Shown here one piece after another: positions 1-41,024 of a stretch of DNA of 41,024 nt (positions within the stretch are counted from its first letter, which is position 1; the number at the start of each line of letters is the position of its first letter). Source of the DNA: a virus; IMG/VR virus record IMGVR_UViG_3300045135_003520, positions 1-41,024 of that record; one strand, 5' to 3'. The notes beneath the pieces are model-generated. The model made no database searches, had not been told where the DNA came from, and saw nothing but the letters and a program-made list of their open reading frames with translations. The position numbers and the translations under genes were made by a program.

Positions 1-634
1 CGACATTGTCTTCTGCATCCCACACTCGCACCCATGGATCAACCAGATATAAGCGAGAGCTACCGAACATTTGTCGATAGTCGATGGCCTCTTCATCGTT
101 ATAGTTAGGGCCATCGGCAATCACAACAGCGCGCAAACGCTCTGCGACTGATAACAACTCATTAGCAACTGCAGGGTGATGGCTGAACTCAGGGGCGATT
201 AAAATACGAGGAGTAACATGTACTTCATTTTCTGCCGCTAAGAAAGCTTGAATCCCCAGGTACTGCCCAGTCTCGTCGTCAATACCGCCGATGATTTGGC
301 CGACATTCGGCAACCACGGACCTTCGAACTCTTCTTCAAAGCTTGGCCATTCTTCTTCGCCAAACCAATCCGGTACGCGAATGAGCACAATCATCGCGCC
401 AGTCTGATCAAAAATATCATCAATGGCTGCAGGCAAGGTGCCATCTCGACCAAGGCCCGCCGCTTCACTGCGTTTGCCCGCAATCAATATGGGAGTGTGG
501 TAGGGAAACAGATCTTCGTCTGCATCAGGTGCTGTGCCAATAAGCCCAATCACAGATGAGCGAACAGTACGAATTGGGCGTGGCCCCGAGTCGATTTCAA
601 CGACTTCGACACCATGTAAAAATTGTTCAGGCAT
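1..634 (-). CDS. FI: Contractile tail sheath protein (P2 FI-like), C-terminus cut by window edge
   Basis: The frame is open from the ATG at 634 to the left edge, about 211 codons, with no stop in the window. It begins MPEQFLHGVEVVEIDSGPRP and continues with VRSSVIGLIGTAP, the usual N-terminal pattern of P2 FI-type tail sheath proteins. Further in are a segment like DQTGAMIVLIRVPDW and an HPAVANELLSVAERLRAVVIADGP stretch, also typical. The sheath polymer contracts to drive the tail tube into the host. The start overlaps the stop of the preceding gene (ATGCCTGA), so translation is probably coupled. The P2 tail order predicts a tube gene and then the tape measure beyond the left edge. Recognition is from memory of the family. 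Confidence 0.9.
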   Translation of the reverse strand, partial: MPEQFLHGVEVVEIDSGPRPIRTVRSSVIGLIGTAPDADEDLFPYHTPILIAGKRSEAAGLGRDGTLPAAIDDIFDQTGAMIVLIRVPDWFGEEEWPSFEEEFEGPWLPNVGQIIGGIDDETGQYLGIQAFLAAENEVHVTPRILIAPEFSHHPAVANELLSVAERLRAVVIADGPNYNDEEAIDYRQMFGSSRLYLVDPWVRVWDAEDNV

Positions 635-1130
635 TTGGGATAACCTCAATGTGATGTAAAAATAAAAAGCATAAATACCAATCTTCTTGATTGGTGGTTG
701 GTACTTCATGCTCTGTGTCGAGTGAAAATAAGTAAGCGTCGCCTGCAGTATTCGTAAGCGCTTGAGGCTTCCCATCTTGCCAAAGAGTGAATTGCCCACT
801 GCTATTGAGCGGAATCGACAAGCAGTTAAACAGTCCTTTACTCGCCTTAAAGCAATCTAACTGCCCACCTTCAGGAAAGTGCAACAACCAAATTTCGTTT
901 GAATTTTCCATTAAATTATTTGGCACTAAATCATCGATTAAGGCTCTTAGTGATGTAGGCATTCGCCAATACTTTAAGAATCGATAGTTGGATAAAACTT
1001 GATTACCCCTAGCGCCCATTCGGCGCCAAACACCTTCACTCTTTCGAAACACATCGGTGTTTTCCTGAGACGCAGACAATAGCTGCCCGCACTGCTCAGA
1101 TGAGAGCAGCGAACTGATGGTCTTACTCAT
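627..1130 (-). CDS. Degenerate 2OG-Fe(II) oxygenase-fold protein, probably non-catalytic
   Basis: This 167-residue protein looks like a diverged copy of its upstream neighbour (1137-1622). Shared landmarks are a GG pair, then a strand ending SGQFTLW (neighbour SGEFRWY), then AGDAYLFSLDTEHEVP (neighbour SGQLIRFNQMDLVHSVP), then a terminal hydrophobic strand. The HxD iron ligands of the neighbour become C93-F94-K95, the distal His survives as H141, and the 2-oxoglutarate-binding Arg is missing near D150/W151. I infer a double-stranded beta-helix fold without catalysis, perhaps a structural or partner subunit. It lies 6 bp after the active paralogue and overlaps the tail sheath start. The homology is read by eye. 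Confidence 0.7.
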   Translation of the reverse strand: MSKTISSLLSSEQCGQLLSASQENTDVFRKSEGVWRRMGARGNQVLSNYRFLKYWRMPTSLRALIDDLVPNNLMENSNEIWLLHFPEGGQLDCFKASKGLFNCLSIPLNSSGQFTLWQDGKPQALTNTAGDAYLFSLDTEHEVPTTNQEDWYLCFLFLHHIEVIPNA

Positions 1131-1136
1131 GTTGAA

Positions 1137-1622
1137 TTACCTATAAAGAAAAACGATGACGTAGCGTTCAGATAGAGCACTTGGAACCGAGTGAACTAGG
1201 TCCATTTGATTAAAGCGAATAAGCTGACCTGATTTATCCAAAATGGATCGGGGCTTATCAAGATCATTGTTTTCGTACCAACGAAACTCACCGCTATTAC
1301 TTTGCATACACAGGAGTGAGACTGCCAGATACCCTTCGTTATCAATATGCGGAGGCATACCCCCACCGATGAGGGTTCTGTTAACCACCCAATCTTCACA
1401 TTCATACCCAGGAATGATTGGTTCGATTGCATCGACAGCCAAACGAATTACTTCAGGAAATGACTCTCTACCACATGAGAAGTAATGACCAACTTCAGCA
1501 TTTAGACCTAAGTTAGGTTTGTGCCTACTTCGGTCACGCCAATATGCTTCATCTAACGATGCAATCATTTGCCGAATAGTATGAGCTTGCTGCTCACCTA
1601 AGTGTGGTTCAACACTGATCAT
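1137..1622 (-). CDS. 2OG-Fe(II) oxygenase-like protein
   Basis: This 161-residue protein has the complete residue set of a 2-oxoglutarate/Fe(II) dioxygenase: HxD as H92-I-D94, a distal histidine at H144 (DLVHSVP) and a 2-oxoglutarate-binding arginine at R153 (SERYVIVFLYR). Spacing and strand pattern match prolyl-hydroxylase-type double-stranded beta-helix proteins. Such enzymes hydroxylate or demethylate proteins, nucleic acids or small molecules; the substrate here is unknown. The gene sits among tail genes between the fibre cluster and the sheath, and its ATG overlaps the upstream stop (ATGA). The location suggests a modification of a tail component or of host surface material, which is inference only. 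Confidence 0.8.
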   Translation of the reverse strand: MISVEPHLGEQQAHTIRQMIASLDEAYWRDRSRHKPNLGLNAEVGHYFSCGRESFPEVIRLAVDAIEPIIPGYECEDWVVNRTLIGGGMPPHIDNEGYLAVSLLCMQSNSGEFRWYENNDLDKPRSILDKSGQLIRFNQMDLVHSVPSALSERYVIVFLYR

Positions 1623-2152
1623 TGCGGCGTGCCAGGGTGAGGCGCACGACCTATAACCTCGTGAAGCCCACCTTCAAGCTGTGCATTTAATACGGAGCGT
1701 TCGGTTGCTTTATCACGGTACTCATAACCATCTTGAGTAAGATACGCCTGCTTGTAGCGTTCATTGTTAGCCACTGTATCGTCGATGTATTTACGCATTC
1801 GGCGATACTCAGTCAAAAGCGTCTCGTCTAATACCGACTTTTCAATCAGCATATCTAAAAGCTGATAAACAATATTGAGCTGATGATAATAGCGATATTC
1901 TCGAAAAACCTTATCCTGGCAATCAGCATCCAGCTCGGTCTCCGTAATAACCGTGGTCTGATTTGCAATCGGAATCACTGAACCATCGCCATAGTTCCCT
2001 TCCCAAATCTCTTTATCGAGATCCATTTCGACGGTCTTATATTTAAAATGCATCTCATCACAAGACGACTCATCCACGTTCATTTGATCAGTCGCATAGG
2101 TTAAGCCAATGTACTGATCAGTGAACTTATTAAAGATGACAATGACCTTCAT
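1619..2152 (-). CDS. Hypothetical protein downstream of tail fibre (possible fibre-associated protein)
   Basis: I do not recognise this 177-residue protein. I start it at MKVIVIFNKFTD (ATG at 2152), just after the fibre stop at 2155-2157; a longer start inside the fibre gene would add 15 residues. It is acidic, mixed alpha/beta at the N-terminus, and helical in the second half (FREYRYYHQLNIVYQLLDML). Genes directly after a phage fibre often encode fibre assembly chaperones, and many of those end in a similar helical region, so that role is possible by position. No diagnostic motif is visible. Its stop overlaps the oxygenase start. Confidence 0.7.
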   Translation of the reverse strand: MKVIVIFNKFTDQYIGLTYATDQMNVDESSCDEMHFKYKTVEMDLDKEIWEGNYGDGSVIPIANQTTVITETELDADCQDKVFREYRYYHQLNIVYQLLDMLIEKSVLDETLLTEYRRMRKYIDDTVANNERYKQAYLTQDGYEYRDKATERSVLNAQLEGGLHEVIGRAPHPGTPQ

Positions 2153-2154
2153 AA

Positions 2155-3123
2155 TTATCCCCAGAAGCCGTTGGTACTGGTTGCGATCGAACGCCAAGAT
2201 CCAGCTTTGATAAATGTCGTGGTGTATTCATCGGTCCACCAGGCGCTGCCATTACCGGTACCACGCACATAGCGGTTTCTATACTTCACGACCAAATGAT
2301 CGTTATTGTTAAAACCACTATTTGGATGAATCGCTAGCGCCCAGGTTAAAGCAGTGCTTCCTGTGGCCGTATTTCCAGTCGTTCGCACATCCACATATAC
2401 GGCTCTAGGCACTTCGGTAAGGCGTATATATCGATCGTCATGACTGTGACTAGATGGCGGGAAGGTTTTTGGTTTACTGTCGATCTGGGTCCACGTGTGC
2501 CTATGCCCTGAAGGGGGATAGGTTGATGGCTTGCTATCAATTTCATTCCACGGATGACGGTGTGATACGCGTGCATACCGAGCATCACCATGAACCCTCA
2601 CGCCTTTTGGCGTAACAACTTCATTATTAACAGCTCCCGCTTTCGCATCTGTATCCGTCGCAAAGCGAACAACGCCCAACTTTTCTGTGGTTGCAGGCGA
2701 AAGATTAACAGTACCATTACCAATGACATTGATGCTGTCACTGGGCAGTGCGCTCAAGGCAACATCAAAAGCCAGCAACAAGTCCACTCCTGGAGCCTTA
2801 TAAGCGAGTGGCTGCGAAGGATGACTCCATACCGCCAGCAAAGTACCATCCTCCAGGTAGAAACCAACCTCCCGAACCCAATACGCCTCTTGCTGGCCAT
2901 CTTCTATGGCTGTTATATGTATTTGGTTCGGCGACAGCTTATTACCGCTACCAACGGGTATTCGTCGTTTTTCATTTTTCAACTTGGTAGCTGTAGATGT
3001 TGGCGACCAACTTTGATCGCCTAACGCAACGGCAACAATATTGGCTTCTAAGCCAGAATTTGTAGCGTTAAACACTGCGGTAATACCCGCTTGGGTGATA
3101 ACAGGTTTAAATGCTGAGCTCAT
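2155..3123 (-). CDS. H: Tail fibre protein, P2 H-type N-terminus
   Basis: This 322-residue receptor-binding fibre begins MSSAFKPVITQAGITAVFNA and contains YWVREVGFYLEDGTLLAVWS, the signature N-terminal domain (about residues 1-150) that attaches P2-like and Mu-like fibres to the baseplate. Then comes TTEKLGVVRFATDTDAKAG, a common fibre repeat. Next is a shaft with three HxH motifs, H188-R-H190, H207-R-H209 and H226-S-H228, each 19 residues apart and separated by IDSKP..PPS repeats. HxH motifs of this kind coordinate metal along trimeric fibre shafts in other phages. The C-terminal 90 residues are the likely receptor-binding tip. An AGGAG-like site (GGAGTTGTA) precedes the ATG. Confidence 0.9.
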   Translation of the reverse strand: MSSAFKPVITQAGITAVFNATNSGLEANIVAVALGDQSWSPTSTATKLKNEKRRIPVGSGNKLSPNQIHITAIEDGQQEAYWVREVGFYLEDGTLLAVWSHPSQPLAYKAPGVDLLLAFDVALSALPSDSINVIGNGTVNLSPATTEKLGVVRFATDTDAKAGAVNNEVVTPKGVRVHGDARYARVSHRHPWNEIDSKPSTYPPSGHRHTWTQIDSKPKTFPPSSHSHDDRYIRLTEVPRAVYVDVRTTGNTATGSTALTWALAIHPNSGFNNNDHLVVKYRNRYVRGTGNGSAWWTDEYTTTFIKAGSWRSIATSTNGFWG

Positions 3124-3758
3124 TACAACTCCATATTAATACGTGTGACACTGTGTGTTTGATTCGCACTGGCCACACTGATTTCGCCATCAAGCTGAGC
3201 TTCAGGAAAAATCATTTCACCTTCAGCGCGAATGTAAGATTTGATTTGATATGCCGTGGCAATTGAAAAACCGCCACCAAACAACACGCCGACTTTAAAT
3301 TGGTAATGACTTCGTACAGGCTTGGAGTAATCAATGGCATACTTTAATGAGCGATAATAATCTTCAGTTAGAACCGGGTGAGCGTCTTCGCTAAAGTTGT
3401 CACCAGCCCAAGCCATTACCGAAAACGTATGGGGTGGTCCGTTAAATTCAAACCACTCTTTAAGCTCCACCGCCACACCAAATACCGCCATGGCCTGCTT
3501 AACTGCTAATACCGTACCTTTGCGTCGATGAATCTCTATACTGTTTGCTATTTGCTCTCGTTTAACAGCTGTTGGCCAATCACTATTCCAGTTATCAACC
3601 GATAAAGCCCATGCTAACCAAGGCAGTAACTCTTCTGGGCAGGTTGTTGGGTTCCATACCGTTTTTATCGGAACTGGAAGCACCTCTGCCTTGCTCGTTA
3701 CTTGCTCAACATGCCTCTCGAAATCAGTTGCATTGAATGGAAGCAATGATTTATTCAT
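3123..3758 (-). CDS. I: Tail protein I (baseplate wedge, P2 I-like)
   Basis: A 211-residue P2 gpI-family baseplate protein. Characteristic features are NPTTCPEELLPWLAWALSVD at about residues 40-60, followed by HRRKGTVLAVKQAMAVFG, the family hallmark. I chose the ATG at 3758 (MNKSLLPFN), which overlaps the J stop by a few bases. A GTG three codons earlier is the alternative, but GGTGG sits at the right distance for the ATG. The gene lies between J and the fibre, the canonical P2 order, and its product helps close the baseplate wedge to which the fibres attach. Confidence 0.92.
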   Translation of the reverse strand: MNKSLLPFNATDFERHVEQVTSKAEVLPVPIKTVWNPTTCPEELLPWLAWALSVDNWNSDWPTAVKREQIANSIEIHRRKGTVLAVKQAMAVFGVAVELKEWFEFNGPPHTFSVMAWAGDNFSEDAHPVLTEDYYRSLKYAIDYSKPVRSHYQFKVGVLFGGGFSIATAYQIKSYIRAEGEMIFPEAQLDGEISVASANQTHSVTRINMEL

Positions 3759-4647
3759 CTGTTCCACCCACGACTAGGCTTACCGATTTGCACCAGGCTG
3801 CAGATTCATTTTCAACAACAATGGTGTTAATAGGTTCTGTTAACTCAACCCGCTGAACACCTGGCTGATGCAAGGCAGAATAAATACCTGAGAGCGTAAT
3901 ATCATTCCCAAGAAGGTGGTGGCGGTATACGTAATCATCGATAGCATCTTGCGACTGAAGCCTTACGACCTCAGCATCGGGCCCTTCATAGAGGAAAAGT
4001 TTCGCCTTAACGTTATATTCAATGACGGCTCCAGCTTTAACGACCACTTCATCAGTTAAGGGCCTGACATGCTCTGCCGTTAATTGCTCCGCTACTAGCT
4101 CCAACACTTCACTAGTGGGTATGCCTCTTCCGTCAGTCGATAAGATAGTAATGCTCACCTTACCTGGCGCAGGGCTTGAGACATCCACATCCTTTACCAA
4201 TGGACTAGCCGCTAGCGCGTGAAAGACATAACTACCAATTGGACCCGCTGTACTATGCCCCTCTAAGCTCAATTGAACCCGTTTACGTAAGCGATCATCT
4301 GTTTCGTAAATGGCATCAAGAGGCGGTATCGCATCTTTATCCTCAGGACTTATAAGCTGACGCTCAACACCAAAAAATGCGGCTAGGTTTTCAAGGTCGG
4401 TGCCAGTCGCATAAGCCAACATAACACCACGAGCACCATCATTAACTCGCGCCCGTAAAAGCAGTTCGCGATAGGCTGCCACTTCCAATATTTTGTACGC
4501 AGGATCACTTTCCAATAAAGCAGAGAAGCTTTCATCACGTTGCAGCAAGCCTTCTAACATACCCTGAAATATCGTTTCGTAATCCAACGATTCAATGATA
4601 TTTGGCGAAGGTAATTTAGCTAAGTCTATGGCACTGAAACCACTCAT
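3751..4647 (-). CDS. J: Baseplate protein J (P2 J-like)
   Basis: This 298-residue baseplate wedge protein of the P2 gpJ/Mu gp47 family has a typical N-terminal region with DYETIFQGMLEGLLQRD, then LEVAAYRELLLRARVNDGARGVMLAYATGTDLENLAAFFGVER, then a beta-rich middle with SPAPGKVSITILS. The last part ends in VELTEPINTIVV, as in other family members. The length matches P2 gpJ, about 300 residues. Its ATG overlaps the end of the gpW-like gene (ATGA). It works with W and I in the baseplate wedges that trigger sheath contraction. Confidence 0.95.
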   Translation of the reverse strand: MSGFSAIDLAKLPSPNIIESLDYETIFQGMLEGLLQRDESFSALLESDPAYKILEVAAYRELLLRARVNDGARGVMLAYATGTDLENLAAFFGVERQLISPEDKDAIPPLDAIYETDDRLRKRVQLSLEGHSTAGPIGSYVFHALAASPLVKDVDVSSPAPGKVSITILSTDGRGIPTSEVLELVAEQLTAEHVRPLTDEVVVKAGAVIEYNVKAKLFLYEGPDAEVVRLQSQDAIDDYVYRHHLLGNDITLSGIYSALHQPGVQRVELTEPINTIVVENESAAWCKSVSLVVGGTDE

Positions 4648-4979
4648 AGCACCACCCCTTCTATTGCTATTTTCTTGTTATCTGGCAGATAAATACCTTC
4701 AAGGCTGACCATCAAACCGCCAGGATGAACTTCTTCAACTTGCACTCGAGTTAACTCAAGTCTCGGTTCCCATTTCACCAATGCCTCAGCAACAGCCGAA
4801 TATATTTCAACCATCAACGATCTATTCACTGGCGCATCAACTATCTGATACAAACGGGAACCATAGTCTCTTCGCATAACGCGAGATCCAATAGGAGTCG
4901 TTAAGATATCGATAATTGACTGGCGCAAGTGATCAATACCGGAAGCGACTGCCCCGGTCATTCGATTCATACCATTCAT
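4644..4979 (-). CDS. W: Baseplate wedge protein W (gp25-like)
   Basis: A 111-residue member of the gp25/gpW lysozyme-like baseplate family, with LRQSIIDILTTPIGSRVMRRDYGSRL at about residues 19-44, the strongest signature of the family, and a C-terminal VSLEGIYLP strand. It joins sheath initiation to the baseplate. The chosen ATG at 4979 is followed by two further in-frame ATGs within the first seven codons, so the exact start is uncertain. It sits between V and J in P2 order and overlaps J by four bases. Confidence 0.93.
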   Translation of the reverse strand: MNGMNRMTGAVASGIDHLRQSIIDILTTPIGSRVMRRDYGSRLYQIVDAPVNRSLMVEIYSAVAEALVKWEPRLELTRVQVEEVHPGGLMVSLEGIYLPDNKKIAIEGVVL

Positions 4980-4985
4980 AATAAG

Positions 4986-5564
4986 TTACTGCGATTGATT
5001 GGGCGGAGCCGTGTTACCCGGTCCAGACTTAATGCCCGCATGAGTATGACTATTGAATATGTCCCGATCGCTTTTCATCGAACGAGTATGATCTGTAATA
5101 TCACCTGACGCTTTGATGTCACCAGTAACCGTCACATCACCAACAAAATTAATACCGCCATCTGATACCAACATTGCTTTAGCACCTGACGGTAATATTG
5201 CAGACAGTCGATGCGCTTTACGGTCATACTCAATCACTGCACCATCGGAATAAACCTGTTTATGGCTGTCAGCACTGCTACTTGTTGATGGAAAATCAGT
5301 TTGGTTAATTGAACCAATCACAACACCCTGCGTTAACTCCCCGCTAGGAGAAAGCACGACAACCTGTTCGCCAACCTCAAGTGGCCACCAACTAATATCA
5401 GGGCCTGCGCGTTGCATGAGCATAGGTAACCAAGCCGTTTGAAGTTCACCAATCCTAACTTGCAGTTTTGGTATTAGCTGACTGTAATCAGCCTCTATAA
5501 CTTTCCCCAGCAAAATCATATTGGCGAGCCGACGATTCAATTCTGTTATTTCAAAATCAATCAT
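4986..5564 (-). CDS. V: Baseplate assembly/spike protein V
   Basis: A 192-residue P2 gpV-type spike protein. The N-terminal OB-fold spans about residues 15-95 and includes VRIGELQTAWLPMLMQRAGPDISWWPLEVGEQVVVLSPSGEL. A repetitive beta-helix follows (SDGGINFVGDVTVTGDIKASGDITDHTRSM). The C-terminus has SHTHAGIKSGPGNT, where the HxH is the conserved iron-binding apex used to pierce the outer membrane. The protein forms the trimeric needle at the tail tip. It is the first gene of the P2-type baseplate block V-W-J-I-H. Confidence 0.94.
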   Translation of the reverse strand: MIDFEITELNRRLANMILLGKVIEADYSQLIPKLQVRIGELQTAWLPMLMQRAGPDISWWPLEVGEQVVVLSPSGELTQGVVIGSINQTDFPSTSSSADSHKQVYSDGAVIEYDRKAHRLSAILPSGAKAMLVSDGGINFVGDVTVTGDIKASGDITDHTRSMKSDRDIFNSHTHAGIKSGPGNTAPPNQSQ

Positions 5565-5567
5565 TGG

Positions 5568-6053
5568 CTATACCTCTAATTCTTGATTTTCTGTATCCAA
5601 ACCCGCAAGAGATATCACACTGGGAATAACAGCGGTGCCATTCCATACATTTTCGCCAACTCGAACAGTTTGGGTCCACTCAATTAGCCAAACTCGATGT
5701 CCTTGATAGTCAGGCGAAAAATGATCCGGGCTTGCTTGTTTTAGGCGTGCACGACCCATATTGGTTTCTGACCAGGAATGATTAAACAACCAAAGCATGG
5801 TCTCTTGCACTAGCGCCCAAAGGTCCGATTCTGGCAACTGTTCAGACACCAGAATTCTGGCCTCAAAATGAGCAATAAGAGCCAGCTCTCCGGTTCCTGG
5901 GTCACTACCAGGCTCTAGCTCAACCAGATCAATTAAGATCGCAGGTAATCGAATATCATCACGTCTTCGTGGAAATGAGCCGCAATGCTGTATACCAACT
6001 ACTTCTGAAAAGCCTTGCTGAATTTCCTTGAATAAAACACTCAATACATCCAT
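5568..6053 (-). CDS. Gp37-like tail completion protein
   Basis: This 161-residue protein resembles the phage Gp37 / tail-terminator-like group, with a small alpha/beta core carrying RRRDDIRLPAILIDLVELEPGSDPGTGELALIAHFEARI. It sits between the Z-like minor tail protein and baseplate V, where P2- and Mu-like phages place tail-terminator or tail-completion genes. Its ATG follows the Z stop almost directly. Assignment to the Gp37 family is from the sequence pattern and position; the precise role (tail terminator or connector) is inferred. Confidence 0.7.
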   Translation of the reverse strand: MDVLSVLFKEIQQGFSEVVGIQHCGSFPRRRDDIRLPAILIDLVELEPGSDPGTGELALIAHFEARILVSEQLPESDLWALVQETMLWLFNHSWSETNMGRARLKQASPDHFSPDYQGHRVWLIEWTQTVRVGENVWNGTAVIPSVISLAGLDTENQELEV

Positions 6054-6587
6054 TTACGCTGCCCTCAACAGGTAGCGAAGCTCACGATCAAATATCGTTT
6101 CAAACTGTTTTAACGCTGGCCCGTTAGACAGATCTTCCATAACTTCCTGCATCTTCCCCGTTATCACAATTTGTACTTCCTGAATGGGTAACCGAGCCTT
6201 CCCTCGTCGCCGAAAAACGCCTTGATGACCATTAGGCATTGTCGCCAAAAAAGCATGATCGAACTGTCGTCGACCAACTCGAACGCCCATTGAATTTTGA
6301 GATGCACTACCTAATTGCTTCGCTTTAATACCGCCAGACTGCTGAGACAACCCAACAACACTTAGAGGGTTCGATTGTTTTGCTCTAACCAATATGAGCC
6401 CCTCTCGAACAGCACCCACTTTAATGGATAACTCTTTTGCCGTTTTACTCGCGATCTGTGTTCTTGCCCATCGAGCAGTCTTGTTTAACGCTCGAGTCGC
6501 CGCTATCTTCAATTGTTTTTCTGTTGCGGTGAGCGAGCGACTCCATTCACTTAAGTTAGGTGATGAATTAATTTGTAAGGTCAACAT
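6054..6587 (-). CDS. Z: Minor tail protein Z-like
   Basis: A 177-residue lambda gpZ-like minor tail protein. Family features are TATEKQLKIAATRALNKTARWARTQIASKTAKEL at about residues 21-54, the SNPLSVVGLS strand, and a C-terminal FETIFDRELRYLL. It is very basic in the first half. In lambda, Z acts at tail completion and sits between the head-completion and tail genes, as it does here. An SD-like AAGGGG lies about 7 nt before the ATG. The gene marks the junction where the lambda-type head block gives way to the P2-type tail block. Confidence 0.85.
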   Translation of the reverse strand: MLTLQINSSPNLSEWSRSLTATEKQLKIAATRALNKTARWARTQIASKTAKELSIKVGAVREGLILVRAKQSNPLSVVGLSQQSGGIKAKQLGSASQNSMGVRVGRRQFDHAFLATMPNGHQGVFRRRGKARLPIQEVQIVITGKMQEVMEDLSNGPALKQFETIFDRELRYLLRAA

Positions 6588-6597
6588 GAACGACCCC

Positions 6598-6918
6598 TTA
6601 TTCTATTAGTGGCAAACTTTCTGTGATCCATACCAATTGATGAAGGTCCAACCGTGGCTCAGACTCAATTCGATAGATTCGACCATCGATATGTATTTCA
6701 TCGCCTCGGCTAGGTGTTGCAACTTCCGACACTCGAAACTCCAATTGCGGGTCCTCCGCATGTAAGTGACCATCACCCAATTCAAATAGCTGCTCTGGGC
6801 GACGGGCAATTACGCGAATTTCTTGAGTATCTGAAAGAGGTTTAAGATAAGTTGCCATTCGCCCAAGATGAGAAAATTGACTATCAATAGCCTTTTTAAA
6901 GCGATCGTTAACGTTCAT
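6598..6918 (-). CDS. Head-tail joining protein, FII-like (by position)
   Basis: A 106-residue beta-rich protein with ATPSRGDEIHIDGRIYRIESEPRLDLHQLVWI near the C-terminus, a pattern usual for lambda gpFII-type head-tail attachment proteins. I start it at MNVNDRFKKAIDSQF (6918). The longer frame would begin 45 nt earlier, inside the upstream gene. It follows the capsid and the small 110-residue gene and precedes Z, as FII does in lambda. The family call is moderately supported and the function is inferred from order. Confidence 0.65.
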   Translation of the reverse strand: MNVNDRFKKAIDSQFSHLGRMATYLKPLSDTQEIRVIARRPEQLFELGDGHLHAEDPQLEFRVSEVATPSRGDEIHIDGRIYRIESEPRLDLHQLVWITESLPLIE

Positions 6919-7240
6919 CACGAGTGAGACACTGATACGCATCCCATGCCTTATCTCTATCACCCCCTGAAATGCCTTGTCCTAAAATTTCTTCAATGGC
7001 TTTTACCGAAGGCTTGCCATCTTTACCAAATGCATCAGGTTTTAGATCATCAATGGCATCCATAATCGCATCGATCAAATCAGTGGATTTTGAACCCTTC
7101 GAGGGTTCCTGAATGGAAAACCCTCGCGAAACCAAATACTCAGCCTCCTCATTGGGTAAGTTTACGGGCGTACCAGGAGCGATATATTCATAAGCACCTG
7201 GCTTGCCAATTCGCAGCGTTATCGTTGTGGTTATTTTCAT
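6908..7240 (-). CDS. Small head-region protein (FI/Mu gp35-like)
   Basis: This 110-residue protein starts MKITTTITLRIGKPGAYEYIAPGTPVNLPNEEAEYLVSRG, a motif shared with small Mu-like head-gene proteins that begin with a PGT-containing N-terminal domain. A charged helical C-terminus follows. The start at 7240 is set by a perfect AGGAGG, 5 nt upstream. It lies directly after the major capsid gene, the place of lambda FI and related DNA-packaging or head-completion accessory proteins. The function is inferred from position. Confidence 0.7.
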   Translation of the reverse strand: MKITTTITLRIGKPGAYEYIAPGTPVNLPNEEAEYLVSRGFSIQEPSKGSKSTDLIDAIMDAIDDLKPDAFGKDGKPSVKAIEEILGQGISGGDRDKAWDAYQCLTRDER

Positions 7241-7248
7241 GTTGCCTC

Positions 7249-8280
7249 CTAACGAACCGTCGCACAAAATGTTGCGTTAGGGCGGTAAGGCACAATCAAC
7301 GGGGCCGACTGCATCAGCAACCAACGTACTGCCGGATCTTCCTCCAACCATGATTTGGTGAAGTAGCGGCTTGCCCGATAGTTGGCTTTTTCATCCTGAA
7401 TCACGCCATAGCACCGGGTACCTTCCAGTAAACCTTGGCTGGCAATCAATACCGTATATTCCGGCAGCATATTTCTGGAAACACCATCATCATCGACGTA
7501 GGCGTCGTTATAGACCCAGAAATCAAAGTCACCCACTGAACCTACATAGCGTGCTTTATCGTTACCTTGCCCTCGGAGGATTGGGTCGACTATTAATGTA
7601 CTGGAGGTTCCACGACGGAGTTCAAGCAAGCGCTCAACTTTGGGGTCAGCCTTAAAGACTCGCCATGCCAAAGGGTCCATAACAACGGTACGAGCGGCGG
7701 CACCCGATTTGATTTGTACTAAGCCCGCCCAGTCTTCAATGTCATCTAACACTTTAACGTCAGGTTCACCCCACCGAGTGGCGCCTGTCAGTGCCTGAGT
7801 CAGTGTTGGATCACGCTGAAAATCTATAATCTGTGTTGGGTAGTCTTCACCGGTTACTGTAATTTTTCCGGTTCGTAACGCTTCGGCCGCCATCACTTCT
7901 TCGCGGCGAGTCAGGTTTTCCACTTGATTCGTTAACGCACGATTTAATGCAGCCTCTCGGCGGTCCATGGGCTTTAAATTCCCTCCAATGGTTTCGCCAA
8001 TTAAACGCTTCAGTGGAGCACTAGGGTCAAAGCGACGCTTATCTTTCACGTAGGCAGGCTTAAAGCTACGTGTTTCAAACCCTTCCGCAGCAATGACCTT
8101 ACCCTGGACGAGCGGTGATACAAATGGCACTAATCGCGGTTTAGATTTATCAATATCGAAGTGAATTTCTTCACTATCTTCTGTTTGAATTGAACCGAAA
8201 AATGTATCCAGCAAAAAGGATGCTGGACGATCCAAGTGCTCGACGACTCGGTTAAGCACATGAGTTGAAAATATATCCAT
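7249..8280 (-). CDS. E: Major capsid protein (lambda E-like)
   Basis: A 343-residue HK97-fold capsid protein of the lambda gpE family. Recognisable segments are the N-terminal DIFSTHVLNRVVEHLDRPASFLLDTFFG, GGNLKPMDRREAALNRALTNQVENLTRREEVMAAEALRTG in the middle, and a C-terminal MLPEYTVLIASQGLLEGTRCYGVIQD. The length equals lambda gpE (about 341). It follows the decoration gene after 19 bp and has an AGGAT ribosome-binding site. Many copies build the procapsid shell around the scaffold encoded inside the upstream protease gene. Confidence 0.96.
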   Translation of the reverse strand: MDIFSTHVLNRVVEHLDRPASFLLDTFFGSIQTEDSEEIHFDIDKSKPRLVPFVSPLVQGKVIAAEGFETRSFKPAYVKDKRRFDPSAPLKRLIGETIGGNLKPMDRREAALNRALTNQVENLTRREEVMAAEALRTGKITVTGEDYPTQIIDFQRDPTLTQALTGATRWGEPDVKVLDDIEDWAGLVQIKSGAAARTVVMDPLAWRVFKADPKVERLLELRRGTSSTLIVDPILRGQGNDKARYVGSVGDFDFWVYNDAYVDDDGVSRNMLPEYTVLIASQGLLEGTRCYGVIQDEKANYRASRYFTKSWLEEDPAVRWLLMQSAPLIVPYRPNATFCATVR

Positions 8281-8299
8281 GAGAATATCCTATTGCTGG

Positions 8300-8683
8300 T
8301 TAAGCTTGATTGTTTCGTAGAAAAATAGATCGCTCTCGAAAAGCGATCGAAATAGACGCTATTGAATGGCCCGGACCAAACGTAAGAGCTGCCGCATTAA
8401 ATTCACCCGCTAAATAAACATGGGCCTGTGTATCACCAGTGGAGGCATCCACCGCCTCTACCAGCAAGGCATCCGGTTCTTCTGATCCATCATTTACTCC
8501 TGCATCACTCAATAAATAGGCTCCACTAGCTGCAACCCTGCCTAACACGGCGCCAGCAGGTAATGAGGCACCGCCAGTAATCGTGACAACTCGAGTAATT
8601 CGCGGAAATTCACCTGCAATTAGATTGTCGGGCGCATAGCTCCCTTGATCGTTAAATCCTTCTGCAATCCCAGGCATGCTCAT
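8300..8683 (-). CDS. D: Head decoration protein (lambda D-like)
   Basis: A 127-residue member of the lambda gpD head-stabilising family. It carries FPRITRVVTITGGASLPAGAVLGRVAASGAYLLSDAG, the typical sequence of the bacterial gpD-like group, and later EAVDASTGDTQAHVYLAGEFNAAALTFG. The trimer caps three-fold sites of the expanded capsid. Its ATG overlaps the protease stop (TATGA), with AAGGGGG upstream, so it is probably translationally coupled to gene C, as in lambda. Confidence 0.95.
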   Translation of the reverse strand: MSMPGIAEGFNDQGSYAPDNLIAGEFPRITRVVTITGGASLPAGAVLGRVAASGAYLLSDAGVNDGSEEPDALLVEAVDASTGDTQAHVYLAGEFNAAALTFGPGHSIASISIAFRERSIFLRNNQA

Positions 8684-9126
8684 ACCGCACCCCCTTGTGA
8701 AAACTTAGCGATCCGCTTCGCCACTGCATCGGCATCATCGCCTTCCTGTTCTGGAGCATCTGGCTCAATGGCAGGGTTGCTAACTGAGGCCATGACTTGT
8801 TCAAAACCTGTGTTGGAAACAGGAGCCGATGCTTCGGCTTTTACCGGTGAAGCATCTAGCGTTGCCAGCGCCATATCAGCGCTCATATCCGTAGAAAATG
8901 CCAGGTGCTGAGCTAACTGTTCACGCCCCTTGGCAGCATCAGAAGATATGATGGAGCCAATACGTTCACGTTCTTTTTTAACGCTTTGCTCGGATGCTTC
9001 ATCATTCGTAGAGGCTATAGTTTCGGTTTGAATGGCTTCAACTAACTGCGGATAGTCGGCCTTTAATGATTCCAAACTAAGGACTTGCCCTTCAGAAGCC
9101 TCAGTCTTGTGGTTTTTGTCAGTCAT
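8680..9126 (-). CDS. Nested scaffold protein from internal in-frame start (Nu3-like)
   Basis: An in-frame ATG at 9126 (MTDKNHKTEASEGQ) inside the protease gene has GAGGA seven bases upstream, a better site than chance alone would often give. Starting there gives a 148-residue acidic helical protein matching the scaffold part only. In lambda the scaffold Nu3 is made in the same way from an internal start in gene C, so I infer the same arrangement. The evidence is the start-site geometry and the analogy; production of the short form is not shown. Confidence 0.6.
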   Translation of the reverse strand: MTDKNHKTEASEGQVLSLESLKADYPQLVEAIQTETIASTNDEASEQSVKKERERIGSIISSDAAKGREQLAQHLAFSTDMSADMALATLDASPVKAEASAPVSNTGFEQVMASVSNPAIEPDAPEQEGDDADAVAKRIAKFSQGGAV

Positions 9127-9972
9127 CGTGCTGTCCTCAAGTGCTAGAAAAGAAGAACCCCGCAACTTGGCGGGGTTCTGATTGTTTGAATGTTCATTGA
9201 TAATTTGTTCCAGGCTTCCGATATCATCGGCCAGTCCTGAGTTGATGGCGCTCTTGCCAATAAAGACATCACCGCCACCGAAGTCTTTGATAACTGTTGG
9301 CGGGTCGACACCACGATGCTTTGCAATTGATTCAATAAATACCGTCGCTAAATCATCGATACGTGATTGCAGTCGTGATTTTCCATCCTTACTGCTTGGA
9401 TCTAATCGTTTATATGGGCTTTGGGATGACACTATCTCTAAGACGCCTTCATCTTTACTTCCTCGATAAACAGCTACCACACCAATGGACCCGAGCATGG
9501 ACGTTTCTGAAGCAATAATTTGATCGCAAGCTGACGCAATCCAATACGCACCTGAAGCCGCATCACCTGAGGCATAGGCAATGATTGGTTTTTTGCCACG
9601 AGCTTCGAAAATCATACTGGCAAATTCAGCGCAACCATTGACTTCGCCGCCCGGTGAATCGATATCTAAAATAATGCTATGGACGTCTGGATTTTCTAAA
9701 GCACTGGTAAAGTCTTTCGCTAAAATTTCGTAACTGGATGCACCACTAATTGCAGTAAATATATTTGCGTAGCGAAACAAGGGACCCACAACAGGAATAA
9801 CCGCCGCACCTTCACGAATCTCAGTTACGTAACTATTGTCTAATTCTCTACCAAGCTTTGCAGACACCACTTCGATGCTTTCGTTTTGGCGTGATGCAAT
9901 CGTTAGAATATTATTAAGTGCAGTCTCGGTAATTGCCCATGGCTCACCAGCTGCATGATTCCAGAATTTCAT
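8680..9972 (-). CDS. C: S49-family prohead protease with C-terminal scaffold domain (lambda C-like)
   Basis: This 430-residue protein is close to lambda gpC in length. The protease half (about residues 1-265) has SIILDIDSPGGEVNG at 99-113 and the nucleophile region ASGDAASGAYWIASACD with the probable Ser at 140. The lysine base is probably in KRLDPSSKDGKSR (188-200). The remainder, from about residue 283, is charged and helical with KKERERIGSIISSDAAKGREQLAQHLAF, which is scaffold-like. A terminator-like hairpin and a good internal start lie between the halves. The start at 9972 has GAGGAAAAACA before it and overlaps the portal stop. The protease processes portal and scaffold in the procapsid. 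Confidence 0.94.
   Translation of the reverse strand: MKFWNHAAGEPWAITETALNNILTIASRQNESIEVVSAKLGRELDNSYVTEIREGAAVIPVVGPLFRYANIFTAISGASSYEILAKDFTSALENPDVHSIILDIDSPGGEVNGCAEFASMIFEARGKKPIIAYASGDAASGAYWIASACDQIIASETSMLGSIGVVAVYRGSKDEGVLEIVSSQSPYKRLDPSSKDGKSRLQSRIDDLATVFIESIAKHRGVDPPTVIKDFGGGDVFIGKSAINSGLADDIGSLEQIINEHSNNQNPAKLRGSSFLALEDSTMTDKNHKTEASEGQVLSLESLKADYPQLVEAIQTETIASTNDEASEQSVKKERERIGSIISSDAAKGREQLAQHLAFSTDMSADMALATLDASPVKAEASAPVSNTGFEQVMASVSNPAIEPDAPEQEGDDADAVAKRIAKFSQGGAV
9147..9179 (-). terminator. Terminator-like hairpin inside the protease gene
   Basis: On the minus strand AGAACCCCGC pairs perfectly with GCGGGGTTCT (arms 9170-9179 and 9154-9163) around a six-base loop, and TCTTTTC follows. 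This is the form of an intrinsic terminator, although the U tract is short and interrupted. It lies in the middle of the protease-scaffold reading frame, about 28 nt before the nested scaffold start at 9126, and is translated as NPAKLRGSSF. It may attenuate transcription or pause ribosomes; its effect is unknown. Confidence 0.6.
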
Positions 9973-11480
9973 TGTTTTTCCTCTGCAGTCTGCGGAGCGT
10001 ATTGAGACGTTTCAGTATTCAAACCTAGCTCTCTCATTTTTGTTTGTTCTCGAGCTCTTTGTTCGAGCACTTCTTCCCAATCTAAACCTTGGGTGGCGCA
10101 TTCATCTTCAAGAGTTGAAAGACCAATCTCTAAACGTATCTTTGAAGCCTTGGCTTCTTTTACAGGGTCAATCCAACCGCGCCCTGGACCAATCCATTTG
10201 CATCGACACCACAGCGCTTTATTTTGATAAAAACCCGGCGCCTCAATCATGCCTTTGTTAATAGCTTCCTCTAACCAGAGTTCATAAACAGGCTTCGCCC
10301 AATAAGTAGCTAGCCAATGACGTCGGCCAATAAAATATCGCCATGCTTCCATCAATGCTGCGCGTGCTGAGGAGTAATTGGTTTTCGAAAAATCCTTCAT
10401 CAACAATTCGAAAGGTAAGTTCAACCCAGTACCAATATGACGAAGGATGTTTTCTACAAAACTGCTGTAAGAAGAATTAGGCCGACTGGGGGTAAAAGGC
10501 GCGACTTTATCTCCTGGAAATATAGGAATAACGGCACCGCCTTGGAGTTTTACTTGCCACTCATTTCGAGCAGCCATGTAATCCTCGCCAGACCCACCAA
10601 ACATTTCACTAATAGATTCACCATCCAATGGCGTTTCGATAAAAGCAGCGATCATTGCGTTGACAACGGCCGCTTGCATTTCGGAACGCTCGTAGTGATC
10701 AAGCATTTTAAATAACGGCATGATGCTACTAAAGATTGGTTTGCCTCTGCTCTGTCCGGTTCGCTCCTTGTCATGGACATGAATAACACGCTGGCGACCG
10801 AAACGAGTTCGAGCTGAAATACGCTCATATTCTTGAGCGTTATTGCTAACACCAAGAAGTTGATCACCGGGATGCGTTTTGGCAATCCAGTAAGCTAATG
10901 GCGCACCGTAAGAATCAACCTCGATACCAGCGCGAATATTGGCATCGTTGATTCGATCGTTTGGGTTTCCTAAACGGTCGGGCTCAATAAGCTGAATGGT
11001 TGTTGCAAACGCCTGGCTTCTATTGGGAAGCCATAATGGCAACGCAAGCGCCTCACCATTGATTAGCCCCGAGCGGAACATTTGCGTTGTTAAACCGTTA
11101 AATGTCAGACTTTTTGAAGCATCACATTCAGTGGTGTCAGCCCAGCTACGCCAAAGAGCTTCTGTTTTTCTCGACCAGCTATCTGCCCAGTCTTTGTCTT
11201 TTCCTAGTGCCTTGTAGTCAGGCAGCGCTGATAGGCGCAAGCCAGTCCCAACGACATTATCCACCAGCGTTTGAATTGCCCCTGAGGCTACGCCATGATT
11301 TCTTGCTAAATCTCTAGAGCGTGAAACCAGTGTAGGCAGCTCATCGAGTAAATCTGAATCTGGTGAGCCAGCCATTGGGCGCCAGCTCGACATTTCTCTC
11401 GCAGACAATGATGCTGCCCGGTGAGCCGTATCAGATACTAGTGGTAAGCCATCTGGGCCTAAGATCATGTGTTTGGTCAT
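9969..11480 (-). CDS. B: Portal protein (lambda B-like)
   Basis: A 503-residue portal of the lambda gpB family. It has RDLARNHGVASGAIQTLVDNVVGTGLRLSALPDY near residue 55-90, WADTTECDASKSLTFNGLTTQMFRSGLINGEALALP at about 112-150, then RVIHVHDKERTGQSRGKPIFSSIMPLFKMLDHYERSEMQAAVVNAMIAAF and GLNLPFELLMKDFSKTNYSSARAALMEAWR. All are strong family signatures. The dodecamer forms the DNA entry vertex and binds terminase. The start at 11480 has GAGG five bases upstream, and the stop overlaps the protease start. Confidence 0.96.
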   Translation of the reverse strand: MTKHMILGPDGLPLVSDTAHRAASLSAREMSSWRPMAGSPDSDLLDELPTLVSRSRDLARNHGVASGAIQTLVDNVVGTGLRLSALPDYKALGKDKDWADSWSRKTEALWRSWADTTECDASKSLTFNGLTTQMFRSGLINGEALALPLWLPNRSQAFATTIQLIEPDRLGNPNDRINDANIRAGIEVDSYGAPLAYWIAKTHPGDQLLGVSNNAQEYERISARTRFGRQRVIHVHDKERTGQSRGKPIFSSIMPLFKMLDHYERSEMQAAVVNAMIAAFIETPLDGESISEMFGGSGEDYMAARNEWQVKLQGGAVIPIFPGDKVAPFTPSRPNSSYSSFVENILRHIGTGLNLPFELLMKDFSKTNYSSARAALMEAWRYFIGRRHWLATYWAKPVYELWLEEAINKGMIEAPGFYQNKALWCRCKWIGPGRGWIDPVKEAKASKIRLEIGLSTLEDECATQGLDWEEVLEQRAREQTKMRELGLNTETSQYAPQTAEEKQ

Positions 11481-11511
11481 AGCGCCTCAATTAGCTTTTC
11501 TAATCAGTAAT

Positions 11512-11739
11512 TTAAAATTTCATAAACAAAGGACCACGTCGCGGGCGCCCCTCTTTTGCTGCTATTTCCGACTTAAGCTTCGCAATGTAAGCCGTGAGTT
11601 TGTTGATATCGGTTTGTGCATAAGTGGTGGCACCATAACCGCCAACAGACACAGTCACTTCTAGTTCACCGATCATCAAGCGATGCAGTGCAGATTCAGC
11701 ATCAATGAGTCGCTGCCGCAGTATTGTTAAATCATTCAT
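11512..11739 (-). CDS. W: Head-tail connector gpW-like protein
   Basis: A 75-residue small helical protein beginning MNDLTILRQRLIDAESALHRLMIGE, with a beta hairpin VTVSVGGYGATTYAQTDINKL and a final helix TAYIAKLKSEIAAKEG. This is the layout of lambda gpW, the protein that seals filled heads before tail joining. It lies between terminase large subunit and portal, exactly as in lambda. I start at the ATG at 11739 (AAGGTG upstream) rather than ten codons earlier, where the frame runs into terminase. Confidence 0.88.
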   Translation of the reverse strand: MNDLTILRQRLIDAESALHRLMIGELEVTVSVGGYGATTYAQTDINKLTAYIAKLKSEIAAKEGRPRRGPLFMKF

Positions 11740-11746
11740 AAACACC

Positions 11747-13813
11747 TTAGAGGTAAGGGTCATCGGCAACGACGGACGATCGTTGTCGAAACGCTTTAGT
11801 TGTTTTCTTTGTAATTGGCTGAGCGCTTTCGCTTTGAACTAGTGCTTTTTGTTTGACTTCACCCAGTGCATTTTCTAATCGCTTCCACTGCAACTCTTTA
11901 AATCGGTCAAGACCATAAATACTTGCAGCTGCTCGTGCATACACACGACAATCCAAAGCCTCATTATTTCGAGTAGGGTCTTTTTCCCATGTGGCTTTTG
12001 GGAAGCCTTTGTGTAAACGGATAATGCGTCGCTCAGCTGTTAACTGTTTGAAGTATTCCTCTCCATACTGTGGAAAGTGGCAGGTCCCTGGTGAAAATAA
12101 TTCACCCGAAGCCCGCTCTTCATCCGTCGGTCTCGGCAGTTTGAGCCAACGGTAAAGTTCAACTTTGGCAACTGGCCCACTGACATTCCAAACCCTCAAT
12201 CCTCGGCGTTTACCACCGGTATCAGCTTTTGAGACATTCTGGATTAATGCAGTGTCTGTATCTCGTCCCTTTATGGCAACGACACTTCTTGGCTGTGATG
12301 CTCGTGCACCTGCGCCACCCCAGACTGCCTGAGGATAATTGCGTACCCACCCATAAACATCCTGAGTGGCGTAACCAGAATCAACGCACATCACACGAAT
12401 TGGCAGCGAACTACCTAAAGCGTGGGGCCAATCTTTGCTAAGCACTCGATCGAGCTTTTTCCATACATCAGGTAGAGCGGTATCACCATCTAAGACTAAG
12501 TAGTCGATTGACCATGATTCTTTGCTTCTCCCCCAAGCGACGATTTCACATTCCAAACGATCGCGCTGAACATCAACACCTGCCGTTAAAAACAAACCGC
12601 ATTCAGGAACAACACCAATGGCGTAAGACTCTCGTCGCTCATATAAACGCTCCCATTCTGGCGCCTCGAATTCTTCTTCATAAGATTCACCGAGAACGGT
12701 ATTCACAAAGCCTTTCATTAAATCCGGATTTTGTTGCGCTCCTTCAAATATTCTTGCAGCGTCTTCCCATGAAAACCAACCGACAGGGCTATAGAGTGAC
12801 GACAAGTGATAGCCTTGAGTTTGACCATCACCTTCAGCGGTTGCCTGCCAGTAACCTTGATTGAGCATCTCGGTTTTTTGATGTTCACTAATTAAGAAAT
12901 CACAATCCTCACAACAATACTGTGCATTCTCGGGCTTTCCTTCCTCCCATCGTAACTGAGAAAACCGCAATGGCTGTGAATGACCGCATGAGGGACAAGG
13001 CACATAAAAATAACGCTGATCTGAGTTTTCAAATTCTCTCTGAATACGCGATGTACTTTTGAGCGTTGGCGTACTCACGAGCAGCACCTTTCTCCTGCGT
13101 GCAAAGGTTGCACTTCGTCGTTCGGCCAGCAATATCGGATCGCCTTCACCTTCAACATCGCCCGGATATCCATCCACCTCATCCATAAACAGATAACGAG
13201 CAGGCATGGATCGGAGGCCGACAGCACTGTTTGCGCCAGTCATGACCAGTACGCCGCCTGGAAACTCTTTTGAGAGCACCGTATTACCTGAGTCTCTACT
13301 GCGCGCAGGAGCAACACGCGCCCTTAGCTCTGGCACATCTTCAAGTTGAGGGTCGATACGCTGACGGGAATTACGCTTTGCCATTTCGACGGTTGGCGAT
13401 ACTGCCATCATCGGCCCGGGAGCCATATGGATGACGTATCCGATCCAGTTATTGCCAGCCTCTGTGCCACCAACCTGCGCGCCTTTCATAAACACAACGC
13501 GCTGTACCGGCGAAGATACTGACAAACAATCCATAATTTCTTGTAGATAAGGCGTTCTTTGAGTACGCCAGCGGCCTGGCTCAGCAGCCGATTTGGGGGA
13601 TAGCACACGAAACTGATCAGCCCATTCAGACACCAATAACATGGGATCTGGTTTTAAACCTTCATTCCAGGCTTTTTCGAGCTCTATTACCCCGTCGTAG
13701 AATTCAGTATCACCGTTCTTCGTCATCCCTGACGCCACGGCATTAGAACGTCCGCGTTCGTCAATCGACCTTTGGTTGGATGTCGCTGAGCTCGGATAAG
13801 TGCTGTCTGACAT
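11747..13813 (-). CDS. A: Terminase large subunit (lambda A/GpA-like)
   Basis: A 688-residue packaging ATPase-nuclease of the GpA family. Features in order: VSEWADQFRVLSPKSAAEPGRWRT near 61-84; a Walker A-like FMKGAQVGGTEAGNN (109-122); YLFMDEVDGYPGD with the Walker B acidic pair (207-219); a Cys4 zinc-like CPSCGHS...CCEDCDF at about 275-310; and the nuclease half with AGVDVQRDRLECEIVAWG. I start at MSDSTYPSS (13813), where GGAG lies four bases upstream; this overlaps the Nu1 gene by 53 nt. MTKNGDTEF (13726) is an alternative without overlap but with a weaker ribosome-binding site. Confidence 0.95.
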   Translation of the reverse strand: MSDSTYPSSATSNQRSIDERGRSNAVASGMTKNGDTEFYDGVIELEKAWNEGLKPDPMLLVSEWADQFRVLSPKSAAEPGRWRTQRTPYLQEIMDCLSVSSPVQRVVFMKGAQVGGTEAGNNWIGYVIHMAPGPMMAVSPTVEMAKRNSRQRIDPQLEDVPELRARVAPARSRDSGNTVLSKEFPGGVLVMTGANSAVGLRSMPARYLFMDEVDGYPGDVEGEGDPILLAERRSATFARRRKVLLVSTPTLKSTSRIQREFENSDQRYFYVPCPSCGHSQPLRFSQLRWEEGKPENAQYCCEDCDFLISEHQKTEMLNQGYWQATAEGDGQTQGYHLSSLYSPVGWFSWEDAARIFEGAQQNPDLMKGFVNTVLGESYEEEFEAPEWERLYERRESYAIGVVPECGLFLTAGVDVQRDRLECEIVAWGRSKESWSIDYLVLDGDTALPDVWKKLDRVLSKDWPHALGSSLPIRVMCVDSGYATQDVYGWVRNYPQAVWGGAGARASQPRSVVAIKGRDTDTALIQNVSKADTGGKRRGLRVWNVSGPVAKVELYRWLKLPRPTDEERASGELFSPGTCHFPQYGEEYFKQLTAERRIIRLHKGFPKATWEKDPTRNNEALDCRVYARAAASIYGLDRFKELQWKRLENALGEVKQKALVQSESAQPITKKTTKAFRQRSSVVADDPYL

Positions 13814-14303
13814 AAGACTCCAACATGACATGCATCTTGTGCGGGTCAACCTCCAGTTCTGCGGCCATTTGAGCAGATATTCTTGCAGGCCAACTTAGCC
13901 AAGCGTCGCGCTCGGCTCTTGCAATACGAAACACATGAGCGATCGCTTTAGCACGATCCACCAGCTCATTTTTCAGTTGCTGTAATTTGATTCTATTGGT
14001 CTGGGCTTTAAGGACTTCGTTGGCTGTTCGGGCTTGCATATAGGTTGTACCACCAGCCGTATTGCCGCTTTCACTCAATGTGTCCGCCACCGCATCAAGC
14101 GCCGCTTTGGGTACTGCTTTAGTTGCACCTGGTGATTTACGCTGTTGGGCGCGATCTGTGTTTCGATCCCATTGATTGTCGACTTTAGCTATATCGATGG
14201 TGCCATCAGTCTCAGCTTGAATACGGCCAGACTTGATCGCTTTGCGCACAGCGGTATCTGAGACCCCTCGATGTTTGGCATAAGCCCGCAGTGATACGCC
14301 CAT
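13761..14303 (-). CDS. Nu1: Terminase small subunit (Nu1-like)
   Basis: This 180-residue protein has an N-terminal winged-helix region, MGVSLRAYAKHRGVSDTAVRKAIKSGRI, followed by a charged linker. Then comes MQARTANEVLKAQTNRIKLQQLKNELVDRAKAIAHVFRIARAERDAWLSWPARISAQMAAELEVD, the family's dimerisation and large-subunit-binding helices. Lambda Nu1 is of similar length (181). It recognises cos and loads the large subunit. It is the first gene of the late block, with a divergent plus-strand gene 106 bp away, so the late promoter may lie in 14304-14409 or upstream. Confidence 0.92.
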   Translation of the reverse strand: MGVSLRAYAKHRGVSDTAVRKAIKSGRIQAETDGTIDIAKVDNQWDRNTDRAQQRKSPGATKAVPKAALDAVADTLSESGNTAGGTTYMQARTANEVLKAQTNRIKLQQLKNELVDRAKAIAHVFRIARAERDAWLSWPARISAQMAAELEVDPHKMHVMLESYVRQHLSELSDIQPKVD

Positions 14304-14347
14304 CTTTTAACCTGTTGTTTTTAGTCGAATTAATAAGCATAAATGAG

Positions 14348-14387
14348 TTGATAAGACCGCTGAATGAAGCGTTCATGTGCTTATCAA
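14348..14387. promoter_or_regulatory. Nested inverted repeats in divergent terminase/small-gene intergenic region
   Basis: The 106-bp gap between terminase small subunit (minus) and the small plus gene holds TTGATAAG (14348-14355) and its exact reverse complement CTTATCAA (14380-14387). Inside these is ATGAAGCGTTCAT (14364-14376), with ATGAA/TTCAT arms. The arrangement suggests an operator in a divergent promoter region. I cannot identify convincing -35/-10 boxes. Confidence 0.4.
14366..14378 (+). repeat. GAAGCGTTCATGT motif, copy 1
   Basis: A 13-base sequence found identically three times on the plus strand (here, 15453 and 34486). In each case it ends about 29-33 bases before the start codon of a plus-strand gene; here 31 nt before the ATG at 14410. 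Confidence 0.6.
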
Positions 14388-14409
14388 AACAGCACTTGGA
14401 GACAACAAA

Positions 14410-14622
14410 ATGGCTCACAAACAAAACGCATTAGACGCTTTTTTAGCTCGAAAATCTGAAATAGACACAGCCCTTGAGCGCTTACAAGCACTCAGCAATG
14501 ACCACTTCAACGCTCACCCCGATGAAATCAACTGGGGTCACGTTGGCGACCTGGGCCACTACGCCGAACTCCTCAAACAAATCACCGACTCAGCCTTTAA
14601 CGAAGGCGAACATGCCGAATAA
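14410..14622 (+). CDS. Small prophage hypothetical protein
   Basis: A 70-residue protein, mostly helical and acidic: MAHKQNALDAFLARKSEID, then TALERLQALSNDHF, then HVGDLGHYAELLKQITD. I recognise it as the kind of small protein often found next to DUF3489 genes in prophages, but no function is known to me. The ATG at 14410 is supported by TTGGAGAC seven bases upstream; an earlier in-frame ATG at 14377 lacks a site. It is the first gene of a short plus-strand cluster that runs opposite to the late operon. Confidence 0.65.
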   Translation: MAHKQNALDAFLARKSEIDTALERLQALSNDHFNAHPDEINWGHVGDLGHYAELLKQITDSAFNEGEHAE

Positions 14623-14632
14623 GGAGCACATC

Positions 14633-15088
14633 ATGACCAAACTCACCGATACCCAAATCACCATCCTTGAAGCCGCCAGCAAGCGGCTCGACAACAACAT
14701 TGAGCCATTCCCCAATAACATCAACGCGGGTATTAAGCCTCGGGTTATCCAAGGTTTATTGAAGCGAGAGCTCATTACTCAATTTGAAAATGGCTACATC
14801 ATTGATGCCAAAGGCTTTGACGCCATAGGCCAACCAGTGCCCACAAAAACGGAACCTAGCCAACCCGTCACTCTACGCCAAGGAACTAAGCAAGCCCGAA
14901 TGATCGCGCTAATGCAGCGCCCAGAAGGCGCCAGCATCGAAGAAATTTGTACGGAGACTAGCTGGCAAAAACACACCGTTCGAGGTGTGTTTTCAAATAC
15001 CCTTAAAAAACGACTGGGCCTGACGGTCACCTCATATAAGGATGATGACCAACAACGCCGGTACCGTATTCAAGGAGATGCCCAATGA
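14633..15088 (+). CDS. DUF3489-type protein
   Basis: This 151-residue protein has an N-terminal helical domain (MTKLTDTQITILEAASKR) and a C-terminal winged-helix-like DUF3489 domain, about residues 80-150: GTKQARMIALMQRPEGASIEEICTETSWQKHTVRGVFSNTLKKRLGLTVTS. This family occurs widely in prophages and integrative elements, and I infer a DNA-binding role from the helix-turn-helix pattern. The ATG at 14633 has AAGGAG eight bases before it. The stop overlaps the next gene, so the small cluster is probably one transcript. Confidence 0.85.
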   Translation: MTKLTDTQITILEAASKRLDNNIEPFPNNINAGIKPRVIQGLLKRELITQFENGYIIDAKGFDAIGQPVPTKTEPSQPVTLRQGTKQARMIALMQRPEGASIEEICTETSWQKHTVRGVFSNTLKKRLGLTVTSYKDDDQQRRYRIQGDAQ

Positions 15089-15426
15089 GCACTCGCTGCT
15101 TTATTGCCATGACAAAAGACGAGGTGACTTATCAATCAATTTATTGCCATCACGATGGATACGACACCAATAATGGTGTTGGTCCAACGCTAAGACAACA
15201 TCACAACAGTGAATATCACGCCGAGAACTTGATAGCTCTTGGAGATATCTCCTTTGTGCAGGGCGAAACAGTTTGTGCTTACCACCGAGATCGCGGCGAC
15301 ACTTGGCTGCAAACCCAGCCTAGAACCACCCGCAGCGAATCCGAGTTATTCGCACTGGCCAAAGCGTGTGATGCGCAATACCTGTATCTTTTTAAACAGG
15401 GCGAATGGCACAGTTTTAAACTTTAA
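15085..15426 (+). CDS. Conserved prophage hypothetical protein
   Basis: A 113-residue protein beginning MSTRCFIAMTKDEVTYQSIYCHHDGYDTNNGVGPTL. I recognise the opening pattern (CHHDGY...GPTL, then a region like NLIALGDISF) from prophage and plasmid hypothetical proteins whose role is unknown. His and Cys residues are concentrated in the first third (C22, H23, H24). Its ATG overlaps the previous stop by four bases and has AAGGAG upstream, so it is co-translated with the DUF3489 gene. Confidence 0.8.
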   Translation: MSTRCFIAMTKDEVTYQSIYCHHDGYDTNNGVGPTLRQHHNSEYHAENLIALGDISFVQGETVCAYHRDRGDTWLQTQPRTTRSESELFALAKACDAQYLYLFKQGEWHSFKL

Positions 15427-15452
15427 GAATTGACTTGATTAACCCAGGCATT

Positions 15453-15465
15453 GAAGCGTTCATGT
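15453..15465 (+). repeat. GAAGCGTTCATGT motif, copy 2
   Basis: Identical to the copies at 14366 and 34486. It ends 29 nt before the preferred ATG at 15495 of the following gene. Confidence 0.6.
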
Positions 15466-15494
15466 CATCACAAACAAAAAATGAGGCAAAGATT

Positions 15495-15806
15495 ATGGGT
15501 ACATGGAGCCAACCAAATACCGCTAAAAAATCACATCAGTTAAAGGAATTGATGTGCAAGCCAATCTTGAAACATCAAGCTTTCCAAAAACTGTATCACC
15601 TTGTCGGTGATGATGACTTATTCGATTTTATCGAAGAGCTAGAACCTACTGATGATGTTCGTTATTTAGTGCAATCACATATCAAAACAACACTGAATAA
15701 TTTAAACCACTCTTTCCTCAAGTGGGAGGAAGATGCCATCACAACATGTGAGTCATTACTGCCAGCTAGTGCAATTAATTTGCAGCCGCGGACTGAATCG
15801 AAATAG
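15495..15806 (+). CDS. Small hypothetical protein convergent with the methyltransferase
   Basis: A 103-residue protein starting MGTWSQPNTAKKSHQLKELM, chosen because GAGG lies eight bases before this ATG. The same frame opens earlier (TTG at 15435). It contains LYHLVGDDDLFDFIEELEPTDDVRYLVQSHIKTTL, an acidic helical stretch. I do not recognise the family. Its last 32 bases overlap the end of the ParB-methyltransferase gene on the other strand, so transcription from the two sides converges here. It is probably the last gene of the small plus-strand cluster. Confidence 0.6.
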   Translation: MGTWSQPNTAKKSHQLKELMCKPILKHQAFQKLYHLVGDDDLFDFIEELEPTDDVRYLVQSHIKTTLNNLNHSFLKWEEDAITTCESLLPASAINLQPRTESK

Positions 15807-17037
15807 CAAGATCATCGAACAACAGCTCATCACTTTCACGAACAGCCTGTTCACCAGAATAGTCTTGCCAGCGCCTGACAATAACATCCACGTATTTTGG
15901 ATCCAGCTCAATTAAGCGTGCAGCCCGTCCTGTTTTTTCACTGGCGATTAGGGAGCTACCAGAGCCGCCAAATATATCTAAAACAATATCTCGGCTTTTA
16001 CTCGAATTACGAACTGCTCGCTCAACCAACTCGACAGGTTTCATTGTCGGGTGAAGATCGTTTTTTACCGGCTTATTAAAAAACCAAACGTCACCTTGGT
16101 CTCGCGCACCACACCAAAAATGATCATTGCCTTCACGCCATCCATATAAAATAGGTTCGTATTGACGCTGATAATCTGAGCGCCCAAGCGTGAAAGTATT
16201 TTTTGCCCACACAATAAACGTCGACCATTTACCGCCCGCATCACGAAATGCTTTTTGCAGCGTATCAAGCTCACTGGATGACATGGCTACATAACACGCT
16301 CCTTTGGTCACGCTTAGTAGATTGGTTAATGAATCTTTTAAAAACTGATAAAAATCATCACCCAGATTGTCGTTCATAATACGTCGATCTTTGCCGCGCA
16401 TTTTGTCTTTGGCATTGTTGCCATAGTCCACGTTATAAGGTGGATCAGTGAACGCCATGTCGGCAAGTTCACCATTCATTAGCTTTTCTAAATCTTGCTT
16501 GCTGGTCGAGTCGCCACACAACACGCGATGATTTCCCATGACCCAAATATCACCAGGGCGACTTATAGGTTCGTCTTCCACTTCTGGAATTTCGTCCTCG
16601 TCAGTTTCGCCTGCCTGATCATCGGCACCTAATAGTTCGTCCAATTCTTCATCTGAAAAACCAATCACATCGAGATCAAAGCCAAGATCGCCAAGCTCTT
16701 CTAGCTCGAGCTTTAATAGCTCATCATTCCATCCAGCATTTTCAGCAATTTTGTTATCGGCAATAACCAACGCACGACGTTGAGACTCTGTCAGGTGATG
16801 TAAAACGATGACAGGTACGCTATCTAATCCAAGTTGCTGGGCAGCCATCAATCGACCATGTCCCGCGATAATGACATTGTCATCACCCACTAAAATTGGA
16901 TTAACAAATCCAAACTCAGCAATAGAACCCGCGATTTGTGATACCTGAGTATCATCATGTGTTCTCGCATTTTTGGCATAGGGGATTAAACGTTGAAGCG
17001 ACCAGTGCTCCACCGTTTCAACAGCGTTAAGTTGCAT
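15775..17037 (-). CDS. ParB-domain / DNA methyltransferase fusion
   Basis: A 420-residue protein. Residues about 10-135 are a ParB/Srx-like domain: LIPYAKNARTHDDTQVSQIAGSIAEFGFVNPILV and IIAGHGRLMAAQQLG, the catalytic GHGR box. An acidic linker follows (139-160), then a DNA methyltransferase with catalytic DPPYNVDYG (198-206) and the AdoMet-binding DIFGGSGSSLIASE (354-367). The order DPPY before FxGxG is the beta class, N6-adenine or N4-cytosine. Such fusions are common in phages without a partner endonuclease, as here, and probably protect phage DNA or mark it. It is the last gene of the early operon, after a 246-bp gap with repeats. Confidence 0.93.
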   Translation of the reverse strand: MQLNAVETVEHWSLQRLIPYAKNARTHDDTQVSQIAGSIAEFGFVNPILVGDDNVIIAGHGRLMAAQQLGLDSVPVIVLHHLTESQRRALVIADNKIAENAGWNDELLKLELEELGDLGFDLDVIGFSDEELDELLGADDQAGETDEDEIPEVEDEPISRPGDIWVMGNHRVLCGDSTSKQDLEKLMNGELADMAFTDPPYNVDYGNNAKDKMRGKDRRIMNDNLGDDFYQFLKDSLTNLLSVTKGACYVAMSSSELDTLQKAFRDAGGKWSTFIVWAKNTFTLGRSDYQRQYEPILYGWREGNDHFWCGARDQGDVWFFNKPVKNDLHPTMKPVELVERAVRNSSKSRDIVLDIFGGSGSSLIASEKTGRAARLIELDPKYVDVIVRRWQDYSGEQAVRESDELLFDDLAISIQSAAAN

Positions 17038-17060
17038 TTGATTACCTTGAAAATAGCGGT

Positions 17061-17082
17061 GCGAACCGCGAACCTGCGAACC
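17061..17082. repeat. Triple tandem heptamer GCGAACC
   Basis: GCGAACC occurs at 17061-17067, 17068-17074 and 17076-17082, almost end to end. It lies 24-45 bases upstream of the methyltransferase start and reads GGTTCGC on the transcribed strand. Possible roles are an operator for the methyltransferase or a terminase or replication binding array. Confidence 0.55.
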
Positions 17083-17129
17083 CGGTTTAATGGGCTGTCG
17101 CTAGCGAAATGCGGCGGCCTTGCGACCCG

Positions 17130-17208
17130 CATCGATTCGATGGCCAGGAAGGACCCATTTTTTTCTGGGTCCAGAAATAACTAAGCCACGGTGTGGTGGC
17201 CGTGGCTT
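17130..17208. other. Hairpin-rich noncoding stretch between the DUF6362 and methyltransferase genes
   Basis: Three dyads occur close together: CATCGATTCGATG (17130-17142), GGACCCA/TGGGTCC (17151-17157 with 17166-17172, eight-base loop) and AAGCCACGG/CCGTGGCTT (17183-17191 with 17200-17208, eight-base loop). No protein-coding frame here is convincing. The stretch is the largest gap in the early/late core and could be a regulatory leader, a processing site or part of a packaging (cos-type) site. None of these is proven. Confidence 0.45.
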
Positions 17209-17283
17209 GTGTGCAGTTCACTCGTGAGATTAGCAAGTATTCTCGCCTAAAAACCGGGTTTTGTCCCACTGGGGGTTTTGGCA

Positions 17284-17673
17284 TTAGCACGCAGGTCTTT
17301 GCTCTTGTGAGAGCCGCTCCGCAATTTTTATTAACGCCCCTTGCCAATAACGCTGTGCTGACGTTCTAGGAAAACCAGTCTCACGCGAAATCACTCGCCA
17401 TGGTGTTCGATAGGCACGCGACCAGATTAGGTTTCGCTCGCCATGATTTACAAACGTGATCCATGACAGCGTTTCCTCCATGCGAGTGATTTGATCTGGC
17501 GTTGGACGTAAACGAATCGGTTGAACCTCTTGTCTGCTAAGCTCTCTTTGATCGTATTTGATCTCGGGCCAATAGCTCACATAGCCAAGGCTTCGTTCCC
17601 CTGGTAGTTTACGCAGTGTTGATACACACTCCTCGAACCGGAGAGCAATTTGTTCTGGCGTAAATTCATTCAT
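17284..17673 (-). CDS. DUF6362-type protein, possible late-gene regulator
   Basis: A 129-residue protein with LGYVSYWPEIKYDQRELSRQ, then PTPDQITRMEETLSWITF, then a C-terminal helix-turn-helix-like segment RTPWRVISRETGFPRTSAQRYWQGALIKIAERL (about 89-121). I recognise the layout of DUF6362 proteins of prophages. The final segment resembles sigma region 4 and antiterminator-type DNA-binding helices. Its place at the end of the early operon, before the late genes, fits a late activator; this is inference. Its start overlaps the resolvase stop (ATGA). Confidence 0.75.
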   Translation of the reverse strand: MNEFTPEQIALRFEECVSTLRKLPGERSLGYVSYWPEIKYDQRELSRQEVQPIRLRPTPDQITRMEETLSWITFVNHGERNLIWSRAYRTPWRVISRETGFPRTSAQRYWQGALIKIAERLSQEQRPAC

Positions 17674-18443
17674 GATTGCTCTCCCAGTCTTTGCTCAACA
17701 GCCCAATAGACCAAAGCTAATGCATCGGCCTCGTTATCATCTGAAGGTAGGTGACCTCGGTTCCTAGCAGCTTCAATCATCATGGTTTTATTTGCATTAC
17801 CTTTGCCTGTTGCGTGGCGTTTGATTGTTCCAACCGGGACACCCTCGTAAGCAATATCCTGTTGCTCGCACCAAGCAGTCAGATGCGCCATAAAACCACC
17901 GTAAGCGTGTGCAGCATCCACACCCATGTGGCGACGAACCTCTTCAAAAAACACCATGCTGATAGGCCCAGCATTTTCGTTTAGCTCACCCAAGAAACGG
18001 TTGAACTTCAAAAAGCGCATGCCACCACCTTGCCAACGATCGTTTTTAAAACTGATGGTGCCGCTGGTGATGACGCCCTGTTTGGAATGAATTGCCCATC
18101 CAGTTGTTGTGCCCAGATCCAAGCAAAGCACCACTGGCAACGTTCGATTGATGATCTCTTTCTCGCCGAGATGGAGAGCCTCCCCTTTAGGGGACTCTCC
18201 TCTCTCGTAGAGAGAGGGGATTTGCGTGCAATCTGGATTTATCTCTACACCCCTTGAGTTATCTGGGTTTGCGTTCAGATTGCAGGGGGTATCCGCAATC
18301 TGGGCTCCGCAATCTGCAATCTGGCTGGATGCCTTGTTATTGCTGACTTTCAGTTTGCGGCTAGTTTGCAGATTGCAGCAAACTGGCTCAGATTGCAGAC
18401 TGCAAACAGCCGTATCTGAGGCGTTATTGTGATCATGATTCAT
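17670..18443 (-). CDS. RuvC-like Holliday junction resolvase
   Basis: This 257-residue protein has a C-terminal RNase H-fold nuclease (about 102-250): VVLCLDLGTTTGWAI with first Asp at 109, SMVFFEEVRRHMG with acidic residue at 167/168, KGNANKTMMIEAA, and DDNEADALALVYWA giving the last acidic pair (D236/D240). This is the RuvC-like active-site set of phage resolvases. Residues 1-100 are an unusual low-complexity, Cys-rich linker whose DNA carries the octamer cluster at 18228-18396. I start at MNHDHNN (18443), with AGGAGG nine bases upstream. It overlaps the primase-helicase stop by 11 nt. Confidence 0.88.
   Translation of the reverse strand: MNHDHNNASDTAVCSLQSEPVCCNLQTSRKLKVSNNKASSQIADCGAQIADTPCNLNANPDNSRGVEINPDCTQIPSLYERGESPKGEALHLGEKEIINRTLPVVLCLDLGTTTGWAIHSKQGVITSGTISFKNDRWQGGGMRFLKFNRFLGELNENAGPISMVFFEEVRRHMGVDAAHAYGGFMAHLTAWCEQQDIAYEGVPVGTIKRHATGKGNANKTMMIEAARNRGHLPSDDNEADALALVYWAVEQRLGEQS
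18181..18219. repeat. Paired palindromic element inside the resolvase linker
   Basis: TCCCC-TTTA-GGGGA (18181-18194) is followed by TCTCCTCTCT...AGAGAGGGGA with a four-base GTAG loop and one mismatch (about 18196-18220). Together they encode IPSLYERGESPKG in the resolvase linker. Palindromes with peptides of this kind occur in bacterial intergenic repeat families that sometimes insert in frame; that origin is inference. Confidence 0.5.
18228..18396. repeat. Octamer cluster GCAATCTG/CAGATTGC, candidate replication origin
   Basis: Seven exact copies of one octamer in both orientations: GCAATCTG at 18228, 18295, 18309 and 18316, and CAGATTGC at 18276, 18369 and 18389. For a given octamer on both strands of 170 bp, about 0.005 copies are expected. 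A second short word, AGTTTGC/GCAAACT, is repeated between them. The cluster lies within the resolvase gene next to the primase-helicase gene, much as lambda origin iterons lie inside a replication gene. Confidence 0.65.
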
Positions 18444-20658
18444 GGCTAATTTCCTCCTGGTATACCCAAACATCCGGGTTCTCGACTGGGAGCACCGCAC
18501 CGGTTTGAGCACATTTATAATGGGTAGGTTTGATTGCAAAGTGAGCCTGTTTGACCTCACCTGTATCGGTATCAATGTTTTCTGAAGCGGGAACAGTCAT
18601 ACCTTCAACACAGAGGTATCCGTATTTACTGCGGGTTAACACAGGCAAACTGTAATCCTCTGGATTGCGGAAGAACTTTATGTCCCCCTTAGTGGCATGA
18701 ACTGCAATGCGTTCATTGATGGTTCTATTGGCGCCCAGTCCAGCTTGACCTTCGAACGATTCTGCAAATTGATTCGAGGTATAGACCCTACCTTGAGCTG
18801 CCTCATCAAATATCATTTGCACAATGACATCGCGTTTACGCTGACGCTCTGCATCGAGCTTGGCGCCATAGTCTTGATTGACCAGTCGATCGCTATGAGC
18901 GTCTAGCTCAATCCATTTGCCTTGGCTTTTGTCGACACATTTTGCTGGCAAGCCGGGACCATTTCGCAGCTCGAAAACCAGCGTGCGATCGGTGCGCGTT
19001 TCATCTGGCCGGTACAACAACATGCCAGTGGTGTAGTAACCACGAAGGCTGCCCGCACCTGATAGCGCAAGAAAGGGGTCTTCCTCAACTTGTTTCTTAC
19101 TGATCTTCTTAGTGTGGTGGGCCAGAATAATGCCCGCTAACGGATTGACCGCATCACGCAGTTGTTCAACTCGCTCGCGCAGAAAGAACAACATGGCATT
19201 GTTGTCGTTCTCACTATTCCCCTCTGGACCTCCATCAAAGACATTGCGTATTGGGTCGATCACTAGAATATCGACACCACCCTGTGCAGCGGCTCGTTGC
19301 AGTGCTTCGATCACTTGCTCAACACCTTGATCATTGAGCACTAAACGAAGTTGAGGTGTTACCAGCAAGTTGTTTGCCGCACGACGACTGACACGTTCTG
19401 GCAAACCCATAGACTGAATCCGTTCACGCAAGTAGTGATATTGGACCTCTGCCTGCAGATAAAACACGCGCAATGGTCTGGAGGGCGTCAGCTCGAGAAA
19501 GGGTTCGCCTGCTGCCATATGCGTTAACCATGACAACAGAAAATCACTTTTACCGACCTTCGGAGCGCCACCAAATACAATCATGCCACCCGGTGTTAGC
19601 ACACGCGGCGCAATCAAGTCGTCTGGCATAGGTGAGGTATCGGCCAACAACTCACCCAATGAGTGCATCGGAATCGGCGTTTCATCTTTGACGACAGTAC
19701 GCTCGGCGTTTTTTACAAAAGACCAAACATCCATGCCATCTTCAATGGCGTCATAAGCATCCCATTTATCTGGTTTTCCATCTGGGATATGCAATACAGC
19801 AACGGAAGAAGCGCCTGCATTAGCAATCGCTTCCGATGCCTTGCGCGCATATTCAAGGCCAGCCTCATCGTTGTCCGGCCACACCAAAACGTGTTTATCT
19901 TTGAGTGGCCCCCAGTCCGTTTTGGCGACTGGTGCATTGGCACCGTTCATTGCGGTGCTCGCAATCATCCCTAAACGAATCAACGCATCGGCCGCTTTTT
20001 CACCTTCAACCAGAACCACCTGGTTAGCCGTGAGTATCTGAGGTTGGTTATACAGCGGCCTGGGATCGGGCGCTTTCATTGACCGAGAACCGACATCCCA
20101 CGGCCGAAACTCTTTACCCGCTGCAGTATCATATCGATATACACAAGCTATCAACTTTCCTTGGCTATTACGGTAATCCCATTTTCCAGTAGCTGGACCT
20201 AACTCATCAGTCGGCACCTGTTTTGGTATTGAGGCTGAGCTCACAGAATTACTTTTGGCTGCATGAGATTTTTGTACTTTGGAATCCGAGACTCCTAACC
20301 ATTGCGCAACGGACTCAACCAGTTCTGGGAATCGACTCGTAGCATCAATACCCATCACGCGCGCCCAAGCATCAAAAATATCGCCACCTTCACCGGTCGC
20401 AAAATCCATCCACATGCCAGCGCGTGAGCCTTCCAGTTCAACCACTAAACTCTTACCGGGATTGCCTTCCAGATCTCCCACAATAAATTGTTTACCGCGT
20501 TGCTTTCCTGCAGGAAACAAATACATCAATACGTTTTGAAGAGAACCCAATAGACGCTGTTTTAATTCACGCGCATCATGCTTGGACTTGAGTGCAACGC
20601 CTTGATCGGGCGCGTCATTAAAATCAAGCCACACAACTTTATCGCTACCTTTTTCCAT
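18433..20658 (-). CDS. TOPRIM primase-helicase (RepA/DnaB-like ATPase)
   Basis: A 741-residue replication protein. The N-terminal part has GMWMDFATGEGGDIFDAWARV, the usual entry region of phage primase-like proteins. A TOPRIM domain spans about 210-310, with VVLVEGEKAADALI (215-227) and VWPDNDEAGLEYA (259-271). A RecA-fold ATPase follows: VFGGAPKVGKSDFLLSWL with Walker A (363-371), YLQAEVQYHYLRERI, and VDILVIDPIRNVFDG with Walker B (462-475). It would prime and unwind phage DNA. The start MEKGSDK (20658) has AAGGAGGTG close upstream and shares its A with the preceding stop. Confidence 0.9.
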   Translation of the reverse strand: MEKGSDKVVWLDFNDAPDQGVALKSKHDARELKQRLLGSLQNVLMYLFPAGKQRGKQFIVGDLEGNPGKSLVVELEGSRAGMWMDFATGEGGDIFDAWARVMGIDATSRFPELVESVAQWLGVSDSKVQKSHAAKSNSVSSASIPKQVPTDELGPATGKWDYRNSQGKLIACVYRYDTAAGKEFRPWDVGSRSMKAPDPRPLYNQPQILTANQVVLVEGEKAADALIRLGMIASTAMNGANAPVAKTDWGPLKDKHVLVWPDNDEAGLEYARKASEAIANAGASSVAVLHIPDGKPDKWDAYDAIEDGMDVWSFVKNAERTVVKDETPIPMHSLGELLADTSPMPDDLIAPRVLTPGGMIVFGGAPKVGKSDFLLSWLTHMAAGEPFLELTPSRPLRVFYLQAEVQYHYLRERIQSMGLPERVSRRAANNLLVTPQLRLVLNDQGVEQVIEALQRAAAQGGVDILVIDPIRNVFDGGPEGNSENDNNAMLFFLRERVEQLRDAVNPLAGIILAHHTKKISKKQVEEDPFLALSGAGSLRGYYTTGMLLYRPDETRTDRTLVFELRNGPGLPAKCVDKSQGKWIELDAHSDRLVNQDYGAKLDAERQRKRDVIVQMIFDEAAQGRVYTSNQFAESFEGQAGLGANRTINERIAVHATKGDIKFFRNPEDYSLPVLTRSKYGYLCVEGMTVPASENIDTDTGEVKQAHFAIKPTHYKCAQTGAVLPVENPDVWVYQEEISHES

Positions 20659-21416
20659 CACGCACCTCCTTGCCAGCAGCGGTCTTGCCATGAGCAAAAC
20701 TTACATTCGTAATGGGTAGGATCTTTACTGATTCTGGGTAAGTGTTCTCCAGCATCACTGGCCTGAATGACGCGCACACCTCGATCGGATGCACGCTGCG
20801 CCAGTTCACCATTAAATGGCACCCATTCGAAGTACAACTCGGCAGTGTCTTTGTTGATCGCAGTGAACATAGCCGGATTTGAAGATATGCCTGGGATTTG
20901 CTCTTCCATATAGGCTTGGTACAGTGCAATCTGTGCCGCATAGACAGGCTTGGAAAGTGTGACGCCGCGTTTTACCGTATCCTTCCATGATTTTGCGTTC
21001 AGTGATTTACACTCCCAAAGCGCAGGATAACCTTTACCGATTGATTCGGGTCCTCCAGCGAGCACGCCATCAACGTGACCACACAAGCGGCCATTAACGG
21101 CAGCAAAGCCAAACTGACCACCTGAAGCTGTCTCGGTATAAAGATCAAACCCTGCTTGGCGTAACCAATTTATGGCTAAGTCTTCGAAGACATGTCCGGC
21201 TGCAAATATCCTAAGAGTGCGCCCCGTAAATGTTCTGCCTTCGTCTACGGATGTATTAGTGAATTCATATTGAAGCGCTCGATCACAAGCAACGCCTAGT
21301 CGAGAAGCGCCTAAATAATTGCGCGGAGTTTGTGCCTGGTTCTCAGTTTGCAAAGCACTGTCGATTAGATCAGTGAGTTTTTCAGACAAGGTCGGTTGAT
21401 GATTAAAATCCAGCAT
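20658..21416 (-). CDS. PD-(D/E)XK nuclease, Cas4-like with Fe-S cysteines
   Basis: A 252-residue phage exonuclease-type protein. Motifs in order: Cys44 (GVACDRALQYE); FAAGHVFEDL with H75 and E78; GHVDGVL with D116; WECKSLN with E135 and K137; the QxxxY helix AQIALYQAYM (Q162, Y166); and a C-terminal YECKFCSWQDRCW with Cys 238, 241 and 247. One N-terminal and three C-terminal cysteines around the nuclease core is the 4Fe-4S layout of Cas4 and AddB. It probably resects phage DNA for the adjacent recombination proteins. It lies between the zinc-finger gene and the primase, overlapping both by one base. Confidence 0.9.
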   Translation of the reverse strand: MLDFNHQPTLSEKLTDLIDSALQTENQAQTPRNYLGASRLGVACDRALQYEFTNTSVDEGRTFTGRTLRIFAAGHVFEDLAINWLRQAGFDLYTETASGGQFGFAAVNGRLCGHVDGVLAGGPESIGKGYPALWECKSLNAKSWKDTVKRGVTLSKPVYAAQIALYQAYMEEQIPGISSNPAMFTAINKDTAELYFEWVPFNGELAQRASDRGVRVIQASDAGEHLPRISKDPTHYECKFCSWQDRCWQGGA

Positions 21417-21772
21417 CAGAAAGGCACCTCGTCTTTGTACAACTCCTGCAAAGTGCAGTGATAAGACTCAAGAACCGTATCCACCAAACCAATAATTTCA
21501 TCTTTGCTGTAACTGCCAAGGCCTTTTCCCATGCCTACGGCCATCACATAATCTGCAAGTGGGGCTAAAACAGACTCAGCGGCTTTTTGTTCTAAATTGG
21601 TTCTGTTCACATCCACCCCCTTGCGATGCAATTGGTAGTGAATGTCCTGACAGGTCTTGGAACAAAAGCGCTTAAAACTTGCGCGCCGATTTTCAGAAGA
21701 TTGGAAACGATTTGGATCCAGCCAACAGAAACCGCGCGGCGGTTTGTGGCATATATAACATCGGTAATACAC
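21416..21772 (-). CDS. DUF6511-type zinc-finger protein
   Basis: A 118-residue protein with two CxxC-like pairs, CYICHKPPRGFCW near the start and RFCSKTCQDIHY at about 37-48, suggesting a small zinc-binding fold. A helical C-terminus follows, including LADYVMAVGMGKGLGSYSKDEIIGLVDTVL. I recognise this as the DUF6511 type found in phage replication clusters. I choose the GTG at 21772, because GGGAGG sits nine bases upstream and the start then abuts the helicase stop. The longer frame begins at a GTG at 21826 inside the helicase gene. The function is unknown; a nucleic-acid role is inferred from the zinc finger. Confidence 0.78.
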   Translation of the reverse strand: MYYRCYICHKPPRGFCWLDPNRFQSSENRRASFKRFCSKTCQDIHYQLHRKGVDVNRTNLEQKAAESVLAPLADYVMAVGMGKGLGSYSKDEIIGLVDTVLESYHCTLQELYKDEVPF

Positions 21773-21773
21773 A

Positions 21774-23447
21774 TCAAGCGGCCTCCCTTCCTTCAACTTT
21801 GTTGAAAATGCGGGACTGGATATCACGTTTATTAAACTGGAACGCCAATAGGCATGATGCTTGGTAGCGAGTTAATCCAAAGTCTTGTCGATAGGCCGGT
21901 GGTAAATATCGAAGTTGCTGAGCAGTTGCAGCCTGGTTTAACCATTTACGGGATTTGCTCGCGGCATCTTCCGTTTCATGATCATTCAACCAATCGTCAG
22001 CTGCTGCCAAGCAAACAGTTCGCTCACCCATGGCCAACAAGCGTGCGGGGAGTTTTTTTCCACCGCCCATGCCAAACCAATGACCGGCTAAGAAGAACAC
22101 TCCAGCCCACGCTTCAAAACCTGTCGCCATCAACGCCGCATCATCACCGAACAAATCACACCAACGAAACGATGAGCGTTTAAGCAGATCAATCTCAGAC
22201 ATAACAAAGTCAGCTAAATCCACTTTGTCATCAGTATCCGTTCGCTCCCAAACATGACCACATAAGGAGCATTCTTTTGCTGCCGCAGGCACCATCGCTC
22301 CGCAGTCTGGACACTCTTTCTGAGGTGCCTCACCATGACCTTCATGACCGTCTAAATTGACATCTTGCTCTAATGAACCGTGAAGCATGGTGCTGGTGCC
22401 GAAGTCGAGTACCACACAATCACTCTTCACCACACCAGGATGTTCATTGGGATCGATGGTTCTGAGGCCACGCCCAATCATTTGTATCAAAGTCGACTTA
22501 TAGGAACTTGGCCGGAGTAGAATCACACAACTGGTCGGCGGGTAATCCCAGCCTTCAGTCAGTACTGCTACGTTAACAACAACTTGGGACTCCCCGGATT
22601 CGAAACGAGACAGCGCCGCTTTGCGTGCCTCACTTGAGAGCTCACCATGAATAACCTCGGCATTCACACCAGAAGATGAGAATGCCTCAGCTACATTTTT
22701 GGCGTGATGGATGGTAGAGCAAAAGACCACGGTAGAACGATCATGAGCTTTTTCTTTCCAGTGACGAATCACTGCTTCAGTGATCGGCGCTTTGTTCATG
22801 ATGGCATCGACTGCCGACATATCGAAATCATCGGCAGTTCGTTTCACCTGTGACAGTTCACTCTGAGTACCGACATCAACGACGTAAGTTCGCGGTGGAA
22901 CCAAATGCCCTGATTGAATTAATTCGGCAAGCGTAATTTGATCACTAACATTACTAAAAACTGGACGTAAGGCTTTGTTGTCACCACGATTGGGCGTTGC
23001 CGTTACGCCAAAAATAGCCACATCAGGATTACTATCTCGTACGCTATCAATTATGCGTCGGTAAGTGGGTGCGGCTGCATGATGTGCTTCGTCGATGACT
23101 AACAAATCTAACTTTGGCATAAGCTTCAAGTTTGATTCACGCCCTAACGTTTGCACCATGGCAAAAGTTGCTTGCCCCGCCCATGACTTTTCCTGAGCAT
23201 CATATATTGAGGTGGCGATGCTGGGATTCACTCGGCTGAACTTGGCTGCATTTTGAGAAGTCAGTTCATCTCGATGAGCTAGCACACAGGCTTTTGCATC
23301 TCCGTTTTCCAGCCATTGACCGGTAACACCGGATAGCATGATGGTTTTACCGGCGCCCGTAGGCGCCACCCCCAATGTATTCTGGTGCTTATTAAGCGCA
23401 GCGAGGCTGCGCTCAACAAACAGTTTTTGACGAGGTCGTAATAACAT
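21774..23447 (-). CDS. SF2 DEAH-type helicase with zinc ribbon
   Basis: A 557-residue type III restriction-like SF2 helicase. It shows LRPRQKLFVERSLAAL (Q-motif region), GVAPTGAGKT as Walker A (26-35), LLVIDEAHHAA as motif II (115-125), ATPNRG as motif III-like, and MIGRGLRTIDPNEHPG as motif VI. After the helicase core comes CPDCGAMVPAAAKECSLCGHVWER, a four-cysteine ribbon at about 384-407. The last 150 residues are helical. It probably remodels branched DNA or works with the neighbouring recombinase and nuclease. AAGGAGG lies eight bases before the ATG. Confidence 0.93.
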   Translation of the reverse strand: MLLRPRQKLFVERSLAALNKHQNTLGVAPTGAGKTIMLSGVTGQWLENGDAKACVLAHRDELTSQNAAKFSRVNPSIATSIYDAQEKSWAGQATFAMVQTLGRESNLKLMPKLDLLVIDEAHHAAAPTYRRIIDSVRDSNPDVAIFGVTATPNRGDNKALRPVFSNVSDQITLAELIQSGHLVPPRTYVVDVGTQSELSQVKRTADDFDMSAVDAIMNKAPITEAVIRHWKEKAHDRSTVVFCSTIHHAKNVAEAFSSSGVNAEVIHGELSSEARKAALSRFESGESQVVVNVAVLTEGWDYPPTSCVILLRPSSYKSTLIQMIGRGLRTIDPNEHPGVVKSDCVVLDFGTSTMLHGSLEQDVNLDGHEGHGEAPQKECPDCGAMVPAAAKECSLCGHVWERTDTDDKVDLADFVMSEIDLLKRSSFRWCDLFGDDAALMATGFEAWAGVFFLAGHWFGMGGGKKLPARLLAMGERTVCLAAADDWLNDHETEDAASKSRKWLNQAATAQQLRYLPPAYRQDFGLTRYQASCLLAFQFNKRDIQSRIFNKVEGREAA

Positions 23448-23459
23448 AACTCGACCTCC

Positions 23460-24053
23460 TTATTGCGCCCAACTGGGACGACCAGTTGGAGCAGTTGAGG
23501 TAGATTGGGCAGGAGAAGATTGCTGTACCGAAGCTGATGCTTGTGTCGGTTCACCCGCGATGCCTGCATAAGCTTTATTGTCTGGTGTGATTGCGGTTTT
23601 AACGACATTTTTATCATCACCATTTTGATCCTTATCCATCTCAACTTTGGCAACAAACTCAATACCATCAAGATCGGCAAAACCTTGAATGCGACGGGCT
23701 TGTTGCGCCTGAGGTGAGTTGTCCTGAGGATGTAATCCCCGCGATGAGTTCAAGATCCCTTTTACAAACGCTCTTCCCATATTTGCCCACTCGGGACCTT
23801 TAGGGCTGTGCAGACCAATGAGGCTCCACATTTTTCGTTTGGCGTATGGACCATCGAGCACCACGAACTCGCAGTTCAAGTAAACAGAGCCAGTGGTCAT
23901 GCTTTGGGTTGCGTAACCACCAGTCCAACCTTGCGAAGCATCGTCATAGCCACCGGGTCGAATCGTCATACGCACCTTTACAAGCGTGCCCTTAGGGATT
24001 ACATCAAAATTGTTTTGGTCTTCAGCCGAGTTAAAATCATTCCAGGTCGTCAT
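23460..24053 (-). CDS. Phage single-strand DNA-binding-like protein (DUF669-like)
   Basis: A 197-residue protein with a beta-rich OB-like N-terminal region (VIPKGTLVKVRMTIRPGGYDD and SVYLNCEFVVLDGPYAKRKMWSLIGLHSPKGPEWANMG) and a disordered Gln/Ser/Pro-rich tail from about residue 155 ending GRPSWAQ. It follows the Sak4-like ATPase gene and precedes the helicase, and such pairs commonly form an annealase-SSB unit. I recognise the DUF669-like style; ssDNA binding is inferred from family and context. The tail lacks the DFDDDIPF tip of cellular SSB. GAAGGAGT lies upstream. Confidence 0.78.
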   Translation of the reverse strand: MTTWNDFNSAEDQNNFDVIPKGTLVKVRMTIRPGGYDDASQGWTGGYATQSMTTGSVYLNCEFVVLDGPYAKRKMWSLIGLHSPKGPEWANMGRAFVKGILNSSRGLHPQDNSPQAQQARRIQGFADLDGIEFVAKVEMDKDQNGDDKNVVKTAITPDNKAYAGIAGEPTQASASVQQSSPAQSTSTAPTGRPSWAQ

Positions 24054-24928
24054 TATTGGACTCCTTCTTCAGTATTTGTTTGGGTTTCGATAGGTGCTGG
24101 GCGAGCAAAGGTCAGGCGATCTGACGGAGGTGTTACTGGCCCATGAATTTTTTCCATAAGTCGACCTAGGTGCGGCTCCTCGATAACATCAAGTCGCCCA
24201 CTGCGGTCTTTAGCTGGATAGCCATAGGGATTTAGGGTGTGGTTAATAAAGGCGCGATATTTCTGGCCATCATCACTTTGAATTTCCGCAAGTGTGATGA
24301 CCTGATCAACGATGCCAGGCAGCTCTAGAGCCGTTTTTGAACCATCAATCTGTGGTGAATAAACCTTACGATTGAAGTCATCGACTTTTTCGTCGAGGAT
24401 GCCAACAAACCAGATATTCTTATTGCGGGTGTGCTGCAGATGAGTCAGCCAAGCAATCATCTCTTGCCCATGAAGGCCATAAGCACCACGCGTATCAGGT
24501 TTACCACTTCGTTCGCTGAACGCCTGAGGTTGTCCCTTGCACCATTGCAAGCAAAGGCGACCTGCGACAGTTATTGAATCGATAAACACCGTGTCGTATT
24601 TGTCAATGCTGCTAACGTCACCGAATTTAGCGCAGACTGCTTCATAGTGTGCTTGGCTGTATGGTTGTTCATCCCGTAGTGCTGGATTGGGGCCGCCAAT
24701 AAACACTGCAAAGTCACGGCATTCCTGCCATGTGCGCGGTCGAATCGCATCGCCAGTCCACCCCTCAACAGCAAGGTCACCCGCCTCTAAGTCGAAGAAC
24801 AAGGTTTTGTCTGCATCGACCGTCCACAATAAACTAGTTTTTCCGATGCCTGATGGACCAAGAATGCAGCCTTTGATCCCGCGCTTTTCTGCCAATCGCT
24901 GATCGGCCGTAATGATTGGAAAGGCCAT
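24053..24928 (-). CDS. Sak4-like RecA-fold recombination ATPase
   Basis: A 291-residue AAA_24/Sak4-type ATPase. It has GCILGPSGIGKTSLLWTVDADKTLFFDLEAGD with Walker A (24-31), KYDTVFIDSITVAGRLCLQW with Walker B (110-129), and a central GLHGQEMIAWLTHLQHTRNKNIWFVGILDEK typical of the family. Sak4 proteins promote ssDNA annealing with a partner SSB, which is the next gene. The ATG at 24928 has GGAGGTGAAGTA upstream and touches the stop of the small gene before it. The early-operon position agrees with phage recombination-dependent replication. Confidence 0.92.
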   Translation of the reverse strand: MAFPIITADQRLAEKRGIKGCILGPSGIGKTSLLWTVDADKTLFFDLEAGDLAVEGWTGDAIRPRTWQECRDFAVFIGGPNPALRDEQPYSQAHYEAVCAKFGDVSSIDKYDTVFIDSITVAGRLCLQWCKGQPQAFSERSGKPDTRGAYGLHGQEMIAWLTHLQHTRNKNIWFVGILDEKVDDFNRKVYSPQIDGSKTALELPGIVDQVITLAEIQSDDGQKYRAFINHTLNPYGYPAKDRSGRLDVIEEPHLGRLMEKIHGPVTPPSDRLTFARPAPIETQTNTEEGVQ

Positions 24929-25236
24929 TACTTCACCTCCCCATGTTCACGCAGAAACTCAAGCGCATAGTCGGCGCCTTTGGCACCGTAGCCTCGAGCC
25001 ATGTCATGCACTCGGCGTAGTGATTCCATTTCCTGAACAATGCGACTGAGCTCTTTATTCAAACCCTGCTGTGCAAAGGCCAAGTCATCAACGGTCGCTA
25101 GAAGCAACGCCTTGGATTCAGGCTCTCCTTTGTCAGATACATCAGGAATAGAAATCGCATCTGGCAGGCTTTCCAGTGAAAAACTGCTCTTGCGCAAAGC
25201 CTCTAAAAAATTGGTTTCTTTGGTAAAAATCGTCAT
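24928..25236 (-). CDS. Small hypothetical protein of the early operon
   Basis: A 102-residue protein, mainly helical: LPDAISIPDVSDKGEPESKALLLATVDDLAFAQQGLNKELSRIVQEMESLRRVHDMARGYGAKGADYALEFLREHG. I do not recognise the family. The central segment from about residue 45 to 80 has a heptad-like pattern, so it may self-associate. It is tightly packed with genes on both sides, and an AAGGAG lies nine bases before its ATG. Its position beside the Sak4-like ATPase suggests a recombination accessory role, not shown by the sequence. Confidence 0.75.
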   Translation of the reverse strand: MTIFTKETNFLEALRKSSFSLESLPDAISIPDVSDKGEPESKALLLATVDDLAFAQQGLNKELSRIVQEMESLRRVHDMARGYGAKGADYALEFLREHGEVK

Positions 25237-25238
25237 GA

Positions 25239-25709
25239 TTATTGCTCCTTTGCAAGGCTGAGACGGAAGGTGGGTTTGCCAGTTTTTAATGTCCGAGCGG
25301 GTTCAAAAACGGTTCGAAGGTTTTCAGGCCAAGCGGTGTATTTGCGCTCAGCCACCTTGTAAGTGATGTCCAAGAATTCAGCTGGGTTGTCGCCACTGGC
25401 AGAAATTCGCTGTGCGATTTCAGATAATTGCGATTGGTCCCAGACGGGCTTTTTCGGAAGGTCAGATGACACTCGCACACCCTCGTCGTCAAAGTTGACG
25501 GTTCCGGTGTCTTTGCCGAGCTGAGTTCTTAACTCACTAACTTTTGGGTCGTATTTCATGGCAATTGCGCCATCGACCCAGTCTTTAAGCTCTTTGGCAT
25601 TGCGAAGGTAGTTGGCCGCTTCAGCCTGAACACGCATCAATTCAGCAGCAGTCATACCTGCCAACTCACCGATGCTCATAGCTTGGGCTTGTTCTAGGGA
25701 AAGACTCAT
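25239..25709 (-). CDS. Hypothetical protein of the early operon
   Basis: A 156-residue protein with an N-terminal helical region (MSLSLEQAQAMSIGELAGMTAAELMRVQAEAANYLRNAKELKDWVDGAIAMKYDPKVSELRTQLGKDTGTVNFDDEGVRV) and a C-terminal basic tail ending PTFRLSLAKEQ. I recall similar proteins at this place in recombination operons, but I know no function. The ATG overlaps the stop of the helix-turn-helix gene, with AGGAGGTGACGC upstream. The phrase DTGTVNFDDEGVRV is the best handle for a family search. Confidence 0.75.
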   Translation of the reverse strand: MSLSLEQAQAMSIGELAGMTAAELMRVQAEAANYLRNAKELKDWVDGAIAMKYDPKVSELRTQLGKDTGTVNFDDEGVRVSSDLPKKPVWDQSQLSEIAQRISASGDNPAEFLDITYKVAERKYTAWPENLRTVFEPARTLKTGKPTFRLSLAKEQ

Positions 25710-25915
25710 GCGTCACCTCCTGCTACGCGCTCAGAGGTACTCTTGCGAAGACAGTCTTGCTCATAAGCCTCGACGTCTTCGAGGCGGTACATCACGCGAC
25801 CTTGTAGTTTGAGAAAGACGGGGCCGATGCCTTCAGAGCGCCAGCGCTCCAATGTGGCTTCGCTGACACCCCAGCGGTTGGCTAATTGCCGTTGGTTCAT
25901 ATGATTTACACTCAC
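25706..25915 (-). CDS. AlpA/MerR-like helix-turn-helix protein, copy 1
   Basis: A 69-residue DNA-binding protein: MNQRQLANRWGVSEATLERWRSEGIGPVFLKLQGRVMYRLEDVEAYEQDC. This is the excisionase/AlpA-like winged helix, with the recognition helix at about residues 17-30. It is the first gene of the early operon and starts at a GTG (25915) with AGGAG six bases upstream. A diverged paralogue lies at 40536-40733 by the right end. Possible roles are an early-operon regulator, an excisionase, or a Cox-like switch. Confidence 0.88.
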   Translation of the reverse strand: MSVNHMNQRQLANRWGVSEATLERWRSEGIGPVFLKLQGRVMYRLEDVEAYEQDCLRKSTSERVAGGDA

Positions 25916-26197
25916 GTTGCACTCCTAATGGTTATTGCGGAAACGTGAGGTAATGATGTGCTTCGGTGGGTTAGGAGCCGTTTAGGGCTAAGTTAGGAGT
26001 AAGGTTAGATTTGATTACGCACATATTTATTTTTAATAATTGCACGCAAAAATACGACACTTAAATAGATATAGCGCATATTTATCAATGACTTAAACGC
26101 ATGTTCGCAACCAATAACTGTCGTATTTTTGATTGACTTAATGGCTTGGTTCTGCTAAGTTTGTATAAGAATCGTTCTCAATAGAGAGTTAACCGTC
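25916..26197. promoter_or_regulatory. Divergent intergenic control region with repeats
   Basis: These 282 bases separate the leftward early operon from the rightward AbiE pair. They contain the 12-bp inverted repeat AAAAATACGACA (26048-26059) and TGTCGTATTTTT (26119-26130), a direct repeat GCRCATATTTAT (26019-26030 and 26074-26085), and several TTAGG words at 25969-26007. TTGACT (26133) and TATAAG (26164) lie before the AbiE genes but are spaced too far apart to call a standard promoter. The region probably holds both promoters and their operators. Confidence 0.5.
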
Positions 26198-26608
26198 ATG
26201 AAACGCTTGTCACTTAAATCAAAGGTCGCCACGAAGATATCGCGCTCGAAGCGTGAGGTTTTTCTACGTACTGACTTTGAGAAGCTGGCAGGGTACGACC
26301 AAATTGGCCGGGCATTGCGCCAGCTAACCTCCGACGGTGTGCTTGTTAAGGTTGGTTATGGTCTTTATGCCAGGGCTCGGCCGAATAGAATTACAGGTAA
26401 ACCTATGCTGGCCGCTAAAGGTGGCTTCACTCAAGTAGCAGAAGAAGCGCTTTCTCGACTAGGTGTAAAATGGGAGCCTTCTAAGTCGGTTCTTGATTAC
26501 CAGTCAGGTTCAACTCAGATCCCAGCAAATGCCGAAGTTATCATCTTTGAACGCTTCAATCGTCGCATAGGTACAGAGAAGTTCGAGCTTCAAATGGCTC
26601 GAGCTTAA
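26198..26608 (+). CDS. abiEi: AbiEi-like antitoxin (DUF6088-type)
   Basis: A 136-residue protein with an N-terminal winged-helix region (KREVFLRTDFEKLAGYDQIGRALRQLTSDGVLVKVGYGLYARAR, about 19-62) characteristic of AbiEi-type antitoxins that repress their own promoter. A domain follows with AEEALSRLGVKWEPSKSVLDYQSGSTQIPANAEVIIFERFNRRIG. The one-base overlap with the AbiEii-like gene makes a type IV toxin-antitoxin pair convincing. The 12-bp inverted repeat upstream is a candidate operator. It lies immediately right of the early operon, a common cargo position. Confidence 0.88.
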   Translation: MKRLSLKSKVATKISRSKREVFLRTDFEKLAGYDQIGRALRQLTSDGVLVKVGYGLYARARPNRITGKPMLAAKGGFTQVAEEALSRLGVKWEPSKSVLDYQSGSTQIPANAEVIIFERFNRRIGTEKFELQMARA

Positions 26609-27543
26609 TGAGCACAGTCGACTCATCCCTTTTTCTTGATATTGCAGATGCGCTGGGCATAAGCAGCCCAGCAATTGTTGAAAAGGACTATTGGGCTACG
26701 CAGCTATTAAAAGAAATATCGCAGCTCACACCAGAGGGCTTTCAACTTGTTTTTTCAGGCGGGACTTGTTTAGCCAAAGCACATCAAAACACCTTCAGAA
26801 TGTCGGAAGATATCGACATTAAAATGATCCCCAATGCAGATACTCTGGCGCAATCCAAAAATCAGCAGCGACAATTACGACGCAATATTCATCAGCTTAT
26901 TCTCAATATCATTTCTGACTCTGGCATCTTCAAGCTTGTCGCAGACCCTAAAAAACGGAATGAAGGCAAGTATCAGCAATTCTTGATTGAATACCCTAGA
27001 GAGCATGACACCCCGGATGCACTAAGACCGCATTTGCAGCTGGACTTAACAGAGTCTGACTTACTTGAAGATCCAATAGAGCTTTCCTTGAGCTCCCTTT
27101 ATGCGAGCACTCTTAAAGAAGCAGGTGAGATTCAAAACATTGCATGTGTCACAGTGCACTCGACTGCCAGTGAAAAATTCATTTCGCTCCTTCGCAGGAC
27201 TGCATCACACGCTCGGGATAATTCCAGGGCAGACGATGAAACATTAATTCGGCACGTTTATGATCTGCACCTCATATACGAATCAATGGCATCACCTGCC
27301 GATTTAAAGCTAATGGTTAAGCGAGTTATTGAAATCGACAAAAGTCAGTTTGGAAATCAGCACGAAGAGTTCGTAAACGATGCACACTCCGAGCTGCGAT
27401 ACGGCCTATCTTTATTAATTGAGCAGGCACACCACCAAGAACGATACGATCAATTTATTGGGCCTCTCGTCTATCACCCATCTCCCGCCAAATGGGACGA
27501 GGCCATTTCGAGCGTCCAAGAACTTGCTGATCACTGGCTTTAG
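26608..27543 (+). CDS. abiEii: AbiEii-like nucleotidyltransferase toxin
   Basis: A 311-residue toxin. The nucleotidyltransferase core is FQLVFSGGTCLAKAHQ with GGT at 51-53, followed by RMSEDIDI with the metal-binding D68 and D70. VEKDYWATQLLKEI (24-37) is a further family signature, and an internal KFISLLRRTASHARDNSRADDETLIRHVYDLHLI matches the helical second half. AbiE pairs block phage growth by abortive infection and can stabilise mobile DNA. Some enzymes of this group modify tRNA; which target applies here is unknown. Confidence 0.92.
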   Translation: MSTVDSSLFLDIADALGISSPAIVEKDYWATQLLKEISQLTPEGFQLVFSGGTCLAKAHQNTFRMSEDIDIKMIPNADTLAQSKNQQRQLRRNIHQLILNIISDSGIFKLVADPKKRNEGKYQQFLIEYPREHDTPDALRPHLQLDLTESDLLEDPIELSLSSLYASTLKEAGEIQNIACVTVHSTASEKFISLLRRTASHARDNSRADDETLIRHVYDLHLIYESMASPADLKLMVKRVIEIDKSQFGNQHEEFVNDAHSELRYGLSLLIEQAHHQERYDQFIGPLVYHPSPAKWDEAISSVQELADHWL

Positions 27544-27717
27544 CAATTATGATACGCAGACCAAGCATACGCCCCTTGGTCATTAAATATGAGGCAAGCT
27601 AAAAATCTTGTGGGCCCGCGCAAGCACCCATCGCGGTCAGCTCGTAAGGAGCAAGTAGCGATATGAAAATGGCAGCGGCTTTTCAGATATTATTAGCCTT
27701 GATGGCGAAAGGAATTT
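27544..27717. other. Convergent intergenic region with hairpins
   Basis: AbiEii ends at 27543 and the opposite-strand operon ends at 27718. Between them CTTGTG/CGCAAG pair around six bases (27607-27624), and ATCGC/GCGAT (27630-27662) enclose a nested GCTC/GAGC pair. Neither has a clear U tract, so these are at best weak bidirectional terminators. A 42-codon frame starting at 27663 is unconvincing. Confidence 0.3.
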
Positions 27718-28656
27718 CTAATCGGTCTTTAACCAACAATTCCCGTTACCATAACCGACCACATCCCGCCAACGCTTATCCTTACCACTAAAAGCCTGAG
27801 AAAGTGCGCTTGCTTTAGATTCTGCATTTTCCAGTACCGCCGCTGTCCGCAATTTTTCTTGGCCAGACTCCCAGGCTTCAAACAGCTGACGAATAATTCG
27901 TTTATGCGTTAAGCCAGTGAATATATATTGCTCGCCATTTACGGCCAGCTCCCCTCCATCTTCAGAGCACCATGTGGGGGGACGCTTAGATTGATGAGAA
28001 CGCCCATATCCCAGTAGCTCCATCAGCAGGTCTTTATCGATAGCCGATACACTTTGCTGGTCAGGCAGCAGCAGATCATGGACTGCTATGCATAATGGCT
28101 CACCCGGTATTGGCGGTCCATCATGAGATATAGCACTATCAGCTAAGATAACTGCTGAGCGACGACGTGCAAATGAGCTGAATGCCAGATTCACTGCGGA
28201 GATGGTTTGCGCCAAACAGGCCCTTCTACAAAACAATACCGCAACGCGACTTTTGCCGAGCCATACATCCCCAAGATCCCATAGAATACCACTAGCCAAT
28301 TCTGTTACAGATTGGTGAGACGATATTTCGAGCCACCGCTGAACACACCGTAAAAAATGGTTACTACTAACTTGGTATTTACCTATTGAGGTTGTGGGCA
28401 CATTCACCCAACCACCACCCGGTGAGAAATAACGATACCCAGAGCCACTTGGACAGGGCAACAATTCACAGTCCTGATCATCGACATTAATAGATGTCGC
28501 AGAGTTTTGCAGCGGATGAATCATCCTCGTATTTAACAGTTCTTTGAAATCTGTGGTAATCGATAAGTCTTCAGCGTCCACTTGTTGTTTTGGCGTACTA
28601 ATAATCTTAAGCAGAAGCGCAAGCGCGCCTCTGCTCAGCGTGACTGCTGCGCTCAT
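27718..28656 (-). CDS. Unrecognised protein, second gene of accessory operon
   Basis: A 312-residue protein with no family I recognise. The start MSAAVTLSRGALALLLK (28656) overlaps the upstream stop by ATGA, so it is made together with the 390-residue partner. The middle has hydrophobic helices (KSRVAVLFCRRACLAQTISAVNLAFSSFARRR), and a PIPGEPLCIAVHDLLL stretch follows. The C-terminal 80 residues (VNGEQYIFTGLTHKRIIRQLFEAWESGQEKLRTAAVLENAE...WRDVVGY) read like a winged-helix domain. It is divergent from an XRE-ImmA pair and could be the effector of a regulated defence or toxin system; that is inference. Confidence 0.75.
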   Translation of the reverse strand: MSAAVTLSRGALALLLKIISTPKQQVDAEDLSITTDFKELLNTRMIHPLQNSATSINVDDQDCELLPCPSGSGYRYFSPGGGWVNVPTTSIGKYQVSSNHFLRCVQRWLEISSHQSVTELASGILWDLGDVWLGKSRVAVLFCRRACLAQTISAVNLAFSSFARRRSAVILADSAISHDGPPIPGEPLCIAVHDLLLPDQQSVSAIDKDLLMELLGYGRSHQSKRPPTWCSEDGGELAVNGEQYIFTGLTHKRIIRQLFEAWESGQEKLRTAAVLENAESKASALSQAFSGKDKRWRDVVGYGNGNCWLKTD

Positions 28657-29825
28657 TCTTGAACCTCTTCGACCAAGCCCCAACGCTTGAGGTACTTTTC
28701 ACCAATCAATCGCTCCTTGTCAGTTCTGCTTCTCAAGTCACAACCATTTGGCATTGAGATTTTTACAGGCAGAACCTTACCGCGCCCATGTCCATTTTCA
28801 GGGTGGAAGCGGATATTGATCTTGGCCTGCACCGGTGCAAACCCACCGGTAGACAAGGGGTTTTGTTCACCAAAATGTTCTCGTGCGTATTCATGGAGAG
28901 CGATATTGCTTTTAGCAGGCACCTCAATTTGCACCCGACCTTCTCCGGCTAAGTCTTTGACCTTCATCAGAACCAATTGGACAGATTCAATGCCATCTTC
29001 AAGGTCCCAATCTAATGGCTTATTTTCCATAAGTGGCATCAAATCAAATCGGCGCAGTGGAACCTTGTCTGCTGTCACTGGCTGCTTAAGCAGATCCTCA
29101 GTGAATGCTTTTGCGATGGTATCGCGACGCTCTTGCTTAGAGGCGACCACCTCAATAGTGCCGGTACCGGATGAGTAAGTAATGGCATGCTCAGAAACCG
29201 GACGACGAATGCGCGAGACGATATCTTCGTCACCTTTAAACTCAAGGTAAGAGTCAGGCAGTCCCTCCTGATAGATCATGACCTGCACAACGTTGATGTC
29301 GTTACCCTCCTCATCAGGTTGAACACGTTCAAATAGTTCAATCTTCACCTTCTCGCCCAGGCCAAACAACTCCTTAACCTTGTCCTTGAAGATATCCATA
29401 GAAACTTGATCACTATGCAGCGGCAATGATGTTTCTACTTGGTATCCCGACCATTTCTGGCCATGCCGGTATTGATCGGCATAGCGGATATCTTCTGCCT
29501 GCCTGAACTTATCGCGATGAGTTTGAAACACCCACAAGCTCCTCTCCGCAGCAGTTTCATGTTTAAGGAGCTCAGTGGAATCAGCAAATGTGCTTAACAG
29601 CGCTGCCTGACCCACCTCGTCAGTCATATGCTTGATTCTTTCCAGATCAAGCGTGATTTGAATTTGCACATCGGCAGGTTGATGGTCATACAGCTCGATA
29701 ACCTTGCTGGCCACCTCAGGCTGCTCTTTTGACCAGTCCACCAGATCAAAACCGTCATTGGCAGAAAAGTATGACTTCAATCCCTGAGATGAAGCATGGT
29801 TAACGAATTTACGAACGATTGGCAT
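28653..29825 (-). CDS. Unrecognised protein, first gene of accessory operon
   Basis: A 390-residue protein of unknown family. The first 150 residues are largely helical and charged (SKEQPEVASKVIELYDHQPADVQIQITLDLERI). The middle holds a beta-rich stretch with VVQVMIYQEGLPDSYLEFKGDEDIVSRIRRPVSEHAITYSSGTGTIEVVAS (about 197-247), and the end has KVLPVKISMPNGCDLRSRTDKERLIGEKYLKRWGL. I start at the ATG at 29825, with GAGGA nine bases upstream. It shares a 165-bp divergent region with the XRE gene and is coupled to the next gene. No transmembrane segments are evident. Confidence 0.75.
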   Translation of the reverse strand: MPIVRKFVNHASSQGLKSYFSANDGFDLVDWSKEQPEVASKVIELYDHQPADVQIQITLDLERIKHMTDEVGQAALLSTFADSTELLKHETAAERSLWVFQTHRDKFRQAEDIRYADQYRHGQKWSGYQVETSLPLHSDQVSMDIFKDKVKELFGLGEKVKIELFERVQPDEEGNDINVVQVMIYQEGLPDSYLEFKGDEDIVSRIRRPVSEHAITYSSGTGTIEVVASKQERRDTIAKAFTEDLLKQPVTADKVPLRRFDLMPLMENKPLDWDLEDGIESVQLVLMKVKDLAGEGRVQIEVPAKSNIALHEYAREHFGEQNPLSTGGFAPVQAKINIRFHPENGHGRGKVLPVKISMPNGCDLRSRTDKERLIGEKYLKRWGLVEEVQE

Positions 29826-29882
29826 AAGCACAATTCCTCAATATAAGTGATAAACGGCAAACTCTCGGCATTCAATTACAGA

Positions 29883-29961
29883 AAGTTCAAGATAGCGAAC
29901 TTATATAATATGGGCGCTTATATTTCTTTTCAAGTAAAAAAGGTAAGTCTATAATGAACTT
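29883..29961. promoter_or_regulatory. Operator-like half-sites and -10 boxes between the divergent operons
   Basis: AAGTTC (29883-29888) and GAACTT (29897-29902) form an inverted repeat, and a third GAACTT lies at 29956-29961. TATAAT occurs at 29904-29909 and 29950-29955, each touching a half-site. A TTTTCA at 29927 is 17 bases before the second TATAAT, a plausible plus-strand promoter about 36 bases before the XRE start. The XRE protein is the likely repressor here. Confidence 0.5.
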
Positions 29962-29990
29962 TTTACATCATTCACTGAGGAGGCAATGCC

Positions 29991-30311
29991 GTGGCCAACG
30001 TATTAGGGGCCAAAATCAAAGAGCTTCGCAAAGAAAAAGCCCTTACATTAGAACAACTTGCGGAGAAAATAGGATCAGGAAAAAGCTATATCTGGGAGAT
30101 TGAAAATAAAGGTGTAAAACGCCCATCTGCCGAAAAATTAGCCGCTATAGCCAAAGCACTGGATGTTACAACTGACTATCTGATTGACGACACACAAACA
30201 GAAGTCTCTGACGATCTAGAAAAAGAAGTGTTTTACCGGAAGCTGGGACAACTCGACAAAGGGGACCAAGATCGAATAATGGATATGATAGACGCATGGA
30301 GCAAGAAGTAG
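29991..30311 (+). CDS. XRE-family repressor
   Basis: A 106-residue Cro/CI-type regulator. The helix-turn-helix domain covers about residues 6-65: GAKIKELRKEKALTLEQLAEKIGSGKSYIWEIENKGVKRPSAEKLAAIAKALDVTTDYLIDD. A short helical tail follows (KLGQLDKGDQDRIMDMIDAW). The start is a GTG with GAGGAGG seven bases upstream. It overlaps the ImmA/IrrE gene, the usual pairing in which the metallopeptidase cleaves the XRE repressor to release control. It probably regulates itself and the divergent operon. Confidence 0.94.
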   Translation: MANVLGAKIKELRKEKALTLEQLAEKIGSGKSYIWEIENKGVKRPSAEKLAAIAKALDVTTDYLIDDTQTEVSDDLEKEVFYRKLGQLDKGDQDRIMDMIDAWSKK

Positions 30312-31228
30312 TGCCAGAGAAGAAATTCCCCCACAAGGAAGCCAACCGAATTACAAAGTTTTTGGACCTTGGCTTCAATGGCAGCGACCGTTTTCCAGTC
30401 GATGTAAAGAAAGTCGCTCTGGAACTAACACCAGAGTTTAATAAAGACCCAATCACTGCCGTTGATGGTAATAGTATCGGTAAGTCTGTAGATGGGATGC
30501 TGGTAAAGCATCCCACAAAAGAAGAATGGGCGATATTTTACAATACTGACGTAGTTCATCCAGGAAGAACCAACTTCACCATGGCTCATGAACTGGGTCA
30601 CTACATGGTTCACCGGCCAGTACTGAATAAAACCAAGTTCGAATGTGGCGAAGAAGACATGCTGGATGAAAACCAGCAAGGTATCGATATCGAAGCAGAA
30701 GCTAATGCCTTCGCCGCCAACTTGCTGATGCCTAACCACGACTTCCGCGCACAAACCGACGGTCAAAAATTTAGTATCGACCTAATGCAGCACTGTGCTA
30801 ATCGCTACGGCGTATCGTTAACTGCGGCAGTGCTAAAGTGGCCAGATTTCACAAAGAAACGCGCTATCGGCCTGCTGTCTGAAGAAGGCTTTATGCATTG
30901 GTCAAAATCGAGCAACAGCGCTTTTCGCTCTGGCCGTTACTTCGCCACAAAGAAAAACTGTGTTGAAATCCCAGAGTTCTCGTTAGCTGCGGAAGATCAG
31001 TATTCAGCAGAAGCTAGAAATGGCGTCAGGCATGGGCCAGATATTTGGTTTCCCGGCGAAGAAGTTATCGAGCATAGCATTTACTCTGAGGAGTACGGTA
31101 AGACCCTAACCATCCTTGTTCTAGATGATGCAGACGGATACAGCGACCCAGGTGATTTCAGCGAAGATGATGAGCTGCTTACTGATTCGTACACTAACTT
31201 TATTAACAATGGACAGAAGCCGTACTGA
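30296..31228 (+). CDS. ImmA/IrrE-family metallopeptidase
   Basis: A 310-residue protein. The zinc site is FTMAHELGHYMVHRP, with HExxH at 98-102, and the third ligand is likely in DIEAEANAFAANLLMP (about 131-146). Family members cleave XRE-type repressors on a signal, as in ICEBs1 ImmR-ImmA and deinococcal IrrE-DdrO. The C-terminal half (about 180-310) is an extra domain with SGRYFATKKNCVEIPEFSL and is longer than minimal ImmA. It is coupled to the XRE gene by a 16-base overlap. Confidence 0.92.
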   Translation: MEQEVVPEKKFPHKEANRITKFLDLGFNGSDRFPVDVKKVALELTPEFNKDPITAVDGNSIGKSVDGMLVKHPTKEEWAIFYNTDVVHPGRTNFTMAHELGHYMVHRPVLNKTKFECGEEDMLDENQQGIDIEAEANAFAANLLMPNHDFRAQTDGQKFSIDLMQHCANRYGVSLTAAVLKWPDFTKKRAIGLLSEEGFMHWSKSSNSAFRSGRYFATKKNCVEIPEFSLAAEDQYSAEARNGVRHGPDIWFPGEEVIEHSIYSEEYGKTLTILVLDDADGYSDPGDFSEDDELLTDSYTNFINNGQKPY

Positions 31229-31297
31229 TGAATTAAAGGGTTGCCTAAACAAACTCTTTCAGCTTAGACGGGAAAATATTAATTGGATCAAAGAACA

Positions 31298-34150
31298 ATG
31301 AAAATGGAAGAAAGACAACAACTGGACAAGAACTTCATAGGCAGGATTCTCGGTACTGACACCATATGCATTGAAAATGATAGCGTACAGGTTGTTAAAA
31401 AAGGCGTTGTTATTTCATCGATTTCGCTTAAAGAAAGTAAGATTTTCGCAGCTTATGAAAAAGGCCTTTTTGGTGGAAGACTTATTCTTGAAGACAGCGG
31501 TCGTAAAATCCATTTAAGTTTTTTGAAGCCTGATGGCTCTGCAGCATTCTTAAAAAACATCAACAAAATTATCTCCAATAATATTTGCAAATACGTTACT
31601 TCATCATTCAGTACCTTTACAAAGTTTGTATTCGAAGAATACCCAAGAGATTCAAGATTTGACCTTCTTTCTAACTTATGTAGTCACGTCTCAAAAGCTT
31701 ATAAAAATCAAGAGCAGCTGTGGGAAAAATATATTGCTAATGACGTTATCGAAAAAGCAGCATATCTTGTTTCACACTACCCGATTAATCCAAGCGTGCT
31801 TCGATCAAAACACGAGTCCATATTTTTAGAGGAAAGAAAAACATTTTTTGATCGTGTTGAATCAAACCCTTTGACGCAAGAACAACGCTTAGGAGTACTT
31901 CGCTCAAATGACAAAAATATGGTGCTGGCTGCGGCGGGCACTGGAAAAACATCTGTAATTGTTGCGAAAGCCTTGGACTTAATTGATCGCAGGTTGGCTG
32001 CACCATCTGAAATTCTAGTATTGGCATACAACAGGGATGCCGCTGAGGAGCTTCAGGAGAGACTCGCTGATAAAGCTAAAAAGAGCAATATAGACTTAGA
32101 GACTCCGCCACAAATATCAACATTTCATGCCCTAGGCAGAAAGTTGCTACGAGAAACTGGAATCTCTACTCATATGAGTGTTTTTACCGAAGATAACTTC
32201 AAATTAAAGCAGTGGGTTACCAAATGGATTGAAGACTACCTGAGAGAAGACACATCTCGAGTTTATGACTTGATAGAACTGTCTACTCAGCCTGCCAATC
32301 CGTTCGAGTTCAAATCAAAGGCAGATTATGAAAGGTATATTAGGGACAACGAATTTAGAACCTTAAACAACGAACTGGTTAAGGGTTATCAGGAGTTACA
32401 AATTGCGAACTTCCTTTTCATAAACAGGGTTCAGTACAGGTATGAAGCTCCTTACGTCAGTAAGCGTCGAATAGATATCGGGTTTGATTACAAACCTGAT
32501 TTTCATTTAGAAGGAACCAATATTTACATCGAGCATTTTGGCGTAGACCGGAATGGGAAAACTCGCCCTGACATTGATGCAATAAAATATTGTGAATCAA
32601 TGGAAAGCAAGCGCGTCTTGCATAAAGAATTCGAAACAATATTGATTGAAACGTTCCATTATGAATGGTGTGAAAACACCCTGCTCTCAGGACTTAACGA
32701 GAAGCTCGTTGCAAAGGGGGTGAAGCTAGATCCAATGGATCCGAATGAAATATTCGAAAAGCTAAACCAGGAGGGACATATCGCAAACTGGAGTGACCTA
32801 ATGAAAAAAGCGCTCCAAGCAATCCGTGTTGAAAGGCTTACAAAGGCGCTGATGAAAAGTCGGTTTGAGAATGCAAATATTCACCGACCTGAAAAGTACG
32901 CCGATTTATTAGATGACCTACATAAAGGCTACGTAGCAGAGCTCAATAGCCAAAACGCGATTGACTTCGATGACATGATCATTCGAGCAATACAAGTTGT
33001 GAATCAAGGACAATTCAAGCCGGAATGGAAATACATCTTAGTTGATGAGTTTCAAGATATCTCAGCATCTCGAATGGAGTTCATTCAAGCTCTTGTTGAG
33101 AAAGGGCCTGATCCATCTTTGACTGTTGTAGGTGATGACTGGCAGTCAATATATCGTTTCTCTGGTGGCAAGTTAGAGCTAACAACCAGATTTGGAGAAA
33201 TGGTTGGTGCTTACACGGAGACCAAGCTTCAAAAGACATTTCGCTACAATAACAGCATTGCTAACACCGCTGGGCAATTCATCATGGAAAATTCCGAGCA
33301 ATTCAAAAAGCATATAGAAACCCATAGCAGAGTAAATCAACCACAAGTCTTTTTGCTTGATGACAAGGTTGGAAACCAAGGAGGAGTTTATGAGAGGGTT
33401 TTAGAAGTCGTACAAAAAATACGTGAGAATGACTCTTCGGGAAGCATTTCAATTATCGCTCGCTATAATTATTTACTTCAAGAAGCTAAGCAAACGATTT
33501 CCAGCGCCAGATTAAGCAAAGGTATAAATTTTTGGAGCTTTCATCGCTCTAAGGGATTGGAGGCTGATTACTGTATTTTAATCGGGTTCTTTCAAGGAAA
33601 AAGCGGGTTTCCAAACGAAAATAGAAATGAAGCAATCATTGAAGCATTACTACCCAGCTTGGATTCGTACCCCCACTCGGAAGAACGAAGGTTGCTTTAT
33701 GTAGGAATAACTAGAGCAAGACACAAATCATATATAATTGCTGATCCAACAGCACCATCAGACTTTATCACGGAACTTCTAGCTCCAAAGTACGAAATAA
33801 ATATAGTATCCAAAACATTCCAGGAGCAGTATCGAAAGATTTTCAAGTGCCCGAATTGTGAAGACGGTTACCTTCGGTTAGTTAGCGGAAAATTTGGGGA
33901 GTTTTATTCCTGCAGTTCAGGGCATGGCTGTGACGTTGGAAAGGCAAGGGTCTGTACCAAATGTAGAGCACCTTCTATTGATAAACGCAATGCAAGTGTA
34001 TGCAATAACATTGCTTGCAGTAATACTATGAAGATATGCGACAAATGCGGTCGCCCAATGAAAATGCGAAACGGGAAGTTTGGCCAATTTTGGGGATGTA
34101 CTGGTTATGGGATTAAAGATGATCAGTGCAAAAACACCAATAGAGCTTAG
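31298..34150 (+). CDS. SF1 helicase (UvrD/HelD-like) with nuclease-like insert and zinc ribbons
   Basis: A 950-residue accessory helicase. Walker A is LAAAGTGKTSVI (about 212-222). Motif II is ILVDEFQDISASRMEF (about 580-595), and later motifs include VVGDDWQSIYRFSGG and the C-terminal YVGITRARHKSYI. Between them, about residues 380-475, is an insert, YKPDFHLEGTNIYIEHFGVDRNGK, which looks like a PD-(D/E)XK core. The end, from about 850, has two topoisomerase-type Cys4 ribbons: CPNCEDGYLRLVSGKFGEFYSC and CDKCGRPMKMRNGKFGQFWGC. I start at the ATG at 31298; a TTG at 31283 is the alternative. It lies 69 bp after ImmA/IrrE on the same strand. Confidence 0.88.
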   Translation: MKMEERQQLDKNFIGRILGTDTICIENDSVQVVKKGVVISSISLKESKIFAAYEKGLFGGRLILEDSGRKIHLSFLKPDGSAAFLKNINKIISNNICKYVTSSFSTFTKFVFEEYPRDSRFDLLSNLCSHVSKAYKNQEQLWEKYIANDVIEKAAYLVSHYPINPSVLRSKHESIFLEERKTFFDRVESNPLTQEQRLGVLRSNDKNMVLAAAGTGKTSVIVAKALDLIDRRLAAPSEILVLAYNRDAAEELQERLADKAKKSNIDLETPPQISTFHALGRKLLRETGISTHMSVFTEDNFKLKQWVTKWIEDYLREDTSRVYDLIELSTQPANPFEFKSKADYERYIRDNEFRTLNNELVKGYQELQIANFLFINRVQYRYEAPYVSKRRIDIGFDYKPDFHLEGTNIYIEHFGVDRNGKTRPDIDAIKYCESMESKRVLHKEFETILIETFHYEWCENTLLSGLNEKLVAKGVKLDPMDPNEIFEKLNQEGHIANWSDLMKKALQAIRVERLTKALMKSRFENANIHRPEKYADLLDDLHKGYVAELNSQNAIDFDDMIIRAIQVVNQGQFKPEWKYILVDEFQDISASRMEFIQALVEKGPDPSLTVVGDDWQSIYRFSGGKLELTTRFGEMVGAYTETKLQKTFRYNNSIANTAGQFIMENSEQFKKHIETHSRVNQPQVFLLDDKVGNQGGVYERVLEVVQKIRENDSSGSISIIARYNYLLQEAKQTISSARLSKGINFWSFHRSKGLEADYCILIGFFQGKSGFPNENRNEAIIEALLPSLDSYPHSEERRLLYVGITRARHKSYIIADPTAPSDFITELLAPKYEINIVSKTFQEQYRKIFKCPNCEDGYLRLVSGKFGEFYSCSSGHGCDVGKARVCTKCRAPSIDKRNASVCNNIACSNTMKICDKCGRPMKMRNGKFGQFWGCTGYGIKDDQCKNTNRA

Positions 34151-34276
34151 ATGTATGAACACCTAGAAAATTTTCACTGTAAATTTTATCTTAAATTGCA
34201 ATCCTTACTCAGTTTTCCGCAGCAATTAGTAGGCACTGTAAACTCCCTCATGGCTTGCTAGCTGCACAAAAACGAC

Positions 34277-34301
34277 AATGTTCAACAGTATTTTGAACAT
34301 T
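34277..34301. promoter_or_regulatory. Perfect 9-bp inverted repeat upstream of the recombinase module
   Basis: AATGTTCAA (34277-34285) and TTGAACATT (34293-34301) form a perfect dyad with a seven-base CAGTATT spacer. It sits 15 bases before the preferred start of the next gene, where a repressor would block initiation. It could also be a recombinase half-site pair. The preceding 34151-34276 is noncoding and unremarkable. Confidence 0.55.
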
Positions 34302-34316
34302 AAGAGTGGTAAGCAA

Positions 34317-34535
34317 ATGCAACAAACAAACCCGTTATCTCCGCACAGAATGACTCCCGAACAACGCGTTCATGAGGTCGCTAACATCATCGCTCAAGGC
34401 ATAATCAGGCTTAGAGCCCCCCATTTAAATAAGGCACAATTATTGGACTCAGATAGCAATTTTTCACTTGCTATGTCTGCCTACCGAAGCGTTCATGTTG
34501 AAACAGAGAACGCCAACACTTCGGAGGAAAAATGA
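34317..34535 (+). CDS. Small hypothetical protein of the recombinase module
   Basis: A 72-residue protein: MQQTNPLSPHRMTPEQRVHEVANIIAQGIIRLRAPHLNKAQLLDSDSNF, then a tail with TSEEK. Proteins with this TPEQRV...AXGIIRL core commonly precede DUF2924 genes in prophage recombinase modules; I know of no defined function. I start at the ATG at 34317 because the earlier ATG at 34278 lies inside the inverted repeat. Its stop overlaps the DUF2924 start by four bases, so the three genes probably form one operon. Confidence 0.75.
   Translation: MQQTNPLSPHRMTPEQRVHEVANIIAQGIIRLRAPHLNKAQLLDSDSNFSLAMSAYRSVHVETENANTSEEK
34486..34498 (+). repeat. GAAGCGTTCATGT motif, copy 3
   Basis: The third identical copy lies inside the coding sequence of the small gene before DUF2924, ending 33 nt before the ATG at 34532. 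It is read there as part of RSVHV, so here the motif is also under coding constraint. Confidence 0.55.
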
Positions 34536-35023
34536 GCTCAAACATCATATTCGAACCATCATCATCAGCAGTTGCGCAAATAGCCCAGCTATCAGATATG
34601 ACAATGGACGAAATTAAATCATTGTGGCGACAACTTTACCGCAAAGAGCCACCAACCCATATTCGATCCTTCCTAGAGAAGCGCTTGGCTTTTCGATTGC
34701 AAGAAGTCGAATTTAGGCGCGCACATCAAAACTTTGCCGACAAAAACGATCGGCGTATTAATGCCATCGTAAATACAGGCAAAAAGCCTCTGCGAGATCG
34801 ATACCCAAAACCTATACCTGGAACTGTTTTAAGCCGCATCTACCAAGAAAAGGAACACAAGGTTACCGTCACCCACGACGAACAGTTTGAATTTGAAGGC
34901 CGGATTTATAAAAGCCTTTCAGTAATCGCAAGAGAGATTACTGGTACACGCTGGTCCGGGCCGCTGTTCTTTGGCCTGAGAAAAGAAAACCATGATAAGA
35001 AAAAAAAGCGGAGTAAAAAATAA
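34532..35023 (+). CDS. DUF2924 protein
   Basis: A 163-residue DUF2924 protein. The N-terminal helical part (AQIAQLSDMTMDEIKSLWRQLYRKEPPTHIRSFLEKRLAFRLQE) is the family signature. It is followed by the basic RYPKPIPGTVLSRIYQEKEHKVTVTHDEQFEFEGRIYKSLSVIAREITGTRWSGPLFFGL, whose last third is a typical short beta-sheet region. The family sits next to serine recombinases in many prophages and may act as an accessory DNA-binding factor. GGAGGAAAA precedes its ATG, and it is coupled to the recombinase gene (stop and ATG share one base). Confidence 0.9.
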   Translation: MSSNIIFEPSSSAVAQIAQLSDMTMDEIKSLWRQLYRKEPPTHIRSFLEKRLAFRLQEVEFRRAHQNFADKNDRRINAIVNTGKKPLRDRYPKPIPGTVLSRIYQEKEHKVTVTHDEQFEFEGRIYKSLSVIAREITGTRWSGPLFFGLRKENHDKKKKRSKK

Positions 35024-36369
35024 TGTCAGAACAAATCAAAAAACGACTTCGCTGTGCAGTCTATACACGCAAGTCAACAGAAGAGGGGCTGGACCAAGAT
35101 TACAACTCAATCGATGCACAACGCGATGCTGGCCATGCTTACATAGCCAGTCAACGAGCTGAGGGTTGGATTCCCGTTGAGGATGATTATGACGATCCTG
35201 CATTTTCAGGCGGCAACATGGATCGCCCAGCGATGAAGCGATTACTTAAAGATATCCAAGATGACAAAGTCGATGTCGTGGTGGTTTACAAAATTGATCG
35301 GTTAACACGAAGCCTGACTGACTTCTCCAAAATGATTGAAGTGTTCGAACAACATAACACTTCTTTTGTATCCGTCACTCAGCAATTTAATACCACTAAT
35401 TCAATGGGGCGGCTGATGTTAAACATTCTCCTCTCATTCGCGCAATTTGAAAGAGAGGTAACCGGTGAACGTATTCGAGACAAGATTACCGCCAGCAAGA
35501 AGAAAGGCATGTGGATGGGCGGCATCCCACCGCTGGGGTATGACGTAAAAGACCGACACCTGATCATTAATCCAAAAGAAGCGAAATTAATTCAGCAGGT
35601 GTTTAAACGGTTTACAGAGATTGGCTCAACAACACTATTGTACAAAGAACTAAGACTAGAAGGCGCAACCAGCAAATCATGGACAACTCAAGACGGGCGT
35701 TTCCGCCCTGGCAAGCCAATCGACAGAGGCCTTATCTATAAGCTACTGCACAATCGCACTTACCTCGGCGAACTCAGGCACAAAGATCAATGGTACCAAG
35801 GCAAGCACGACGCCATAATTGATCAAAAACTTTGGGACGATGTTCACTCCATACTCGCAGTGAATGGCCATAAGCGCGGCAATTATACTCGCGCTAAAAT
35901 ACCATTCCTTCTGAAAGGCATGGTATTCGCCGAAGATGGTCGAGCGCTGACTACTTGGAGTTCAACTAAGAAAAAGAGTGGCCGACGGTATCGCTACTAC
36001 ATCAGCACTCGCGATACTAAGGAATATTCTGGCGCATCAGGCTTACCGAGAATACCCGCCGCTGAATTGGAGTCGGCCGTAGTCGAGCAAATCAGAGGTA
36101 TTCTCAAAGCACCGCCCATTACTCAGCAGGTTGCATCGATTGCCAATCAGCAGGGCCACGAAATTGATGAAGCTCAGGTCACTGTCGCACTCAATAAAAT
36201 CGATAACGTCTGGGAGCAACTATTCCCCGACGAACAATCTCGGATTATCAAACTGTTGATCGAGAAGGTCATTGTTAAGCCCGACAATATTGATATCAGG
36301 CTTTGGGAAAATGGTGTTGAGCGCCTCGCGCTAGAAATTACAGACTCAGCTAAGCAGGAGGTGGCATGA
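35023..36369 (+). CDS. Large serine recombinase, short form without canonical zinc ribbon
   Basis: A 448-residue serine recombinase. The catalytic domain has CAVYTRKSTEEGLDQDYNSI with Ser18, and YKIDRLTRSLTDF with Arg93 and Arg96. The LSFAQFEREVTGERIRDKI helix is typical. The recombinase domain from about 165 has GIPPLGYDVKDRHLIINPKEA and LLHNRTYLGELRHKD. At the usual zinc-ribbon position (CGxCG) the sequence reads LLKGMVFAEDGRALTT, with no cysteines, so that domain seems altered. It probably integrates or excises the prophage, or inverts a segment; its sites are not identified. Confidence 0.92.
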   Translation: MSEQIKKRLRCAVYTRKSTEEGLDQDYNSIDAQRDAGHAYIASQRAEGWIPVEDDYDDPAFSGGNMDRPAMKRLLKDIQDDKVDVVVVYKIDRLTRSLTDFSKMIEVFEQHNTSFVSVTQQFNTTNSMGRLMLNILLSFAQFEREVTGERIRDKITASKKKGMWMGGIPPLGYDVKDRHLIINPKEAKLIQQVFKRFTEIGSTTLLYKELRLEGATSKSWTTQDGRFRPGKPIDRGLIYKLLHNRTYLGELRHKDQWYQGKHDAIIDQKLWDDVHSILAVNGHKRGNYTRAKIPFLLKGMVFAEDGRALTTWSSTKKKSGRRYRYYISTRDTKEYSGASGLPRIPAAELESAVVEQIRGILKAPPITQQVASIANQQGHEIDEAQVTVALNKIDNVWEQLFPDEQSRIIKLLIEKVIVKPDNIDIRLWENGVERLALEITDSAKQEVA

Positions 36370-36812
36370 GTAAAGGTAGCGGCTTTAAAATTGAAATGAG
36401 TCAGTCAGGTGACTCAAGCGTTGTTGAAGCCAGTAATGGCAAACTCAGCATATCAGTCCCCATCAGCCTAAAACGCAGAAGTGGGCGACAACTGATTACC
36501 TTACCCGATGGTAAAACCCATGAGCTCAGACCATGGGACACAGATCCAACGCCTCTGCAACTTGCTTTGGCCAGAGGTCATTGCTGGCTTGCCATGCTGG
36601 AAACAGGCCAAGTTAAATCACTTAGGGAAATTGCCGAGAAAGAAGGCATCGACAACAGCTACGTTAGCCGAATGGTCAACCTAACGACACTTGCACCGGA
36701 TATCGTAGAAGCCATTCTGGACGACAAATTGCCACCAACCGTGACCTTGTTTGATCTTGCTGTTGATCCGCCTAGATTGTGGAACCAACAAAGGCAAAAG
36801 CTGCGCATTTAA
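36366..36812 (+). CDS. ParB-HTH-like protein of the recombinase module
   Basis: A 148-residue protein. The middle contains GQVKSLREIAEKEGIDNSYVSRMVNLTTLAPDIVEAILDDKLPP (about 82-125), a clear ParB/KorB-like helix-turn-helix. The first third includes PISLKRRSGRQLITLPDG, which I have seen in proteins next to serine recombinases of this kind. It overlaps the recombinase stop by four bases, so it is co-translated. A role as an accessory or regulatory DNA-binding protein for the recombinase, perhaps on the nearby dyads, is inference. Confidence 0.85.
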   Translation: MSKGSGFKIEMSQSGDSSVVEASNGKLSISVPISLKRRSGRQLITLPDGKTHELRPWDTDPTPLQLALARGHCWLAMLETGQVKSLREIAEKEGIDNSYVSRMVNLTTLAPDIVEAILDDKLPPTVTLFDLAVDPPRLWNQQRQKLRI

Positions 36813-37029
36813 CTGCAATCCTTCATCAAACGGCAAGCAGGTTTAATATGTATGATAAAGTTATACCCTAGGTGTAACTATGTAATAAAAGTCAAACTGA
36901 CTGATTCAACATACTGCACCTGACAGAGTGATCGTGCAATTAATTTTCAGAGATTGTTAGTTGGAGCTAACTTTACACGCCTTAGGATTTTAATTGATAA
37001 AATAAACATCAGAATATAGAAAGGCTATT
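36813..37029. other. Noncoding boundary between recombinase module and AT-rich operon
   Basis: This 217-bp gap marks an abrupt change to AT-rich coding DNA. It contains an imperfect palindrome, GTTATACC-CTA-GGTGTAAC (36860-36878, one mismatch), and a weak stem, GTTAG/CTAAC (36956-36971). No good promoter pair was found; TTGATA at 36994 is a weak -35 candidate for the next operon. The palindrome is a possible recombination or binding site. Confidence 0.4.
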
Positions 37030-37485
37030 ATGAAAACACTACTAACATTACTACTGCTTCCTTTTATTCTTATCATAGGGCTTATAAAAGGAATTTTCGG
37101 TGGAGCCTTGGGCGCTAAAAACCTCAAATACATCCCCAAAATAATAGAACATTTAGCCAATGATCCATCACGACAAGGCGCTGCATTCCAAGAAATAAAA
37201 TTCCCTCAAGTGCTAGCCTATGCAGAGGAAATGGGAACCGTCACTCAAAAAGAATCCAATTTTTTTAAGTTTCTAATAACGATAAACAGCAGTACATATT
37301 TGGTAAAGGTAAGCAGGGCTCATGATGGTTCAAACTGTGCTGTTTTTCATTCAGAGGAAACATCAGGCACCACTCCAAACATAACACCTATCCATAAACC
37401 AAAGAAGGAAGAAACTACCTCCCCAAATATCATTGAACAATTAAACACTGCTTATGATAAACATGAACAGAAATGCAGATGGTGA
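37030..37485 (+). CDS. Membrane-anchored hypothetical protein, first gene of polymerase-like operon
   Basis: A 151-residue protein with a hydrophobic N-terminus (MKTLLTLLLLPFILIIGLIKGIFGGALG, residues 1-28) that looks like a signal anchor or short membrane hairpin. A small soluble domain follows, with KYIPKIIEHLANDPSRQGAAFQEIKFPQVLAYAEEMG and NSSTYLVKVSRAHDGSNCAVFHSE. The last 35 residues are polar and probably disordered. I do not recognise a family. AAAGG precedes the ATG by six bases, and the gene ends 3 bp before the polymerase-like gene, so they share a transcript. It may tether the module to the membrane; that is inference. Confidence 0.7.
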   Translation: MKTLLTLLLLPFILIIGLIKGIFGGALGAKNLKYIPKIIEHLANDPSRQGAAFQEIKFPQVLAYAEEMGTVTQKESNFFKFLITINSSTYLVKVSRAHDGSNCAVFHSEETSGTTPNITPIHKPKKEETTSPNIIEQLNTAYDKHEQKCRW

Positions 37486-37488
37486 AAA

Positions 37489-39336
37489 ATGAGAGCCTCA
37501 AGAAAAACAATTACAATTGGAAGGCATGATAGCAACTTCAATTTTTTACGTGATTGCAAGAGGAAAAATAAAAGGATACGGATAGGATCACGCAACCCAA
37601 ATGAATTGGCGTGGATCAATTACAATATAATATCCACAGATTCGGACATACTATTATTTGAATCAAGGGAGTTTAAACCAATTGATTTTTTTGAGTTTGC
37701 GAAAGAAAATTCACTAAAAAACATCATGGTTCTCACACGTAAGGAACACGACTATATATTTGAGCTTTCTATTGATTTTGATATAAAAATAAAGATTTTT
37801 GAAGAATGCTTTCCGTTTTTTGATGAAATAAGATATGTCAGCAATTTGAGAGACAATATTAACGAGGCGAAAAAACTTCTAAACGAATGCAAGTCTCTAA
37901 ATCTTAATGGTGGATCTGCATTTAGATATATATCAACGTTATTTCAATATAAACAAGAACGTAAAATAAGGTATAAGAGTGAACTAGACAATATAGTATA
38001 TTTCTCTTGCCTCCCGCCATACCAAGAAGTTTTCAAAGCTAAGGAGTCTCGAAAAGACCGATTAGTCTTAGCATTGGATTTTAATGCAATGTTTTCTGAT
38101 TGTTTATTAGGCAGCTTTCCCAACCCTAAAAATTTAATATTTTCAAAATTCAACCATGATGACTACTATAGTAAACAATTAAACGATGGCTTTTATAGAG
38201 CCAAACTTATAAACGCAAGAAATACTTTTTTTCTCAAAAACCACCCATTTAGATACAGTAAATCCAATAAATCATACAACTTTAATTTATTAGAAGGCGA
38301 TTCAATTGAGGTTTTCCTTCCTAAAGAAGAAATAGATTATTATTCAAATTTCTTTTCAACTGTAGAAATTATCGAAGGAATTTACTCTGAAAGTCAGATC
38401 AAGCACCCTCTATCAGATATAGCAAAAAATATATTTAAAGAAAGAAAGTCATTCCCTTCTGGAAGCCCACGATCCAAACTTGCAAAACTAAAAGCCAACA
38501 TAATATCAAGCCTTGGAAACCCCAAAAGGTTTAAAGAATATTATTGCAAAAATAAATCAGACATCATTTCAAAAACAGAAGAACTTCTTAGTATTGAATT
38601 TGACAAAAAATTAAGCCTAGAACAAAAACTTGAACTCGCAAAAAGCAGCAACAGAGTGCAAATTTGTGACGATGAAACTAAGAGTTTGAAATTTAAAATA
38701 TTTGATACGAGAAACCACGAATCGATTTACACTCTATATTCAAAGATGATTTCAAACTCTAGAATAAAAATGATCAAACTCATCGAAAAACTCTACAAAA
38801 TAGACTCACTAGAACTATGTTATGCCAATGTTGACTCCGTACATATATCGATAAATAAGAATGACGTAGACAGCCTCTATAATTTACTCTCCTCGGAAAT
38901 ATCAGATAACATCGGAGGACTAAAAGTTGAAGCAGTAGCATCGTCTGCGTATTGGTTCGAACTAGGCAGATACTGGCTACTAAACGCTAAAAATATCGTC
39001 AAGTACAGCAACTACCTTTTCAATCAGGCTCATAGCAAAGAACATATAACAACCAGACGTAGAATAAAGAAAGCTGCATCGCTATATGGCTATAGGTATG
39101 TCAAAAGCTTCAATATGAACATATACAAAACATTTAGTTTTAAAAAACTACTAAAACCTATTGATAACATTGACAATATATCGTACGAGCGGTACGGTTT
39201 AGAGGATGTACTCAGTGCATCAGTAGCAAGCACTTCTGTTAGCAAAGAGAAGGTTCGAAGTCATTCTTTGAAGTCATCATTGCTTCAAGAACTTGCTACC
39301 GTTGAGTGTTCTTCGAACATTACACATAAATTGTGA
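37489..39336 (+). CDS. Family B DNA polymerase-like protein (protein-primed type), variant motif C
   Basis: A 615-residue AT-rich protein. Palm motifs resemble phi29-type protein-primed polymerases: motif A VLALDFNAMFSD with D197; motif B KLAKLKANIISSLG at 330-343 (phi29 KLMLNSLYG); motif C LCYANVDSVHISI, where the YxDTDS box reads Y445-A-N-V-D449-S. After motif C comes LKVEAVASSAYWFELGRYWLLNAK, which parallels the phi29 segment with W and KYL. The first 190 residues show no exonuclease motifs. The main metal-binding Asp residues are kept, while the first Asp of DTD is Asn. It could be a polymerase or primer-making enzyme of a defence system. The homology is by eye and needs a profile search. 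Confidence 0.68.
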   Translation: MRASRKTITIGRHDSNFNFLRDCKRKNKRIRIGSRNPNELAWINYNIISTDSDILLFESREFKPIDFFEFAKENSLKNIMVLTRKEHDYIFELSIDFDIKIKIFEECFPFFDEIRYVSNLRDNINEAKKLLNECKSLNLNGGSAFRYISTLFQYKQERKIRYKSELDNIVYFSCLPPYQEVFKAKESRKDRLVLALDFNAMFSDCLLGSFPNPKNLIFSKFNHDDYYSKQLNDGFYRAKLINARNTFFLKNHPFRYSKSNKSYNFNLLEGDSIEVFLPKEEIDYYSNFFSTVEIIEGIYSESQIKHPLSDIAKNIFKERKSFPSGSPRSKLAKLKANIISSLGNPKRFKEYYCKNKSDIISKTEELLSIEFDKKLSLEQKLELAKSSNRVQICDDETKSLKFKIFDTRNHESIYTLYSKMISNSRIKMIKLIEKLYKIDSLELCYANVDSVHISINKNDVDSLYNLLSSEISDNIGGLKVEAVASSAYWFELGRYWLLNAKNIVKYSNYLFNQAHSKEHITTRRRIKKAASLYGYRYVKSFNMNIYKTFSFKKLLKPIDNIDNISYERYGLEDVLSASVASTSVSKEKVRSHSLKSSLLQELATVECSSNITHKL

Positions 39337-39352
39337 CATTTTGTCTTGCTAA

Positions 39353-39369
39353 GGAGGGCTATGCCCTCC
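39353..39369 (+). promoter_or_regulatory. Stem-loop between polymerase-like and SSB-tip genes
   Basis: GGAGGGC-TAT-GCCCTCC forms a perfect seven-pair stem that buries an AAGGAGG ribosome-binding sequence. An ATG in the loop opens a 20-codon leader frame (39361-39423) ending nine bases before the likely start of the next gene. This has the look of a translational control element, though no U tract follows. Confidence 0.45.
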
Positions 39370-39431
39370 GTTTATTCTACCTTTCGGTCCTTGAAGATAT
39401 TTTCACGGACGTATATATTTTGAGGTTTGGT

Positions 39432-40499
39432 ATGAGTTATTACAACTCGAAATTTGATCTGGATTTCAAGCAGAGCTTCTCATCAAGCTACGTCAACTTT
39501 ACTGATGACGAAATAAGTAATATGGCTCTAAAGATTCTGTCAGAGTTAACAAAGGTTGACGACCATAGCGATCAAAAGTTCCTTAGTTTATTGAAAAACA
39601 AGAAGATTCATCAACAGCTAATCGACAAATCTTTTGAAGTCAATCAACGCTACAATGAAACTTATATACGTTATCTAAAGTCTTCTAAATTACTCGATCT
39701 ATTTAATTCATCCTCTGAGTTATTACGAATTTCTGATAGCGAATCAAAGAAGAGGCTTGTTTATTCAAGATTAAGAAGAGCATCATATAATAAAGAAATT
39801 AACCGGTACGCTGAATACGAAAACATACCTTTAGAGTTCGCATTATTATCAGTTGACAGAGACTGCATTAAACACTTAGTTGGTTTCTTTCTAAATAAGT
39901 ACCTGAAGATCACCTTCAATACTGAAATTTTGGATATCTGCAAAAGAAATACTTCACGTTGGCAAAGTAATACCAAATTGCTAACACCCTATGAGCGAAC
40001 GGGTGAATTACAAACGTACTTATATTCTCTATGCAATAAGCACAAGGGCAGTGAATTACAGATCCCTTCAAAATTAATGAGAATCATCTTATCTACAGCA
40101 AGATTGCACTTCATCATTATGGATGAAGCCAACTTGAATCCGAACGACCTACTGCTACTGCTGCAAAAGCAGAAAGAATCTGCCGAAAATGAAGATGCTA
40201 TCGGATATTCAAACTTTCATAATGGCAATAGCGTTTCCAGAATGCAGAATAAGAAATACATAAAAAACTGGAGGAAGCGTCATCTAATGCCGTTTTTACT
40301 TGAGTCAGATGAACTTGAGTACTTATCAGAGCTCAATGATGCTGATCCTATGCTTGACGTAAAGCTGGCACTTTTAGATAGTCAACTTCTCACAGTCTCG
40401 GATCTACTTTCATGTAATTTTTCAGGAATTCAAACGCAGCAATCTACCCTGACTCCTCAACCAGCTTCAGATGACTTTGATGATGATATTCCTTTCTAG
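39432..40499 (+). CDS. Unrecognised protein ending in an SSB-type C-terminal tip
   Basis: A 355-residue protein of unknown family. It is helical and charged, with SESKKRLVYSRLRRASYNKEINRYAEYENIPLEFALLSV and a later LQIPSKLMRIILSTARLHFIIMDEANLNPNDLL. The last 45 residues are a flexible Gln/Thr/Ser-rich linker ending PASDDFDDDIPF; the final eight residues equal the E. coli SSB tip. That tip is the docking site for many DNA-repair and replication proteins. I choose the ATG at 39432 (GAGG six bases upstream). A GTG at 39333 overlapping the previous stop would add 33 residues and pass through the stem-loop. Confidence 0.72.
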   Translation: MSYYNSKFDLDFKQSFSSSYVNFTDDEISNMALKILSELTKVDDHSDQKFLSLLKNKKIHQQLIDKSFEVNQRYNETYIRYLKSSKLLDLFNSSSELLRISDSESKKRLVYSRLRRASYNKEINRYAEYENIPLEFALLSVDRDCIKHLVGFFLNKYLKITFNTEILDICKRNTSRWQSNTKLLTPYERTGELQTYLYSLCNKHKGSELQIPSKLMRIILSTARLHFIIMDEANLNPNDLLLLLQKQKESAENEDAIGYSNFHNGNSVSRMQNKKYIKNWRKRHLMPFLLESDELEYLSELNDADPMLDVKLALLDSQLLTVSDLLSCNFSGIQTQQSTLTPQPASDDFDDDIPF

Positions 40500-40535
40500 C
40501 TTACGCATAACTTTTGATTGTCGTTTAGAGCACCC

Positions 40536-40733
40536 TCATCTTACCGGTTTCGATGTAGACTGTCTCAAGCATCTGGCTTCATATGCCTCAACGTCCTTTT
40601 CCCGATACATAACGCGCCCCTGTAGTTTCAAATACCTGGGACCAATGCCTTCGGAACGCCACCGCTCTAAAGTCGCTTCACTCACGCCCCAGCGATTCGC
40701 CAGCTGCCTCTGATTCATATGGATTACCGTCAT
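40536..40733 (-). CDS. AlpA/MerR-like helix-turn-helix protein, copy 2
   Basis: A 65-residue protein, MTVIHMNQRQLANRWGVSEATLERWRSEGIGPRYLKLQGRVMYREKDVEAYEARC, nearly identical in its core to the early-operon protein at 25706-25915. The DNA has many synonymous differences, so it is an old paralogue, not a recent copy. The ATG at 40733 has AGGAG upstream. It runs leftwards toward the end of the AT-rich operon. Its position by the presumed prophage end suits an excisionase or an attachment-linked regulator. Confidence 0.85.
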   Translation of the reverse strand: MTVIHMNQRQLANRWGVSEATLERWRSEGIGPRYLKLQGRVMYREKDVEAYEARCLRQSTSKPVR

Positions 40734-40766
40734 AAAAACTCCTGTGCTGAACGATTTGGTAACCAC

Positions 40767-40777
40767 CATGAACGCTC
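40767..40777 (-). repeat. Partial GAAGCGTTCATG motif upstream of HTH copy 2
   Basis: GAGCGTTCATG on the minus strand matches the 13-base motif at 14366, 15453 and 34486 except for one missing A and the last base. It ends 33 nt before the start codon at 40733, the same spacing as the other copies. Confidence 0.4.
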
Positions 40778-40870
40778 GAAAATACGGATAAAATCAAGCT
40801 AATTAGGACTGGTTAAGGGAACAAATATCCATAGGTAATCATAGGTATTTAATGGACTTGTTCAGTTGCG

Positions 40871-40907
40871 AAAGGGGAAACTGAACCCGCGTCCCGCCCC
40901 ACCACCA
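40871..40907 (+). other. Possible attachment site: GC-rich end of a structural RNA-like sequence
   Basis: After AT-rich phage DNA comes GGGGAAACTGAACCCGCG (40874-40891), followed by GTCCCGCCCCACCACCA (40891-40907). It ends in CCACCA and then meets an intrinsic terminator. This is how the displaced 3' end of a tRNA or tmRNA gene looks at the far end of an integrated element. I could not fold a standard T arm, so the identity of the RNA and the att status are uncertain. Confidence 0.35.
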
Positions 40908-40911
40908 AATC

Positions 40912-40951
40912 AAAAGCCCTTGTAGGATTTAATTTTACAGGGGCTTTTTTT
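40912..40951 (+). terminator. Strong intrinsic terminator at the right end
   Basis: AAAAGCCCTTGTA (40912-40924) pairs with TACAGGGGCTTTT (40936-40948), one G-T pair and otherwise complete, around an 11-base AT loop, and runs into a seven-T tract. It would end transcription of the RNA-like sequence just before it. No gene is visible from 40952 to the right edge. Confidence 0.75.
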
Positions 40952-41024
40952 ATACTGATTCCGAACATCAGGCTACATACAAACAACAGCGAATTTCAGC
41001 CGGTCAGGAAGACCAATAATTCAA

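Follow-up and report, generated by a model that had tools for sequence, protein, structure and literature searches.

Near the right end of a viral DNA stretch lies a gene whose product ends in DFDDDIPF, the exact C-terminal tip of bacterial SSB, directly beside a gene for a polymerase-like protein. The locus raises the question of whether the two proteins form a system, and of what the tip says about its work. The stretch analyzed here (IMG/VR record IMGVR_UViG_3300045135_003520, positions 1 to 41,024) comprises 41,024 nucleotides and is referred to as the window; the tip-bearing protein is referred to as the partner. The features discussed are summarized in Table 1.

Table 1. Positions of the features of the polymerase-partner locus within the window
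Feature	Position	Strand	Remarks
Integration cluster	34532..36812	+	DUF2924 (34532-35023), large serine recombinase (35023-36369), phrog_14161 (36366-36812)
151-aa ORF	37030..37485	+	N-terminal hydrophobic segment; ends 3 nt 5' of the polymerase gene
Family B (phi29/DNA_pol_B_2-type) DNA polymerase	37489..39336	+	615 aa; well-supported assignment from fold, motifs and profiles
Hairpin GGAGGGCTATGCCCTCC	39353..39369	+	Terminator-like, weak; between polymerase and partner
TTGAAG-17-TATATT	39391..39419	+	Promoter-like, weak; directly 5' of the partner ATG
Partner protein	39432..40499	+	355 aa from ATG 39432; homologous to the partners of 13 other loci
Homology region of the partner	39741..40295	+	Approximately residues 104-288; common to the partner family
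Linker SGIQTQQSTLTPQPASD	40422..40472	+	Rich in Q/T/P/S; precedes the tip; no counterpart in homologues
DFDDDIPF	40473..40496	+	Identical to the SSB C-terminal tip
HTH_17 gene	40536..40769	-	Excisionase/AlpA-like; right end of the window

The window represents a prophage. It encodes a terminase, portal, head protease, major head protein, baseplate and tail fibre, as well as a primase/helicase of its own. Since the phage thus has its own primase/helicase, the polymerase was rejected as the phage's replicase and the module in the window is cargo. It sits past the integration cluster and ahead of the excisionase-like HTH gene, with a GC content of 0.33 (polymerase) and 0.36 (partner) against 0.47 for the late phage genes. 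No convincing terminal repeats were found around the module copy in the window, and an Rfam search of the window gave no match, with sub-threshold matches only at the right end. At the DNA level the integration region matches Vibrio and Marinomonas plasmids most closely, and the host leaning taken from these matches is towards marine gammaproteobacteria. The 151-aa ORF upstream of the polymerase was considered as a conserved third component and rejected, being without a homologue at the other polymerase loci; no relatives were found beside other polymerases or in plasmids, and its membership in the module is therefore doubtful. Elsewhere in the window, positions 15775-17037 (minus strand) encode a ParB-like/DNA methyltransferase fusion (PHROG 498, E 3.5e-164).

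The polymerase and its partner protein

The initial annotation had called the neighbour of the tip gene polymerase-like, and structural comparison bears this out. Foldseek searches with the polymerase model returned 83 matches at E <= 1e-3, the best ranked all being family B polymerases, and the best PDB match was 2ex3, the phi29 DNA polymerase-terminal protein complex (E 1.7e-10, probability 1.00). Top BFVD matches belong largely to protein-primed lineages, e.g. GA-1, His1, Tectiviridae and bidnavirus-like viruses. Good confidence in the AlphaFold2 model is confined to the palm (residues ~186-490, pLDDT mostly 70-87); the N-terminal part has pLDDT < 50. In profile searches PF03175 (DNA_pol_B_2) matched two of ten family members (best E 8.5e-5) and the PHROG DNA polymerase profile matched one (E 2.6e-4); PF03175 did not match the window polymerase itself, and single-sequence profile searches with the window polymerase gave no match. 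A direct profile search of the PDB returned nothing for polymerase or partner, and it was the fold comparison alone that identified the polymerase. Alignment with hhalign to the phi29, PRD1 and Cp-1 polymerases yielded one short segment only.

Motif A of the window polymerase reads D197-F-N-A-M-F (family form D197-x-N199-x-M) and motif C reads C444-Y-A-N-V-D449-S-V-H (family form CYxN-x-D449-S-x-H). D197, K333, D449, S450 and H452 are invariant in the 12 aligned polymerases, so that the metal-ligand Asp of motif A (D197) and the second Asp of motif C (D449) are kept throughout. The full motif C form YxDTDS is not present, N447 replacing the first D in 12/12. Of motif B (KxxxNSxYG), K333 is invariant and NSxYG is absent. 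The canonical 3'-5' exonuclease DxE was not found in the N-terminus, where the invariant acidic residues are D51, E86, E105 and D167. Based on the Foldseek ranking, the PF03175 and PHROG matches and the invariant motifs, assignment of the protein to family B, on the phi29 side, is well supported, and the catalytic metal ligands are kept in this putatively active enzyme.

The partner has no family in Pfam, PHROG, PADLOC or NCBIfam. An alternative GTG start at 39333 would extend it to 388 aa. Its predicted structure is all-helical, with no strands and no OB fold, at low confidence (pLDDT 52.8); a Foldseek-type fold search with this poor model gave no usable match. The SSB domain PF00436 is absent from the whole window, partner included. 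Both results agree with the earlier remark that the rest of the protein is not an obvious OB fold. A partner-family HMM built from 12 other-locus partners, with the window left out, found the window partner at E 9.4e-23 over approximately residues 104-288. Within this region R125, E130, Y187, R189, R217, R224, I277, W280 and R283 are invariant. Homology stops at about residue 288, beyond which the window partner has a tail of its own.

Distribution and surroundings of the two-gene module

Homologues of the polymerase were collected in several ways: tblastn of plasmids gave two distant homologues, an alignment-based scan of viral contigs gave L003 and L004, and more loci, both in viral contigs and in genomes, came from searching at the DNA level for the invariant motif W[FL]E[LP]GRYWL. 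When polymerase or partner was used as a single query sequence, scans of viral contigs found nothing, nor did tblastn in phages. In total, 14 distinct loci were identified (the window, L001, L002, L003, L004, L009, L010, L011, L012, L013, L014, L016, L018 and L021). The partner adjoins the polymerase in all 14, upstream in 13 and downstream in the window. Partners at the other loci are ~305-330 aa long and are encoded directly 5' of the polymerase, often overlapping it. Gene order in the window is thus reversed relative to the 13 other loci, and a terminator-like hairpin lies between the genes. Such hairpins are weakly enriched in the window (5 sites vs 2.2 in shuffles), and promoter-like sites, also weak, are no commoner than in shuffles. 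HMMs built without the window recover both window genes, the polymerase at E 1.6e-87, and the two-protein system proposed from the sequence of the window is borne out by the pairing in 14/14 loci. Since all 13 other polymerase loci also encode the partner, polymerase and partner constitute a real, rare and obligate pair carried as mobile-element cargo.

The rarity of the pair is seen in chromosomes. New polymerase loci were found neither in 369 gammaproteobacterial genomes (0/368 others) nor in 401 genomes of the Sphingomonas order (0/398 others), and E. coli genomes contained no polymerase locus. Three of the 13 homologous loci (L012, L016 and L021) hold broken copies, suggesting frequent inactivation. 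Stops or frameshifts interrupt the polymerase genes of L012 and L016, and in L021 (L021:3586-5628, minus strand; also L042) an insertion element divides the gene of the partner.

The module occurs in varied surroundings. BREX genes (brxA/B/C) adjoin it in L035, the type I restriction-modification genes hsdM/S/R lie directly upstream in L038, and PD-Lambda-5_A is found 1.4 kb away in L039; known defence genes are thus near the module in 3 of 13 loci as a raw count. Prophage ends carry the module in L003, L004/L044 and L009/L043. An integrase is directly adjacent in L003 and L040 (a phage integrase in the latter), a relaxase and an integrase are near in L041, a tyrosine recombinase is near in L002 and umuDC is found in L036. 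The same module was observed at prophage ends in three IMG/VR records (L009/L043, L006 and L008), and the enterobacterial prophage copy of L009/L043 adjoins malX/malY, which points to insertion at an enterobacterial site. Near the module in both the window (31283-34150) and L038 (L038:12608-15451) is a gene for a UvrD helicase whose C-terminus carries topoisomerase-type zinc ribbons; the two loci are unrelated, and the helicases match each other at phmmer E 4e-89. PADLOC gave no match for polymerase or partner. Judged by neighbourhood and rarity, the pair likely has a part in conflict, be it with phages or with other elements. Searches of a literature library turned up no description of defence by a family B polymerase, and the Hna paper holds no passage on a defence enzyme contacting the SSB tail.

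The SSB tip and linker of the partner

Reading of the ORF established that the partner ends in ...TQQSTLTPQPASDDFDDDIPF-stop, with DFDDDIPF following a flexible linker, as had been noted from the sequence. Based on composition, the chance of this exact C-terminal octamer is ~7e-11 per protein. The last 15 residues of the window partner carry a net charge of -5. In the 13 homologues the corresponding residues are basic, with net charges of +1 to +7, and none of the 13 has the tip. The linker and tip stand in place of the basic tail of the homologues, and the GC content of the tail is 0.43 against 0.36 for the partner gene. Because no homologue carries the tip and homology ends near residue 288, the tip is a C-terminal alteration specific to this lineage. 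The initial annotation had stated that homologues lacking the tip would speak against it, and tipless, basic-tailed homologues are what the comparison gave; the tip is not a core feature of the family. That annotation was correct as to both the tip and the two-protein system; it errs only where the tip is regarded as the feature that defines the system.

With no tip-bearing homologue, the function of the tip cannot be inferred from conservation. The nearest relative of the window in the polymerase tree is L009 (31% identity, clade support 100/100), which is too distant for selection on the tip to be judged. A gamma-directed scan with the polymerases of the window and L009 gave no new locus.

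The tip was also followed outside the module. A DNA pattern for DFDDDIPF-stop gave 76 matches in 75 of 185 gammaproteobacterial genomes, and the reversed-pattern control gave none in the same genomes. All 30 chromosomal tip genes that were read are ssb (27 by motif, 3 by eye). Given these 30 genes and the empty control, DFDDDIPF-stop is close to an SSB signature in gammaproteobacterial cellular genomes. Among the first 80 tip-bearing ORFs read in viral contigs, ~44 cluster with SSB and ~36 fall outside; among those outside are a DEAD/ResIII helicase and families with 13, 6, 4 and 2 members. The 13-member family has no Pfam match. Tip-bearing ORFs of viral contigs come from L078-L157; examples from families that do not cluster with SSB are L105:11286-13040 (minus strand), L107:4477-5226 (plus strand), L084:3120-3593 (minus strand) and L097:936-1616 (plus strand). 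Distantly related phage SSBs may account for some of the viral tip proteins that fall outside the SSB cluster; the DEAD/ResIII helicase cannot be an SSB. The DUF669 SSB of HK620 ends in the SSB-like NDYPPF, and its tail is required for working with Sak4 (PMC5928155). Judged from these sequences, phages seem to make wide reuse of the SSB docking tip, and its presence on several viral families outside the SSB cluster suggests a reuse of the SSB docking code that could be mined systematically.

Possible functions and comparison with known systems

The reading that we prefer, with a probability of about 0.5, is that of a terminal-protein-primed-like PolB cargo module, probably for defence, in which the partner of the window lineage has exchanged its tail for the SSB docking tip. 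The partner would prime or load the polymerase, with the invariant Tyr187 as a candidate priming residue, and the pair would make DNA that protects the bacterium, or the resident prophage, against competing phages or mobile elements. In a lineage resembling marine gammaproteobacteria, the basic C-terminal end would have been replaced by an SSB-type linker and DFDDDIPF. The tip could then dock on host proteins that recognize SSB, e.g. PolIII chi, PriA, RecQ, RecO and ExoI, and docking may bring these proteins to the DNA product or the polymerase to SSB-coated sites. The wider claim, that the pair represents a new immune or inter-element conflict system of a protein-primed-like PolB and a priming partner, with one lineage of partner having taken the host SSB docking tip and thereby connecting directly to the SSB interaction hub of the host, is put forward tentatively.

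Gene order and protein sizes would suit a vestigial or minimal self-replication module, comparable to those of tectiviruses, linear plasmids and pipolin-like elements, in which a terminal protein and a protein-primed polymerase travel with an integrase and have no defensive role. The integrases adjoining the module in L003 and L040, the tyrosine recombinase near L002 and the broken copies in L012, L016 and L021 are consistent with such an element. Most loci, however, have no adjacent integrase and no other replication gene or capsid gene of their own, the contexts are unrelated (prophage ends, beside BREX, behind hsdR) and the window copy lacks convincing terminal repeats, and we regard this explanation as rather unlikely. 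Still less probable is an accessory role in DNA repair or recombination, in which a lesion-bypass polymerase and its loading factor would work with the host replisome through the SSB tip. The SSB tip is a replisome docking signal, umuDC adjoins the module in L036 and the UvrD/zinc-ribbon helicase is found near it in the window and L038; against this, the module is sporadic and rare in both sets of genomes searched, resides mostly on mobile elements and near defence genes, and its homologues have no tip.

Two further explanations concern the tip itself. That it is an accident, or a non-functional graft from the end of an ssb gene that is uninformative on the work of the protein, is suggested by its absence from all homologues, by the end of homology at about residue 288 and by the raised GC content of the tail. 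The linker and tip nevertheless have the composition of real SSB tails, and both are preserved right up to the stop codon, the terminal position that the tip needs for binding. The same tip is found on further phage proteins that do not fall in the SSB cluster, a helicase among them, which argues that the graft is useful. We consider an accidental tip rather unlikely. That the partner is a divergent phage SSB would account for tip and linker, and distant SSBs whose tails resemble that of SSB are indeed known from phages (HK620 DUF669; PMC5928155). PF00436 gives no match, however, the prediction is all-helical without strands, and no homologue of this strictly polymerase-linked family has an acidic tail. 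On the helical prediction, the lack of PF00436 and the basic-tailed, polymerase-linked homologues, the partner was rejected as an SSB, a reading that we consider very improbable.

Among known systems, those of phi29 (gp2/gp3), PRD1 (P1/P8) and Cp-1 are similar to the module in polymerase fold, in motif A and in a motif C with a DSIH-like signature. In phi29, PRD1 and Cp-1 the gene for the terminal protein immediately precedes that for the polymerase. The module partner agrees with these terminal proteins in position and size: a gene for a protein of ~230-320 aa is likewise directly upstream in 13/14 loci, often overlapping. The module differs in that its partner has no detectable terminal-protein sequence match (hhalign probability 0.04 against known terminal proteins); the terminal proteins of phi29, PRD1 and Cp-1 are themselves only 14-19% identical to each other. 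Its polymerase is without canonical 3'-5' exonuclease motifs and NSxYG and has N for the first D of motif C; in the window, moreover, gene order is reversed and the polymerase is not the replicase of the host phage. With piPolB of pipolins the module shares a PolB gene carried by bacterial elements that are integrated and in some cases have a tyrosine integrase next to it. It is set apart from these, by description, in having a dedicated partner at every locus and in that no stand-alone element was recognized. The window partner resembles bacterial SSB (PF00436) in its exact DFDDDIPF and Q/P/S/T linker, but is predicted to be helical without an OB fold, and its polymerase-linked family is tipless elsewhere.

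The nearest functional analogy is found in the defence reverse transcriptases, where DNA synthesis is the immune output (PMC11077055, PMC12632851). AbiA, AbiK and the DRTs are, like the module, cargo of mobile elements, and DNA synthesis as immune output is shared as an idea; unlike them, the module has a family B polymerase rather than a reverse transcriptase and no PADLOC match, and its role in defence is putative. The module is a two-gene cargo without earlier description, and the pair is testable in laboratory strains, where the SSB tip offers a ready probe of the host proteins used by the system. Should the pair prove to be defensive, DNA made as an immune output would be the product of family B polymerases as well as of reverse transcriptases, and the proposed conflict system, if true, would be the DNA-polymerase counterpart of the defence reverse transcriptases.
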